From: Holophagae bacterium
GTDB taxonomy: Bacteria > Acidobacteriota > Holophagae > Acanthopleuribacterales > Acanthopleuribacteraceae
Direction: 5' to 3'
Length of the DNA: 64,000 bases
Assembly (NCBI GenBank): GCA_029263455.1
Contig: JAJCXM010000032.1
Coordinates: 1-64,000 of the forward strand
The notes under the pieces were generated by a model that had not been told where the DNA came from, ran no database searches, and saw nothing but the letters and a program-made list of their open reading frames with translations. Position numbers and translations under genes: made by a program. This document shows positions 1 to 64,000 of the stretch, piece after piece. Each line of letters begins with the position of its first letter. Position 1 is the first letter of the stretch.

Positions 1-421
1 GCCGCTTCAACGCCGCAAGGGCTTTTTTGCGTTTTGGCTGACGCGCTGCCCGGCGTCAGCTTGATCTCTCCCTTGTGCGGCGTACGATGAGTACGCCTCC
101 GCGGGTGAGAACAAACTTCCTTGTGCAGCACGCCATCCAAAACGCAAAACAAGATCCTGCTGGGCTTGCTGCTGCGGATCAACATGCGTACCTTGAATGA
201 GATACTGCTCTGACCCTCGACTTCTCAAGTCTTGCTGCTGGTCTCTGGCATCTTGACGCTTGTCTCTCTCTCGACACCCGATCGAGGCGAAATCAACTAG
301 GGTCATTCCTTTTGCATATGTTTCGCCAGAGTTCAGCATGAATGCCCAGTAGCCGAGACAATGCGACTTTACGGCGTTACCGACGTTGTCTTTGTGAGCC
401 GTCGTCCCGTAGACTGTTGCC
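1..421. other. Gene-free left edge with two perfect inverted repeats
   Basis: No gene is supported here. A long minus-strand open frame crosses the stretch and runs into the xerD start, but it has no ribosome site, no recognisable domain and a low-complexity Q/R-rich composition, so it is not called. Two hairpins are visible: GCTGACGC (37-44) with GCGTCAGC (53-60), and GCGTAC (80-85) with GTACGC (91-96) around a 5-nt loop. They could belong to a dispersed intergenic repeat or to the 3' end of a feature cut by the window edge. Nothing in the window repeats them. Confidence 0.4.
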
Positions 422-1306
422 ATGGAGAAGGACATTTCACTTGACCAGTTCATGACGTACTTACGTTTTGAACGTCGTGTTTCTACACATACGCTAGATG
501 CCTACCAACGAGATCTAATGGCTTTGGCAGATTTCCTAGATGTTCCTCTACTAAACGCAAGGACTGAGCAGATAGCATCCTATATTCGCTCTCTTGCCGT
601 AGACCAGAAAGCGTCATCTCAGTCTCGGAAAATGAGCGCTTTGAGGCACTTCTATAAATATCATCTGAAACTGGGGCATATCCATGTTCATCCCATGGAA
701 TCGATTTCCAGGCCAAAAAAGGTAAGATCTTTACCCAAAACTTTAGCTCTGGCTCAGGTGGAATTGCTTGTCAACGCGCCAGACTTGGGCCAAACACTGG
801 GTATCCGAGATAAGAGCATGATCGAATTAATGTACGCAACAGGTCTGCGCGTGTCCGAATTGATTTCATTACGATTCTCTCAACTGCGCCTAGAAGCTGG
901 TTTTGTGCTTGTTTATGGGAAGGGCGACAAGGAACGAGTCGTGCCCTTAGGTCGAGCGGCGTTGGCATGTTTACAGGCATATCTAAAGCAAGCGCGACCA
1001 CTCCTCTTAGACAAACCCGATGACGTGGTCTTCTTGAGCCGTTTTGGTTCTGCCATGAGTCGTCAAGCATTTTGGAAAATTATCAAGAAATACGCACTTA
1101 AAGTCGGGATTGAACGAAAGCTTGTTTCTCCCCATGTGATTCGGCACTCCTTCGCAACCCACCTACTCAATCACGGGGCCGATTTGCGAGCCATTCAAAT
1201 GATGTTAGGTCACTCAGACTTAAGCACGACCCAGATCTATACTGCGGTATCAAGGGAACGTTTGAAAAAGATCCATCAAAGTCATCACCCGCTTGAGTTT
1301 AGTTAG
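422..1306 (+). CDS. xerD: Tyrosine recombinase XerD-like
   Basis: Site-specific tyrosine recombinase. With a XerC partner, this family resolves chromosome dimers at dif during division. The 294 residues match the usual XerC/XerD length. An N-terminal SAM-like core-binding domain (about 5-90) precedes the catalytic domain (about 108-290). The full active site is visible: Arg143 in ATGLRVSE, Lys167 in YGKGDKER, His238 and Arg241 in HVIRH, His264 in LGHSD, and the nucleophile Tyr273. The gene stands alone and converges on the downstream membrane-protein gene, overlapping it by 8 bp. XerD fits better than XerC or an integrase because of the compact size and absence of integrase-type extensions, but the two Xer paralogues are hard to separate by eye. 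The ATG at 422 has no clear ribosome site. Confidence 0.88.
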   Translation: MEKDISLDQFMTYLRFERRVSTHTLDAYQRDLMALADFLDVPLLNARTEQIASYIRSLAVDQKASSQSRKMSALRHFYKYHLKLGHIHVHPMESISRPKKVRSLPKTLALAQVELLVNAPDLGQTLGIRDKSMIELMYATGLRVSELISLRFSQLRLEAGFVLVYGKGDKERVVPLGRAALACLQAYLKQARPLLLDKPDDVVFLSRFGSAMSRQAFWKIIKKYALKVGIERKLVSPHVIRHSFATHLLNHGADLRAIQMMLGHSDLSTTQIYTAVSRERLKKIHQSHHPLEFS

Positions 1307-3251
1307 TCAAAGATTGTCGTTTTGAGTCAATCGTAATTTTCATTAGGGTCAAAAGCTCTTGGTTCTCGGCGACAAGCTTTTCGGCTCCGGCCTGTTGACC
1401 GCGCTTAACAAAATCACTTGGCAAACGAAAAACTTGATTTGCCAATGCTAATTGCAAGTATTCAGGTAGGTGACGATATTCTTCATCCGTCAACATGATT
1501 GCAACGTTTTCAGGCGGAGATTCGTACGGCGAAAACCGCTGGAAAACAATCATTCCGCGATCAACGGCAATAGGATACCAAGAGACGTGGTCATGGAAAA
1601 CACTTGTCCATCCATTGTTCCATACAGGTATGATGGCGACATGGCAGTTGTATTTTAGGAATAAATCGGGGTTGCGTTCAGATAAGGCACGGTCATGAAG
1701 GTCCAATGTTTCCCCGGCGTGCGGTGAAAAGAAACCGTCGATCATGACCTTTTTTCTCCCTGTCCATTGCAACATAAGATAGCCGCCTATGCCGATAGTA
1801 TTCATGGCGGGTTGGTCCAAAAACTTGTCCAAAATGAAATCGGGTACTTCTCGACTAAAGTAAGGTGCACGCGTCAGGCTAAGCCGGTGTCCAGGGTATA
1901 GGCCAATCAGTCGCGGTAAACCCATATTTGCAGCTATGACTGTGCCAAAGGCGAACAAGGCTAACGGACGGAATATTTTTGCCGGACGAGAACAAAACCA
2001 ATGGTTACGGCCTAGGATAAATACTGACAAGATACCGAGGTAACCAATAGTTCGAACATAGCCGAGCCCAATGACCCAGATACCCAGCCACGCAAAAGCA
2101 AGTGGATTCCTTTCTTCCTCCTTCCATAGTCGCCACCCCGCTAGGGCCGCGCATCCCAGCGACAACCATACGTAAATGTCACCCAAGTAAAAGAATGGCG
2201 ATTGAAAATCAAGTGATCCAAATTGATTGACAGATGGATCCCAAAGAGTGCTGTTGAATTGATGTATGAGACGCTCGAGTAGATTGAGTTGTGACAACGG
2301 AACGGGTCCGGCTGGGTCTCGAGCGATGTGGTCGCTGTTTGTGATGAAATAGGTTGCCCATACGACTTGACCAGCAAAAAACGCTACCATGATCGATTTC
2401 CAGTTTAGCCGCGGGCTGTTTAATGTCTTTATCGCAATTGAGGAACCAATCGTTAAGGAAAACAAGAATGTTAACGATGCAATTATTGCAACCCACAAGC
2501 CGATTCCATGGGTAAAAAATGATAAAAACGACATGGCCACGTGACTGCCCCATGAACTAAAAACCAAGGCAACGATCCATGCAAAAGGAATGTTAAGTGT
2601 GTGTTTACGGTTGGAAAGCATGTCAGGTTGCTCCCAGATTGTGCCGCAAAAGAGGGCGCCCATGATAAAAAGGCCTAACAGATACGAACCGTGGAGATTA
2701 GACCAAACAACGATTATTATGGTCATCATCCACCAAGATTTCATCTTATATGCCCAGCGTTGGTTGTCCGTACACGCAATAATTAGAGCCACGCCCAACA
2801 AACTAAATGCAGCGTTTCTGACTATCTGTTGTTGATAGGAACAGCCCAAGAACATGAAACTTAGGACAATCGCTAGTGACCGCTCACGAGCAGTGGGTTT
2901 TGCAATTTTGACTACGGCTATCCATGTCAGGAGCAAAATAAAAAGAGTCAGGAACTTGTCTCCGCCTGCAGAGAATAGTCCATAAAAGATCGAGTCGCCA
3001 AGCCAAGTATGGCGAAGATCGTGATGTGCATTTGCATTGACTGGCGTGAAGTATAAGGTCGTTAGATCGGGAAGTGCACGCTGTTTTACGATTTGATGAC
3101 CAATTTCGATATGCCACCAAATATCCACATCGTTGATTGGCCTTATGACAAAACCGACCGCCATTACTAGTAACAAAGCGGATGCGATGCGATTTCGTCT
3201 CGACCAAAGCCGATTATTTCTTGTATCGTCGCCCATAGCTGGGCTATTCAA
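1299..3251 (-). CDS. Polytopic inner-membrane protein, GT-C-like
   Basis: Large integral membrane protein of 645-650 residues with about ten or more hydrophobic helices and a soluble C-terminal domain of roughly 180 residues. After the first helix comes an acidic motif, DVDIWWHIEIG, and later NLHGSYLLG. An acidic loop after TM1 and such Trp/His clusters are typical of GT-C-fold lipid-linked sugar transferases (PMT/ArnT-like), so a membrane glycosyltransferase is a reasonable guess. No specific family was recognised. The first possible start is TTG at 3251; an ATG at 3236 is equally plausible, and neither has a good ribosome site. It is divergent from the exported-protein cluster and not in an obvious operon. 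Confidence 0.7.
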   Translation of the reverse strand: MNSPAMGDDTRNNRLWSRRNRIASALLLVMAVGFVIRPINDVDIWWHIEIGHQIVKQRALPDLTTLYFTPVNANAHHDLRHTWLGDSIFYGLFSAGGDKFLTLFILLLTWIAVVKIAKPTARERSLAIVLSFMFLGCSYQQQIVRNAAFSLLGVALIIACTDNQRWAYKMKSWWMMTIIIVVWSNLHGSYLLGLFIMGALFCGTIWEQPDMLSNRKHTLNIPFAWIVALVFSSWGSHVAMSFLSFFTHGIGLWVAIIASLTFLFSLTIGSSIAIKTLNSPRLNWKSIMVAFFAGQVVWATYFITNSDHIARDPAGPVPLSQLNLLERLIHQFNSTLWDPSVNQFGSLDFQSPFFYLGDIYVWLSLGCAALAGWRLWKEEERNPLAFAWLGIWVIGLGYVRTIGYLGILSVFILGRNHWFCSRPAKIFRPLALFAFGTVIAANMGLPRLIGLYPGHRLSLTRAPYFSREVPDFILDKFLDQPAMNTIGIGGYLMLQWTGRKKVMIDGFFSPHAGETLDLHDRALSERNPDLFLKYNCHVAIIPVWNNGWTSVFHDHVSWYPIAVDRGMIVFQRFSPYESPPENVAIMLTDEEYRHLPEYLQLALANQVFRLPSDFVKRGQQAGAEKLVAENQELLTLMKITIDSKRQSLTN

Positions 3252-3464
3252 CCATGGAAGCTGATATAATTAACGATGAATTTTGAACTAACCACTCTTA
3301 CGGAACGTGACTTGCGTAACGATTTTTTTGGTGTAATTCATGCTAGCCTTTCGCTTCGACGGGCATAAACGCAGCGCCAGTTTCGAGAATTCGTTTGATC
3401 CAAACCGTTCTCAGTTGGCGTTTGTGTGGACTGTGAGCGAAAAATTCCAGAAGAGGATTCAAAA

Positions 3465-6380
3465 ATGAGACCTGTGCTTAATGATCACTTTCGGGCCCAC
3501 AAACGCGTTAACGGCTGTGGGGTCGTTTTATGCCTCATGGGATTCCTTTTATCACCTGCCGTGGCGCAAAGTGATGTCTTGACACTTAACGGTGGGAGTT
3601 TAGCCGCTGGCGAAACAGGTGTGTTCCCGATTTTTTTGCAAGATGTTTCGGGTTCTGGAATTGACACGGGCACCGAGAATGTTGGTGCTATTCGCATTAG
3701 AATGACTGTACCTGCCAACCTAGTCAATGATGGACTCATCAGACCGGCTGGATTATTGGCCAGCTTCCCAAATATTGTTGTCGTGAGTAGTCCTGGCGAT
3801 GTATTTAACCCTGCGACCAACGAATTTGATTGGTTTATTGTTTTCTCAAGCGCGCCTCCGTTCAATTTGGATGCATCGTCACCGGGTGATTTGATAGCGG
3901 AGTTGGAGTTGACTGCTTCTGGCTCAGCAAGTGGCCAAACTATTAGCTTTTCACCTCATGGCGAGGACACATTGGTACAAAGTGAATTAGGCGAAACGGT
4001 GAATACTATCGCCTCAGGCAAGTTGATCGGAAATTTACAATCGATTTCTGTCACTCAGACGAGCGGAGGCAACCCTGTCGTCAATTCCTTTGCGGCTTCG
4101 CCACCTTCAATCGTTACGGGCGGATCTAGCACGCTTTCTTGGGATGTTTCTGACGCAGACTCGGTCGTTATTGATCAGGGGATTGGCACAGTCTCATCAT
4201 CCGGCACGTTTGTGGTTTCGCCCAACGTTACGACCCTCTATACATTGACTGCCACCAATGGGAATGGCCAAACTCAACGTTCAACAACGGTCGTGGTTTC
4301 AAGCGATATCGTACCGCCAACGATCAATTTTTTTCGCGTAAGTCCAACATCCATTAGTCCAGGCCAAACAGCCGAATTGGAATGGAGTGTCTCCAATTCA
4401 AATGAAGTCGCCATCGACCAGAGTATTGGCGTCGTGTCAGCAGCGGGGACGCATGACGTGCAACCCGTGGTAACCACGACCTATAAATTGACTGCGACCA
4501 ATGCCTTTGGGTCCAGTACCGCCAACGCGACAGTCACTGTGGTTACCGGCGTGCGTATTGATAGTTTTACAGGTACACCAAACGCTATTCGCATTGGCGA
4601 GAAAGTGACCTTGGCTTGGGAAACAACGAACGCGGTCACAGTAACCTTGAATCCAGGTAATATGACCGTAGACCCTAGTGGGTCGTTAGATGTTTTTCCA
4701 GCGACGTCCGCCGAATACATTCTTCGTGCTACGGGCAGCCAAGGCCAAAACACATCTGCGGTTGTACAAATAACGGTCTTTAATACGGATATTGAACTGA
4801 CAGTGAGCACGTCATCCATTGAGTTGGGAGAGGACTTAGTTAGCTCTTCCTTCGATTTAACCGCCGTCAACATCGCTTCTGTTGATTGGCATGTCGTCAA
4901 AAAGCCAGCTTGGGCGACGCTGAATCCGCCTGACGGCCAAGTCGGCTCAATTCCTACGCGCATCAGTGTTTCCGCAGATCGCTCAGATATGTATCCAGCG
5001 GAGTTTAAGGAAGGCACAATTGAAATCGCAGCAACAGGTGTGCCTTCGGTAACGCTTGAAGTGAGCGTCGCAAAGCGAGAACAGCCGCTAAATGGGGCGA
5101 TGTTACTATTCCCTAACGCGGTCGTGGATGATGATCACGAAAGTGTGATCCGAGTCGTTAACGGTGAAAACGCCACCGGCAAACTGGACATCCAAATATT
5201 TAATCAACTGGGCGAGCTTGAGAACGTCATCAGGAATCTTCATTTTCCGCCTTTTGGTTCCTACCAGCGAACACTGCCGGAAATGGCAACCACGCGCGGT
5301 TGGGTCGTGGTGACTGTAAATTATTCGGATCAAGCAAGTGGTCCACGTATCGTGCATGGCTGTTTAGTCACACGTACCTTGGATGGACAGGAAATTGTGG
5401 CGACAACACCTTCGAGAAAATCATCCGGCAAACTTTTTGTGCCCCATATTGCCAAAGACCCAAGTTTCTATACGGAAGCATCGGCCGTCAACCTGAGTCC
5501 TGACACCATGTTGGATTTTTCCTCGCAGCAAGTTGGGACCTTAATGGTGGACGCAGTGGATTCTGGAGAGCAATCGAGTTTCGATTTTCGTGAGTTGATG
5601 GGCGGAGATATTCTAGGTCCGGGGTGGGGCGAGTTAGAGTTAGATAGTGACACGCCGCGACTGGGAGGCATGGAAGTCTTTGGTCGCAGTAAATCAACCG
5701 GCCTACGTCAATCGGTTGGCGTGGGTATTGACGGCGAAACCGCTAATCAAATTATCTTTTCACATATCGCAGCCGATATCGTCACCTTCTGGACGGGCGT
5801 TGTCTTGATTAATACGTCGGGTCAGGAATCAGAGGTCACCATTGAGTCGTTTGATAGTACCGGTGCCGGCACGGTGATCGTCGAAAACTTTGGGCCATTT
5901 GAAAAACGCTCCTATTTAGTGACTGGCGACCAATTGGCCTTTGGTACTGATTCGTCCTGGGTGAGAGCGACCTCCAACGCGCCGCTGGTGGGTTACGAAC
6001 TATTCGGGACCTACGATGATCGGTTTGCAGGTTTCGAAGGCGTTCGTGAACTCTCGGAAGATCTGTTTTTCCCGCACCTAGAGCAAACGGTGACTACCGG
6101 TGGTTGGACAGGTTTGGCGGCCGTCAATCCTGGGTCGATCCAGGCCAATTTAACCATCGAAGTTTATAGCCGCTTGGGTGTGCTTAAAGACACCTTGTCG
6201 TCGCAACTGGGCGCTAAGCAAAAATTAGTGGCTTTGGTTAGTACCCTTTTCCCCAATACAAGCTTTGAACGCGGTGATTGGGTTCTGATGCACTCGGATC
6301 AGCCGATTGCTGGCTTTGAACTTTTTGGTTTTGGTCAATCGACCTTAGCAGCGATCCTAGCGGCTACGCCTTTGCCATAA
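3465..6380 (+). CDS. Exported modular protein: cohesin-like domain plus three Ig-like repeats
   Basis: Exported 971-residue protein. The ATG at 3465 is chosen over an upstream GTG because GAAGAGG lies 8 nt before it and it starts a signal peptide ending near VAQS. Residues about 37-190 resemble a cohesin-like beta sandwich (valine/threonine-rich strands, closing SxGDLIAELELTA). Three bacterial Ig-like repeats follow at about 206-278, 286-360 and 365-439, each with a (S/T)P..I..G....L.W core and a Y.L.AT(N/G) end. A BACON-like stretch comes next, then three or four loosely repeated beta modules with FPH, W...(V/L)..(I/V)N and G(Y/F)ELFG signatures. Function is unknown; extracellular adhesion or matrix display is inferred. 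It is the first of three exported-protein genes on this strand. No sorting signal was seen at the C-terminus. Confidence 0.85.
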   Translation: MRPVLNDHFRAHKRVNGCGVVLCLMGFLLSPAVAQSDVLTLNGGSLAAGETGVFPIFLQDVSGSGIDTGTENVGAIRIRMTVPANLVNDGLIRPAGLLASFPNIVVVSSPGDVFNPATNEFDWFIVFSSAPPFNLDASSPGDLIAELELTASGSASGQTISFSPHGEDTLVQSELGETVNTIASGKLIGNLQSISVTQTSGGNPVVNSFAASPPSIVTGGSSTLSWDVSDADSVVIDQGIGTVSSSGTFVVSPNVTTLYTLTATNGNGQTQRSTTVVVSSDIVPPTINFFRVSPTSISPGQTAELEWSVSNSNEVAIDQSIGVVSAAGTHDVQPVVTTTYKLTATNAFGSSTANATVTVVTGVRIDSFTGTPNAIRIGEKVTLAWETTNAVTVTLNPGNMTVDPSGSLDVFPATSAEYILRATGSQGQNTSAVVQITVFNTDIELTVSTSSIELGEDLVSSSFDLTAVNIASVDWHVVKKPAWATLNPPDGQVGSIPTRISVSADRSDMYPAEFKEGTIEIAATGVPSVTLEVSVAKREQPLNGAMLLFPNAVVDDDHESVIRVVNGENATGKLDIQIFNQLGELENVIRNLHFPPFGSYQRTLPEMATTRGWVVVTVNYSDQASGPRIVHGCLVTRTLDGQEIVATTPSRKSSGKLFVPHIAKDPSFYTEASAVNLSPDTMLDFSSQQVGTLMVDAVDSGEQSSFDFRELMGGDILGPGWGELELDSDTPRLGGMEVFGRSKSTGLRQSVGVGIDGETANQIIFSHIAADIVTFWTGVVLINTSGQESEVTIESFDSTGAGTVIVENFGPFEKRSYLVTGDQLAFGTDSSWVRATSNAPLVGYELFGTYDDRFAGFEGVRELSEDLFFPHLEQTVTTGGWTGLAAVNPGSIQANLTIEVYSRLGVLKDTLSSQLGAKQKLVALVSTLFPNTSFERGDWVLMHSDQPIAGFELFGFGQSTLAAILAATPLP

Positions 6381-6398
6381 AAAAGTGAGAGCTTTTTT
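6379..6398 (+). terminator. Weak hairpin after the Ig-repeat gene
   Basis: AAAAAAG (6379-6385) pairs with CTTTTTT (6392-6398) around a 6-nt loop, starting in the stop codon. The stem is almost all A-T, so it could at most attenuate transcription into the next gene. Confidence 0.3.
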
Positions 6399-6470
6399 AA
6401 TGTAGGACGTCTAATATTTAATGTACGAATACAGAATTGAGAATTTTCTGAATATGAAAGGTAGGTCAAC

Positions 6471-7721
6471 ATGAATAAGTTGATAGGCGCACTATGCGTG
6501 TGCGTTTTGAGTGTTGCATCATTTGCACAATTGTCTATGAGATTTGATCCGGTCGCCCACGCGGGCTTAATTACCGGAAATGCATTGGACGTTTCTGGGT
6601 TTGCCAATGGCGATCCTATCTACGTTGAGGTATTACTAGAGAATTTCGAATTCACGCTCGCAGGCTTTGAGTTTGAACTTCGGTTTCCGCCCTATATGAC
6701 GGCTATGAGTGTGGTTGATAACGATTGGAACACCGGAACAGGGAATGTGTTTACGGCCGGTTCCTTTATTTCCGCGCTGTCCGTTCAACAGCTCCCTGCC
6801 GCTGCTGACGGAAGTCTTATTGCGAATAATAACGTCACCCTCATCAACGGCGAAGGCCGTGTGAGAGTAGGTGTTTTGTTTACGGTTACAGGAGATCGTC
6901 CTGTTGGATCTGTAGGCACGCCAAATGCTGGTGGCGTGATTGGTCGCCTCTGTTTCGCTTTGGATAACTCTGCCTGTGATTCTTCAGGTGAAACTATTTC
7001 CTTGACCATGAGTGGCGCAACAGCCGAGATTTTTGCGGACGAGACTGCTACTCAGGTGGAAATGGGTACAACTAACTTGACGGTTGTCTTGAATGGTGCG
7101 GCCACAATTCCTCGTGCCGATGGTAACCATAGCGGTACTCGAACCTTTGCCGACGTAGTTCCTGCAGCACGGGCAGCTCTTCCAGGCGCTGGACAATGTG
7201 ATGCGGTTGTGAACGCTATGTACGACTGGTGTACGGATGCCGGCGGTGAGTTCTTGTCAACTTTTGATGGCAATTGTGACGGAACTATTAGTTTCACCGA
7301 TGTGGTTATTAACGCGAGATTGGCATTACCGGGCGGATTTAACCGTACGCAGTTCAAGAAACTTGAATACTTTGAAGTCCATGAGAATGGTTCCTTCGTG
7401 GTCAATAGTGAAGGTCGTCAGGGTGTTGCAACTCAGATGGTACTGAACATGCGTGATCTCAAACTTAGTGAACCAACCATTAGTCCAAAAGCACGGGAAG
7501 CCGGTTGGGCCATAGTGAGTGATACGGTTGGTGAAAACTTGGTCTATATCTTGTTCAACGCCAGCATGAAGTCGTTTGACATCCCTGCCGTGACCGTTGC
7601 TTACGAAATTAGCGGTAAAAACGCGGGCATCGCGATGGCTGATGTCGACTATCAAGCTTCTGATTTGCAACTTTTCAAATATACGCCTTTGGTAGAAGTA
7701 TTTGAATCTGTTAGTAAATAA
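6471..7721 (+). CDS. Exported protein with cohesin-like domain and paired dockerin-like calcium loops
   Basis: Exported protein of 416 residues. Signal peptide MNKLIGALCVCVLSVASFAQ; GGTAGGT lies just upstream of the ATG. Residues about 22-205 form a beta-rich region like a cohesin domain (LAGFEFELRF, GRVRVGVLFTVTG, IGRLCFAL). Two matching segments follow at 217-239 and 266-288, each reading DGN..(S/D)GT..F.DVV..AR.ALPG. The second fits the 12-residue dockerin/EF-hand loop with Asp266, Asn268, Asp270, Ser274 and Asp277; the first has Ser in place of the third ligand. Type I dockerins carry two such loops and bind cohesins. A cohesin-like and a dockerin-like region on one chain suggests head-to-tail assembly or binding to the neighbouring proteins, which is inference. 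The C-terminal ~125 residues are unassigned. Confidence 0.85.
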   Translation: MNKLIGALCVCVLSVASFAQLSMRFDPVAHAGLITGNALDVSGFANGDPIYVEVLLENFEFTLAGFEFELRFPPYMTAMSVVDNDWNTGTGNVFTAGSFISALSVQQLPAAADGSLIANNNVTLINGEGRVRVGVLFTVTGDRPVGSVGTPNAGGVIGRLCFALDNSACDSSGETISLTMSGATAEIFADETATQVEMGTTNLTVVLNGAATIPRADGNHSGTRTFADVVPAARAALPGAGQCDAVVNAMYDWCTDAGGEFLSTFDGNCDGTISFTDVVINARLALPGGFNRTQFKKLEYFEVHENGSFVVNSEGRQGVATQMVLNMRDLKLSEPTISPKAREAGWAIVSDTVGENLVYILFNASMKSFDIPAVTVAYEISGKNAGIAMADVDYQASDLQLFKYTPLVEVFESVSK

Positions 7722-7760
7722 GTGTCAAAAAACAGTTTTTTGAGCTAATTTCAAAAAAAA

Positions 7761-7793
7761 AGGGTGTGCCTGGCAAATAGGCACGCCTTTTTT
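7761..7793 (+). terminator. Rho-independent terminator after the dockerin-like gene
   Basis: GGGTGTGCCT and AGGCACGCCT pair across a short loop (eight matched positions, one of them a G-U) and run into six T. An A-rich tract precedes the stem, so it could work on both strands. Confidence 0.8.
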
Positions 7794-7878
7794 CTTGACC
7801 CTTACAAGCAACGATCGTAAACTTGCACAGTAAACGTGTACTCACAACCCAAGAAAAATGGACAGAGGGTGGATTGAT

Positions 7879-10173
7879 ATGAATAAATTACTTGGCAAAA
7901 TCGGGATGATAGCGGTTTGCCTAAGCGGACTTTCTTTGTTTGGCCAATCGCTAAGCATGCGTACAGAGACTTTTAACGTTACCCCGCAGGGGAGCGAGTA
8001 CTATATTCAGACAGGTGTTTTTATGACCCTGACTGGAATCACAAATACAACCGGTTTCTCCGGAATCAACGCGACACTTACCTACGATGCTGGGGACAAT
8101 ACGCGATTGATCGGGGCTCCGGCACTTCAGGGGGTCATCGACCCTCAACCGGAGACGGGTTTACAAAATCCGGCCGACCCTTTAGCGGGCACGGCCACTC
8201 CTGGGACAACTACTAATAACGTGATTGAGAACGGGGTTCCTGCAAACGGCTTTATGCCAGTTGTGGGAACAGACTTGACGAACTTTATGGCTAGTGAGGT
8301 TCTTCCGAACCAATCTGGAACCATTATTTTGGCGTCGGCTGACTTCCAAGCCATGATGTTTGCGGCTCAAAATGGGGTTGAACTCCTTATTGGTGTCATC
8401 GAATTCCGTGTTGATGCGGCTGCAGGAAATGGCTGGGCCATTGACGTAGCCTTCGACAATACAATCGTTGATAACAACGCTGTTACTCACGGTACAGATC
8501 CGACACTGCAAGCGGGTACAACTGACGGCCAAGTGGTTGTCTTCGGCGCGCCTAACTGCACCGGTGCAACGGTTGCCGACGCACTTGGTGGCGGAGCGCC
8601 TGGGGTCAACGTCAATATCGACTACCTTGATCCAACGGCTGGTGGTGTTGGTGGCGACCTCGACTTTGTGATTAACCACGACGCTGCCGATCGAATTTCC
8701 TGGAGTGGCTCGGATGGCTCTTCCGGAATGGTTCCAGCGGTTGCTATGTCAACCATGTTCTCGCTGAATACACAAGGGGACGCGACACCATCGACTGCGG
8801 TTGCTTCGGTAACCTATACACTGACACCTGAAACGGAATTCCCGATCGGCTCGGGTACATTCAACGGTGGCACCCCTTGTATGCTGACTGTTAACTGGAA
8901 TGCACCAACGTGCACGATCGTCTTTGACTCAATTCCAATCATCGGCATGTCAACGAATCTTGATGTGACACTCGGAAACGTTCTCTACGACGGTGGCAAT
9001 ACACGTTTCGGTCAGATCACAACAACATCTGCTAACGGTGGCTTCCCTGTAGATTTGGATGCGCCAAGTAGTGTTGCTGGCAGTGTGTTGACTTACAACG
9101 ACGCCTTTAACTTTGCGGCGGTTGTTGCAGGGGATGTGGGCACTTATACTGTGTCAGGCGCTTCTGGACCTGGTGGTCCGGTAACGGGTTGTTCAACCTT
9201 CCTTGGTTTGGCTTGTCCTACCTTCAATGCCACGCAGTGTGACGCAGCCAACATCAACGCTGGCATGCTTGCTCAAAACGGTGGACCTCTGAGTGTTGCT
9301 TTGGACGCGAACGATGTGGCCGATTGGGAAGTTGACTATAACGGCACAAACGACGCTGGTATAGCTCCAGCGGCGACACCTCACTTGCACACGAACCCTG
9401 TCTCCGCCTTGGACGTCGACTTCTTGATGACGGTTAACGGCTTTGACTCGATGGGTGTGGCATGTGATGCCACGCAACTCTGTGCGTTGGACTTCGAAGC
9501 ACCTACGTGTGACACCTTCACGCAAAACCCAGACTCAAGTGTCACTCCAGTGAATCCGGGCACAATGATCATGCTCTCTATCAACACCACCAACGCTCTG
9601 TCGGTGACTTATGATGATGGCACGGGTCCTTTGGCCATGGTTTCCACCAGCGGTGTTCCTGAAACAACCTATATGGACACTTGGACGGCCACCTACGCCG
9701 CATTCTTCCCAACCACCATCACGGTGACTGTGACGAACGCGGACGGTGAAACCACTACCTGTACAACAGATATCGGTGTGAATTGTAATGCATCGATTCT
9801 AAGTGTAGGTTCGCCTGGTTCAACTGGCACAGTAACGATTCAAGGTATTGGCGCTGTTGCACCTGGCCTTGACTACGACATCTACTACTCAAATGACTGT
9901 AGCTTAGCCATTAGCTCGGACTTGGCTGGTTTGGCAACATTTGCCGGATCAATCAATCTGACGGGTGCTGGCGCTGTTCAAAATAGCGGTCCTGCTGGTC
10001 ATATGATTCAACCTGATGTGTGTTACTACGTGACATGTAATGGTTCAACCATCATTCTGGATGTGTTCGGTCGTCGTACCGTACCAACTCTGGGTGAGTG
10101 GGGACTGATGGCATTCGCTCTACTTCTCATGGCGGCAGGTGTGGTTCACATGCGCCGTCGACGCGAAGTCTAA
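7879..10173 (+). CDS. Large exported IPTL-CTERM surface protein
   Basis: Exported protein of 764 residues. The start is placed at ATG 7879, with GAGGGTGG about 6 nt upstream, giving a signal peptide MNKLLGKIGMIAVCLSGLSL. The first ~200 residues look like another cohesin-like domain. The central ~500 residues are Thr/Ala/Gly/Asp-rich and Cys-containing, with repeated beta segments and no family recognised. The C-terminus has the tripartite sorting pattern: VPTLGEWG motif, hydrophobic helix, then RRRREV. This matches the IPTL-CTERM class, which is known to be processed by exosortase-type enzymes (XrtH). No exosortase is in the window, so the processing enzyme must lie elsewhere. Codon use is richer in GC-ending codons than in the flanking hypotheticals, as expected for an abundant surface protein. 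A strong terminator follows directly. Confidence 0.88.
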   Translation: MNKLLGKIGMIAVCLSGLSLFGQSLSMRTETFNVTPQGSEYYIQTGVFMTLTGITNTTGFSGINATLTYDAGDNTRLIGAPALQGVIDPQPETGLQNPADPLAGTATPGTTTNNVIENGVPANGFMPVVGTDLTNFMASEVLPNQSGTIILASADFQAMMFAAQNGVELLIGVIEFRVDAAAGNGWAIDVAFDNTIVDNNAVTHGTDPTLQAGTTDGQVVVFGAPNCTGATVADALGGGAPGVNVNIDYLDPTAGGVGGDLDFVINHDAADRISWSGSDGSSGMVPAVAMSTMFSLNTQGDATPSTAVASVTYTLTPETEFPIGSGTFNGGTPCMLTVNWNAPTCTIVFDSIPIIGMSTNLDVTLGNVLYDGGNTRFGQITTTSANGGFPVDLDAPSSVAGSVLTYNDAFNFAAVVAGDVGTYTVSGASGPGGPVTGCSTFLGLACPTFNATQCDAANINAGMLAQNGGPLSVALDANDVADWEVDYNGTNDAGIAPAATPHLHTNPVSALDVDFLMTVNGFDSMGVACDATQLCALDFEAPTCDTFTQNPDSSVTPVNPGTMIMLSINTTNALSVTYDDGTGPLAMVSTSGVPETTYMDTWTATYAAFFPTTITVTVTNADGETTTCTTDIGVNCNASILSVGSPGSTGTVTIQGIGAVAPGLDYDIYYSNDCSLAISSDLAGLATFAGSINLTGAGAVQNSGPAGHMIQPDVCYYVTCNGSTIILDVFGRRTVPTLGEWGLMAFALLLMAAGVVHMRRRREV

Positions 10174-10194
10174 ACTTTTAACCTATAAACCTTT

Positions 10195-10225
10195 AAGGGC
10201 CCCGAGCAATCGGGGCCCTTTTTTT
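10195..10225 (+). terminator. Strong Rho-independent terminator
   Basis: A perfect 11-bp stem, AAGGGCCCCGA (10195-10205) with TCGGGGCCCTT (10210-10220), has a GCAA tetraloop and is followed by a T run. It ends the IPTL-CTERM transcript. Confidence 0.93.
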
Positions 10226-11171
10226 GTGCCCAGCTACGCACATTCACTTACCTCAAGCCCGTGAAAGAGATCCGCGGTCCGGATGGCAAGCCTGTCCTTT
10301 TGAGAGCGAGCTGAAGAAGGCGGAAAGCAAGGCGCTTTCCCGACGGATAGAAACCGGAGCGGACACGATGGCTGAATGCCAAAAACACCAGAAGCCGCTG
10401 TTTCAGTAGCTATTTGGACGTCGACGCAGCGGGCGTAATCGCGGAGGTGGACGCCCATTACCACGATAGATCTGCCTGCCTGAGGGCGTCCAATAACGGA
10501 CTTCAGGCCTCAAGAATGTAAGTCGGGCTTCCACAGCGCCGCGGAACGGGTAAAACCGACGAAATGACGGCCCTAAGTCGTTTATTTACAGATAAATACT
10601 GTGGAAAAATTTATTCACATAACCGACTCAGCAGGTGATTGGCACTCTTGAGACGCCCTCTGGCTGCTTGCTTCACTCCTTGCGGTTAGCAATGGTTCTT
10701 TCGGCCTGACACGTCCATTTTGATGGAGCGATAGCCTATAGGATCATGGAAGTAGCCGATCGCCCTGTGCAGGCGAATAAAGGCACGGCCAGCTTACACC
10801 ACATACGTTGGAGATATTACCGCTTTTGCGTGCCTCCTATCGGTTCCTAAACGGTTATCGTGCGAACAAAAAACGTCGTGTTTTATCGGCCGGACTTTTT
10901 CTTGGCGATCAATGGTCGGTTCAGATTGGTCAAGTCATCAGTTTCAGGCTGGTCCAAACCGTGAATCGAAGACAAGTGGTCGATCTCAATCATATATCGC
11001 ATTGCGTGAAGATAATTCGTGGCGTTGCATGTGAGCTTTTAGCGGTAAATCCAAACGGATTCACCTCGCATCCGCACCAACAGCGAAAGTTTCGTGCTCG
11101 AGAGTCTTGTTGAAAAAGAGCCGGAATCGTGGTCGCCGATGCTCAAATAGCATGCAAATTCGTTGGGCGTA
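10226..11171. other. About 950 bp without a recognisable gene
   Basis: No open frame here has a ribosome site, coding-like composition or a recognisable domain; frames are short and broken on both strands. An AT-rich patch at 10580-10620 has three 9-mers resembling DnaA boxes: TTATTTACA (10582-10590), TGTGGAAAA (10600-10608, an inverted TTTTCCACA) and TTATTCACA (10611-10619). On the minus strand near 10700-10800 and 10900-11000, short frames read like worn protein fragments (for example RLHRAIGYFHDPIGYRSIK). The stretch may therefore be the remains of a decayed gene or element. No terminal inverted repeats or target duplications were found. Confidence 0.4.
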
Positions 11172-11636
11172 TTATGAAGGCAAGTCCAGCTGAGCTTTGA
11201 TGATTGGACCATAGCTGGCAATGAGATCGTCATCGCTTAGCTTATCGTGCCGCTTGAGACGTCGGAAAATGAACACGGCAAAGATACCCAGGCCGATAAG
11301 AATGATGGGGCTCATCCAGGCCAAATAGCCCAAGCCATCACGGTCAGGCACGGTAAAGGTCACGTTTTTTCGCTCGGATCCAAATTCCAATTTGGCTAAT
11401 TGATCGAATATGGCTCGTTCACTGTCGCCCGCTACAACACGTTCTTCGATGAAATCACGTATATCAAAAGCCCACTGACTCTCGTGGAAAGCAACGGGAA
11501 TCATATTTGAACAACATGGCGCAGCAACAGATTGGCCAAGTTTCGAAACCAATTTACGCTGTTTTGCGGTCAGCTGGCTTTCTTGACTGAAGAGAAAAGG
11601 CGTAAAAAAAGTTAATAAAACCAGAATCCGACACAT
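11172..11636 (-). CDS. CcmH/NrfF-like cytochrome c maturation protein with a CC motif
   Basis: Exported membrane-anchored protein of 154 residues. The ATG at 11636 is preceded by GGAGG at 5 nt and starts a signal peptide (MCRILVLLTFFTPFLFS). A helical domain follows with PCCSN (Cys41-Cys42), IRDFIEERVVAGDSERAI and a C-terminal transmembrane helix near 112-132. The arrangement (cysteine motif, three-helix segment ending in a repeated-catalysis-like 'xxGxS' turn, then TM anchor) resembles CcmH/CcmL/NrfF, which reduces apocytochrome c haem-binding cysteines in the periplasm. Canonical CcmH has LRCxxC; here the cysteines are adjacent, so the redox role is uncertain. No other ccm gene is nearby. 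It is divergent from the S9 peptidase gene. Confidence 0.6.
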   Translation of the reverse strand: MCRILVLLTFFTPFLFSQESQLTAKQRKLVSKLGQSVAAPCCSNMIPVAFHESQWAFDIRDFIEERVVAGDSERAIFDQLAKLEFGSERKNVTFTVPDRDGLGYLAWMSPIILIGLGIFAVFIFRRLKRHDKLSDDDLIASYGPIIKAQLDLPS

Positions 11637-11654
11637 GGTGACCTCCGCCAGTCC

Positions 11655-11662
11655 ATTATAAT
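11655..11662. promoter_or_regulatory. Back-to-back -10 candidate between divergent genes
   Basis: The octamer ATTATAAT contains TATAAT on the plus strand (11657-11662) and, through ATTATA, on the minus strand. It sits between the CcmH-like gene and the peptidase gene. No matching -35 was found on either side, so this is only a candidate. Confidence 0.35.
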
Positions 11663-11709
11663 CGATGATGTCTATTTTGTTTCTATTGTTGATGGTGAAG
11701 GATGGACCT

Positions 11710-14016
11710 GTGGTCATAACATGCCTGTTTTCTCTTTTGATGCAATCTGCCCTGACTTTGGATCAGATCATGGATGATCCCGTTTGGATGGGTGAGTTGG
11801 CGCTTGAAGTTAAAGCGGATGAATCAGGTGACGGCTTCGTCATTCGCATTCAAACGCCAGTTGGTGCTCCAGCACTGTGGAAGACGATATCCAGGGCCGG
11901 CGAACTAGGTGAGTTGGACGCCGATTCGCGCATTTCTGCCCTTGCAAATGAGAAATTGATTTACGGGACACAGTCAGTAAGCACTGTTGCTGGTGGCTTA
12001 TGGCTAAGTGATGAGACTTCTGTTCGACCAATCATGCAGGGTCTTTCCGCAGTTTCATTGGCCGATTGGCGTCGCGAGGGTCTGACCTATCAAAGAGATT
12101 CGCAACTATGGATTTGGCGCCCGCAGTTAAATCAGCATTTTCAACTGCTTGCCTTTGATTATTCCGATGAGAAAAGCGAAACGGACGATTGGGCTTCAAA
12201 GGAAGAACCGACGTTAATCGCCTACGTCGAACATCTTGAGCGACAACGTGAAGCAGGTGAATCCTATAAAGAACAGAATCGAGAGCTGTCGACCTATCGA
12301 ACAGCCAAGCCTGTTTTGGTTGGCAAAGACTGGCAGCTGAGTGATTTAGGTTACTGGGAGGACAACCGCTACCGGCTTGGCGTGAGTGACGATATGCGTT
12401 ACGGATATGGTGTCTTTTCCTCGAAGGAGGAAGGAGACGCAACCCAATATGCGCAATTCGTCAACGAGGATGCCAAGGTCAAGGCGTTAGACGCCCGTCC
12501 AAAAGTTGGCCATGAGACCCCCTCATGGAAAGTGGCGTTGGTTGATCGTGTTGACGATTCGGTGAAGTGGCTTGATTTTTCTACACTGCCTGATATCAGT
12601 GTTCCGAGACGCAAATTATTGGACGGGAAGACATCAGATGATCAAACGACTCGCCCAGTCTTTGTGGCGGCGGGTGGCTTTCAACGAGCCTCAAATTATT
12701 TGTTATTGACGGTCTATTCGCAGGACTACAAGGATCGTTGGATCTGTTTAGCTAATGCCACTACGGCGGAACTCACACTTCTCCACCATCACCACGATCC
12801 GGCATGGGTCCAGTTTTACTTAAGCAATGTCGATCATTCGCCGACCGTAACGGGACGCGCCTTTTGGACGGAAGACCAGCAAGCTGTCGCTTTCTTGTCC
12901 GACGAAAACGGATATCAGAACTTATTCACGATAAATATCAATGACCGTCGACTCAATTCTGTCGTCGCAGGTAGGTTTGAAGTCTATTCACCTTACCAAC
13001 AAGGAGGTGATTGGTATTTCCACGCCAATAAGCAACACCCGGGCGTCACCCACTTTTACCGAAAAACGGACAACAAATTAGAACAGCTCACACAAGGGAC
13101 AGGGTTGCACGATGCTTTTTTTGTCGAAGACCAACTCATCGATTTGGCCAGTGAAGGTAATCGGCCACCATACCTAAAGATAAAGTCAGCTAATCAAAGC
13201 TGGCGTGAACTATATGACGGTCGCAGCGCTGACTTTCGTCAGTTCGAGTGGTCAGAGCCTGAGTATGTCTCCTATTCCAATGGCGATAAGGGTGAAGTGC
13301 ATGCCCGTTTGTACCGGCCAGCCAAGCCAAACGGGGCAGGGGTCGTTTTTGTTCATGGTGCCGGCTATCTACAAAATGCGCACAAGGGCTGGAGCGGCTA
13401 TTTTCGCGAGTATATGTTTCATAATCTATTGGTCGAGCGCGGTTATACGGTGATTGACCCTGACTATCGCGCTTCGTCAGGTTATGGACGAGATTGGCGG
13501 ACGGCCATCTACCGCTACATGGGCGACAAAGACTTGGAAGATGTCGTTCAGGCAGCTTCTTACCTAACGGGATTAGGAGTAGATGCAAGCCGCCTGGGTG
13601 TTTACGGGGGCTCTTATGGCGGATTCATTACCTTGATGGCTATGTTTACTCGTCCTGACGCTTTTGCTGCTGGCGCGGCTCTGAGGCCTGTAACGGACTG
13701 GGCTTATTACAACCATTGGTATACGTCGCGAATCCTGAATACACCGCAAAGCGATCCGGAATCTTATCGACGCAGTTCGCCGATCTATTTTGCTGAAGGA
13801 CTAACGGGTCAGCTAATCATTTGTCATGGCATGGTTGATGACAATGTACAATTCCAGGACTCTGTGCGATTAGCGCAACGGTTGATTGAATTGAAGAAGT
13901 CGGGCTGGACGTTAAATGGGTATCCTGTCGAAGCTCATGGATTCCGTATGCCGTCTTCTTGGTATGATGAATATCGGCGTATTTTTGAACTATTCGAATC
14001 TACTCTGATTCAATAG
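11710..14016 (+). CDS. Exported S9-family prolyl oligopeptidase (DPP IV-like)
   Basis: Periplasmic or secreted serine peptidase that cleaves peptides, probably N-terminal dipeptides. A seven-bladed propeller region (about 20-500) precedes an alpha/beta-hydrolase domain. The catalytic triad is visible: Ser635 in GGSYGGF, Asp710 in HGMVDDNV and His743 in EAHGF. The GxSYGGF and DDNV context matches DPP IV/acylaminoacyl-peptidase-type S9 enzymes. The open frame extends to 11665, but an AAGGA lies 8 nt before the GTG at 11710, which begins a short signal peptide (MVITCLFSLLMQSA); the -10 candidate at 11657 also favours the later start. Total length is about 768 residues, normal for the family. Two ABC-exporter genes follow on the same strand. 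Confidence 0.9.
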   Translation: MVITCLFSLLMQSALTLDQIMDDPVWMGELALEVKADESGDGFVIRIQTPVGAPALWKTISRAGELGELDADSRISALANEKLIYGTQSVSTVAGGLWLSDETSVRPIMQGLSAVSLADWRREGLTYQRDSQLWIWRPQLNQHFQLLAFDYSDEKSETDDWASKEEPTLIAYVEHLERQREAGESYKEQNRELSTYRTAKPVLVGKDWQLSDLGYWEDNRYRLGVSDDMRYGYGVFSSKEEGDATQYAQFVNEDAKVKALDARPKVGHETPSWKVALVDRVDDSVKWLDFSTLPDISVPRRKLLDGKTSDDQTTRPVFVAAGGFQRASNYLLLTVYSQDYKDRWICLANATTAELTLLHHHHDPAWVQFYLSNVDHSPTVTGRAFWTEDQQAVAFLSDENGYQNLFTININDRRLNSVVAGRFEVYSPYQQGGDWYFHANKQHPGVTHFYRKTDNKLEQLTQGTGLHDAFFVEDQLIDLASEGNRPPYLKIKSANQSWRELYDGRSADFRQFEWSEPEYVSYSNGDKGEVHARLYRPAKPNGAGVVFVHGAGYLQNAHKGWSGYFREYMFHNLLVERGYTVIDPDYRASSGYGRDWRTAIYRYMGDKDLEDVVQAASYLTGLGVDASRLGVYGGSYGGFITLMAMFTRPDAFAAGAALRPVTDWAYYNHWYTSRILNTPQSDPESYRRSSPIYFAEGLTGQLIICHGMVDDNVQFQDSVRLAQRLIELKKSGWTLNGYPVEAHGFRMPSSWYDEYRRIFELFESTLIQ

Positions 14017-14077
14017 AGACTACACGAATAGTTAATCGTTTTCGTTCATCCACGTATATGTATAGATGGAAGCTGCC

Positions 14078-14737
14078 ATGATTGATTTATGCGATCTCGA
14101 ATATCGCCACCAAGAAACCCAACCGCCTCTGTTTAGCCATCTGAACCTCAGCGTGCCTGCAGGTGAAAAGCTAGCTATTCAAGGAGCCTCTGGCGTCGGT
14201 AAGACGACACTTATATATTTGTTGGCAGGTCTCTTGCCAATCTCAGGAGGTAGCGCAGAAATAGATGGTTTCAAACTTCATGACCAACGTGAACGGGACA
14301 TCACCGCTTTTCGAAACCGCAGATTGGGCGTCATTTTTCAAGAATACAACTTGTTGAGTCAATTGACGGTCGAAGAAAACCTAAAAATTCGTTTGGCCAT
14401 TGCTGGTACCAAACGGAGTGAAGTTGAGCTAAGAGAAACCTTGGATCGTGTTGGCATGGCCGATTACCTGTCGCGACCTGTTAATTCACTAAGCGGTGGT
14501 CAACAACAACGGATCGCATTGGTACGAGCTCTGATTACGGATCCTGATGTCATCCTTGCTGACGAGCCAACGGGGAACTTGGATGACAAATCTGCGGCAT
14601 ATATAGTGGACGTTCTAATGAAGGACACGCCGCAAACGGTTTTGATTGCCAGTCATGATGCAAGGTTATTAGTTAAGGCAGATCGTCGATTAGAATTTCT
14701 CTCTTTGTGTGGACACCATGAAACTACTGTTAACTGA
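14078..14737 (+). CDS. ABC transporter ATP-binding protein, LolD/MacB type
   Basis: Cytoplasmic ATPase of about 219 residues for the permease encoded next. Walker A GASGVGKT (36-43), Q-loop near IFQEYNL, signature LSGGQQQR and Walker B VILADEPTGNLD are all intact. The EPTGNLDD and FRNRRLGVIFQ context is typical of the LolD/MacB/FtsE group, which drives type VII mechanotransmission permeases rather than importers. ATG 14078 with GGAAG 5 nt upstream is preferred over ATG 14066. Its end overlaps the permease start by 20 bp, so the two are probably translationally coupled. The substrate (lipoprotein, peptide or toxic compound) cannot be told. Confidence 0.9.
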   Translation: MIDLCDLEYRHQETQPPLFSHLNLSVPAGEKLAIQGASGVGKTTLIYLLAGLLPISGGSAEIDGFKLHDQRERDITAFRNRRLGVIFQEYNLLSQLTVEENLKIRLAIAGTKRSEVELRETLDRVGMADYLSRPVNSLSGGQQQRIALVRALITDPDVILADEPTGNLDDKSAAYIVDVLMKDTPQTVLIASHDARLLVKADRRLEFLSLCGHHETTVN

Positions 14738-15971
14738 ACTCGACCTGCTTAACCGTGGTTCTCGCAAGACATTTTTGTTTGCACATTTCGGCATCTTTTT
14801 GCTGTGTTTCTTGTTTTCACTTGCCTATATCTTAGGGTCAAATGTCGTTCAGTTTGTGCGGAACAACCTCATTGGCAGCCTGCCGCAACAGGAATTGTTG
14901 GTGGAAGTCAAGAAAGTCGAAATGGCTATGTTTCGCATGGACGCACCAGACGCGGCTCGTTTAACAACGGAATCACTACAAAAAATGGCGGCCATAAGCG
15001 GGGTTGATCAGGTACTCCCCATCCAGTACGCGACCGGACCCGTAGCCGTTGAAGGTAGTTTTTTGGGTCAGCAGTTTGGCTCGAAGATGGTACTTCAGGG
15101 ATTTGAGCCTGCCTGGGTCGAGGACGAATTCGCTGCGCCAATACTGGATTGGAAGCCAGGCGACGACATTCCCGTCTTGATCAATAGCCAAATTCTAGCG
15201 ATCTACAATAATGGTTTCGCGAAGGCGTCTGGGTTTCCCGAGCTTTCGGCGTCTGCCATTGTAAACCAGCGCTTTGTGCTGGTGGTTGGTGACGAAAAAC
15301 GCGGTAAGACAAAGGCGCATGCCAAGGTCGTCGGTTTAGCAAGTAAAGTTGGGTTAGGCGTGTGTATTCCGAACGAGGCGCTGAATTATCTGCATTCTGG
15401 TTTTTCGGGCCCGGACCCGATCCCAGTTCAGGCCGTATTGCGCGTGCACGACTTACCATCGGTCGAAGCCGTGAAAAAACAAGTTTTGGACCTGGGATTT
15501 CACATCGTGGAGCCACCTGCATTGGTGAAGGCCTTGGTTCGAACGGCGCGCATTGGGGCAGTTTTTGCGTGGTGCGGTGCCATTCTTTTGATGATCGTGG
15601 CACTGTCATATCTCAATCAAACCGTAAAAATGCTCTTTTATCTCAAACGACGTGATTATGCGATGTGTCGCGCGATGGGCATGGGCCGACGTAAGATGAG
15701 GTCTTTACTACTGGCCGAAATGCTGATGTGGGTTGCCTTTGACGCCTTGTTAGCTTTCTCGCTGTCGTCGTTCTTGTCGCATTGGATCAATAAGATCTAT
15801 TTAAATGACATGTTGCTTCGATTCACCGGTATCGAGTTTGTGGTCAACATCCCGTCGCAACGATTGGTCCTATTTGCGGCAGTTTTGCTCTTCGCAAGTG
15901 CTGTCTCATTAATTCCGCGTGTCTATTTTGATACACGTCGCTTTGTGGGACATGCCATCAAGACCAGTTAG
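14718..15971 (+). CDS. ABC transporter permease, FtsX/LolC/MacB-type
   Basis: Inner-membrane partner of the preceding ATPase, 417 residues from ATG 14718 (the open frame begins at GTG 14709). One N-terminal helix (about 17-40) is followed by a periplasmic domain of ~230 residues and three C-terminal helices (about 275-297, 330-352 and 383-402). This is the four-helix layout of FtsX-domain permeases. A coupling-helix region with LKRRDYAMCRAMGMGRRKMR is visible between TM2 and TM3, matching the (A)LRAxGxxRxxI motif of this family. A single permease gene suggests a homodimer, as in MacB-like systems rather than LolCE. It ends convergently with uvrB, overlapping by 4 bp. Confidence 0.85.
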   Translation: MKLLLTELDLLNRGSRKTFLFAHFGIFLLCFLFSLAYILGSNVVQFVRNNLIGSLPQQELLVEVKKVEMAMFRMDAPDAARLTTESLQKMAAISGVDQVLPIQYATGPVAVEGSFLGQQFGSKMVLQGFEPAWVEDEFAAPILDWKPGDDIPVLINSQILAIYNNGFAKASGFPELSASAIVNQRFVLVVGDEKRGKTKAHAKVVGLASKVGLGVCIPNEALNYLHSGFSGPDPIPVQAVLRVHDLPSVEAVKKQVLDLGFHIVEPPALVKALVRTARIGAVFAWCGAILLMIVALSYLNQTVKMLFYLKRRDYAMCRAMGMGRRKMRSLLLAEMLMWVAFDALLAFSLSSFLSHWINKIYLNDMLLRFTGIEFVVNIPSQRLVLFAAVLLFASAVSLIPRVYFDTRRFVGHAIKTS

Positions 15972-17968
15972 ATACGAAGCTCTAGGGCTTGATTACGGAT
16001 CAATTTGATTTGATCGCGCCGCTCAGCCGCTTTCTCAAACTCAAGCGACTCTGCAAATGCGACCATTTCCTTTTCCAATCGGGCAATCTCCTGGTAGGCC
16101 TTTTCTTTGTTACCAAAAGTGGGAGCCTCAGCTATGGCCCTTGACGTGCCATAGTCGCGTTCATAGAGTGAGCCCATGGGGTCGTTAAGGCTGCGCACAA
16201 CGGTTTGAGGTGTAATGTTATTTTCTAGGTTGTATTGATTTTGGATTTGCCTGCGGCGAGAAGTCTCGTCCAGCGTGACTCGCATGGCATCCGAGATGCG
16301 GTCTGCATACATGATGACTTGTCCGTCGACGTTGCGGGCAGCGCGACCTACGGTTTGAATCAATGAGCGCACGGATCTCAAATAACCTTGTTTGTCAGCG
16401 TCAAGGATAGCTACAAGTGACACTTCTGGTAGGTCTAGTCCTTCACGCAGCAAATTGACACCCACTAATACGTCAAAATCGCCTATACGCAAGTGTCGGA
16501 GAATTTCTAAGCGTTCTAAGGTATCAATTACGGAATGCAAATAGGCCACTTTAAGACCTTGGGCTTTGAGATATTCGCATAGGTCTTCGGACATACGTTT
16601 TGTCAGAGTTGTGATCAGAGTACGTTGATTTTTCTCAATGCGTAATCTGATTTCAGATAATAAATTGTCGATCTGGCCTTTACTTGGACGGACATCAATT
16701 TTCGGGTCCATCAAACCGGTTGGGCGAATTATCTGTTCGATAACCCGGCCATTTACGCGCTCGCGTTCCGTATCGCCAGGCGTGGCAGACACATAAAGAA
16801 TCTGTTGGCTTCGTTGATTGAACTCTTCAATTTGCAGAGGTCGATTGTCAAGCGCGGAGGGCAGGCGAAAACCAAAGTCTACGAGATTTTGCTTGCGAGA
16901 CCTGTCACCTTTGTACATGCCACCAATCTGCGGCAAGGTGACGTGACTTTCGTCAAGGAAGAGCAAGAAGTCGTCCGGGAAATAGTCCATCAACGTGGAA
17001 GGCGGGCTGCCGGGTGGACGTCCGTCTAGATGTCTGGAATAGTTTTCAATACCGTGACAGAAACCGGTTTCAGCTAGCATTTCCAGGTCAAACTGGGTTC
17101 TTTGTGAAAGTCGTTGAGCTTCAAGCAGGTGCTTTGAGGCATGCAAGCAAGCAACGCGTTCGTCCATTTCGATCCGAATCTGCTCGATGGCGGTCTGTAG
17201 CCGTTCTTGAGGCGTCACAAAATGAGTTGAAGGGTATATGTTGATTTCATCTAAAGATTCGAATACTTCGCCCGTTAGAGGATCAAAGCGCTCGATCAAT
17301 TCCACTTCGTCGCCGAATAATTCGATACGGTACGCCGTGTCTTCGTAACTCGCATAGATTTCGATCGTATCGCCTTGGGCACGAAAAGTGCCCTGGTAGA
17401 AAGCGCTCATGTTTCGTAAGTATTGGATTGCGACCAAGTCACGTAGTACTTGCTGACGATCCACTTCTTGACCGAGTGTGACCGTGACTTTCATACTGCT
17501 AAAGAATTCAGGTGAACCGAGTCCATAAATACAAGAAACGGACGCCACAATGATGACATCCCGTCGCTCAATTAGGGACCGAGTCGCAGAAAGCCTCAAT
17601 TTCTCAATGTCCTTGTTGATGGTGGCTTCTTTTTCGATGTAGGTGTCCGTGGAGGACATATAGGCTTCGGGCTGATAGTAGTCGTAGTAACTGACGAAAT
17701 ACTCAACCGCATTATCAGGGAAGTAGCCGCGAAATTCTTGGTAGAGCTGCGCTGCTAGCGTCTTGTTGGGGGCCATGATCAGGGTTGGCCTGTTCAAGGT
17801 TTCGATGACCTTGGCCATCGTGAATGTCTTACCGGATCCGGTTACGCCCAAGAGCACGGTGTGATTCTGTCGTGCCTGGATCGATGACACGATCTCGGAA
17901 ATCGCCCTGGGCTGATCGCCTTGCGGTTCAAATTCCGTGACCATGTGGAATGCGCGCGTGCGTGTCAT
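15968..17968 (-). CDS. uvrB: Excinuclease ABC subunit UvrB
   Basis: DNA damage-verification helicase of nucleotide excision repair; it is loaded by UvrA and then recruits UvrC. 666 residues, the normal size. Visible features are Walker A GVTGSGKT (41-48), the beta-hairpin/Tyr-rich stretch YYDYYQPEAYM, the DESH box, helicase motifs V/VI (VGVNLLREGLDLPE and QTVGRAARN) and a C-terminal UVR domain (LEKEMVAFAESLEFEKAAERR) that binds UvrC. The start at 17968 gives the usual N-terminal spacing to VTEFEPQGDQPRAI. It is followed on the same strand by nothing and preceded by the small CoA-binding gene 18 bp away. An SOS box was not recognised upstream. Confidence 0.97.
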   Translation of the reverse strand: MTRTRAFHMVTEFEPQGDQPRAISEIVSSIQARQNHTVLLGVTGSGKTFTMAKVIETLNRPTLIMAPNKTLAAQLYQEFRGYFPDNAVEYFVSYYDYYQPEAYMSSTDTYIEKEATINKDIEKLRLSATRSLIERRDVIIVASVSCIYGLGSPEFFSSMKVTVTLGQEVDRQQVLRDLVAIQYLRNMSAFYQGTFRAQGDTIEIYASYEDTAYRIELFGDEVELIERFDPLTGEVFESLDEINIYPSTHFVTPQERLQTAIEQIRIEMDERVACLHASKHLLEAQRLSQRTQFDLEMLAETGFCHGIENYSRHLDGRPPGSPPSTLMDYFPDDFLLFLDESHVTLPQIGGMYKGDRSRKQNLVDFGFRLPSALDNRPLQIEEFNQRSQQILYVSATPGDTERERVNGRVIEQIIRPTGLMDPKIDVRPSKGQIDNLLSEIRLRIEKNQRTLITTLTKRMSEDLCEYLKAQGLKVAYLHSVIDTLERLEILRHLRIGDFDVLVGVNLLREGLDLPEVSLVAILDADKQGYLRSVRSLIQTVGRAARNVDGQVIMYADRISDAMRVTLDETSRRRQIQNQYNLENNITPQTVVRSLNDPMGSLYERDYGTSRAIAEAPTFGNKEKAYQEIARLEKEMVAFAESLEFEKAAERRDQIKLIRNQALELRI

Positions 17969-17986
17969 CCGCGGTTGCGCGTCATT

Positions 17987-18397
17987 TTATAAGAAACTCC
18001 TAAGCGCGTACGGACAAGCATCCATGACGACGGGGATGCCAAATTTTTCTAATCGTTGTTGAAACACCATGTCGACGACGCCTTGCTGGCACCAAACCAA
18101 CTTTGGTTTCCATTTCAACTTTAGGATCTCGTTCGCGAGATCTTGCAGCGCGGAGCTATTGCGGAATACTTGAATAATATCAACGGCCACGTCCAAATCG
18201 GACAACATCGCTTTGATAACGACACCATTGGCTGACGATTCGTAGTTGGGATTAACACCTACGACTGGGTTGCCTTCGGCAATTAAGTATTTTGTGATCT
18301 TGAAGCTCACGCGACTTGGTTTTTCGGAATAGCCAACAACCGCTACAGTGGCATGATTACGAAAAAGGCGCATACCTTCGGAGACAGGTCCGAACAT
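17987..18397 (-). CDS. CoA-binding domain protein (YccU family)
   Basis: Small cytoplasmic Rossmann-fold protein of 136 residues. The N-terminal nucleotide-binding pattern VAVVGYSEKPSRVSF, then VVGVNPNY and the LVWCQQGVV segment, match the CoA_binding_2 (YccU-like) family, close to the CoA-binding half of succinyl-CoA synthetase alpha. The biochemical role is not established for this family. ATG 18397, with GGGAGG 9 nt upstream, is preferred over the TTG at 18403. It lies 18 bp before uvrB on the same strand, so the two may be co-transcribed. Confidence 0.85.
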   Translation of the reverse strand: MFGPVSEGMRLFRNHATVAVVGYSEKPSRVSFKITKYLIAEGNPVVGVNPNYESSANGVVIKAMLSDLDVAVDIIQVFRNSSALQDLANEILKLKWKPKLVWCQQGVVDMVFQQRLEKFGIPVVMDACPYALRSFL

Positions 18398-18453
18398 AGA
18401 CAACGACCTCCCGACCGATCATTCTATCATGATAAATTAGGCAGACTCATGTG

Positions 18454-19746
18454 TCAGTTTCTTCGATTTGACACGTTTGACTTAAAGACGCGCTCTGTTT
18501 CTCCCTGGTAGACTTGGCGAGGTCGGCCAATACGGGTGTCGGGGGACTGAATCATTTCACGCCACTGAGCGATCCATCCGGGAAGTCGACCCAAAGCGAA
18601 AAGCACAGTAAACATTTCTACTGGAAAGCCTAAAGCGCGGTAAATGATGCCGCTATAGAAATCAACGTTGGGATAGAGTCTTCTTTCAACAAAATAGCTG
18701 TCTTTCAATGCGGCTTCTTCAAGGCGCATGGCGGTATCCAGCAGTGGATCTCTAACGCCCATCTTCTTGAGGATAATGTCACAATATTTTTTGATTAATC
18801 GAGCTCTAGGATCGAAGTTCTTATAGACTCGGTGTCCAAATCCAAATAAACGGAAATCGCTATTCTTGTCTTTGGCTTTGTTGATGTATTTAGCTACGTT
18901 ACCGTCGTCGGCCTGGATCTTGGTTAACATCTCCAGTACTTTTTGATTGGCACCGCCATGTAAAGGACCCCATAGCGCGCAAATACCGGCCGAAATGGAG
19001 GCATACAAGTTGGCCTGCGAACTCCCAACGATCCTTACCGTTGAAGTGGAACAGTTCTGCTCGTGGTCAGCATGCAGTATGAACAGCATATCCAAAGCTT
19101 TAACGACGTCAGGGTCGAGATCATAGCGTTCTGTTGGTACCGAAAAACACATGTTGAGGAAATTTGAAACGTAGTCCATGTGATTATTCGGATAAATCAA
19201 TGGATGTCCTATGGATCGTTTGTAACTGTAAGCCGCGATCGTAGGCATTTTTGCCAATAAGCGAGCGATATTTAGGCGCCGATCTTGACTTGATAGCGGG
19301 TTCAAAGTGTCCTGATAAAAAGTGGACATGCTAGCCACGGTAGAAGAAAGGATTGCCATAGGGTGCGCATCACGCGGAAACGCATTAAAAAAGATTCGCA
19401 TGTCTTCATGCAACATCGTATGCCGGGTGATCAGTTCATAAAAGTCATCGTATTGTTCTTGCGTTGGTAAATCGCCATAGATTAATAGGTACGAGACTTC
19501 AACAAAATCGGATTGCTCAGCGAGCTGCTCGATGGGGTAGCCTCGGTATCGCAGAATGCCTTTTTCGCCGTCAATAAAGGTTATTTTGCTGTCGCAAGCG
19601 CCTGTGTTGACGTACCCGTGGTCAAGTGTTATCACACCCGTTTCTTTTCGCAGACTTGAGATATCGATGGCGATTTCATTCTCGCTGCCAGAAACGATGG
19701 GCAGTTCGATCGTTTTGTCGCCGATTTTTAGTTGCGCGGATTCCAT
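18454..19746 (-). CDS. gltA: Citrate synthase
   Basis: Condenses acetyl-CoA with oxaloacetate to citrate, entry step of the TCA cycle and, with aceA/aceB in this window, of the glyoxylate shunt. 430 residues, the length of the hexameric NADH-regulated bacterial type. The N-terminal beta region (about 5-50) typical of type II enzymes is present. Catalytic residues are visible in LHADHEQNCST (His), GPLHGGAN (His) and YPNVDFYSG (Asp); substrate-binding FGHRVYKNFDPRA is intact. The start is ATG 19746 with AAGGAGA 8 nt upstream, rather than the TTG just before it. It is followed by the CoA-binding gene after a gap of about 56 bp, so a shared transcript is possible. Confidence 0.96.
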   Translation of the reverse strand: MESAQLKIGDKTIELPIVSGSENEIAIDISSLRKETGVITLDHGYVNTGACDSKITFIDGEKGILRYRGYPIEQLAEQSDFVEVSYLLIYGDLPTQEQYDDFYELITRHTMLHEDMRIFFNAFPRDAHPMAILSSTVASMSTFYQDTLNPLSSQDRRLNIARLLAKMPTIAAYSYKRSIGHPLIYPNNHMDYVSNFLNMCFSVPTERYDLDPDVVKALDMLFILHADHEQNCSTSTVRIVGSSQANLYASISAGICALWGPLHGGANQKVLEMLTKIQADDGNVAKYINKAKDKNSDFRLFGFGHRVYKNFDPRARLIKKYCDIILKKMGVRDPLLDTAMRLEEAALKDSYFVERRLYPNVDFYSGIIYRALGFPVEMFTVLFALGRLPGWIAQWREMIQSPDTRIGRPRQVYQGETERVFKSNVSNRRN

Positions 19747-19999
19747 CAAGAGTCTCCTTCATTCAACGAGCATATTTCAACGTTAATACAGGTCATGACA
19801 TGCGATAGCCTAAGGTGCGCGTCTATGTGGCTCCACTTCCAATTGTGGAATTCGGGGTTGTTTCCTAAAGGATTTTGAATGAGTCCCTCGTCGCGAATAT
19901 TGCCCCTCATGACCCCCTCGAATTGTAGACGATGAGCTGGTTATTTTGAAGGGGAAATCGTGAGTCTCGGTCGACCCTTTGAATGGTGCAAGAGATGCG

Positions 20000-20005
20000 T
20001 ATAAT
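20000..20005 (+). promoter_or_regulatory. Candidate -10 element before the ctaA-ser-gshB run
   Basis: TATAAT at 20000-20005 with TTGAAT at 19979-19984 (15-bp spacer, shorter than ideal). The predicted transcript would begin within a few bases of the ATG at 20014, so the first message may be nearly leaderless. Confidence 0.45.
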
Positions 20006-20013
20006 ATGAGGCC

Positions 20014-20334
20014 ATGGAAAAAAAGCTCTTGCAACTCATGGAACTTATAGCGAGCGGTCGATTGTCTCGCAATAAGCATTTCGATTCTTTTGAATCCGAT
20101 ATGGTCTTAGAAGCGCGGCGTAGCCACGCTAGAGTAAGCCAGCTGGGCCAAATCGTATCGAGCTTGGAGAAGGATCGTGATGTACATATAGAGGCCGATG
20201 CCCTTTCCGAGGGCCGCTTCAGATTAAGACTTAATCTTCCGAAGCTGAAATTGACTTGGCAAGCCCGTTTGGAAGCTCATGAAGTTGACCATTTGCTTCG
20301 GTATCCAACATTTAGGGCGCTGTTTGAATCCTGA
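20014..20334 (+). CDS. Small hypothetical protein
   Basis: Predicted 106-residue soluble, charged protein with no signal peptide, membrane helix or recognised motif. The N-terminus is helical and Leu-rich (KKLLQLMELIASGRLS); the middle has RARxSQL- and SLEKDRDV-like stretches that could form short helices. Support for its reality is positional: a consensus -10 just upstream, an ATG, same strand as ctaA and a gap of only 21 bp to it. It may be the leader gene of the ctaA-ser operon. No function is proposed. Confidence 0.55.
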   Translation: MEKKLLQLMELIASGRLSRNKHFDSFESDMVLEARRSHARVSQLGQIVSSLEKDRDVHIEADALSEGRFRLRLNLPKLKLTWQARLEAHEVDHLLRYPTFRALFES

Positions 20335-20355
20335 ACGCCGCAACCTGAGGTCACG

Positions 20356-21381
20356 ATGAGGTTAGAGAACACGCCAACGAATCGTTGGGTTACCACTTGG
20401 TTCGCAGCTATAGCTGTCTTTATTTTTGCCATGGTTGTGCTTGGCGGTCTCGTCCGCCTTACTGGCTCAGGTCTATCCATCGTCGAGTGGAATCTACTGA
20501 TGGGAACAATCCCTCCGCTTTCCAACGATGCCTGGCAGGAAGTTTTTACCGCCTATCAACAGTTCCCTGAGTTTCAGCAAATCAACCACCAAATGACGCT
20601 GCCTGAATTTAAGTTCATTTTCTTGATGGAATACGCTCACCGCTTACTTGGACGTTCGCTGGGGCTTGTATTCTTGATTCCTTTCATTGTGTTTGTGTGG
20701 TTCCGAAAACTCACTCGTAAACAAATCTTGCAAGCGTCTTTTCTCTTCATGTTGGGCGCTGCACAAGGCTTGATGGGATGGTACATGGTCAAGAGTGGTC
20801 TGGTAGACATGCCGAGGGTGAGTCATATACGCCTCGCAGCGCATTTGATATTGGCATTAGCAGCATTCTCGTACAGTTTGTGGCTGTGTTTTGACGGTTG
20901 GCACAACGATCAAACAAAAACACATGAGTGGTGGCGCCTGGGTTGGGTCTGTCTAATACTCTTGTTGCTTCAGATTGGATTGGGCGCGTTCGTTTCCGGG
21001 CTGCATGCAGGCCATATGTTCAATAGCTTTCCGAAGATGGGTGATCAATGGTTAGCGGAGGCCGCAACCATAATGCAGCCTTTTTGGCATAATCTTGTTG
21101 AGAATCCAGTAATGATTCAGTTCATGCACCGTTGCGGAGCGCTAGTCGTGTCAATTGCTGTCAGTGTTTATGCCTATTTTTTGTGGCGCGTTTACAACAA
21201 ACGCTTGTCAATGGTCCTAATCGGTTTGCTTGTTTGCCAGGTCGTGCTGGGTATTTTGACCCTAATTTGGTATGTGCCGACCACGCTTGCATCGGCCCAT
21301 CAATCAGTCGCTTTCTTGTTGTGGGGGGCACTGTTGTTTTCGGTACATCCGAAGGCTGTTTGTTCACCTGTAACTAAATAA
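20356..21381 (+). CDS. ctaA: Heme A synthase (COX15/CtaA)
   Basis: Inner-membrane enzyme that oxidises the C8 methyl of heme O to a formyl group, giving heme A for aa3-type cytochrome oxidase. 341 residues with about eight hydrophobic helices. The hallmark GGLVRLTGSGLSIVEW lies after TM1. Haem-ligand histidines are visible in EYAHRLLGR, HIRLAAHL, QFMHRCGA and ASAHQS. The sequence is of the longer COX15/alphaproteobacterial type rather than the Cys-pair Bacillus type. GAGG precedes the ATG by 5 nt. It begins a run of six genes with minimal gaps. Its presence implies an aerobic respiratory chain with heme A, although no oxidase subunit genes are in the window. Confidence 0.95.
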   Translation: MRLENTPTNRWVTTWFAAIAVFIFAMVVLGGLVRLTGSGLSIVEWNLLMGTIPPLSNDAWQEVFTAYQQFPEFQQINHQMTLPEFKFIFLMEYAHRLLGRSLGLVFLIPFIVFVWFRKLTRKQILQASFLFMLGAAQGLMGWYMVKSGLVDMPRVSHIRLAAHLILALAAFSYSLWLCFDGWHNDQTKTHEWWRLGWVCLILLLLQIGLGAFVSGLHAGHMFNSFPKMGDQWLAEAATIMQPFWHNLVENPVMIQFMHRCGALVVSIAVSVYAYFLWRVYNKRLSMVLIGLLVCQVVLGILTLIWYVPTTLASAHQSVAFLLWGALLFSVHPKAVCSPVTK

Positions 21382-21416
21382 GTAGGCGCGTAAGGGCGAA
21401 CGGAAGATAAAACACG

Positions 21417-22067
21417 ATGGCAACTATTCTATTTGATTTTGACAGTACGTTAATAAGCGAAGAAAGCTTAGATGCGATACTTTCCCATAACGCCGATCAA
21501 GCCATGAGAGAAGCTCTAAAAGCGACGACCGCTCAGGGAATGGGCGGCGAGATTCCATTCCATGTGTCGTTACAGCGACGTTTGCAATTAGTAGTCCCAC
21601 GAAAACGAGATGTGGCTGAATACGGTAAAGGTGCCATCAAATTATTAACGCCGGGTATGGAGCCGTTAATTGCCGAATTACGTGATCGTGACCACGATGT
21701 TTGGATCGTAAGTGGGGGTCTAATGGAAGCGATCATGCCGACTGCCGAATTTCTTGGACTCGATGAGAGCCATGTTCGAGCTGTTCAGCTGCTGTGGGAT
21801 GCGGATGGATTGTTTGCAGGGATCGACCCGGCAGATCCCTTTTCGACTTCGAAGATTGCGGGAGCCCGTATTGTGGCGTCCAATTGGAAGGCACCAGTCG
21901 TAGGCATTGGTGATGGTATGACCGATTTCGAGCTGTACAAAGAAGGGTTAGTGGAGTATTTTATTGCGTTTGTCCAGCACGCACGACGGCCCGCATTAAT
22001 TGACGTGACGCCGCATGTTGCAAATGATGTCAAGGAGCTCAAGGCTTTGCTGGAGGTGCTTGTATGA
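21417..22067 (+). CDS. serB: Phosphoserine phosphatase (HAD superfamily)
   Basis: Hydrolyses phosphoserine to serine, the last step of serine synthesis. 216 residues. HAD motif I FDFDSTL (nucleophile Asp7, acid/base Asp9), motif II VSGG, and motif III/IV GIGDGMTDFE are present, and ESLDAI follows the nucleophile as in the SerB group. The start codon of serA lies in its stop (ATGA, 4-bp overlap), indicating translational coupling. Order serB-serA-serC places all three serine-pathway genes together. The lack of an N-terminal ACT domain makes it the short SerB type. Confidence 0.93.
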   Translation: MATILFDFDSTLISEESLDAILSHNADQAMREALKATTAQGMGGEIPFHVSLQRRLQLVVPRKRDVAEYGKGAIKLLTPGMEPLIAELRDRDHDVWIVSGGLMEAIMPTAEFLGLDESHVRAVQLLWDADGLFAGIDPADPFSTSKIAGARIVASNWKAPVVGIGDGMTDFELYKEGLVEYFIAFVQHARRPALIDVTPHVANDVKELKALLEVLV

Positions 22068-23293
22068 GTCCATTTTCGTATCCCAAGGATCGCATTAAGG
22101 TCGTTCTATTGGAAGGCGTGCACGAACGCGCCGAACAATCTTTTCGCGAAGCTGGTTATAGCCAGGTCCAACGGCTCAGTCATGCATTGAATAGCTCGGA
22201 GCTTGCCGACGTTTTGTCTCAGGCACACATGGTTGGTATTCGATCACGTACCCAGCTCACCCAAGAAGTGCTGGCCGATGCTCGCCGCTTGATGGCAGTC
22301 GGGTGTTTTTGTATTGGCACCAACCAGGTTGATGTCTTGGCTGCAGCAAAAGCTGGCGTTCCCGTTTTTAACGCGCCACACTCCAATACCCGCTCGGTCG
22401 CTGAATTGGTTATTGGCTGGATTATCATGCTAATGCGCGATGTGTTTCCGCGAAGTCAAGCAGCTCACCTTGGTGAATGGCAAAAGACGGCGTCTGGTTC
22501 AAACGAAGTGCGCGGTAAAACATTGGGTATCGTCGGCTATGGCCATATTGGATCTCAAGTCTCGGTCTTAGCCGAGGCCATGGGCATGCAGGTGCTGTAT
22601 TACGATATTGAATCGAAGTTGCCTCTAGGCAACGCCCGCGGCGTGCCTGATCTTGAATCGCTCTTGAAAGCGAGTGACGTGGTGACGTTACATGTACCGG
22701 GCACCGACAATACGAAATGGATGATTGACGAGCAACGCATCGCCAGCATGCGGCCGGGTTCGTACCTGATCAACGCTAGCCGAGGAACGGTTGTTGCGAT
22801 CGATGCATTGGCTGCAGCCTTAAGATCAGGCCACATTAAGGGTACTGCTATTGATGTTTATCCAACGGAGCCTAGATCAAATGACGATGTTTTTGAAAGT
22901 CCACTTAGAGGGATCCCGCAGGCTATATTAACGCCGCATATAGGTGGATCGACATTGGAAGCGCAGGTGAATATTGGTTTTGAAGTCGCGAGCAAACTCG
23001 TTCAGTACAGTGACTTTGGCTCAACGCAAGGAGCGGTAAATTTCCCTCAGCTCACGCTGTCATCGCATCCTGACGCTCATCGGATTCTGCACATCCACCG
23101 TAATGTTCCTGGCGTGTTGAAACAAATCACTCAGGTCATTGCTGAAGAAAACATTAATATTGTGGGTCAACACTTACAAACCGACGCCAATATTGGATAT
23201 GTCGTGCTGGATGTTGAGGGGCAAGCGCCTGTGCAACTCCTAGATTCTCTCAAAGATATTAATGCCACCATCCGAGCCCGTATTTTGTATTAG
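22064..23293 (+). CDS. serA: D-3-phosphoglycerate dehydrogenase with ACT domain
   Basis: First enzyme of serine synthesis: oxidises 3-phosphoglycerate with NAD. 409 residues, close to the E. coli type (substrate and NAD domains plus a single C-terminal ACT domain, no ASB domain). The Rossmann motif GIVGYGHIGSQV, catalytic Arg in NASRGTVV, Glu in DVYPTEP and His in LTPHIGGST are visible. The ACT region (about 340-409: ILHIHRNVPGVLKQITQVI) in this family binds serine and mediates feedback inhibition. Co-translated with serB by a 4-bp overlap and followed by serC after 8 bp. Confidence 0.96.
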   Translation: MSPFSYPKDRIKVVLLEGVHERAEQSFREAGYSQVQRLSHALNSSELADVLSQAHMVGIRSRTQLTQEVLADARRLMAVGCFCIGTNQVDVLAAAKAGVPVFNAPHSNTRSVAELVIGWIIMLMRDVFPRSQAAHLGEWQKTASGSNEVRGKTLGIVGYGHIGSQVSVLAEAMGMQVLYYDIESKLPLGNARGVPDLESLLKASDVVTLHVPGTDNTKWMIDEQRIASMRPGSYLINASRGTVVAIDALAAALRSGHIKGTAIDVYPTEPRSNDDVFESPLRGIPQAILTPHIGGSTLEAQVNIGFEVASKLVQYSDFGSTQGAVNFPQLTLSSHPDAHRILHIHRNVPGVLKQITQVIAEENINIVGQHLQTDANIGYVVLDVEGQAPVQLLDSLKDINATIRARILY

Positions 23294-23301
23294 GCCGCAA
23301 C

Positions 23302-24357
23302 ATGATTACTTTCGCTCCTGGACCTTCCCAAATCACAAATACAACGATGGATGCCATTGCAGAAATTGCTGTTTCGGGTTTCCTGTCTTGCTCGCATCGC
23401 AGTCAGCGATTCAAGGACGTTTGTCAGCAGGCGATTGAAGGTCTACGGTCTGTATTTGGCATTCCCGACGAATATGCAGTGGTGTTTCAACCGTCTGCAA
23501 CAGCTGCGATGGAGCTAGTCCTGCGCAACTGTGTTTCCACGCGGTCCTCGCACTTTGTTCATGGTGCTTTCTCAAAGCGATTCTTCGAAACGGCCTGCGA
23601 AATGAGAATACGTGCCCAGGCCTTAGAGAGCCGGGCCGTTGAAGCTGTGCCCTGGAGAGATTTCATTATTGCCAACGATGCCGATACGATTTGTGTAACG
23701 CACAATGAAACTAGTACGGGACTCATGTGGCCTAGTCATGAGTTAGCTGAATTGAGAAAGAAATTTTCTCAACAGATTTTAGCCGTTGATATTACGTCAT
23801 CTTGGGGCGGTGTTGCCTGCGATTGGCGGATGGCCGATTTCTGGTTTGCGTCTGTTCAGAAATGTTTTGGTATGCCGGCAGGGCTAGCGATCGTTGTTTT
23901 GAGTCCGAAAGCGCTTTCGGTGGCAGCCAGCACACAGCGTGGCGTGCCTTGGAATCCCGTTGGCTGGCAGAACTTAACGCAACTTGTTGATCAAATGACA
24001 AAGTTCCAAACGCCAGAAACACCTAATATGTTGGCGATTGCATTGCTAGCCAGGATTCTCAGCACCTGGGATGCCGAAAAAGTGTGCAAGAACACGTCAG
24101 ACAAGGGCCAATTAATTTATCGGCCGCAGTCCTTTTGGCAACCGTTTATAGAAGATACGGACTGGCGTTCCAAAACGGTCGCTCACTTTCATACAGATCA
24201 AGCAGAAAAGCTAAAGTCTCGAGCGTTGCAGGCTGGTTACCAACTGGGGAATGGTTATGGGCCATACAAATCAAACGGTATTAGAGTAGCTAATTTTCCG
24301 GCGTTGGACATCGACGATGTGGCGTCGTTGCTACGTGTGTTGGCTGGCAGAACGTGA
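23302..24357 (+). CDS. serC: Phosphoserine aminotransferase-like, class V
   Basis: PLP-dependent aminotransferase converting 3-phosphohydroxypyruvate plus glutamate to phosphoserine. 351 residues. The N-terminal FAPGPSQ motif, SATAAMEL, the Asp of AVDITSSWGG and the PLP lysine Lys187 in SVQKCFGMP are visible. The sequence diverges from textbook SerC (which has TSDCSSD-like and NxTxNETSNG contexts), though THNETSTG corresponds to the latter. Its placement directly after serA makes this assignment firm at pathway level. It overlaps rimI by 4 bp. Related alanine-glyoxylate aminotransferases are an alternative by sequence alone. Confidence 0.9.
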   Translation: MITFAPGPSQITNTTMDAIAEIAVSGFLSCSHRSQRFKDVCQQAIEGLRSVFGIPDEYAVVFQPSATAAMELVLRNCVSTRSSHFVHGAFSKRFFETACEMRIRAQALESRAVEAVPWRDFIIANDADTICVTHNETSTGLMWPSHELAELRKKFSQQILAVDITSSWGGVACDWRMADFWFASVQKCFGMPAGLAIVVLSPKALSVAASTQRGVPWNPVGWQNLTQLVDQMTKFQTPETPNMLAIALLARILSTWDAEKVCKNTSDKGQLIYRPQSFWQPFIEDTDWRSKTVAHFHTDQAEKLKSRALQAGYQLGNGYGPYKSNGIRVANFPALDIDDVASLLRVLAGRT

Positions 24358-24809
24358 TTGAAGTAAAAACCGTGATCGACGCTGAATCGTTTGCAGCCTT
24401 GGAGTCAAGGTGCTTTGATCAACCTTGGACAGCTTCTGACTTTAAGCCGCGAATTCCATATGTAGGCGCAGCTTTGTGGGTAGATCAGGTCTTTACAGCC
24501 TATGCCTATGGCACTTTGATTGGGGAAGAAGCGGAACTCTTTCGGGTTGCCTGTCACCCTGACCGCCGGGGCAAGGGTCATGGGCTTCGTGTTTTGCTAG
24601 CTTTCCAAGTAGATTGTTTTGAAAATGGTGCTCGGCGTCTATTCTTAGAAGTGGATGCGAACAATTTAGCGGCTTTAGCGCTGTATCGGAAGCTAGGATG
24701 GCAACAGACGTCGCGACGAAAAGACTACTTCGGCTTGGGTAACGATGGTTTGAATATGGCATTGACGCCTGAGGCGTTAAGGTCTGAATTGAAAAGAGGT
24801 GGATATTGA
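24354..24809 (+). CDS. rimI: GNAT acetyltransferase, RimI-like
   Basis: Predicted N-alpha-acetyltransferase of 151 residues. The acetyl-CoA P-loop VACHPDRRGKGHG (R/Q-x-x-G-x-G/A) and the C-terminal LFLEVDANNLAALALYRKLGW match RimI, which acetylates the N-terminus of ribosomal protein S18. The RimI-type Tyr-rich ending is present as KDYFGLGNDGLNM. Other GNAT substrates cannot be excluded. Start GTG 24354 overlaps serC; the stop overlaps gshB, so it is embedded in a tightly packed operon. Confidence 0.8.
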   Translation: MIEVKTVIDAESFAALESRCFDQPWTASDFKPRIPYVGAALWVDQVFTAYAYGTLIGEEAELFRVACHPDRRGKGHGLRVLLAFQVDCFENGARRLFLEVDANNLAALALYRKLGWQQTSRRKDYFGLGNDGLNMALTPEALRSELKRGGY

Positions 24810-25747
24810 AAATCGCCGTGATTATGGATCCAATAGAACGAATCAAGCCTCACAAGGACACGACCTTTTTTCTGATGCTTGCAGCCCAAGAGCGTGGACA
24901 CGAATTATTTACGGTTTTGCACACGTCTATACGATTACGACAGGGTGAAGTTTTTGGCGCTATGCATGCGATCAAGGTATTTGACCGTGACCGGGATTTT
25001 TTTGAGAAAGAGGGAGGTCATATTCGGTCATTCTCGGAGATGGATGCCGTATTGATTAGGACGGATCCACCTTTTGATCGCCGTTACTCCTATGCCTGTA
25101 TGATGTTGGATTTGATTCCGCCACCAACAAAGGTTTTCAATAATCCAGTCTCGTTATTGGCTTGGAACGAAAAGTTAGCGGCGCAAAAATATCCGGCTTT
25201 TACCCCTGAAACCCTCATCGCTAATCAAGTCCAAGAGATTAAGGATTTTATGCGGCGCGTGGGCGGAAAAATTGTCGCCAAACCCGTTGACGGACATGGC
25301 GGGCGGGGAATCTTTATTCTGGAAATGGGCGATAAGAATATTGATCAGGTCCTTGAGATGCTTACCCATGCAGGATCACATTGGATCGTTGTGCAGGCGT
25401 ATATACACGAGGCAAGTGAAGGCGATAAGCGCATCTTGCTTGTCGATGGGCATCCAATAGGATCGATCTTGCGCGTCCATGCCGAAGGCCAGGAACTCAA
25501 CAATCTCGACGCTGGCGGTAGCGCAAATCCAACAGAATTGACCAGCCAGGACCATGAGATCTGCGAGGCCATGGCGGATGATCTCAGGCGTGAGGGCCTA
25601 TTTTTTGTTGGCATCGATATTATTGGCGGTCGCTTAATCGAGGTAAATGTCACCAGCCCCACCGGATTACGGGAAGCCGCTAATTTTGCTAAGCAACCAC
25701 TACATTTGCAAGTCATTGCTGCCATGGAAAAACATTGCCAAAACTAA
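24806..25747 (+). CDS. gshB: Glutathione synthetase
   Basis: ATP-grasp enzyme joining gamma-glutamylcysteine and glycine to give glutathione. 313 residues, the normal length of the proteobacterial GshB. N-terminal KIAVIMDPIERIKPHKDTTF, the RTDPPFD motif, ATP-grasp KPVDGHGGRGIF and the metal-binding IEVNVTSPTGLRE are recognisable. The start is a TTG at 24806 (AGAGGTGG is 4 nt upstream) that overlaps the rimI stop. No gshA is seen here. It ends convergently with the XRE regulator, overlapping by 4 bp. Serine made by the upstream genes is the precursor of both cysteine and glycine, which gives the operon metabolic sense. Confidence 0.95.
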   Translation: MKIAVIMDPIERIKPHKDTTFFLMLAAQERGHELFTVLHTSIRLRQGEVFGAMHAIKVFDRDRDFFEKEGGHIRSFSEMDAVLIRTDPPFDRRYSYACMMLDLIPPPTKVFNNPVSLLAWNEKLAAQKYPAFTPETLIANQVQEIKDFMRRVGGKIVAKPVDGHGGRGIFILEMGDKNIDQVLEMLTHAGSHWIVVQAYIHEASEGDKRILLVDGHPIGSILRVHAEGQELNNLDAGGSANPTELTSQDHEICEAMADDLRREGLFFVGIDIIGGRLIEVNVTSPTGLREAANFAKQPLHLQVIAAMEKHCQN

Positions 25748-27216
25748 TTGGGGCGTCGATGGCTGGCAATAAATTTCTCAACGGCTTTTTGTTGTGATTC
25801 GTGCAGGGACGCTTGCTCTAATATCGTCGGTGAAGAGGCTCTAAGCTGACATGCTTGTGCGCTGAGCGGGCAACGTTCACAGGTTTGACCTAACTCTTGC
25901 TTCGGGATCATTGGATCATTTGAAAAGGCAATTTTTCGTTTAGTTGCATTGTCGAGTTGAAAGCCTAAGGTGACGCTTGAGATGGTGTCAGGCTGTAATA
26001 CCAATGGCCGGGCGACCGATATACATAAGAATTTTGTTGTTTGATCTAAGAAACGAGACACCTGAATTCCAATAGCCTCGTGATGGCTATTTTGCGTATT
26101 TTGGTTCAGAACCTCCAATGAGAGCCACCTACGACAGAAGTGCTCGTTAAGGCTAATGCCCGTGGGAATGTTTACGTCTGACATGTTTAGCGCCTTACTT
26201 AAGCGATAAACGCCCTTTCGAGCCGTAAATCGCAGAAAATGAATACGAGTCAGACCGTTGTCTGCAGGAAGTACTTGCGAGAGACGATAGAAGAACATTT
26301 CAGGTGTTGCTTTGAAACGGTGCATGAGACTCAAAAATGCATCGCTATGCCATTGGTCCTGTGAAAAAAGGTCTCGCATAGATTGGGCGAGTTCGGCGCG
26401 GTCGATAAGTAAGGCCCCCGCAAAATAGGACGCTTTAAAGTCGTTTAACACCTGATCAAATGCCTGCACATCAAGGGGCGGCGATGTTAACGCCCGAGCT
26501 TTTAGATCCAAAACGTGATACGCAATTTCTCGCGCCACAATGAATGCTTTCTGATTGTCGAGGAGTCTAGGGTTCAAGAACAGCTGCGGCCGCTTTCCTG
26601 GTACCCAAACTGACCTCAGGCGACTTAACTCCGGGTGGTCGGTCGGCATGAAGTCAACATCCGCACCTACTAATTGTTTGAGGCATGTTGCGGCGGACTG
26701 CCATGTGTGTAGCTCTCCGGTACGACGTCGAAATGATTTTGCTTCCAACTCAATGTCCGGGAAATGGTTACGATGGATCTTTTGGTAGGCTCTCAAGGCA
26801 GCGTGAAAAAAATTCTCGATGCTCAAGTCATAGTCGCGCGTAATATCGACAATGGTACGCGCTAACGCACCCGCTTCTCTTGGGGCCTGACTCAATATTT
26901 GAATGATGTCTTGCGCCGTTATGCCAAACAAATCAAGCGGGAACTTCTGTATTAGCGCCGAGTCGAGTACCTCTCCCAATGAGTCCAGTTCAGCGTCAAG
27001 TTTTGTCGACACAAGTTCGTCATAGGTGGTGTTCAGGGCGGAGGCTAACACGACAATCTTTTCAGGTTTTGGGTATTTCTTGCCCTTCTCAATCTCGTTC
27101 AGATAGGAAACCGAAAGCATGGTTTTCTCTGCTAACTCCTTGAGCGACAACTCGTGTTTCAAGCGCAGTTGCCTGAGCTTCATCCCTAAAACAAGTCGCG
27201 GGTACTGACGATGCAT
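25744..27216 (-). CDS. XRE transcription regulator, RamB/PrpR/ScfR type
   Basis: DNA-binding regulator of 490 residues. XRE helix-turn-helix at about 12-70 (LRLKHELSLKELAEKTMLSVSYLNEI), an ImmA/IrrE-like domain around 185-290, and a C-terminal domain with the cysteine group Cys446-x2-Cys449-x6-Cys456 plus Cys361. This is the architecture of RamB, PrpR and ScfR, which sense acyl-CoAs and control glyoxylate, methylcitrate and fatty-acid genes; PrpR of Mycobacterium also binds an iron-sulfur cluster. The ImmA-like helix reads REIAYH instead of the HExxH zinc-peptidase motif, so peptidase activity is not expected. It is divergent from aceB with a palindrome in between, so direct control of aceBA is inferred. 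The true start could be a few codons later. Confidence 0.85.
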   Translation of the reverse strand: MHRQYPRLVLGMKLRQLRLKHELSLKELAEKTMLSVSYLNEIEKGKKYPKPEKIVVLASALNTTYDELVSTKLDAELDSLGEVLDSALIQKFPLDLFGITAQDIIQILSQAPREAGALARTIVDITRDYDLSIENFFHAALRAYQKIHRNHFPDIELEAKSFRRRTGELHTWQSAATCLKQLVGADVDFMPTDHPELSRLRSVWVPGKRPQLFLNPRLLDNQKAFIVAREIAYHVLDLKARALTSPPLDVQAFDQVLNDFKASYFAGALLIDRAELAQSMRDLFSQDQWHSDAFLSLMHRFKATPEMFFYRLSQVLPADNGLTRIHFLRFTARKGVYRLSKALNMSDVNIPTGISLNEHFCRRWLSLEVLNQNTQNSHHEAIGIQVSRFLDQTTKFLCISVARPLVLQPDTISSVTLGFQLDNATKRKIAFSNDPMIPKQELGQTCERCPLSAQACQLRASSPTILEQASLHESQQKAVEKFIASHRRPN

Positions 27217-27280
27217 GATTCGATCCCTGGCTAAACGTACCCCAGTTTACCAGGAACGGCCATCTTCGTCCAAAGCTAAC

Positions 27281-27340
27281 AGCGATCAATCGCCAATAGC
27301 GAAAATTCGCTTGACTGCGTTTGTTCGCTCAATGTAGACT
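27281..27340 (+). promoter_or_regulatory. aceB promoter with palindromic operator candidate
   Basis: Perfect palindrome AGCGAA-AA-TTCGCT at 27298-27311, with further half-sites AGCGAT (27281-27286) and TTCGCT (27324-27329). A -35 candidate TTGACT (27311-27316) abuts the palindrome and a -10 candidate TAGACT (27335-27340) lies 18 bp further. The layout suggests repression of aceB by a dimeric regulator, probably the divergent RamB-like protein. Confidence 0.6.
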
Positions 27341-27364
27341 GCGGGCAAATGGATTGGAGGCGAG

Positions 27365-29008
27365 ATGCAAAGCGTGACGGAGTCAGGATGGGTTGACCTG
27401 GGTTATGAACTTCAGATCTATGGAAATGCGTGGTCAATGCAAGCCCAAAGTATTCTCAATCAGGGTGCCTGCAAGTTCCTGTCTGCATTGGCGGCCCAAT
27501 TTGAGGCGACGCGAATCGAGCTTTTGCAGGCGCGAGCGGATCGGCAAGAGGGCTTTGACCAGGGCGGATTGCCCGGTTACCTGGACCCCGAGTCGGAGGC
27601 GGCTGCAGGAGCCTGGCAGGTTCGCGAGATCCCTCATGATCTAAAGCAACGGCGAGTGGAGATAACAGGACCTGTCAATAACGCCAAAATGGTCATCAAT
27701 ATGTTGTCTCGAAATGATCAAGGTGAGCAAGCCGATTGCGCCATGCTCGATTTTGAAGACTCGATGATGCCTTCGTGGACAAACGTTATTGACGGCTTTC
27801 ACAACGTCAAAGAGGCGGTGGCCGGCTCGTTGAAATTTGTCGATCATCGGAAGGGCAAAACGTACGAACTGCAGCCAAAGGACATGCCCGTTCTGATGGT
27901 GAGAGCTCGTGGTCTACATCTAGATGAATCAAATATACGTTTTAATGGTCGGCCAATTGGCGCTTCGTTGGTCGATATGGGCCTGGTTTCTTACCATTGC
28001 GCACAAGCTTTGCTTGAACAAGGCAAGACGCCCAAATTCTATATTCCTAAAACAGAGCACTTTTTGGAGGCACGCTGGTGGGACCAGTTGCTCACCGCCA
28101 TTGAAGGCGCGCTCGACTTAGCTCTCGGCACGATTCGCGCCACGTTACTGATTGAAACACTGCCAGCAGCCTACCAAATGGAAGAGATACTTTACGAAAT
28201 AAGGCAGCATGCGGTCGCACTTAATGTGGGTCGCTGGGACAAGATATTTAGCGATATCAAGACTCTGAAATCACATCCGGATCGTATTTTGGCTGACCGT
28301 GGTCAAATCGACATGAGTAAGCCTTGGATGTCTAATTACGCTAGTCGGTTGGTGCATATTTGTCATCGCCGCGGCGCGTTGGCGCTGGGAGGCATGGCTG
28401 CATTTACTCCGGGCAAAACTGAGGTGCTGAGACGTCAGCAAATGGACAAAGTCGTAAAGGACAAACAACTTGAGGCGTCACTTGGTCATGACGGGTGTTG
28501 GGTTTCTCATCCTTTTTTCATCGGCAAAGCGCAAGCTCAGTTTCCAATTCCAAACCAACTGGCCAGTATGCTTGAAGTCGGGGACCGATATCCAGATCTC
28601 ATGCCTCAAGCTGATGGATCGCGAACGATAAGTGGGCTTCGCACAAACGTCAGGGTTGGTATTGCCTACATGTATGGATGGCAGCAAGAAGTTGGATGTG
28701 TCGCTTGGGATGATCTGATGGAAGACCTTGCGACGCTTGAGATTTCGCGTGCTCAGACGTGGCAGTGGCTTCATCATGGCGTCCGTTTGAGTGACGGCAA
28801 AATTGTCAGTCAAACCCTTGTGCGTGAAGTGTTTGAAGAAGAGATGAGTCAAATTGAAGACGAACTAGCACTGGAAGGTCGTTTGTTGTCGGATTGGCGT
28901 AAGGCAAAAGCGTTGGCCTGCGAGCTATTCGTTCAATCAGAATTCCAATCTTTTTTGAGTCGGCAATCGCCGCTTGCTGCGGCTAAATCTGAGGAGGTAG
29001 TCTTATGA
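27365..29008 (+). CDS. aceB: Malate synthase A
   Basis: Condenses glyoxylate and acetyl-CoA to malate, second step of the glyoxylate shunt. 547 residues, the size of MSA-type enzymes rather than the ~720-residue type G. Recognisable are [27 protein letters not shown], the RARGLHLDE catalytic stretch, [14 protein letters not shown] and [15 protein letters not shown] lies 5 nt before ATG. aceA begins inside its last codons (ATGA overlap), so the two are translationally coupled. Confidence 0.97.
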
Positions 29009-30279
29009 AATACGATCCCCGAGTTCAACAAATTCAGCACGAATGGCAGCAAACCAGGTGGCTTGGAATTGAACGGCCCTATCAAGCTCAAGACGTTGTC
29101 AAACTACGTGGTTCTATTGATATCGACTATACGTTGGCTCGTCGAGGTTCGAGACGACTTTGGAAAGCACTTCACGAAAAGCCTTTAGTGCGGGCGTTAG
29201 GCGCATTGACGGGCAATCAAGCCATGCAACAAGTGAAGGCGGGATTAGAGGCTATTTATCTGAGCGGCTGGCAAGTCGCTGCAGACGCGAATTTGGCCGG
29301 CCAGATGTACCCGGATCAGAGTCTTTATCCGGCCAATTCAGTCCCACAAGTGGTGCAGCGAATTAATCAGACACTGCAACGTGCGGATCAGATTGCCTGG
29401 GTAGAAGGGGACCATGCAATCGACTATTTCGCCCCAATTGTTGCTGATGCGGAAGCGGGATTCGGCGGGCATTTGAATGCATTCGAACTCATGAAAGCCA
29501 TGATTGTGGCCGGAGCAGCGGGTGTTCATTTTGAGGACCAGTTGGCGTCCGAGAAAAAATGTGGCCATTTAGGTGGCAAGGTCTTGGTGCCAACCCAACA
29601 ATTTATCAAAACCTTGGTGTCAGCGCGTTTGGCTGCAGACGTCATGGGAGTGCCTACCGTATTAATCGCGCGCACCGACGCCCACAGCGCGAAGCTGATA
29701 ACAAGTGACATAGATCATCGGGACCAGAGTTTCATCACGGGCGAACGCACGGCGGAAGGATTTCATAGGATTCGCTGTGGTGTGGATGCCGCCATCGCGA
29801 GGGGAATTGCCTACGCGCCTTATGCTGATTTGGTGTGGTGGGAGACGTCCAAGCCGGATCTAGGTGAAGCTCGCGAATTTGCCGCCGCGATGCACGATGT
29901 CTATCCAGACAAAATGTTGGCATACAACTGTTCCCCTTCATTCAATTGGGAGAGACATTTAGATAAGAAAACGATCGCCCAATTTCAGGATGAATTGGCG
30001 GCAATGGGATATCGATTCCAATTCGTAACGCTTGCTGGCTTCCACAGTTTGAACCACGGCATGTTTGAACTGGCTCAGGCCTATGGGCAAACGGGAATGG
30101 CTGCTTATAGCGCGTTTCAACAAAACGAATTTGCGTCAGAGTCGGTAGGCTACACGGCGACACGCCATCAGCGCGAAGTGGGAACAGGCTATTTTGATGA
30201 AGTTGTCCAGGTGATCACCAGCGGGTCGGCCTCAACGATGGCATTGAAAGAATCAACAGAAGCTGAGCAATTTGTTTGA
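29005..30279 (+). CDS. aceA: Isocitrate lyase
   Basis: Cleaves isocitrate to succinate and glyoxylate, letting acetate or fatty-acid carbon bypass the CO2-releasing TCA steps. 424 residues, the normal size of short bacterial ICL. The signature KKCGH (Lys184, Lys185, Cys186, Gly187, His188) contains the catalytic cysteine. Also visible are [18 protein letters not shown]-like sugar/acid-binding text ([14 protein letters not shown]), [15 protein letters not shown] and the C-terminal YNCSPSFNW. These distinguish it from methylisocitrate lyase. A weak hairpin follows. Confidence 0.97.
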
Positions 30280-30290
30280 AACCAAGCTGA

Positions 30291-30320
30291 GCCTCGCTGG
30301 CTGAACGTCAGCGGGGCCTT
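30291..30320 (+). terminator. Hairpin after aceA
   Basis: GCCTCGCTG (30291-30299) pairs with CAGCGGGGC (30309-30317) with one G-U and a 9-nt loop. Only two T follow directly, so termination may be weak. Confidence 0.55.
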
Positions 30321-30391
30321 ATTGCACAATTTAATGCCTGTGTTATCTTTGCACGCGTTGACGAAACGCAGATGTGCGAGAGGACGGTAAT

Positions 30392-30907
30392 TTGTTGGCA
30401 CTGGGTTGGTTGTTGGTATTTGGTGGTATTGGCGGAGAGGCCTGTTTCGAGCTTGTGTTAGCCGAAGTGGGCCAATCATATCTCGACAAATCACTCGATC
30501 AAGCGCAACTGCTAAACCAGATAGCATGGCAGTCGAAGCCGACCTTAGTTGACGCAGACATTCGAGAGTATCGCTGGGTTACACACAGCCTTTTGCTGCA
30601 TCGAAGCGCAGTTGACCACTTGCCAGCTATGCGTGACGTCGTTTCGCATCGTTACTTCAAGATAAGGGTGGATGGGATTGACCTATATGTCGGTGTCTTT
30701 TTGCCCGCATCCAGTTTGAGAACATCGAGCATCCCGGTCATCAAGATTCGCGAGATTGGTGCCAACCAAAAGGGCGAATATGCAAGGGAATCATCTCGCC
30801 ATTTGACGATCAGTTTTCCGGCGCTTGGCATTTTGGATTCTGATGTGCGCTCAGCGACTGCCATTCGATCTTGCTTTGAGGTTCGGTCAAAATTAGTCGA
30901 GTTTTAA
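30392..30907 (+). CDS. Hypothetical exported protein
   Basis: Predicted 171-residue protein. The TTG at 30392 with AGAGGA about 8 nt upstream gives a signal-peptide-like N-terminus (MLALGWLLVFGGIGGEA); the open frame begins at GTG 30374. The rest is soluble, with mixed strands and helices and no recognised family. It lies between aceA and the convergent NtrC-type gene, with only 18 bp to the latter. Reality is supported by the ribosome site and signal-like start but not by homology that I can recognise. Confidence 0.5.
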   Translation: MLALGWLLVFGGIGGEACFELVLAEVGQSYLDKSLDQAQLLNQIAWQSKPTLVDADIREYRWVTHSLLLHRSAVDHLPAMRDVVSHRYFKIRVDGIDLYVGVFLPASSLRTSSIPVIKIREIGANQKGEYARESSRHLTISFPALGILDSDVRSATAIRSCFEVRSKLVEF

Positions 30908-30925
30908 ATTGATTGACACGATTGT

Positions 30926-35693
<4,768 letters not shown>

Positions 35694-35756
35694 TTCAACT
35701 CCTTTTGTGATTTCTCGAATGGGATTGATCCTCTGTCATGGGAAAAGGCCACGTAT

Positions 35757-36743
35757 TCAGTTTTGAGCAAAGGCCGGTTGTTCAGCCAAATGTGTCAAAA
35801 GCTCTTCGATTTCTATTTGGCATGTCACTTTTCGAGCCATTTTCTTGAATTCGTTCTCTGTCGGTGCATGTTCATCGACAAGTCGGATCAGATACTTGCG
35901 CAAGCGCCTTGCCATCGACAATTCGTCACCCATTTGTATGGTTTCGCTGACGAAATGATTCCAGTCATTAAGTTGATCGGCAAATGGCAGAGCGTGATTG
36001 GGGTAATGCGTTCCTGAAAATGCATGACAAATTCGGCGCAATAAATAAGGGTTTTCGACGGCGCCGCGTCCGACCATAACGCCATTGAGATTGCCGATTT
36101 TGCTCAGTGCAGACGACTCGCAACGCACGTCTCCGTTTCCAAAAACGGGGATATCTAAAGCATCTTTGAGCCGATAAATGGCTGACCAATCCGCCTCGCC
36201 CTGGAACTTTTGTTCATAGGTTCGTCCGTGTATGGTGATTGCATCTAAGCCGGCATCCTGGAGCTGGATGCCAAATGGAATGAGGTTATCTGCATGTCCC
36301 CATCCAAGCCTGGTCTTGACACTCACGGGACAGCTGACGGATTTTTTCACCTTTTCCACAATTTGACAGGCGAGGTCTATGTTCTTCATCAAGGCTGAAC
36401 CGTGTTGATGGGCTACAACGCGACGTGCTGGGCAACCCATATTCAGATCAATGCCTGCTGCGCCCTGTTCCTCAGCACACATGGCCGCGACCCTGAAATG
36501 GTCAGGATCTTTACCGTAGAGTTGGACAACAAGGGGTTGTTCAAGTGGCGAGATTTGTAACCACTGTTTGGCAAGGCTGTGTTTCTTGGCAATTTCAGTG
36601 GAGCTTAGAAATTCGGTGAAGACGATGCAACGCGGCTCGATTTGTTTAACAAATCGTCGAAATGCTCGGTCGGTGTACCCATCCATGGGGGCCAGGATTA
36701 CCAAGGGGTTTGGACTCAACGGCCATTGTGCAGATGCCATCAT
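35757..36743 (-). CDS. dus: tRNA-dihydrouridine synthase
   Basis: FMN/NADPH enzyme reducing uridine to dihydrouridine in the tRNA D-loop. 328 residues. FMN-binding LAPMDGYTDRAFR, the catalytic Cys104 in NMGCPARRV, VKTRLGWG, HGRTYEQKFQGEADW and VMVGRGAVENP are present. The GCP and HGRT context resembles DusB/DusA-type bacterial enzymes; subtype is not certain. A TATAAT (minus strand) lies only 6 nt before the ATG, and no ribosome site is obvious. Upstream on the same strand are the Rieske and PilZ genes. Confidence 0.93.
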   Translation of the reverse strand: MMASAQWPLSPNPLVILAPMDGYTDRAFRRFVKQIEPRCIVFTEFLSSTEIAKKHSLAKQWLQISPLEQPLVVQLYGKDPDHFRVAAMCAEEQGAAGIDLNMGCPARRVVAHQHGSALMKNIDLACQIVEKVKKSVSCPVSVKTRLGWGHADNLIPFGIQLQDAGLDAITIHGRTYEQKFQGEADWSAIYRLKDALDIPVFGNGDVRCESSALSKIGNLNGVMVGRGAVENPYLLRRICHAFSGTHYPNHALPFADQLNDWNHFVSETIQMGDELSMARRLRKYLIRLVDEHAPTENEFKKMARKVTCQIEIEELLTHLAEQPAFAQN

Positions 36744-36784
36744 GACGCCATTATAAGGTGAACCTGTTTGTAGGATAAGCAGTC

Positions 36785-37096
36785 TTAGTCAATTTTGATC
36801 TGGATATCACCCTCAATGAGGCGAACAGGATAGGAAACAAGATCCGTCTCGGCTGGAGCGCCACGGGACGCGCCTGTCTTGAGACAGAATTTAGCGCCAT
36901 GCCAGGGGCACATGACATCCATGCCTTCGATATAGCCTTCCGTGAGAGGCGCTCCGATGTGGGTACAGGTGTTTGAAACAGCAAATAGTTGGTCATTGAC
37001 ACGAAAAATACCGATTTCCAAGTCGCCAACGCTGACCGCAGCGCAGTTGTTATTCATAAGTTCGGTGTTGGCAAGCACCTTAACCCAATTTTCCAT
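36785..37096 (-). CDS. Rieske [2Fe-2S] ferredoxin
   Basis: Soluble 103-residue Rieske protein. The two cluster-binding boxes are Cys44-x-His46 (CTHIGAPL) and Cys63-x2-His66 (CPWHGAKF), complete. The small size with no other domain matches NirD/BphF-like Rieske ferredoxins that pass electrons to oxygenases or reductases. No partner enzyme is adjacent. An AGGGTG precedes the ATG. It lies 41 bp upstream of dus and 51 bp downstream of the PilZ gene. Confidence 0.93.
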   Translation of the reverse strand: MENWVKVLANTELMNNNCAAVSVGDLEIGIFRVNDQLFAVSNTCTHIGAPLTEGYIEGMDVMCPWHGAKFCLKTGASRGAPAETDLVSYPVRLIEGDIQIKID

Positions 37097-37147
37097 TGAA
37101 TCACCCTCTGCGTGGTTGTGAATAGGTTGGCGACAGGACTTTGATTA

Positions 37148-37489
37148 TCAAGAGTCGGTTCGATGCAGAAGTAGCTTTTGGATCTCGTGTTCATACTCAG
37201 ATGGGACTGACAAAATTTCGAGCCCGATATGTGATTGACCGTTTTCTAGGTCCACCCAAGCAACCCTTCCTGATACCGAAACCAACGTTCCATCGATGTT
37301 TAAGGTCAGACTCAATAGATCTGACAGGCGCACATCTCGCGGCAATTCTAGATGTAGACCTTTAAGGCTTAAATCCGTTGAGCGTGCCATGCCCGTCTCT
37401 AGCTCGTCCTTGTCGGGTTGAAGCAAGGTATATGAAACCAGCGATGTTTTATCAATACGGACGAAATTCCGTCGATCCTTGTCGGACAT
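37148..37489 (-). CDS. PilZ-domain protein
   Basis: 113-residue, single-domain PilZ protein. The RxxxR-type motif is RRNFVR (6-11) and the second box is TDLSLKGLHLE (38-48), matching (D/N)xSxxG. PilZ domains bind cyclic di-GMP and change motility, adhesion or exopolysaccharide output. Both motif parts are present, so c-di-GMP binding is plausible. AGAAGGAG lies 7 nt before ATG. It is divergent from the EF-G-like gene and may head the minus-strand run that ends with the NtrC-type genes. Confidence 0.88.
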   Translation of the reverse strand: MSDKDRRNFVRIDKTSLVSYTLLQPDKDELETGMARSTDLSLKGLHLELPRDVRLSDLLSLTLNIDGTLVSVSGRVAWVDLENGQSHIGLEILSVPSEYEHEIQKLLLHRTDS

Positions 37490-37710
37490 AACATAGCTCC
37501 TTCTTATTTGTGGCTCTTCCTATTCTATCGGGCTAAATGACAATATCCAATATAGTCGTATTAAGTCATGGTTCAAATGACGATTGTTTGGGTAAGTTGG
37601 GCTCGTCACACAGCAGGTGTTGCGATATAGTTAGCCACTGTCACTCAACACCATACTTTGGGCACTGCAGCCATGAAGATTGACGCGCCGTGCTCTCTTA
37701 AGGGGGAACG

Positions 37711-39789
37711 ATGAAAGTCGAGGATATTCGCAACGTTGGCATTGTCGGCCACGGCAGTGTGGGTAAAACCATACTCGCTGAAGCCATGTTAATGAGTTCA
37801 GGTATTATTAAGAGAATGGGATTCATAGAAGAGGGGAATACGGTTTCCGATTTCCATGGACAGGAAACGGAACGTCAAATATCCATCAGTACCGCCATGA
37901 TGCACTGTCCCTGGTTGGATCACAAAATCAACCTCATAGATACACCAGGATATTTAGATTTTTTTGGCGAAGTTTATGGCGCCATGCATGTCGTGGACAC
38001 AGCACTGATTGTAGTTGATGCAATCTCGGGTATCGAAGTTGGCACAGAGTTGGTTTGGCAATACGGCAAAGAGCACGAATTGTCCAAGATGTTTGTCGTC
38101 AACAAACTAGATAAAGACGATGTGAATTTTGATCGGGTTGTTGAAGATCTGCGAAATTCGTTTGGACCCGATGTAATCAAAGTCCAATTTCCCTACAACC
38201 CCGGTCCAGATTTTGATGCGATCATCGATCTGGTACGGGGAAAATTATTAAGGTTCAAGCCAAATGGCTCAGGGAAATTTACAGAGGAAGACATTCCAGC
38301 TGATATTAAGGATACGTTCGACGCAGCGCGACTAGAATTCATGGAATCTATCATCGAACATGATGAGGAACTCATGAATAAGTACGTTAGTGATGAAGAG
38401 ATTAGTGAAGACGAAATCAAGAAGGCCTTAAGCCATGCTTGTAAGCACAATGAAATATATCCTGTTTTATGTACCAGCGCCCGAACCAATGTTGGCGTAT
38501 CAAGGGTCATGGATTATTTAGTCAAGTATGGTGCTTCTGCTTCTGACCTGCCCGATGTACACGGGACGGATGTTGACGGAAATGACGTCACTCGTAGATG
38601 TCGGAAAGATGAACCCGTCTCGGCATTGATCTTCAAAACAATTTCGGAGCCACATGTCGGAGAGTTGTCCTTTATCAAGGTCTACTCGGGCGCGCTAAAG
38701 ATTGGATCAGACGTATTTAACGCGGTAACTAATTCGACCGAACGCATCTCAACTTTGTTTCTTTTAAACGGTAAAGAACGTAAGGACGCGCCACAAATCG
38801 AATGTGGCGATATGGGTGCGATTATCAAGCTGAAAAACTCTCATACAAATGACACTTTATGTGACAAATCGGATCCGATTTCGATTCAAAAGATTGCGTT
38901 TCCAAAGCCCGTCATTCGTGCGGCTCTACATGCAGTCAACAAAGGAGAAGAGGACAAAATTGGGTTGGGTTTGAGCGCCTTGCATCAAGAAGATCCTACT
39001 TTTCACTTTCACTACGATGGTGAGCTGAAGCAAACCATTATTTCAGGTCAAGGAGAGCTCCAGCTAGATATTGTGATTCACCGGCTACAGGGCCGATTCA
39101 ATGTTGAGACGGAAATGAGCGAACCCAAGATTCCTTATCGGGAAACCATAACTCGTTCTGCCGATTACCGCCGGCGCTACAAGAAACAGACCGGCGGGCG
39201 CGGGCAATACGGCGATGTACATATTGAAGTCAAGCCCCGCGCACGCGGAGAAGGATTCGAATTTGTTAACAACATCGTTGGCGGCGTTGTACCCACAAAA
39301 TACATACCAGCTGTCGAGAAGGGAATCGTGCAAGCGCTCGAAGAAGGCGCTTTGACCGGCTCTAAAGTCGTCGATGTATCTGTCAGGTTATTTGACGGCT
39401 CTTACCACAACGTAGACTCATCTGATATGGCGTTTCAAATCGCTGGCGCTCAGGCATTCAAGGAGTGTATGCAAAAAGCGCATGCCATTGTACTTGAGCC
39501 GATATATCAATTGAATGTCAAGATTCCTGAGGAGTATATGGGCACCGTGATGGGTGATATTTCCAGTCGACGTGGCAAAGTATTGGGCATGGAAATTGAC
39601 GGCAAGTTTCAGGTCATAAGAGCTGAAGTCCCGCTTGCCGAACTATATCGCTATTCTCCGATGCTACGGTCCATGACTCAAGGACGAGGTCGTCATGAGC
39701 GTCACTTTGGGCACTATGAGCATGTTCCAAAAGAGGTGCAGGTCAAATTGATAGCAGCGTATGCTGCGGAACGAGAAGAGCAACACTAA
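37711..39789 (+). CDS. EF-G-like translational GTPase, EF-G2 type
   Basis: 692-residue five-domain GTPase like elongation factor G. The P-loop is GHGSVGKT (13-20) rather than GHIDAGKT, and the G3 box is DTPGYLDF (77-84), where Tyr81 replaces the catalytic His of canonical EF-G. G4 is NKLD (131-134). Domains II, III, IV (GGRGQYGDVHIEV, AGAQAFKECMQKA) and V (LGMEIDG..VIRAEVPLAEL) are complete. This combination matches the EF-G2/spdEFG2-like paralogues whose roles (translocation helper, ribosome recycling) differ between species. The canonical fusA is expected elsewhere near rpsL/rpsG. AGGGGGAA precedes ATG. Slow or factor-dependent GTP hydrolysis is inferred from the His-to-Tyr change. Confidence 0.93.
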   Translation: MKVEDIRNVGIVGHGSVGKTILAEAMLMSSGIIKRMGFIEEGNTVSDFHGQETERQISISTAMMHCPWLDHKINLIDTPGYLDFFGEVYGAMHVVDTALIVVDAISGIEVGTELVWQYGKEHELSKMFVVNKLDKDDVNFDRVVEDLRNSFGPDVIKVQFPYNPGPDFDAIIDLVRGKLLRFKPNGSGKFTEEDIPADIKDTFDAARLEFMESIIEHDEELMNKYVSDEEISEDEIKKALSHACKHNEIYPVLCTSARTNVGVSRVMDYLVKYGASASDLPDVHGTDVDGNDVTRRCRKDEPVSALIFKTISEPHVGELSFIKVYSGALKIGSDVFNAVTNSTERISTLFLLNGKERKDAPQIECGDMGAIIKLKNSHTNDTLCDKSDPISIQKIAFPKPVIRAALHAVNKGEEDKIGLGLSALHQEDPTFHFHYDGELKQTIISGQGELQLDIVIHRLQGRFNVETEMSEPKIPYRETITRSADYRRRYKKQTGGRGQYGDVHIEVKPRARGEGFEFVNNIVGGVVPTKYIPAVEKGIVQALEEGALTGSKVVDVSVRLFDGSYHNVDSSDMAFQIAGAQAFKECMQKAHAIVLEPIYQLNVKIPEEYMGTVMGDISSRRGKVLGMEIDGKFQVIRAEVPLAELYRYSPMLRSMTQGRGRHERHFGHYEHVPKEVQVKLIAAYAAEREEQH

Positions 39790-39805
39790 GTTTGCATAAT
39801 GAGTG

Positions 39806-39830
39806 GAACCGGGTAGGTCGAACCCGGTTC
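39806..39830. terminator. Perfect hairpin between convergent genes
   Basis: GAACCGGGT (39806-39814) and ACCCGGTTC (39822-39830) form a perfect 9-bp stem with a 7-nt loop. No T run follows on either side. It separates the EF-G-like gene from the convergent amidohydrolase gene. Confidence 0.5.
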
Positions 39831-39876
39831 TAGCTCATCCATCCCTGGGCTGAATTATGCGTACAGGTGTTAGATG

Positions 39877-41151
39877 TCACGGGTCCTGTTTGAAGACTTT
39901 TCCGGCTTTCATGACAAAGATGACATGGTTCATGGCTCGAATATCTTCAAGAGGGTTGTTTGCCACGGCAACAATATCCGCAAGTTTCCCGGTTTCGATT
40001 GTGCCCAACAGCGATTCCTGACCCAATAACTCAGCAGCCTTTTTGGTTGCGGATTGAATGGCCTCCATTTGGGACATGCCGCCACTTACCATTAATTCAA
40101 ATTCTTTCCAGTTATCGCCGTGACGCGATACGCCGCTATCGGTTCCGAAGGCAATATTGACACCGGATTGGTAGGCTTTAGAAAAGGATCCGAGCATGAT
40201 TGGACCAATGGTTGCAGCTTTTGGTCGTACAATTTCAGGAAAGTAACCGTCGATTTCAGCCAATTCGGCCACCGTGGCACCAGCTAGTATTGTAGGAACC
40301 AACCATGTTCCTCGCTCCTTCATCAATGTGAGCACTTCGTCGGTCAGGTAGGTTCCGTGTTCAATGGAATCTACGCCAGCCAACACAGCCCTTTTCATAC
40401 CCTCTGTACCGTGAGCGTGAGCGGCAACCTTGAAGCCGTAGTCATGAGCCGTCTGCACGATTGAATCGAGTTCCTCAGGTAAGAATTGAGGGTTCATGCC
40501 ACTTTTGGCCATGCTCAAAACACCACCTGTGGCTGTGATTTTGATTAGGTCTGCACCGTCTTTATAACGTTGACGTACGGCTTTTCTGCCGTCCTCTATG
40601 CTGTTAACGACGCCGTCGATTGGCCCTGGGTCGCCTTTAAGATCACTTTTGAGTCCATTCGTAGGATCGGCGTGGCCACCGGTGGTCGCAATTGATTTTC
40701 CGGCCGAAAAAATACGTGGCCCGATGATCCAACCGCGCTCAATAGACTTCCTCATAGAAATTGAGATGTTATCTCGATCGCCCAAATTTCGAACTGTGGT
40801 GAAGCCAGCCATGAGCGTCTTTTCTGCGGCCTGGACCGAGCGGAAGGCGATTTCGGCCTGTTCAAAAAAGAAACGTTCGGTGTATGACTGAGGGCTCATC
40901 TCCATGCTTAAGTGCACATGCATATCAATCAAGCCTGGCATGACGGTTGCCGAACGTAGGTCAATCGTCTGGCCGCTTTTTCCTTGGACATAGCCCGGAA
41001 TGATATCGACAATTCGGTCGCCTTCGGTCCGGATGGTTACTTGGTGGATCACTTTGTCCGATTGTCCATCGATTAGGCTGCCACATTGGATCCAAAATTG
41101 ATCGGTGGCACCCAATTGAAGTGCAAATAGGAAATAGATGAGGTGTTTCAA
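39877..41151 (-). CDS. Exported metal-dependent amidohydrolase (prolidase/imidazolonepropionase-like)
   Basis: Periplasmic TIM-barrel hydrolase of about 424 residues. The TTG at 41151 is chosen: AAGGAG is 5 nt upstream and it gives a signal peptide ([15 protein letters not shown]); earlier in-frame codons would overlap the FGGY kinase. Metal ligands are visible: HVH in [11 protein letters not shown], the carboxylated Lys in [10 protein letters not shown], His in AAHAHG, His in SIEHGT and Asp in FGTDSG. This is the subtype III pattern of COG1228-type enzymes, many of which cleave Xaa-Pro or N-acyl amino-acid substrates. The exact substrate is unknown. It lies 32 bp after the kinase gene. Confidence 0.88.
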
Positions 41152-41183
41152 GTTAGGCTCCTTGGTTGTTGTTCGGTTGCTTG

Positions 41184-42497
41184 TCAGGGTAAAGATGCGC
41201 GCCATTGCTGGTATAGATCTCGACATTGGATGTTTGGCCTGGGATTGACCAATTGACTCTTGAGGGAAAATGACGGTGGCGAATCCATCGATTGCAGGAT
41301 AGCACCAAGCGCACTCAATTCGCTTTCTTCGAGTCTAATAAGGGGTCGTTCCAACAGGTCGGCAAGCCCTTGGACAGCTGCTAACCTACGAGCACATCCA
41401 CCACTTACTAATGCGGCGCGGTCAGGTGAAATGTCAAAATCATCCAAGATTGCGCGAATCCGAAACGCATAGGCAATGGCGCTGGCCACAGGGTTGCGAG
41501 TTTGGTTGGAATCATTTCTGTGTCCCAAGTATGGCGTTCCTAATCCTGGGTATTCAGGCGAAACCAGATCATTCACAGCAAATTCCGACGCGGTTGAGCT
41601 CGCTCGCGCCAGTTCGGGGAAAATCTTGGCTCCGGCATTAATCGTTCCTTCCCAGCACCACTTTGGCCCGTTGAGTCGTTCCCAAACAGCCGATCTTAGG
41701 TATCCAGGCGGCGGGTGGCCGTGATTGTCAATGGTGATGAAAGTGCCCGTGCCCGCATTAATAATAGGCACATCAGGGAAAAGGCTGCGAATGGCAAGAA
41801 ATGCGGCTGCTTGATCAGAAAGTACTGCGTGAAAATGGACGCCAGCTACAAAGAGAGGCATGTCTGCCGGTTTCAAGATTGCGGCTAGCGTTGGGCTTGG
41901 AACTCTAAATAGTGCCAAGAGTTCGGGATCCCAAGCACCGCGTTCTGGATTCATAAGCAGCGTGCGGGCTGCGACGCTTGGTGCCGTTACGAAAACGCCG
42001 CAATTCGACCAATGGTAAAGCAATATTGTCTCCAATGTGCCTAGGATCGAACCACCGCCTTCAAGCGTCGAAACCAAATCGGGTTGAGCTTGTCTAAGCG
42101 TTGCTAATTTGGGTCCCACATAATGGGCGTTCAATGGCAATCCCGTATGTGATAGGATCAGCGCGTTTTTGTGTTCGTTGTCTTGACACCACGACGCCGC
42201 GCGCGTGTCTTGCCAAGATATGAGTGGAGAAATTGGTTTACCATCAGCCTGTCTCATGATGGCAAAACTGGAACGTTGGACCGATAAACCTAGATTGCGA
42301 ATGCCCTTGGATCTTGCGATTTTCAGGGCTTCGCTAGCAGCTTCAATCCAGGCCTGGGCATTTGTTTCGCGAATGGGGCCACGACCTCGTGGTCTGGGTG
42401 CAGGGAACCTTGCAACGATTTCAATTCCTGCTCTTTCTGCAGACCAGCGGGCTACCTTTATCTGAGTTGAACCCAGATCAATCGATCCCAATGTCAT
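41184..42497 (-). CDS. FGGY-family carbohydrate kinase, short
   Basis: 437-residue sugar or polyol kinase of the FGGY/ASKHA fold. Phosphate-1 loop [27 protein letters not shown] and NAGTGTF are recognisable and resemble glycerol-kinase-like members. Typical FGGY kinases are near 480-520 residues, so this one is about 50 short, mainly in the C-terminal lobe; the adenosine-binding GGCARR segment is still present. Its 4-bp overlap with the glycerophosphodiesterase gene suggests a substrate released from glycerophosphodiesters (glycerol or another polyol), which is inference. Confidence 0.82.
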
Positions 42498-43240
42498 GAG
42501 TTATTGGTCCTCAGGTGGTTAATACGATCGGCTAACCATCCAGGTCGATCAGACATGATTGCATTGGCACCCATGGCAACGGCTGTGTGTACGTCAGCTA
42601 GCTGGTTACAAGTAAAAGTAAATAGTAATTTTTGACGCACCCGTATCGATTCGGCAAACGCCATGTCTAGTCCGTTAATATTGACTGAATATGCAGTGAG
42701 GAAGTCATCGTGTTCGGTTAATTCGGCGTGATCTTGATTCCAAACCAACTGTAAGTCAGAACAAATGTGATGCATCTCTTTCAGGAGGTTCAGGTCGTAG
42801 CATAAAAGGTAGATTTGGCTCACATGTACTTGTTGGCTGGTCGTTTTTGCCAAGACTTTTGCTAACTCTATCTGCCAGCGCTTGGGACCGCGTAATTTTA
42901 ATTCGACCAGTAAATCCGTGCGTCCTGCAAACTGACTGAAAACATCGTCGAGTCTGGCAATACGTTGATCGGCAAATTCGGATGAAAACCAACTTCCTAT
43001 GTCGATGTCTTTTAAGTCGTCCCAGGTAGATTCATGAATAGTTTTTGTGGATCCGGTCATCCTTTTTAGCGTCCTGTCATGGAAAACCACCGGAACCAAA
43101 TCTTTCGTCAATTGAACATCAAACTCAATCCCATCAATGGGATAAGAGAGTGCTGAACGGAATGACTCCCAGGTGTTCTCTGGACAATGTATTGCATCGC
43201 CTCGATGGCCGATAATCTTGGGAAAACTGGGCGCTGGCAT
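42494..43240 (-). CDS. Glycerophosphodiester phosphodiesterase
   Basis: Hydrolyses glycerophosphodiesters to an alcohol and glycerol-3-phosphate. 248 residues, cytoplasmic (no signal peptide), as in UgpQ. GHRGDAIHCPENTWESF, GIEFDVQLTKD and VVFHDRTLKR provide the catalytic histidines and metal ligands of the GDPD family. It starts the three-gene minus-strand group with the FGGY kinase and the exported amidohydrolase. Confidence 0.93.
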   Translation of the reverse strand: MPAPSFPKIIGHRGDAIHCPENTWESFRSALSYPIDGIEFDVQLTKDLVPVVFHDRTLKRMTGSTKTIHESTWDDLKDIDIGSWFSSEFADQRIARLDDVFSQFAGRTDLLVELKLRGPKRWQIELAKVLAKTTSQQVHVSQIYLLCYDLNLLKEMHHICSDLQLVWNQDHAELTEHDDFLTAYSVNINGLDMAFAESIRVRQKLLFTFTCNQLADVHTAVAMGANAIMSDRPGWLADRINHLRTNNS

Positions 43241-43535
43241 GTGGTCAAGTATATCGCGGAGGTAACATCAAGACGCAAACAGATCGCAAACTGCCAATAT
43301 TGAAACCCGATTTGACGCATGAATTGCCAAACCTGGAATCGTGAATGTGCTCTGTCCACTAAGTGCATAGCTAAACGATATGAGTCTCGGCGTTCTTCTT
43401 GAAAGGGTAAAGCGAGAAAAAGGATTAGAGTGCTGCATTTTTGCTCATGTTAAGAGTCGTAAAGAATCATTTCAAACTATCAACTTTAGGCACCTTTAGG
43501 CATGCAATGTCTGAAAAGCTGGCGGGGAATTGTGT

Positions 43536-44636
43536 ATGACGAAGGGCACAGATCAAGCAAGCGTGGCCCGTGATTCGTTACCGCCATCTGAGCTTCTAAT
43601 GTAAATTGCTAATAATCCTAGTCAAGATGATTTTGAGTCTTTTGTATATGTGCGCGCACACTATCTCGAAATTATTGGCCAGGCGGGACTTAGTCTTAGT
43701 TTATTCAAGAAGATATTGGGTTTTGGCTGTGGGGTTGGACGTTTTCTTTTTTCGATCTCCCAGGAGTTGGCACAAGATCAGGAACTGTGTGGATGTGACG
43801 TAAGCGAACGCTTCATTGAGTTCTGTCAGAATCAGATCTTGTTTGCTCAGACAAACAAGAGCAAAATCGAACCTCCATTGGCATATGCAAGTGAGATGTT
43901 CTCGCTTGTGTATGCTTGCTCTGTCTATTCACATCTTCCGATTGAGTTTCAGCTGAAATGGGCTCAGGAAATGTATAGAATTACGGCGCCTGGCGGGTGT
44001 TTGTTTATGAGCACGCATGGTCCTGCCTACTTTCCGGTAATGCATCAGGCACGACAAGCGAACACCTTTTCAAAAAGCTCAATACTGTCGGTGGACAGCA
44101 CAGGTCTTTTCATGTGTTGTGAAATATCAAGTGTGTCGGGATTGGGACAACTTGAATTTGCAAGTGCCCACAATCGGACAGCCGTCGAGCATATTTTCCC
44201 ATTCTTTGATTGTCGTTTGTATATACCCACCAGTCAGATAGCCGCTAGCCAAGATGTCTATGTCTTAGTGAAGAGACCCGATGCTGGCGGGCTCGTAGAC
44301 GCAAAACAGTGCATGGAAGGAAGCGAAGATGCCCAATCGGTTATTTTCGAATATCAGGCGGAATTAAGCGGCTAGCGCTTGTTTCATGGGCTGATGGTAT
44401 TCAGTCGTTCATTCCTGGGCGATGTCTATTTAAGGACCTTATTAAGAGGTGCCCAGGATAAGATCCTATATGATGAACGAACGTGCATGGCGTCATCTAA
44501 GGTTTTCGGGACGGGGATGTATTATCCGCTTCATTTTCAGATCGAAGCTTATTTAGGAGAAGTGAAACTAACCCTAGTTCTTGAAGGGACCCCAGCAGAG
44601 ATTGAGGTTAGGATCATACGTCCGGTCTTTTATTGA
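43536..44636 (+). pseudogene. Methyltransferase-like gene broken by two in-frame stop codons
   Basis: One reading frame runs from ATG 43536 to the stop at 44634-44636, interrupted by TAA at 43602-43604 and TAG at 44373-44375, with no frameshift. The first piece (RDSLPPSELLM, then NNPSQDDFESF) has the LPP-x-EL start typical of class I SAM methyltransferases in glycan clusters. The middle has motif I ILGFGCGVGRFL and ACSVYSHLP plus RITAPGGCLFMST. The last 85 codons form a beta-rich tail. As it stands, the longest remaining frame (43650-44375) lacks its N-terminus. Most likely a decaying gene of the neighbouring glycan locus; an assembly error or readthrough is less likely. Conventional annotation would show only truncated pieces here. 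Confidence 0.7.
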
Positions 44637-44706
44637 GGAAAGGCTCCGCTTGGATTGGCTCTGAGAATAGACTGCTACGTGTCATAGGTTTTAGTGTTTT
44701 TGCATC

Positions 44707-46635
44707 TTACTGCGAATCCAAAATAGATGTTTTTACTCCGGGCTCTGGCCCTAACGGAGAAACTCGTATGTTATCGCCCGGCATGATTGAAAAGTTAACG
44801 ATGCGGTCGGCGAAATGGACTTCCACGTGGTGCATCCCTGTATAAGGTGTTCCAATGAGAATAGGGTATTGATTTTGCGACAAAAAGCCTGACCCTCCGT
44901 CCACAATGCGAGTAAATTGTGTACTTGGCGATGATTCCGGCCACGCCTTGATGACTCGGCCTTGTTGGTTCAATTCACCGCATGGTCCAACAACTGTAAT
45001 CACGAATGCGGAGTTTGAACGTGCACTATTATTCTGAAATACCGACAGTTCTCCGACGTTGGTTCGATGCACTAAATCGATTAGCCCATCGTGATTGAAA
45101 TCCCCGAACGCCACGAGATCGCTACACAAACCACAAAAACCCTTAGGCCTGGATCTCACGAATTCGGTGCCGTTGTTTATGAAAATTTTTGGGTCGCATA
45201 ATATACCTCCCGCGATGACGACATCTTCAAGTCCATCATTATTCATGTCGTAGGTATTCAATCCGTAGCTTTTGCGATAGATAGCGCGTGGGAATGCATC
45301 TATCTTTACAAATCTGCTGCCATTAAACGCAAAAAGGTTCGGACCCTGTTCAGGATGGTGAATGATCAAATCAAGAAAACCATCGTTGTTCCAATCTAAA
45401 AACTTGATGCCTTCGTCAAATAGTTCGGGCAAACCCATTTCTGCTCTTCTATCCGTGAAGGTGGCATCACCGTTATTGAAGAAGAAGTGTCCAGAAATGT
45501 ACAGATCGATGAAACCGTCCAAATCAAAATCGACAGCTTGAGCACCTTCGGGCCGAAAGTCTACGGGGCGAGCTGCTAAGCTCAAGCCAGTCTGATGGGC
45601 GACCTCAGTCAAATTCCCAGATCCGTCGTTTATGAAGAAATAGCATTGCCCGCCGGCAAGTGGAAGTCCCGTCTGTTTGCCGTGTGTGTAATAGGAAATA
45701 AAGGGATCAAGGTCGCCATCATTATCAAAATCGGCGATCACTATGGTTTCGCCAAAACCCGTCAATTTTAGTCGACTAAATGAGATGTCTTCGTCAAATG
45801 TCCCATTGTTGTTTCCCCAAAATAGGTATGCAATTGACTTGGAGTCATCAAAAGGTGAATAGGTATTCGTAATCAAATCTAGCAGCCCGTCGCCATTAAG
45901 GTCGGCGAGCCGATTATCGCGGTGGATGCGGTCGCTGGCAAGCAAACGGCCCATGACAACCGAATTGTGTGAATCACGTTGCAGGTTCCCGTGTCCGTCA
46001 TTGAGCAGGCCCAAAGGCTCTGGCCAGCCATCTTGGTTGATGTCCGCAACCGTAGGCGACAGGTGACCAAGTCCGCTGAATACGGATCTCGTGAGTGAAA
46101 TCGTAGAGTCAATCGGCCTCGATATCACACTGATGCTTCGATTCTTATCCAATAGTATTTCTCCACGATTGGGCAGCAACAATCCGTCAACGGATACGAT
46201 TACCAGGGTATTGCATGATTCACTGGCATATGAGTATTTGACCAATGTACCCATTGAATGACTGCTGCTTTTTAATGGCTCCCCAGTTACGCCTTCGCCA
46301 ACCTCAACTGTTAACTCAAATTCAACAGCGTCCACAACATCGAAACTTAATTTCGCTTGCGATAACATCACCACGGAATCCATACCAACACGCTTAGAAC
46401 TGAAATTGTAAGGTTTTTTTTGAATTGGAAACTCGCCAACAAGCCGTCGTCTGTTTTGTTTATCTACCCATTCCCTGTATGAAGCGTCCACTGTCGTATC
46501 CAAATCGATGATACTGGTGATCGACTGCCATCCCAGGATCGTGGTGTCGATAATGTCTTGATTAGGGCTATGTGCATTCGATATTGTGGAGGGCCATATC
46601 GCCGCGGACAATAAAAATGATCGAAGAATTACCAT
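44707..46635 (-). CDS. Exported FG-GAP/VCBS repeat protein with ASPIC-like C-terminus
   Basis: 642-residue exported protein. Signal peptide (MVILRSFLLSAAIWPSTISNA); GGAAGG lies 6 nt before ATG. At least seven calcium-binding FG-GAP loops are seen: DINQDGWPE, DLNGDGLLD, DFDNDGDLD, DFDLDGFID, DWNNDGFLD, DMNNDGLED and DFNHDGLID, forming a beta propeller. The C-terminal ~90 residues resemble the ASPIC/UnbV domain that follows such repeats in CRTAC1-like proteins. Likely a surface or periplasmic binding/adhesion protein. It sits at the end of the glycan-export locus, 61 bp after the Wzm-like gene; a role in that pathway is possible but not shown. Confidence 0.9.
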   Translation of the reverse strand: MVILRSFLLSAAIWPSTISNAHSPNQDIIDTTILGWQSITSIIDLDTTVDASYREWVDKQNRRRLVGEFPIQKKPYNFSSKRVGMDSVVMLSQAKLSFDVVDAVEFELTVEVGEGVTGEPLKSSSHSMGTLVKYSYASESCNTLVIVSVDGLLLPNRGEILLDKNRSISVISRPIDSTISLTRSVFSGLGHLSPTVADINQDGWPEPLGLLNDGHGNLQRDSHNSVVMGRLLASDRIHRDNRLADLNGDGLLDLITNTYSPFDDSKSIAYLFWGNNNGTFDEDISFSRLKLTGFGETIVIADFDNDGDLDPFISYYTHGKQTGLPLAGGQCYFFINDGSGNLTEVAHQTGLSLAARPVDFRPEGAQAVDFDLDGFIDLYISGHFFFNNGDATFTDRRAEMGLPELFDEGIKFLDWNNDGFLDLIIHHPEQGPNLFAFNGSRFVKIDAFPRAIYRKSYGLNTYDMNNDGLEDVVIAGGILCDPKIFINNGTEFVRSRPKGFCGLCSDLVAFGDFNHDGLIDLVHRTNVGELSVFQNNSARSNSAFVITVVGPCGELNQQGRVIKAWPESSPSTQFTRIVDGGSGFLSQNQYPILIGTPYTGMHHVEVHFADRIVNFSIMPGDNIRVSPLGPEPGVKTSILDSQ

Positions 46636-46696
46636 CCCCTACCTTCCGGTTCCATTTGTTCGATTCTGCAGGATTGTGAATTGGGACCATCGCGTG

Positions 46697-47551
46697 TTAA
46701 ATAACATCTGCAAAACCATTCCGTGTCCACTGAAAAAACGAGAATCCAACCCAACCGATAGCCGTTCCGGCACAGAAAGATACAAGAAAGGCGCTTATGT
46801 GGGGCAGGGTCCCATAAATTACGAGGGCTCGTGTTTGTTCGAGTACGGTAGATAGGGGATTGATGGCCATATAAGGGCGCAATGACTCAGGTACGGCGGA
46901 CAAAGGATAAAAAATGGGGCTCATAAACATCAACAGCACCAGCAATACACCAACCAATTGTCCAAAATCACGGAAATATACGCCTAACGAGGCCAATATC
47001 CACATGAAGCCAAGCGTCATAAACACCAACGGGATCATGGCGATTGGTGCCAATAAGATTGTTGGATGTATGCCACCTTGAAACCAAATCAAGCCCAATG
47101 CCAAAACAAAGCTACTGACCAATGCGTGAAAGATGGCGTTGGTCAACGTAATCCAAGGTAGGATTTCAATGGGAAAAATGACTTTGGTGACAAACGTTCG
47201 ATAGTTGATCAAAAGGCCACATGCTGTCCCGACGCTTTCAGCAAAAAGATTGTAAACAATTAAGCCACTAAACAAAACCAGGGCAAACTCTATTTCGCCG
47301 CCGTTTTCTTGCCATCGGCCAGTGAAAATCACTTGAAAGACAAAGGTGTAAACTGCCAGCATGAGGAGTGGAAATACGAGCGACCACACGATCCCTAGTA
47401 TGGACCCTTTGTACCTTGACAAAATGTCTTGGCGTGCCAATTGAAATATGAGTTGTCTGTGGAACCAGCCTCGTTCGATGAATCGCCAGGGAAGTAAGTT
47501 TTTGCGACTGAAATGGCCTGGTTGTAGATTCGGTTGAGATTGCAGTTTCAT
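46697..47551 (-). CDS. wzm: ABC-2 type polysaccharide export permease (Wzm-like)
   Basis: 284-residue membrane protein with an N-terminal cytoplasmic amphipathic segment and six hydrophobic helices, the Wzm/KpsM layout. The motif YKGSILGIVWSLVFPLLML after the first segment, and PIFYPLSAVPESLR and INPLSTVLEQTR later, are hallmark sequences of O-antigen/teichoic-acid exporters. It transports a lipid-linked polysaccharide across the inner membrane using the Wzt-like ATPase encoded about 8 kb upstream on the same strand. The separation of wzm and wzt by asnB, glycosyltransferase and sulfotransferase genes is unusual, since they are normally adjacent. Confidence 0.93.
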   Translation of the reverse strand: MKLQSQPNLQPGHFSRKNLLPWRFIERGWFHRQLIFQLARQDILSRYKGSILGIVWSLVFPLLMLAVYTFVFQVIFTGRWQENGGEIEFALVLFSGLIVYNLFAESVGTACGLLINYRTFVTKVIFPIEILPWITLTNAIFHALVSSFVLALGLIWFQGGIHPTILLAPIAMIPLVFMTLGFMWILASLGVYFRDFGQLVGVLLVLLMFMSPIFYPLSAVPESLRPYMAINPLSTVLEQTRALVIYGTLPHISAFLVSFCAGTAIGWVGFSFFQWTRNGFADVI

Positions 47552-47623
47552 TCAAATGAGTCCGATCTGAAGTGTCATGCTGTGTATAAGTGTATTTAGG
47601 ATGTCACTGGTTCAAGGTTAGAT

Positions 47624-49486
47624 CTAAGAGATGAGATGACCTGCTTGTGTCATTTTTACCCGCAAAGCTTGCTTCGCTTTGCTTGCACTGTCGTACCACT
47701 CGTGGAGTAGGATCAATGAAAACATGAGCCGGTCCCTCTTGACTCCACGGGCAAGATCTTCGTTGACCAATTTTATTTCGGCGTCGCTGTTTATGCCCGG
47801 AACAGACTTTTGCCTTAAATAGTTCATAGGACCACCTTGTTCCTGATACCACTGCTGGATCCAACTCTTCATGGGCAAACAAAATCCCTGTTTGTTACGT
47901 TTTAGAATGGACTGTGGTAACCAGGTTTTAGCGATCTCTCTTAGCGCAATCTTACTGCTATGGGCTTTTCGGGTCATTCTCATATCAGAGGCAAGTCTAA
48001 ATCCGGCGTCTACCACGCGTGGGTCCAGATAAGGTGCTCTGCCTTCTAAACTATTGGCCATCGCCATACGATCCAATTTGACTAGCAGGTCGTCTGGAAG
48101 CCAAGTAAGCAAATCCGTTGCTGTTGCGCGTTGTAAAGGATCTGAATAAGCATCAAGTGTTTCCATTAGCTGAATTTCCCATTTACTTGGCTCGCCTAGG
48201 AATTTTCCGGTCAATCTTTCGCGATCACCGGGATCTGCGACCAGAGGAAATCCTGACGGAGTTTGGGGCGTTGGGTTGTGAACGTATCGGCTCATTCGGC
48301 TTGGGCTTGATTGCCAAGCTTGGCGGTATAGCCGTTGTAACCAATTTCGGTTACCAGGCGACGCGCCTCGATAATAACCGTAGCCCGCAAATGCTTCATC
48401 GGCGCCTTCGCCAGTCAGGACGACTGTGACCGACTTTCTGGCTTCTCTGGATAGCCAGAATACGGGAAGTAAAGCTTGGTCACCAACGGGTTCGTCCAAA
48501 GCTGAAGCCACTTGAGGTAAGAGATCCATGAAACAGCTTTCATCAAATGTGAAATGGTGGTGTTGACTATCAATGTGCTTGGCCACGACAGCCGCGTGAG
48601 CACTCTCGTCGAATTCGGCTCGCTGGAAACCCATCGAAAAAGTGGCGATTTTTGGAGCATATTTGGCTGCAACCGCTGCGACGATCGCGCTATCCAATCC
48701 CCCGGAAAGGAATACACCAAGCGGAACGTCGGCCACCATTCTAGATTGAACCGCCTGGTCGATGATGTTTTTCAGATCTTTAGGGCGCAGGTCTCGTTCT
48801 TGGCCGCTAGGCAACCGGTAATATGTAGCAATCTCGAAGTTTGCGTCGTCGAGACTAATTTGCATGCGATGGCCGGGCAAAACGCGTTCTATTCCACTAT
48901 ATATGGTCTGGCTGCCAGCCACGAAATGGGTTGCAAGGTATTGGTCGAGTCCATATTCATCGATGTTGGTATCTACCCAATCGAGGGCAGCGATCCCGGT
49001 CGCTGACGAGGCAAACGCAAATTTATTCTGTTGTGCCGCGTAAAAAAGTGGTTTTTCGCCAAAGCGGTCACGAGCAAGATGTAGGTAGCGAGTATTCAAG
49101 TCACAGATTGCGATGGCATACATGCCATCTAACTTTGTGAGTAATTTCTCGATGCCCCAGCAATGGTAGCCATGGGCTAATACTTCTGTATCCGATTGAG
49201 TATTAAAATGATAGCCGGATTCTTGTAACTCTAGTCGAAGCTGACGGTGATTGTAAATCTCCCCGTTCTGGAAGGCAATGATGCGGTTGTTGGCGCTGAA
49301 TTGGGGCTGCCAACCATGTTCCAAATCAATCACCGCCAATCGACGCATGCCCATGGCCAGTGATTCCGATTCGAAAAATCCGTTACCGTCTGGTCCACGG
49401 TGTGTCATGGACTCAGTGACAACTTTGACCCATTCCTTTAGGTAACAGTTTTGTTCAATGTCAATGATACCGGCGATCCCACACAT
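47624..49486 (-). CDS. asnB: Glutamine-dependent asparagine synthetase-type amidotransferase
   Basis: 620-residue AsnB-type enzyme. The class II glutaminase domain begins with the catalytic Cys2 (MCGIAGI) and includes HRGPDG and NGEIYNH; the synthetase domain has the pyrophosphatase loop LSGGLDSA and later LTGEGADEAFAGYGYYR. Both active sites look complete. In polysaccharide loci such paralogues are often thought to amidate sugar carboxylates rather than make free asparagine; its position between Wzm and the large glycosyltransferase supports that, as inference. GGGAGG lies 5 nt before ATG. It starts 1 bp after the glycosyltransferase gene ends. Confidence 0.93.
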   Translation of the reverse strand: MCGIAGIIDIEQNCYLKEWVKVVTESMTHRGPDGNGFFESESLAMGMRRLAVIDLEHGWQPQFSANNRIIAFQNGEIYNHRQLRLELQESGYHFNTQSDTEVLAHGYHCWGIEKLLTKLDGMYAIAICDLNTRYLHLARDRFGEKPLFYAAQQNKFAFASSATGIAALDWVDTNIDEYGLDQYLATHFVAGSQTIYSGIERVLPGHRMQISLDDANFEIATYYRLPSGQERDLRPKDLKNIIDQAVQSRMVADVPLGVFLSGGLDSAIVAAVAAKYAPKIATFSMGFQRAEFDESAHAAVVAKHIDSQHHHFTFDESCFMDLLPQVASALDEPVGDQALLPVFWLSREARKSVTVVLTGEGADEAFAGYGYYRGASPGNRNWLQRLYRQAWQSSPSRMSRYVHNPTPQTPSGFPLVADPGDRERLTGKFLGEPSKWEIQLMETLDAYSDPLQRATATDLLTWLPDDLLVKLDRMAMANSLEGRAPYLDPRVVDAGFRLASDMRMTRKAHSSKIALREIAKTWLPQSILKRNKQGFCLPMKSWIQQWYQEQGGPMNYLRQKSVPGINSDAEIKLVNEDLARGVKRDRLMFSLILLHEWYDSASKAKQALRVKMTQAGHLIS

Positions 49487-49487
49487 G

Positions 49488-52400
49488 CTAACCTCCCGTT
49501 CCGTCGGAGACGTCTGCGTTGAATCCAGCTAACCAAGCCTCTTTAAACAATTCGCCGTAGGCATGGCTCATGGACTCGAAGTCGTTCAATATATTGAGAA
49601 CTGCGCGACTATTCATTGAGAACCGCTGACGCAGGGCTGAATCCTGAATCAATCTGGAAAGACCCTTAGCGAGGCTACTGGGATTATCAACCTCATAGAA
49701 GAGCGCGTTTACTTCTTCCTGAACCTGCTCAACGATGCCAAAGGCAGGCGTGGTGATGATCGGTAACTGATATGCCATTGCCTCAAGGATGACGCGCGGA
49801 AAACTCTCGATTCGAGAAGTACAAACAAATACATCGGCTGCGGCATAGAAACGTGCTGTTTCAGGTGTCTCTTTGACGATGCTTATCCGTTTCTTTAACT
49901 TGGGATGCAGACTGTCAACGAGCTGGTGAAGCTCTTTACTATAGATGCTGGGCCGGTCTCCCACGATACGACATTGGATATGTTGCCAGTCGTCTTCGGC
50001 TAATTGAGACAGAGCGTTGACAAGATCCTTTTGGTTTTTTCGCTCGCAGACCGTCCCCAATAATAGAATCAAGATCTCATCCTGTTTCAGACCCAATGAT
50101 TCTCGTGCCTGTGACCTTGGAAAATGGCTTGCCTTTTCCTTCAGCTGTTCTAGGTTAAGACCATTGTGAATGACGCAAAAATTATGATGCGTGTTTAGTG
50201 GTTGATACACGTCTCGTGTCGCATTGGCGACAAAAACAACACGATACGGAAATGTGAAACACCGAAGGGCTCGCTCTGCTATGGGCTCAGGCCAGTTACT
50301 GAAGTAACTGCTCCAAGGTTCGCTTTCACGTGGATTCCAAAGCGAAGGTTTTCCGGCGGTTGCGGCGGCATCGATTGCGTAGAATGTTTCGAGGGTGTTG
50401 CCGTAAACTAACTCAACGCGCCAATCACCAATCTTTTGGGCAAAGAGTTGAATGGCCTGCTCATATTCTTTGCTCGTTGAGACTCGCGCCAGTGGATGTT
50501 CAAAAACTTCAATCTTAATCCCTGCGTTCTCGTAAGCCTCTCTTAGAGGTCCGTCTTCCGGGCAATAAACGATCGGGTCGATGACGCCAAGATCACGTAG
50601 TTTAACGGTTAACTCAAATTGACTATAGGGTGCGCCTTCCCAATTCAAATTGAAGGCGCACATGAGTGTTGGGATCGGCGCAGATGCATAATTGTTCGGA
50701 CGTCGAGGCTGAATTTGAAATCGTTCGTTTACTAAAGATAGGTTTGGGTTGTAATAAGGGTCTACTTTGTTTGCATAGTGCATTTTGAAGTAGGCGGTTT
50801 CGGCCGGGTTATCTGCAAAGCCTCGCGATCGACCCTCATGATGGATTAATGTTGCGTCAGGGCAATACACACATCGCAATCCTGACTGACTTAATCGATA
50901 GCAATAATCAACATCATTGAATGCGACGGCAAAGCGTTGCTCGTTAAATCCCTCAAACTTCAAAAACGTATCCTTACGTGTCAGTAAACAGGCGGCTGTA
51001 ACTGCGCTGTAGTTACGCGAGACCCGCGCATACGAGAGATAGCCATTGTCTGACTTGCTGGCCAGTCTAAAAGCTGGACCTGCCAATCCTTGGTAGTAAC
51101 CATGAACGATGCCAGCATGTTGGACACGATCGTCTGGAAACAGCAGGTAAGCACCCACCGCTCCTACACCTTCTTGTTGAATCCAACCTACCATTTGAGA
51201 GAGCCAGCGTCGTTCAATGGCTTCGGTGTCATCGTTGAGAAACAGGATGAGCTCGCTGTCTGCGTGCTCGACGGCTTGATTATTGATGTAGGCAAAGCTG
51301 AATTTGTCGCCAGGATTGGCGATGGTCACAACTCGATGTTGAAGTGATTCAAGGTATTCAAGGGTTTGTGGATCGTCACTTTGATTATCGATGACGACTA
51401 TTTGGTAGTTTTCATAGCTGGTAATAGCCAGTGAGTCTAAGCATCGCTTAAGCATCGTTTTTTGATTCTTGGTGGGAATGATGATCGAAACACTGGGACC
51501 GGTATCGGGAAAAATGGGCGCGAATATGCCCAACCTAGCTTGCTCTGCGAATTTAGGTTGAATCACCCGTGCTTGCAGGCCGCTTCGCTGCCACGCTTCT
51601 TCGACTGCCTTTTTACCTGCAACGATGCTTAGAGGTTTTTCATCCGCGGAGTATGCTGTAGAACCGGGGAGTGCCCGCCAATGATAAAGAATCTTAGGAA
51701 TGTGACCTATAGAACGTGCCCGTTCCGTTGCACGTAATGCGAAGTCGTAATCTTGAGAGCCCTCGAAACCAACACGGAACCCTTGGCAATCCATAAAAAG
51801 TGAAGTTCTTACACAGAATAGATGACTGAAGTACATGTATGCGCGTAACAATTCTGGCGACCAATCCGGTTTGAACTGCGGATCAAAGCGTTTTCCAAAG
51901 GCATCAATCTTGTCGTCGTCTGAATAGACAATATCGGTGTCAGGATGCTCGTCGATATACAAAGCCACTTCGGCCAACGCGTTTGGCGTTAGTTCATCGT
52001 CTTGATCGAAGAATAGAATATGGCTGCCAGTAGCCAACTCAGCTGCGCTGTTGGTGGCTTTACTAATATTGCCATTTTCGTCGCGATAGACGACGTGAAT
52101 TCTGTGGTCTTGTCTTTTCCAGTGATCCAGACGTTTAGCAACGTCGGGATTGGTACTTGCATCGTCGGCGATACATAATTCCCAATGAGGATAAATTTGC
52201 TCGACGAGCGTTTCGATGGCGCGATCTAAGAATGTTATCTCTGGATTGTAAACGGGCATGACGACGGAGATGAGAGGTGGATTTGGCTCAAGCTTTAGGA
52301 ACCGCTGCCTAATCAGCTTTTCCTCTTTTGTGTTCCACTGGTTGACAGACAACCATTGATCATAGACATCTTGAGCGTTGGGCACGTCATACGCAGGCGC

Positions 52401-53234
52401 GCACTTGGGCGTTTCTGTATTTCGCCAACTGCGCACGGCGTACAACAATTCACGAGTGAGGATACGCCATTCATGTAACCTAGGGCCTCGACCCAGCCGC
52501 TTTTTTCTTTGGTCCGCGAGCCAAATGACATTTTTGATAAACGAATAAATATTAACTGTGAATTTCTTGAGACGTGTCCACAATGGCTGCGCCGTAACCC
52601 TAAATTGAGATATGAAGAGTTGGGTGACTTCATGACCATTCTCTAAGACCGCCGTGATCAGGACTTTACCTACCCCCGGCTTCAGAGGAATTGTGGATTC
52701 GAATCCACTCTTAAGGCTGAAGGGGATATCGGCATAGATATCGGCGACGTCAGGACGCTCCAGTCCCATCTCGCAATATGCCTGTTGACCGTTAACCGAC
52801 AAAGTAAGGTATTGGATGCGTTGTTCGGAGTGGACACACCATCCTGAAAACCTTATGGGCCCTTCGACGTGTGTCAACGAGACTGGTGTGTCTAAGTTGG
52901 CACACAATTCTTTCTCTTCGAGTCGGGCTTCGTTTTCCTCTAAGAGGTGCCATTTGTCTCTGTCGTCTTTTGCCTCAATACGAAGTCTGTTTGCACCGCG
53001 TTGTAATTGTAGATGTAACTCAAAACCGCTTCTTAACGATTCACTGACATCACAGTGTGAGGCAGCAACATCTGGACGTTCTAACCCGAAAACGCCTTCT
53101 GTGGTCCAACCATCGCCCTTTGCTCGCACAGCTGTAAGTTTTGCCGAGCCTTCGATAACACACCAACCGCTCACAATGACTTGACTTTGGCTGAATTCCC
53201 AGGACAGCGGTTGATCAATATGATGCCGTATCAC
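49488..53234 (-). CDS. Three-domain glycosyltransferase (GT2-GT2-GT4) with duplicated N-terminal domain
   Basis: 1248-residue cytoplasmic enzyme. Residues about 12-93 and 119-205 are two copies of a small beta domain sharing GWC, GLERPDVA and SGFE. A GT-A (GT2) domain starts near 320 (ISVVMPVYNP, FDQDDELTPNALAEV), a second GT2 near 585 (VSIIIPTKNQ, FLNDDTEAIERRWL), and a GT-B (GT4) domain covers about 870-1235 with the E-x7-E motif ESFPRVILE. This predicts three consecutive sugar transfers in building the exported polysaccharide. The start is a GTG whose GTGA overlaps the stop of the sulfotransferase gene (4 bp). The duplicated N-terminal domain was not recognised and may bind the acceptor or a partner. 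Confidence 0.9.
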   Translation of the reverse strand: MIRHHIDQPLSWEFSQSQVIVSGWCVIEGSAKLTAVRAKGDGWTTEGVFGLERPDVAASHCDVSESLRSGFELHLQLQRGANRLRIEAKDDRDKWHLLEENEARLEEKELCANLDTPVSLTHVEGPIRFSGWCVHSEQRIQYLTLSVNGQQAYCEMGLERPDVADIYADIPFSLKSGFESTIPLKPGVGKVLITAVLENGHEVTQLFISQFRVTAQPLWTRLKKFTVNIYSFIKNVIWLADQRKKRLGRGPRLHEWRILTRELLYAVRSWRNTETPKCAPAYDVPNAQDVYDQWLSVNQWNTKEEKLIRQRFLKLEPNPPLISVVMPVYNPEITFLDRAIETLVEQIYPHWELCIADDASTNPDVAKRLDHWKRQDHRIHVVYRDENGNISKATNSAAELATGSHILFFDQDDELTPNALAEVALYIDEHPDTDIVYSDDDKIDAFGKRFDPQFKPDWSPELLRAYMYFSHLFCVRTSLFMDCQGFRVGFEGSQDYDFALRATERARSIGHIPKILYHWRALPGSTAYSADEKPLSIVAGKKAVEEAWQRSGLQARVIQPKFAEQARLGIFAPIFPDTGPSVSIIIPTKNQKTMLKRCLDSLAITSYENYQIVVIDNQSDDPQTLEYLESLQHRVVTIANPGDKFSFAYINNQAVEHADSELILFLNDDTEAIERRWLSQMVGWIQQEGVGAVGAYLLFPDDRVQHAGIVHGYYQGLAGPAFRLASKSDNGYLSYARVSRNYSAVTAACLLTRKDTFLKFEGFNEQRFAVAFNDVDYCYRLSQSGLRCVYCPDATLIHHEGRSRGFADNPAETAYFKMHYANKVDPYYNPNLSLVNERFQIQPRRPNNYASAPIPTLMCAFNLNWEGAPYSQFELTVKLRDLGVIDPIVYCPEDGPLREAYENAGIKIEVFEHPLARVSTSKEYEQAIQLFAQKIGDWRVELVYGNTLETFYAIDAAATAGKPSLWNPRESEPWSSYFSNWPEPIAERALRCFTFPYRVVFVANATRDVYQPLNTHHNFCVIHNGLNLEQLKEKASHFPRSQARESLGLKQDEILILLLGTVCERKNQKDLVNALSQLAEDDWQHIQCRIVGDRPSIYSKELHQLVDSLHPKLKKRISIVKETPETARFYAAADVFVCTSRIESFPRVILEAMAYQLPIITTPAFGIVEQVQEEVNALFYEVDNPSSLAKGLSRLIQDSALRQRFSMNSRAVLNILNDFESMSHAYGELFKEAWLAGFNADVSDGTGG

Positions 53235-55186
53235 TTGTCTGATGCTCCTGATTCAGTCTTTTTTGAAAAGGATCTTATTGGGTGGGTAAGTTTATATCGC
53301 CACTCGTTGCGATCTTCGTTGAACTTGTCGGTTAGACGAGCAAGATCTTCAGTTAGCTTTTGGCTCTCCTGCCTGATTTGTATGATGAGTGATTGGTTAT
53401 GACTGCGCTCATGGTTAATAGCAAGGCTCAAATGCGACATTTTTTCGTCGAATCTGGCCGCTGCATGATCAATTTGCGCAGCCAGGTTTTCGGTCTTAGA
53501 ATTTATTGGGTGACTAGTTTGCATGTCTTCAAGCAATGGCGCCCGGTAATTACCGATGGTAAGAATTAAGCGGTCCAATTTCGCGCTTGCCTCGTTGATT
53601 TCGCCAGAAAGTTGATCAGCTTGGGCGGTCGAGGTCGTTAAGTCATGCTTCAAGTTTTTGACAGTATCGTTGACACGGCTCAAGTCTATGGTCAATTGTT
53701 CAACATGGCGCTTTTCTTGTTCTAATTCGTGCTTAAGATGGGTGCGCTGTTCTTGCGCGACATGAATTCCATCGATTTTGGACGCAACAGTGCGTTGCAA
53801 ATCTTCAATGACTTGCTCACGTTGGTCAATGATGGTTTTTAAGTCTAAATTGGCTTGAGTGACGTCGTTGTGCAATGCCTGACCGTGCTCGAATTTCTGG
53901 GTCAAGGTGTTATTGTTTAACTCAAGCGCATGCAATTGTTCTTTAACTTCTAATAGATCATTGCGACCTGTTAACGCCGTTTTAAGCGCTTGCGTTTCCC
54001 GCTCAAGCAGTTCGCGATTTTCAGATAGACTTTTAAGTAATGATTGGTGCTCATCGTCTAGTTTTTGTGACAGCAGGCCTACCTGGCCTTGCAGCGTCTC
54101 AACTTCGAGGCGTTGATTTTGACTGTTTTTGATCGATTCTTCAAATAGGATCAAGGCCGTTGTGGTGTCAATGGCGTCTTGAGTTGGGACGATGTGAGGT
54201 TTGGCAAGATTTATAAACATCTCGACTTCGAGGGCTCGCTCATCGAATTTGGTTTTCATCGATGCTTCTCTCAGGTCGCGGGCGTGGTGCGCGTCACGTG
54301 CTCTATCAATTTCTGCGAGTAGCTCTTGATTATGTGTCCGAAATTGATTGATTAATGGCCCTAAGAAATAGGTGGATTGTTGCGTTCTCTTTCGCAATTC
54401 CGAAAGTTTTTTCAGAGCCATTTTGTCTAGCTCGAAACCATGGATGAGTTCGTATACATCGGCGTAAACTTTGACCTGTTCCACTCTGCATTCATCCATG
54501 TAGCGGTCCTGATGGTGCCGGCTGTCCGGGTTTAGATACTGCTCCAACTGCTGCTGCACAGACGAGGGTGGGTGAGGGAACTCAATATTAAAGTGATCTT
54601 TGAGTTGCTCAAATAAATCAGTTGTACTACTTAATAAATCTTCGAATCGAATCCATGCGTGTTTATGCCCCTGCGTATGTTGTTCGACGTCAAGTATGTG
54701 GTTTAGCCAAAGCCACCAGGATTTTTCTTCGGAAAACCCATCACGGTGAGCTAATGAGTCACCGACTTCAAGCGGATGTCTGATCATATTGACAAAAACA
54801 GGAAGGCAGCTCAAGTGCGAAAAAATGTCGGACCAGAGAGGGATCAAACGACACATTCGTGGATCTTTAACGCCCCAAAATAGTGAACCTTCTAGCTCGC
54901 CTTCAACGATGCCGATCAATTTTTGGCGGAATGGTTGAATGTCTTTCCGCAGCCACCAGTTTGTAGGCAAAGGTAAGACATCATGCCAATAACTTCCCAG
55001 TGCGGCTAAGATTTGTTCATGGGTGGCAACGATATCGGCTTGTTCCCAGAAACCCTGAGGGTTATCGTCTTGAGCAGGCAGAAGTTTGCCGCCCGTTGGA
55101 ATCCCCAGTATTCTCAACGAACCCATCATGGCGGAGGTTCCACTACGGTGCATGCCTAAAACAATAAAAATCGTCTTACGTGGCAT
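53231..55186 (-). CDS. Sulfotransferase fused to a long coiled coil
   Basis: About 651 residues from ATG 55186 (the frame extends to a TTG at 55204). Residues about 5-250 are sulfotransferase-like: PAPS 5'-phosphate loop LGMHRSGTSAMM, then FWGVKDPRM and FVNMIRHPLEVGDSLAHRDG resembling the 3'-phosphate site. From about 260 to the end the chain is heptad-rich coiled coil (many L/K/E/Q repeats, e.g. LKHELEQEKRHVEQLTIDL). It probably sulfates a sugar of the exported glycan, the coil possibly holding the assembly complex. It overlaps wzt by 11 bp and the glycosyltransferase by 4 bp. A coiled-coil methyltransferase-sulfotransferase scaffold such as WbdD is a functional analogy, not homology. Confidence 0.85.
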   Translation of the reverse strand: MPRKTIFIVLGMHRSGTSAMMGSLRILGIPTGGKLLPAQDDNPQGFWEQADIVATHEQILAALGSYWHDVLPLPTNWWLRKDIQPFRQKLIGIVEGELEGSLFWGVKDPRMCRLIPLWSDIFSHLSCLPVFVNMIRHPLEVGDSLAHRDGFSEEKSWWLWLNHILDVEQHTQGHKHAWIRFEDLLSSTTDLFEQLKDHFNIEFPHPPSSVQQQLEQYLNPDSRHHQDRYMDECRVEQVKVYADVYELIHGFELDKMALKKLSELRKRTQQSTYFLGPLINQFRTHNQELLAEIDRARDAHHARDLREASMKTKFDERALEVEMFINLAKPHIVPTQDAIDTTTALILFEESIKNSQNQRLEVETLQGQVGLLSQKLDDEHQSLLKSLSENRELLERETQALKTALTGRNDLLEVKEQLHALELNNNTLTQKFEHGQALHNDVTQANLDLKTIIDQREQVIEDLQRTVASKIDGIHVAQEQRTHLKHELEQEKRHVEQLTIDLSRVNDTVKNLKHDLTTSTAQADQLSGEINEASAKLDRLILTIGNYRAPLLEDMQTSHPINSKTENLAAQIDHAAARFDEKMSHLSLAINHERSHNQSLIIQIRQESQKLTEDLARLTDKFNEDRNEWRYKLTHPIRSFSKKTESGASDK

Positions 55187-56552
55187 GTCGAACACCGTGT
55201 TCAATTTGGAATGAAGGCCGAATCATGAAATCAACCTGGGACGTATTAAGTCGCGACTCATCGATCTGTACACGGTACATTGCCACATCGATATGACGTG
55301 CCAGGTACTGGAGGGTACCATCCAGCACACCTTCGACACCGGCATTTAAGAAATAGACACCCGGAGATAGGGCGCATTTAAACGCGAATCTGACAACGAA
55401 GGAAGTCCCTTTTGCCACATATTCGATTCCTTTTGAGACGGGAGCTGTAACTGCACCACCCAATTCAAATCCACTGACTGTCTTGATTAGCATACCAAAT
55501 CGAACATTAAACGCGTCCTTGGAGAAATGAACCTGATAGGTATATTCATAATCTTCTCGATTCACCAATATGTTAACTCGTTGGTCGTCCGTGCACTTTA
55601 AGTGTGGATCCGAGATTTCTACGCCCAGCGACTGATATTTGGTCGTTGTTTCGGGTTTAAGATTCGGGTCGTACCAAGATTTCAATGAGGATCTAATGCT
55701 CAAATCTTGCTCGTCCTTAGGGTCAGAGGATGATAGGCTGAGTAGATGATGTCCGTGTTCTTTAATGATTTTTGATTTGATGAGCTCCGATTCACCTGCT
55801 GGCGCATAGATGAGCTGGTGATATAGAGCGACCACTTGTTTGGGGACACCCGCAAAGACCATCTCTCCGTGATCCAGACAGATAGCTCGATCACAAAGTT
55901 CGATCACCGCTGATGCCGAGTGTGATACGAAGAGAAGCGTCCCTCCGCCCTCTTTAAATGCTTGTATGGCGGCGAAACACTTACGTTGAAATGCCTCATC
56001 GCCCACGGCCAGTGCCTCGTCTATAATCAAAACATCAGGGCTCACATTGATGGCTACCGCAAAAGCAAGCCTAATGTACATTCCGCTAGAGTAAGTTTTG
56101 ACCGGTTCGTCAATGAAGTCGCCAATATCTGCAAATTGCGCAATCGTTTCGAATCGCTCGTCGATTTCATTTCGTGTAAGACCAAGCACCTTGCCATTGG
56201 TGTAGATATTCTCGCGTCCGGTAAACTCGTGATTAAAACCAGCACCTAATTCCAGAAGCACCGCAACTCGCCCGCTGACAGTGACGTCTCCGGTGGTTGG
56301 TGTCAAAATACCAGCAATCAGCTGCAACAGTGTTGATTTACCCGAACCGTTCTTGCCAACGATGCCTAACGTTTCGCCGCGATTGACCGTGAAGCTAACG
56401 TTGCGAAGCGCTGAAAATGGTCGGTAGTAAGTCCTGCGTTTTCCCACCAACATCTGCTTCAACCGATCTTGCGGGCTGTTGTAGATGTGGTAAGTTTTCC
56501 CCAAATTTGTGGCGACGATGACCGCAGGACACTCGTTTTGTATTGAGGTCAT
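55176..56552 (-). CDS. wzt: ABC polysaccharide exporter ATPase with Wzt C-terminal domain
   Basis: ATPase partner of the Wzm-like permease, about 458 residues from ATG 56552. That start has AGAGGA 9 nt upstream and gives normal N-terminal length; the frame continues to 56666. Walker A GKNGSGKST (66-74), signature YSSGMYIRLAF (the Wzt/TagH variant of LSGGQ) and Walker B VLIIDEALAVGD are present. After the ATPase a beta-sandwich Wzt-C domain (about 270-440) should recognise the modified non-reducing end of the glycan, as in O8/O9a systems. This agrees with terminal sulfation or methylation by neighbouring enzymes. Confidence 0.93.
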   Translation of the reverse strand: MTSIQNECPAVIVATNLGKTYHIYNSPQDRLKQMLVGKRRTYYRPFSALRNVSFTVNRGETLGIVGKNGSGKSTLLQLIAGILTPTTGDVTVSGRVAVLLELGAGFNHEFTGRENIYTNGKVLGLTRNEIDERFETIAQFADIGDFIDEPVKTYSSGMYIRLAFAVAINVSPDVLIIDEALAVGDEAFQRKCFAAIQAFKEGGGTLLFVSHSASAVIELCDRAICLDHGEMVFAGVPKQVVALYHQLIYAPAGESELIKSKIIKEHGHHLLSLSSSDPKDEQDLSIRSSLKSWYDPNLKPETTTKYQSLGVEISDPHLKCTDDQRVNILVNREDYEYTYQVHFSKDAFNVRFGMLIKTVSGFELGGAVTAPVSKGIEYVAKGTSFVVRFAFKCALSPGVYFLNAGVEGVLDGTLQYLARHIDVAMYRVQIDESRLNTSQVDFMIRPSFQIEHGVRHAT

Positions 56553-56773
56553 GAATAACAATCCTCTAAATTCAACGCGGAGAATAGGTTCTCTGAATTG
56601 CGAAGAGTGAGCCGCTAAGACACAATTCTGGGTGATTCTAGCAGGATCAAAGGCAGTGTGCGCCACGAAAACGAACCCGCAAGGCGTCGCCAGAGGCGTA
56701 ATTGGTAGAATGGGTTGTTATTTGATTGCCGCTTGAACCTGATTTATCGTCAAATTGAGGTCGAATACTCCGA

Positions 56774-57676
56774 TTAGAGGTGGATGTTCTTTTGTCTCAT
56801 TATTGCTAAACAAAAATCGGAATCAAGGCCGCCGGGTAATTCCATTAGGATCGACTCAATTTCCAAAAGCATGTGCACGATGGCTTCACTTTGCGGGCTT
56901 CCGTTCGATAATGCTTGGTTATTGAGCATCGGGAATAACGGATGCAAAAGACCTCCCCCAAATGGATGCATTTTCTCAATATGAAAATAGTTGTCGAGAA
57001 ATGGAAGAATGAGCTTAGAGCGAACGCTTTCTGAGGGGTCGCTTTGAATCGATTGTTGAACGCTGTGATTGACGAAGGTATCCCGAGTGGCAATGGATCG
57101 AAGGCTTGGAGGGAAGCAGCGATATATGCGGTCGATCAAAGCAGTTTGCCGCTGATTATAAACGTTGTAACAGTCACCGACGTATTCGTTGATTACGAAA
57201 TATCCTTCGGGTTTTAGGGCACCTTTGACGACCTCCATAAAACGTTCAAGCTCGCGAACATGGTGAAGTGAACCTGAACACATGATGACGTCGTATGATT
57301 TTCCCGTTGGTATGGTGAATTTATTTAAATCGTCCGTATAAAAATGAATCGGTAGGTTGGCTTCGGTCGCCTTGTTTGTAGCTATACGGATTGACTCGTT
57401 TGAAAAGTCAAACGCATCAACTTGCTTGAATTTTCCTGATCTCCCGACAATAATCTCGTGGTCGCCGACGCCACATCCCGGGGAGAGAAGACTCTCAAAG
57501 TTCTTAGTCGAAAAAAAATCATCGAGCAACCAATTGAGCCAATGTTTGCCTGAATGGCCACCGCACATGCGATCGCTTACTCTTGATTGAACGATTGCGT
57601 GGCTAGTCCACTGGGCCTCGGAAATCGCGGCTTCCGGGTGGCGTTCCCAATAATCGTTCGTATGGACTTCGGTCAT
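56774..57676 (-). CDS. SAM-dependent methyltransferase
   Basis: 300-residue class I methyltransferase from ATG 57676 (frame opens at GTG 57691). Motif I is LLSPGCGVGDHE (Ser in place of the usual Asp), with DAFDFSNESI, then VIMCSGSLHHVRELERFMEVV and the post-motif ALKPEGYFVINEY. It likely methylates a sugar or small molecule; its position, about 220 bp before wzt on the same strand, suggests the glycan. The C-terminal ~110 residues are unassigned. The 221 bp between it and wzt contain no gene. Confidence 0.85.
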   Translation of the reverse strand: MTEVHTNDYWERHPEAAISEAQWTSHAIVQSRVSDRMCGGHSGKHWLNWLLDDFFSTKNFESLLSPGCGVGDHEIIVGRSGKFKQVDAFDFSNESIRIATNKATEANLPIHFYTDDLNKFTIPTGKSYDVIMCSGSLHHVRELERFMEVVKGALKPEGYFVINEYVGDCYNVYNQRQTALIDRIYRCFPPSLRSIATRDTFVNHSVQQSIQSDPSESVRSKLILPFLDNYFHIEKMHPFGGGLLHPLFPMLNNQALSNGSPQSEAIVHMLLEIESILMELPGGLDSDFCLAIMRQKNIHL

Positions 57677-57805
57677 CACACCATCCGACACTAAACTAAT
57701 AACTTCTGCCGCGAATCCTAGCAGCGGTTGTTCTTTTTGTGAACCGCAGAAGTCTAATAATTACAATTCAGTGATTCACAGCACTCAAGGCCGCTGGATC
57801 CTCTG

Positions 57806-60019
57806 TTAACGACCGTTGTGGTGGTGTGAGTCTCGGATGACACGAAATTCTTGAATCTTTTGCATTTCAGCTCGCGGCGCAGGGAATAACAGGTTCTCAG
57901 CGATGCTCCGGCCATCTAATGATCGAATCCGTACGAGATTATTATCATCGCCGATAATGACTGAGCGACCGTCTTCGTCAAATTCGAAACCACCAAAACA
58001 TTGAGTTAAACCGGCACAGACTGTGAAAAGCTGTTCGCCGTCAGGGCTTATCATGCGCAGCATGCTCGAAGTTCCATCGCCGTTATCACCACGCACGAAT
58101 AAATGACCCGACCCGTCACTATTTATGCAACTAAAAGCGCCTAATCCGTCTGGCTTATCTTTGCCGTCGCCTGGCCAAATGAGTTCTGCTGAACCGTCAT
58201 GATTAACTCTGACAACATCACCAGTACGCGTGCCTACAAGTAATCTATTCTGATTGTCTAACTTGGTGATGTCGTTATTCGAGAATAGCGGATCACCCCC
58301 GCCGGATGGAATCCCACGGCTAAAAATGCTTTCGTTACCGTCCATGTGTCTTTGCACCACTGAATTAAACGTGCCGTTGGGGAAATTAGCGGTTGGCGCA
58401 CCACCCGCACCTGAAGAAAAGAAAAGGTCACCACTAGGACTAGCTGCAATTCCGTCGACGTCGCGAATGAGAGACAATGACCTGTTGATACCGAGTTGAT
58501 CACGAACAATGGCCGCATCTTGTGGATCGTTTAACAGTTGATAAGTCGCTTGGGGATCGAATGGCAGGACCATCACGCCGTCGTTGCCGATTGAAGCGTA
58601 AAGATTGAATTGTGCGTCGACAGAGACAATAAACGAATTCGCCAGTCCACCGCCTGTTGCAACAATTCGCGATTGTTCTAACTCACGCGTGTCCTGATTG
58701 AGTCGGTGATGGCTAATCGCACCATTCTTGAAGTTCATTGAATATACATTCCCGTTGAGATCAATGGCCACGTCGGAGGAGCCGTTGATACCGTCTTGGG
58801 TATTGTTGGCTAAGATGTCTGCAACCAGGCCCGGAGCCACAATATCAGGTAACCCAGGATTCAGTTCCAGGCGGAACTGGATGCCTTCATCGCCCTCGAC
58901 CACGATGTTAATTGCTAATGTTCGGTAACCGGGCTTGCTGATTAGGAATTCATATAATCCCTCAGCTAGATCTAACGTTGATGATCCAGAATCATCCGTG
59001 AGTTGCTCTAAACCGCCTTGTCTTTTTATGCGCACATCAGCTAGTAGCTCTTTGGTGAATTGATCTTGTATGATGAATTGTACCGGCACAGAGGGTCGTG
59101 GTTCAGTGATAGCGGCCAAGATAGATGCCGACTGAGTCGGCTTTATCTGATAAAGAACTTGATAGTCAGCTACGAGATAAATATGGAAGCCATCGGATAC
59201 GATAGCGCCATTGCTGAAGCGGTGTCCTCTTATCGCGTCCCCAAATGCTAACAAAGATATTTCACCCGATTTTGTGATAGCGAATATTTGGCCCGTACTC
59301 ACGTCATATTGATATAGAACACCATTTTGGTCGACTTCAACGGGGAACTCATTTAAGCCACCAATAGTTGCACCACGAAGATTCACCAATTGATAGGGCC
59401 CGCTGGGGCTTTTGATGACGAGTTCACCCGTATGGTAGCCGGCGTAAATCGTTTGATCATCACCAATGGCAAATGAAGTCAGCACATTTAGCGGGATGCC
59501 AGTTTGTTGTTCTGCTTCATCTGTGGACCAAACAGGTTCAAAAAAGCCATCGCCGCGGTCAACAGACAAAATCGTGTCGGGATAGAGACCTTGAGGTCCA
59601 AAACTGCTTTCGGCGACGAACAAGTCACCACCTGAGGTGACATCGACACCACGGACGGAGGGTATGATCGCAAATTTTAAGTAGATTCCCGAGTCCCTTT
59701 GCCAGGTACCCAAGATGAAGTTGCTGACCCCGAAATAGAGCGTGCCGTCTGGAGCAAATCCTAGGCCCTGGCTGAAGAAAGGCAAGGTTCCTGCCGTTCC
59801 TTGATTAAGATCGATCCACAGAATGTTTCCGCCTTGTTGGGTTGTCTGCGCAATATAGACGCGGCCTGTTAAGGGGTCGATGTCCATATCCCAGGGAGGT
59901 TGGCCAAGGCCGCCCGGTAGCGGATCAGCCACTTGGTAGATGGCTTGAATTTCCAGCCCTGGGCCAACTTGAATCGGTTGTTCGAGAGCCAAGTATAGAT
60001 ATGCCATCAAAAGCGCCAT
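57806..60019 (-). CDS. Exported double beta-propeller protein with central CarboxypepD_reg-like domain
   Basis: 737-residue protein, exported by a short signal-like N-terminus (MALLMAYLYLALEQP). GGAGG lies 6 nt before ATG. Residues about 25-300 and 395-720 are rich in NHL/SMP-30-like propeller strands (WDMDIDPLTGRVYIA, FAPDGTLYFGV; DVAIDLNGNVYS, IAASPSGDLFFSS). Between them a ~80-residue beta sandwich (VQFIIQDQF, GLYEFLISKPGYRTL, RLELNP) resembles carboxypeptidase regulatory-like domains, which recur in TonB-linked proteins. It overlaps the TonB receptor gene by 13 bp, so it is co-expressed with it. It may present or process the receptor's ligand; this is inferred from position only. Confidence 0.82.
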   Translation of the reverse strand: MALLMAYLYLALEQPIQVGPGLEIQAIYQVADPLPGGLGQPPWDMDIDPLTGRVYIAQTTQQGGNILWIDLNQGTAGTLPFFSQGLGFAPDGTLYFGVSNFILGTWQRDSGIYLKFAIIPSVRGVDVTSGGDLFVAESSFGPQGLYPDTILSVDRGDGFFEPVWSTDEAEQQTGIPLNVLTSFAIGDDQTIYAGYHTGELVIKSPSGPYQLVNLRGATIGGLNEFPVEVDQNGVLYQYDVSTGQIFAITKSGEISLLAFGDAIRGHRFSNGAIVSDGFHIYLVADYQVLYQIKPTQSASILAAITEPRPSVPVQFIIQDQFTKELLADVRIKRQGGLEQLTDDSGSSTLDLAEGLYEFLISKPGYRTLAINIVVEGDEGIQFRLELNPGLPDIVAPGLVADILANNTQDGINGSSDVAIDLNGNVYSMNFKNGAISHHRLNQDTRELEQSRIVATGGGLANSFIVSVDAQFNLYASIGNDGVMVLPFDPQATYQLLNDPQDAAIVRDQLGINRSLSLIRDVDGIAASPSGDLFFSSGAGGAPTANFPNGTFNSVVQRHMDGNESIFSRGIPSGGGDPLFSNNDITKLDNQNRLLVGTRTGDVVRVNHDGSAELIWPGDGKDKPDGLGAFSCINSDGSGHLFVRGDNGDGTSSMLRMISPDGEQLFTVCAGLTQCFGGFEFDEDGRSVIIGDDNNLVRIRSLDGRSIAENLLFPAPRAEMQKIQEFRVIRDSHHHNGR

Positions 60020-62109
60020 ATCAAGCCTCCGACAATTTCTCGACCTTGTTCCTCACCGGCTGCGCTCAACACAGAATCAAATTCATAATAAGCCACGTAA
60101 CGTTCGTCAAATAGGTTCCTCACATGGACAAAAACATCCAATCCTTGCTTAATGTCCAGGGACTTCGCGAGCCTCAAGGAGAAGGTAGTGTAGTCCTGCT
60201 GGTTATCGCGGGTAAAATTTGGCCCTTCGGAAGCAATATCACCACTGGTGAATTCGTTTGGATCTGTGCGATCTGTGTAGTGGAATTCAAGATGAGATTG
60301 GAATCCGCTTATATGTTGCCATGTCCAGCCCGCATTTGACTTGAACCTGGGCGTAAAAAAAGTCTCTCCCGATAAGTCATTCAAACCGCTGGGGCTCATG
60401 CCGTGCACATTGGCGTGAATCTGATGTCCGGCGCCGACAAAAAAACGCCAGGAAATTTGTAAGCCGCGGGAATACGCGTTAGATAGGTTCTCAAAGGATG
60501 TTGTTGTGGTAAACAAATTATTGGTAGGGTCGAATTCAATATCTGTTAAGCGGCCACTGTCGGGATTGCCGATCAACTCAGAGTAGGTTTCGTAATAATA
60601 TTCCGCCTCAATCTGTGAACGTGCCCCAAAACGGCGCACAAAGGTGAGGTCAACGGTGTTGATGGTTTCGTTTTCGAGGCTCGGGTTACCGCGAAAACGA
60701 ACGCGGTGGTTCTGTCTTGGTACGTTAAGGTCAATTTCAGAAAAGAGCTCAAACAAGCTAGGCGCCCTAAATGCGCGACGGGCAGTCATTCTAAGATCTG
60801 TATCCGGATTGGCAAGCCAGATTAGGCTCGCATTGTATCCAAAATCTTGTTGTGTAATCGAATCGTCATCAACCCTTAATCCCGCAGATAGGGATAAAGC
60901 TTGGTTTGCTTTCCATGTGCTGTTGGCGAAGATGGAGGTGATCTCCTTATCGCTATCAAGTACCAATCCGCCTTTATTATCTATTTTTCGATATTCAAGA
61001 CCTGCCACCCAGTTTACTGACGTCGATTGATTCAGTCCTGTCCAAACTAAAGTCAACGAACCTATATCTGAATTCCCTTCAAACGGGACCGCATCATCAA
61101 GGCTAGGGTAGAAACGGTTGCCTGGGTCAACAGCAGACAAAACGTCTGCCGTGCTGGGGACAAGCGGCGTGCGGTACTTGAATTGACTGAGATGGAACTG
61201 CACGCTGAGTTCATGGCCTGGGCGCATCGAAAAATCAAGACCAGCTTTTAAGAACCGACGTGTGATATCCCAATCTTCGCGAGGCAATCCTGGCTGCGGA
61301 AACAGCTCTAATGTGCCGTCTGTGACACCAGTTTGTGCTGAAAACGTTAAAGCGTTTGTCTTGTGGACTTCGAGGCTAACGGTGATTCGATTAACTTCTT
61401 TGCTTTGTTCGTCATCCACGAAGTTGTAGCTTGTTGGAATACGATTGAATCCAGGATATTCGACGCGCGTTTCAAGGCTGTCCACGTTTTCGGCGCCGCC
61501 AGAAACGATTAAACTCATATTGTCATTGAGCCAATGTGCACGTAAATGGCCTGCAAGTTGAGTATTGTTTCCGGAAGAAAGGCGAACTTCAGCACCTGGC
61601 GCTTTCGCTTTCTTCGTGATGATATTGACGACACCTGCAAAAGCGTTCGCTCCATAAACGCTACTTGCGGGACCGCGAATGACTTCAATTCGCTCAATAT
61701 CGTCTAAGGTTACAGGCAGCGCGTGCCACAGCGTCACGCCGAACACATCAATATATTCGCTGTGACCATCTATCAGAACCAGCAGCCGCCGATTAAAGGT
61801 TACGCCCTTGCCGCGGATACTGACTTCCGTTTGTGACGCACCAAGCGCAAGAATGTCTACAGCAGCAAGACTAGACAATAGCTCTGGAATATCCTGAGCG
61901 CCACTCTGCGCAATTTCCGCTGCCGTGAGCACTGAAACCGGTACAGGCGACTCCCTTAAAGTAACGGAAGCTCTAGTTGCAGAGACGACTTCTAGGCTGA
62001 GCAAGTCATCGAGTGAAAGATCAGTCACCTCGTTTGTCTGGGTTTGCGCGACACAAACCAAGCAAATAGCCAAGAAATAGGCGTACAGGAGTCGGCTCAT
62101 TCGATACAT
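60007..62109 (-). CDS. TonB-dependent outer-membrane receptor
   Basis: About 700 residues. Signal peptide from ATG 62109 or 62100 (MSRLLYAYFLAICLVCVAQT); AGGA lies a few bases upstream of both. An N-terminal plug (VTLRESPVPVSVLTAAEIA, LLVLIDGHSEY, IERIEVIRGPASSVYGANAFAGVVNIIT) is followed by a 22-strand-like barrel ending in an aromatic residue (GGLIWRF). The plug and the barrel tail are of the FepA/BtuB class. No TonB-box sequence could be fixed with confidence. No TonB, ExbB or ExbD genes are in the window. The ligand is unknown; linkage to a propeller protein and two periplasmic binding proteins argues for an organic ligand rather than simple iron, as inference. Confidence 0.93.
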   Translation of the reverse strand: MYRMSRLLYAYFLAICLVCVAQTQTNEVTDLSLDDLLSLEVVSATRASVTLRESPVPVSVLTAAEIAQSGAQDIPELLSSLAAVDILALGASQTEVSIRGKGVTFNRRLLVLIDGHSEYIDVFGVTLWHALPVTLDDIERIEVIRGPASSVYGANAFAGVVNIITKKAKAPGAEVRLSSGNNTQLAGHLRAHWLNDNMSLIVSGGAENVDSLETRVEYPGFNRIPTSYNFVDDEQSKEVNRITVSLEVHKTNALTFSAQTGVTDGTLELFPQPGLPREDWDITRRFLKAGLDFSMRPGHELSVQFHLSQFKYRTPLVPSTADVLSAVDPGNRFYPSLDDAVPFEGNSDIGSLTLVWTGLNQSTSVNWVAGLEYRKIDNKGGLVLDSDKEITSIFANSTWKANQALSLSAGLRVDDDSITQQDFGYNASLIWLANPDTDLRMTARRAFRAPSLFELFSEIDLNVPRQNHRVRFRGNPSLENETINTVDLTFVRRFGARSQIEAEYYYETYSELIGNPDSGRLTDIEFDPTNNLFTTTTSFENLSNAYSRGLQISWRFFVGAGHQIHANVHGMSPSGLNDLSGETFFTPRFKSNAGWTWQHISGFQSHLEFHYTDRTDPNEFTSGDIASEGPNFTRDNQQDYTTFSLRLAKSLDIKQGLDVFVHVRNLFDERYVAYYEFDSVLSAAGEEQGREIVGGLIWRF

Positions 62110-62238
62110 TTTCCTAGACAAGTCTACCTCATATCTAATGCTTTTAGAGCAGGTTGACAAGGATAATGCAAATTCGCTCGTGACGGGATCCAGTTATTAA
62201 AATGCTACAATGAGGGCCAATCCTCCACAGGACGGACA

Positions 62239-62943
62239 ATGCAGGCGATCATCGTCACATTGATTTTGATGACTTTGTCTTGGCAGAGTTACTCAACTGA
62301 GGGTCTCGTTTGTTACGTATATCTACCAACAACGGACCGACCTCGCGCTGTGCAGGATGGATTGTCTGGTGCTTATCCCAATGTGAGTTTTGTCGTCTTT
62401 GGACGTTTTCAGGAGTTTCGCCAAAGGGTTAGCCATGAAAATCCAGACGCGATTCTGACCCTGCCCTTAATCAGTCAGGAAGTTGAGGGCTATCAGACCG
62501 TTCTCCAAGGCTACGCTCAAGGACAAAGCAGCCAAGCACTCAAGTTGCTCACGGTGGGTGAACAGACCCAAATCGCAGAGGAAATGGTGGTTGGTGTTGT
62601 TGATCTGTTGGGTCGTCGGGCCATGCAAGAACACACAGCAAAGATGTTGAACCTAAAGTCTGTAAGGGTTCGTACCGTCACTAAACTAGAGGATTTGTTA
62701 ACGCTTTTGCAATTTCAAGACGTCGATGCGATTCTCGTTCAATCTTCAACTGTTCCTTTTTTTATCAACCGCTCGAGACTGGATTTGCATGCACATGCGC
62801 TTAACCAGTCAAGACTAGGGTTGCCATCGATCGCCATTCGGGTTTCTGGCAGCGGTACCGGCAAACGCGTCAAAGAGGCGTTTGTGCCGCTGAGTTCCGA
62901 GATTCAGGCGTTACTGGGGGTGGAATCATGGCAAGAACCATGA
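62239..62943 (+). CDS. Periplasmic PhnD/SBP-like protein
   Basis: 234-residue exported protein with signal peptide MQAIIVTLILMTLSWQSYS. The two-lobe binding-protein fold is suggested by RPRAVQDGLSGAYPNVSFVVFG, a middle NPDAILTLP segment and FQDVDAILVQSSTVPFFI. It resembles phosphate/phosphonate-type substrate-binding proteins (PhnD-like), but the family is only tentatively recognised. No permease or ATPase gene is next to it. It overlaps the next gene by 16 bp and is divergent from the TonB receptor gene. Confidence 0.6.
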   Translation: MQAIIVTLILMTLSWQSYSTEGLVCYVYLPTTDRPRAVQDGLSGAYPNVSFVVFGRFQEFRQRVSHENPDAILTLPLISQEVEGYQTVLQGYAQGQSSQALKLLTVGEQTQIAEEMVVGVVDLLGRRAMQEHTAKMLNLKSVRVRTVTKLEDLLTLLQFQDVDAILVQSSTVPFFINRSRLDLHAHALNQSRLGLPSIAIRVSGSGTGKRVKEAFVPLSSEIQALLGVESWQEP

Positions 62944-63893
62944 TTTTCTGGTGGGCCTTGTGCCTCTCTTATTGGCCTGCACAAAGTGCCGAACGATTCT
63001 CATTGTTGATTCTCGGTCCAGACAGTGCTGGCTTCCAGGAAGTAGTCAATGCCCTCCCTCTGGAATTAGGCAGTGAATTCACCATCACCCATCGGATCGT
63101 CAATGAGCGCACCAGTTTCGAAAGGTACATGCAATATATTGAACAAATAAAGCCCCAAGTTATGGTCCTAATGGACAATGTTTCAATTAACTACTACCGC
63201 CGATACCAGCACATCCATAGTCAGCCGGAAAAACAAATCCCAGCAGTCGCGGCCATGGCTCTTTTTATGGACCAAGCCATCGATGGGCTCAACCAGGTTG
63301 TTGGCATCCGTTACGAAGTGCCAGCCGTGATAAGTTTAGTAAATCTACGAGACTTGATGGAGCAACCCTTTACACGGGTGGGCGTCGTATATCGCGCCCA
63401 AACCAAACCCTTCTTTGAACAACAGAAGTTAACATGTAGTCGAGAGCAGATAGAATTGATAGGCGTTGAGGTTCCTAGTCAGTCGGATAAGATGAATAAA
63501 CAATTAAAAAATGCGTTGTCCCAGTTGATCAAACAAGATGATGTCGATGCACTTTGGATTTTGAATGACTCGGCTTTACTAACAGAGCACGCCCTAACAT
63601 ATGTTTGGCTACCTCGAATTCGTCGGTTTAAGGGACCGGTGGTCGTTGGTGTTAGGCCACTGGTGGAAAAAGTTCCACTTGGCAACTTTGCCGTCGTACC
63701 TGATCATCAAGGTATGGGCAAACAGATTGCAAACTTGATTTTCGAGATGGTGGAAGGCGGATTTGATTTTGATGGCCCCAAGGTTTTCAACCCAGTTTCG
63801 GTAGAAACTATTCTCAATTATCGGCAAGCTAGAAAGCAGTTTTCTATCAACTCGGAAAAATTGGGTCAGGTTGATCTGATCCTGTCGAATTGA
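62928..63893 (+). CDS. ABC_sub_bind (PF04392-like) periplasmic binding protein
   Basis: 321-residue exported protein. Signal peptide MARTMIFWWALCLSYWPAQSA; an upstream GGGGGTGG gives the ATG at 62928. The sequence follows the ABC_sub_bind pattern: ILGPDSAGF at the start, then KPQVMVLMDN, VGIRYEVP, RVGVVYRAQ, ALWILNDSALL, PVVVGVRPLV and GNFAVVPDHQGMGKQIANLI. Such proteins bind amino acids or similar compounds, either with ABC transporters or as ligand modules of signalling systems. No transporter genes follow; instead a membrane signalling gene begins 8 bp downstream. Confidence 0.8.
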   Translation: MARTMIFWWALCLSYWPAQSAERFSLLILGPDSAGFQEVVNALPLELGSEFTITHRIVNERTSFERYMQYIEQIKPQVMVLMDNVSINYYRRYQHIHSQPEKQIPAVAAMALFMDQAIDGLNQVVGIRYEVPAVISLVNLRDLMEQPFTRVGVVYRAQTKPFFEQQKLTCSREQIELIGVEVPSQSDKMNKQLKNALSQLIKQDDVDALWILNDSALLTEHALTYVWLPRIRRFKGPVVVGVRPLVEKVPLGNFAVVPDHQGMGKQIANLIFEMVEGGFDFDGPKVFNPVSVETILNYRQARKQFSINSEKLGQVDLILSN

Positions 63894-63901
63894 GCCTTAT
63901 C

Positions 63902-64000
63902 ATGAAGTCTATTCGTCAAAAACTGACCCTGCGAAATACACTGAATTTGGCGGTGTTATTCTCCGTCGTTTTCGTTTTGCTATTTGTGGTAACTGACCGA
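63902..64000 (+). CDS. N-terminus of a membrane sensor protein (partial)
   Basis: Thirty-three codons from ATG 63902 to the window end, not interrupted. The reading MKSIRQKLTLRN, then a hydrophobic stretch (LAVLFSVVFVLLFVV), is the start typical of sensor histidine kinases, GGDEF or methyl-accepting proteins: basic cytoplasmic residues then TM1. Only 8 bp separate it from the binding-protein gene, so it is probably in the same transcript. The catalytic part is outside the window. Confidence 0.55.
   Translation, partial: MKSIRQKLTLRNTLNLAVLFSVVFVLLFVVTDR

Follow-up and report, generated by a model that had tools for sequence, protein, structure and literature searches.

Three adjacent genes of a Holophagae bacterium, here named A, B and C, probably encode a cohesin-dockerin scaffold of the cell surface that is not a cellulosome, with B as its connector and C as its probable anchor. 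The genes lie in a window of 64,000 nucleotides, the whole stretch of DNA analysed, on a contig (C32) that belongs to a 6.2-Mb draft genome. A non-cellulosomal scaffold had been proposed in a preliminary description of the locus, and it is supported by the folds of the modules, by gene order kept in seven of seven genomes of the family, by an exosortase in every one of those genomes and by correlated change of the cohesin and dockerin modules; the accompanying bridge from B to an anchored protein is a step that we infer.

A gene trio conserved across Acanthopleuribacteraceae

A, B and C are three long, adjacent open reading frames on the plus strand, and all start with a signal of the Sec type as read from the sequence; the three consecutive exported proteins of the preliminary description exist as described (Table 1). 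In a synteny comparison the order A-B-C was kept in all seven Acanthopleuribacteraceae genomes, and an ortholog of B was present in each. We denote the window's genome G000, a second genome of the same genus G001, and five further genomes of the same family G002 to G006, of which G003 is Sulfidibacter corallicola and G006 is Acanthopleuribacter pedis. The same cluster is found in S. corallicola M133, in A. pedis KCTC 12899 and in metagenome genomes of Acidobacteriota/Holophagae, and the family that hosts it consists of marine, often animal-associated Acidobacteriota. This conserved synteny across the family is new here; the main text of a comparative-genomics paper on Acanthopleuribacteraceae makes no mention of cohesin, dockerin, IPTL or exosortase (PMC8841776). 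When a profile of B was run against a 297-genome sample of the phylum, the roughly 290 genomes from outside the family gave no convincing match, one hit being a fragment with stops. A search of genome contigs with B alone returned no related locus, and the alignment of A recovered the genomes named above.

The gap between A and B measures 8 to 90 bases across the seven genomes, and A and B are probably co-transcribed, with C apart. A strong terminator, likewise a new observation, separates C from B, and C is therefore probably its own transcription unit; a single three-gene operon as the default was rejected on account of this terminator after B. Among the relatives, hairpins between B and C are strong in G002, G005 and G006 and weaker in G003, and none was found in G001 or G004. 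The preliminary description contained neither this terminator nor the Ig-like repeats and BACON domain of A, nor the further beta-rich domain of B.

Table 1. Features of the A-B-C locus in window coordinates, followed by B paralogs at other loci of the family
Feature	Position	Strand	Basis
Gene A	3465..6380	+	ORF; Pfam; orthologs in 7/7 family genomes
A N-terminal cohesin-like domain (aa 36-200)	3570..4064	+	hhalign profile match
A Ig-like repeats (aa 206-440)	4080..4784	+	I-set matches in 5/6 orthologs
A BACON_2 domain (aa 444-516)	4794..5012	+	Pfam 25.1 bits, cut-off 25
Gene B	6471..7721	+	Exported 416-aa cohesin-dockerin protein; ORF; orthologs
B cohesin domain (aa 20-210)	6528..7100	+	AF2 model; PDB fold matches; profile
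B dockerin repeat 1 (aa 217-239)	7119..7187	+	Loop DGNHSGTRTFAD then helix; kept in orthologs
B dockerin repeat 2 (aa 266-288)	7266..7334	+	Loop DGNCDGTISFTD; profile matches PDB dockerins
B C-terminal beta-rich domain (aa 295-400), no family assigned	7353..7670	+	Mostly strands, pLDDT up to 80
Intrinsic terminator between B and C	7757..7793	+	16-bp hairpin with T-run, -23.1 kcal/mol, z -6.3
Promoter-like site before C	7795..7823	+	TTGACC-17-TAAACT, consensus match; number of such sites not above chance
Gene C	7858..10173	+	ORF; orthologs in 7/7 family genomes
C N-terminal cohesin domain (aa 29-232)	7942..8553	+	A. pedis ortholog model; Foldseek
C IPTL-CTERM sorting signal	10081..10164	+	TIGR04174 27.8 bits (cut-off 20.5); PF18203 22.9 (cut-off 20.8)
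Intrinsic terminator after C	10195..10220	+	11-bp stem and T-run; -23.3 kcal/mol, z -5.1
B paralogs between LRR gene and RHS-repeat gene	Sulfidibacter L088 814-1995; A. pedis L090 850-2022
B paralogs between LRR gene and RHS-repeat gene, G005	L089 853-2022; L092 847-2016; L096 853-2025

Cohesin-like, dockerin-like and sorting modules

Protein A (971 aa, ATG at 3465) is laid out as a cohesin-like domain followed by Ig-like repeats, a BACON_2 domain and C-terminal beta repeats. Protein C (771 aa, ATG at 7858, with a second in-frame ATG at 7879) has a cohesin domain, Cys-bearing beta domains and a terminal IPTL-CTERM. By sequence none of A, B or C matched the cohesin family PF00963 over the Pfam cut-off, and fold comparison was needed because the three N-terminal domains, run as profiles against PDB sequences, found no cohesin. 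For B, an AF2 model built from six sequences (mean pLDDT 49, a low confidence) gave residues 20-210 a fold whose best 47 PDB matches are all cohesins (top Z 11.5, rmsd 2.6 over 137 residues), and the profile of this domain with paralogs added (13 sequences) scored 72.8% against cohesins (E 3e-5), making a cohesin fold well supported as modelled. For C, a cohesin is likewise well supported from a model of the A. pedis ortholog (14 sequences, pLDDT 84.9), to which the domain in the window is 22% identical: cohesins, or modules resembling them, fill the top 46 PDB rows for this model (best Z 12.7), and Foldseek gave a cohesin probability of 1.00 (E 1.1e-5). Identity of the window's C domain to its orthologs is 18-26%. 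The domain of A was compared by hhalign with a profile built from 18 PF00963 cohesins of Acanthopleuribacteraceae and matched at 94.2% (E 1.1e-7 over 104 columns), against 0.4% for the reversed profile and 0.1-1.8% for other domains of A and C, which supports a cohesin-like assignment. The cohesin-like N-termini noticed earlier are thus borne out by fold in B, by the fold of the A. pedis ortholog in C and by profile comparison in A. Set against one another by hhalign, the three cohesin domains gave no significant match, nor did the C-terminal domain of B give a significant profile match to cohesins. In keeping with the earlier remark that no carbohydrase domain was seen, profile searches of A, B and C found neither a carbohydrase domain nor a CBM above the cut-off.

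The two segments of B that had been read as dockerin calcium loops hold up well. Both 12-residue loops fit D-x-[ND]-x-[DNS]-G-x5-D, and each is followed by a helix (226-234 and 275-284 in the low-confidence model). Across the aligned B orthologs some of the loops vary, and Asp217, Asp228, Asp266, Asn268, Cys269 and Asp277, calcium ligands among them, are invariant. A profile of the region (80 residues, 7 orthologs) retrieved the solved dockerins 2ccl_B (E 3.4e-4), 1ohz_B (0.002) and 5lxv_B (0.0025) from the PDB, together with, at the same level, two entries of the eukaryotic guanylyl cyclase-activating protein, an EF-hand protein. The Pfam model Dockerin_1 (PF00404) matched the G005 ortholog at 24.0 bits (cut-off 22.9) and gave no match to the copy in the window. 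Taken together, dockerin homology of this region of B is well supported. Positions 10-21 of a dockerin repeat face the cohesin. At these positions the two repeats of one protein share 51% mean identity, as compared with 26% for the same repeat between orthologs, and pairing the first repeat with the second of its own protein beats nearly all other pairings (permutation p 0.001); for the comparison over 21 positions an insert in the second loop of G004 was trimmed manually, which leaves positions 10-21 unaffected. Internal symmetry of this kind marks dual-binding dockerins, which bind a cohesin in two orientations (PMC5429695). The two halves of the B dockerin thus change together, as in symmetric dual-mode dockerins, an observation that is new here.

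The IPTL-CTERM reported at the end of C lies above the curated cut-offs of both Pfam and NCBIfam, and by analogy C is likely to be anchored in the envelope through it. The genome holds 14 IPTL-CTERM C-termini over cut-off, C included. A search for XrtH, which had been suggested, did find one XrtH-like exosortase (C14:1360-1947; Cys motif NNCNG), with a score of 77.9 bits that falls under the XrtH cut-off of 86; against the general exosortase model TIGR04178 it scored 48.6 (cut-off 23). Each of the seven family genomes has one such enzyme, at 63-78 bits, and because all seven stay below the cut-off the exosortase of the family is taken as an XrtH-like branch. The arrangement is like IPTL-CTERM/exosortase H sorting (TIGR04174, TIGR04177) in the signal on C, the 13 other places in the genome and the single XrtH-like enzyme, and unlike exosortase H in the score of that enzyme. 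Just downstream of the exosortase gene, on the minus strand (L056 779-1363), a 194-aa membrane-like protein is encoded that has no NCBIfam match and is possibly an exosortase partner.

B paralogs and C-like cohesins also occur elsewhere in these genomes, so cohesin and dockerin modules are re-used in several exported proteins. The B paralogs with LRR and RHS neighbours combine a cohesin-like and a dockerin-like part, and those of G000 (L039/L087) stand between a repeated-domain gene and an RHS gene. At L039 (G000:C15) the paralog (2325-3584) precedes the gene of an RHS-type protein (3541-8448), which carries a dockerin-like EF pair (residues 1183-1220) within its repeat region. At L057 (7644-10571) and L058 (8477-11419) a C-like cohesin is joined to seven Ig domains, and a dockerin-like EF pair replaces the terminal IPTL-CTERM; a C paralog in G001 (L055 8114-11002) carries a tandem duplication of the N-terminal cohesin. 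G000, G001 and A. pedis (L073, L072, L070) also encode a secretin-like protein, about 770 aa long, with a C-terminal cohesin over the Pfam cut-off, and in G000 it is the sole PF00963 match.

Correlated change of the modules

Between G000 and G001, identity is 32% in the A cohesin, 25-36% in B and 25% in the C cohesin, as against 57-61% in the rest of A, 58-71% in the rest of C and 53-68% in most flanking genes. In A the change is abrupt and coincides with the end of the cohesin, at about residue 200; in C it lies around residue 220. Trees were run under a mixture model and a simpler model, and were limited to seven genomes with long branches. The pairs G000+G002 and G001+G004 had been noticed from the identities before testing, and the genus pair G000+G001 was given beforehand. 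The A cohesin places G000 with G002, a member of another genus (support 100/100), and rejects G000+G001 (p 2e-4, mixture model). The tree of B does the same (97/95; G000+G001 rejected at p 9e-4, mixture model) and also pairs G001 with G004 (97/96). The C cohesin tree is weakly resolved: G001+G004 recurs (90/97, not decisive), and under the mixture model G000+G002 is without support and G000+G001 is not rejected (p 0.27). In contrast, the rest of A and of C unites G000 with G001 (100/100) and rejects G000+G002 (p 7e-4) as well as other pairings. In these trees the A cohesin, the whole of B and, with less clarity, the C cohesin share a history at odds with that of the remainder of A and C, which is likewise new here.

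Because the 2.3 kb of A that lie between its cohesin and B follow the genus, and the A cohesin and B do not, these two share a history unlike that of the sequence between them. The joint change of two separated segments is evolutionary evidence for interaction of these modules, with coupled selection on fitting parts as the simplest reading, and on this evolutionary ground a cohesin-dockerin partnership within A, B and C is supported. Replacement and fast divergence of the modules may both have occurred. The membrane-protein gene that adjoins A (1299-3251, minus strand) shares 29% identity with the corresponding gene of G001. The stretch of replacement or rapid change may reach past the start of A.

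A putative surface scaffold and its alternatives

In the arrangement that we favour, B would be the connector, with its calcium-binding dockerin as the plug and the cohesins of A, B and C as the sockets. An XrtH-like exosortase would sort C and anchor it in the envelope via the IPTL-CTERM, leaving the C cohesin as a docking site; B would dock on C, and its own cohesin would receive either a further B, which would build a chain, or some other protein with a dockerin. A, which probably shares a transcript with B, would add a cohesin on a long Ig/BACON arm that contacts other cells or matrix. The exact topology of this chain is a tentative proposal: with one dockerin and three cohesins B can dock on C, on A or on another B, and these three kinds of docking look alike here. 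Binding, anchoring, chain order and an adhesive role are all what we infer from the modules. An adhesive or structural role would fit proteins in which no domain points to carbohydrate degradation and in which Ig-like, BACON and Cys-bearing repeats are present.

Cellulosomes, as in Clostridium thermocellum, Acetivibrio and Ruminococcus flavefaciens, share with A-B-C the cohesin fold, an internally symmetric dockerin with two calcium loops and an anchoring member. B, as a connector that carries both cohesin and dockerin, resembles the adaptor scaffoldins of R. flavefaciens. A-B-C differs in that it lacks carbohydrase and CBM domains, has one cohesin per protein, uses exosortase-type sorting, carries its dockerin in the middle of B and is hosted by Acidobacteriota; with no carbohydrase domains over cut-off and a single cohesin each, none in tandem, an identity as a cellulosome was rejected. 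Cohesin and dockerin modules are widespread outside cellulosomes, where their function is described as not known (PMC5244752). Such modules have been described from organisms without cellulosomes (2009, cited in PMC2930009 and PMC5244752), and from these A-B-C stands apart as a conserved three-gene set that has a sorting signal and for which evolution gives evidence of a partnership.

Other readings of the cluster deserve to be weighed against this scaffold. The three cohesins might receive dockerins encoded elsewhere, and the B dockerin bind a cohesin elsewhere, in which case A, B and C would be functional neighbours that do not bind each other. One to five other dockerin matches, and other cohesins, do occur per genome outside the cluster, and G003 and G006 encode proteins in which a C-like cohesin is combined with a terminal dockerin-like pair; but the A cohesin and B changed class jointly and the rest of A did not, for which a direct fit is the simplest explanation, and we consider this reading unlikely. 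Adhesins at exposed sites often evolve rapidly and undergo exchange of whole modules. The domains could be cohesin-like in fold alone, that is, generic beta-sandwich modules for adhesion or sugar binding, with the EF-hand pair as a calcium-stabilised linker and with the fast correlated change coming from phage, predator or host pressure on exposed tips. The neighbouring membrane-protein gene, which differs between G000 and G001 to a like degree, would suit such an account, to which we nevertheless give little credence, since the two-fold symmetry of the dockerin is kept while its sequence differs between genomes, as in dual-mode dockerins (PMC5429695).

A reading in which the B dockerin folds back onto the cohesin of its own chain, making B a closed monomer or dimer and no connector, is highly improbable. 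Both modules lie in one chain and changed together, and a symmetric dockerin could also support domain-swapped dimers, yet fold-back leaves unexplained why the A cohesin follows the same class, and few residues would separate the B cohesin from the dockerin. A bolder reading extends the favoured scaffold into a self-assembling surface polymer whose plug and socket classes are interchangeable and were swapped as a matched set across the two separated segments, the classes being G000/G002, G001/G004 and G003/G005/G006; we regard it as distinctly unlikely. If it were true, cells that share a class could interlock, or could escape cross-assembly with cells of other classes, which would amount to a kind of compatibility system.

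As for the probable scaffold itself, the cluster offers a compact and conserved case, present in the culturable A. pedis and S. corallicola, in which a single plug stands beside three sockets and a probable anchor. Its natural class variants predict which plug and socket pairs should bind and which should not. Since the function of non-cellulosomal cohesin-dockerin systems is described as open (PMC5244752), A-B-C would be a useful example for it in this family.
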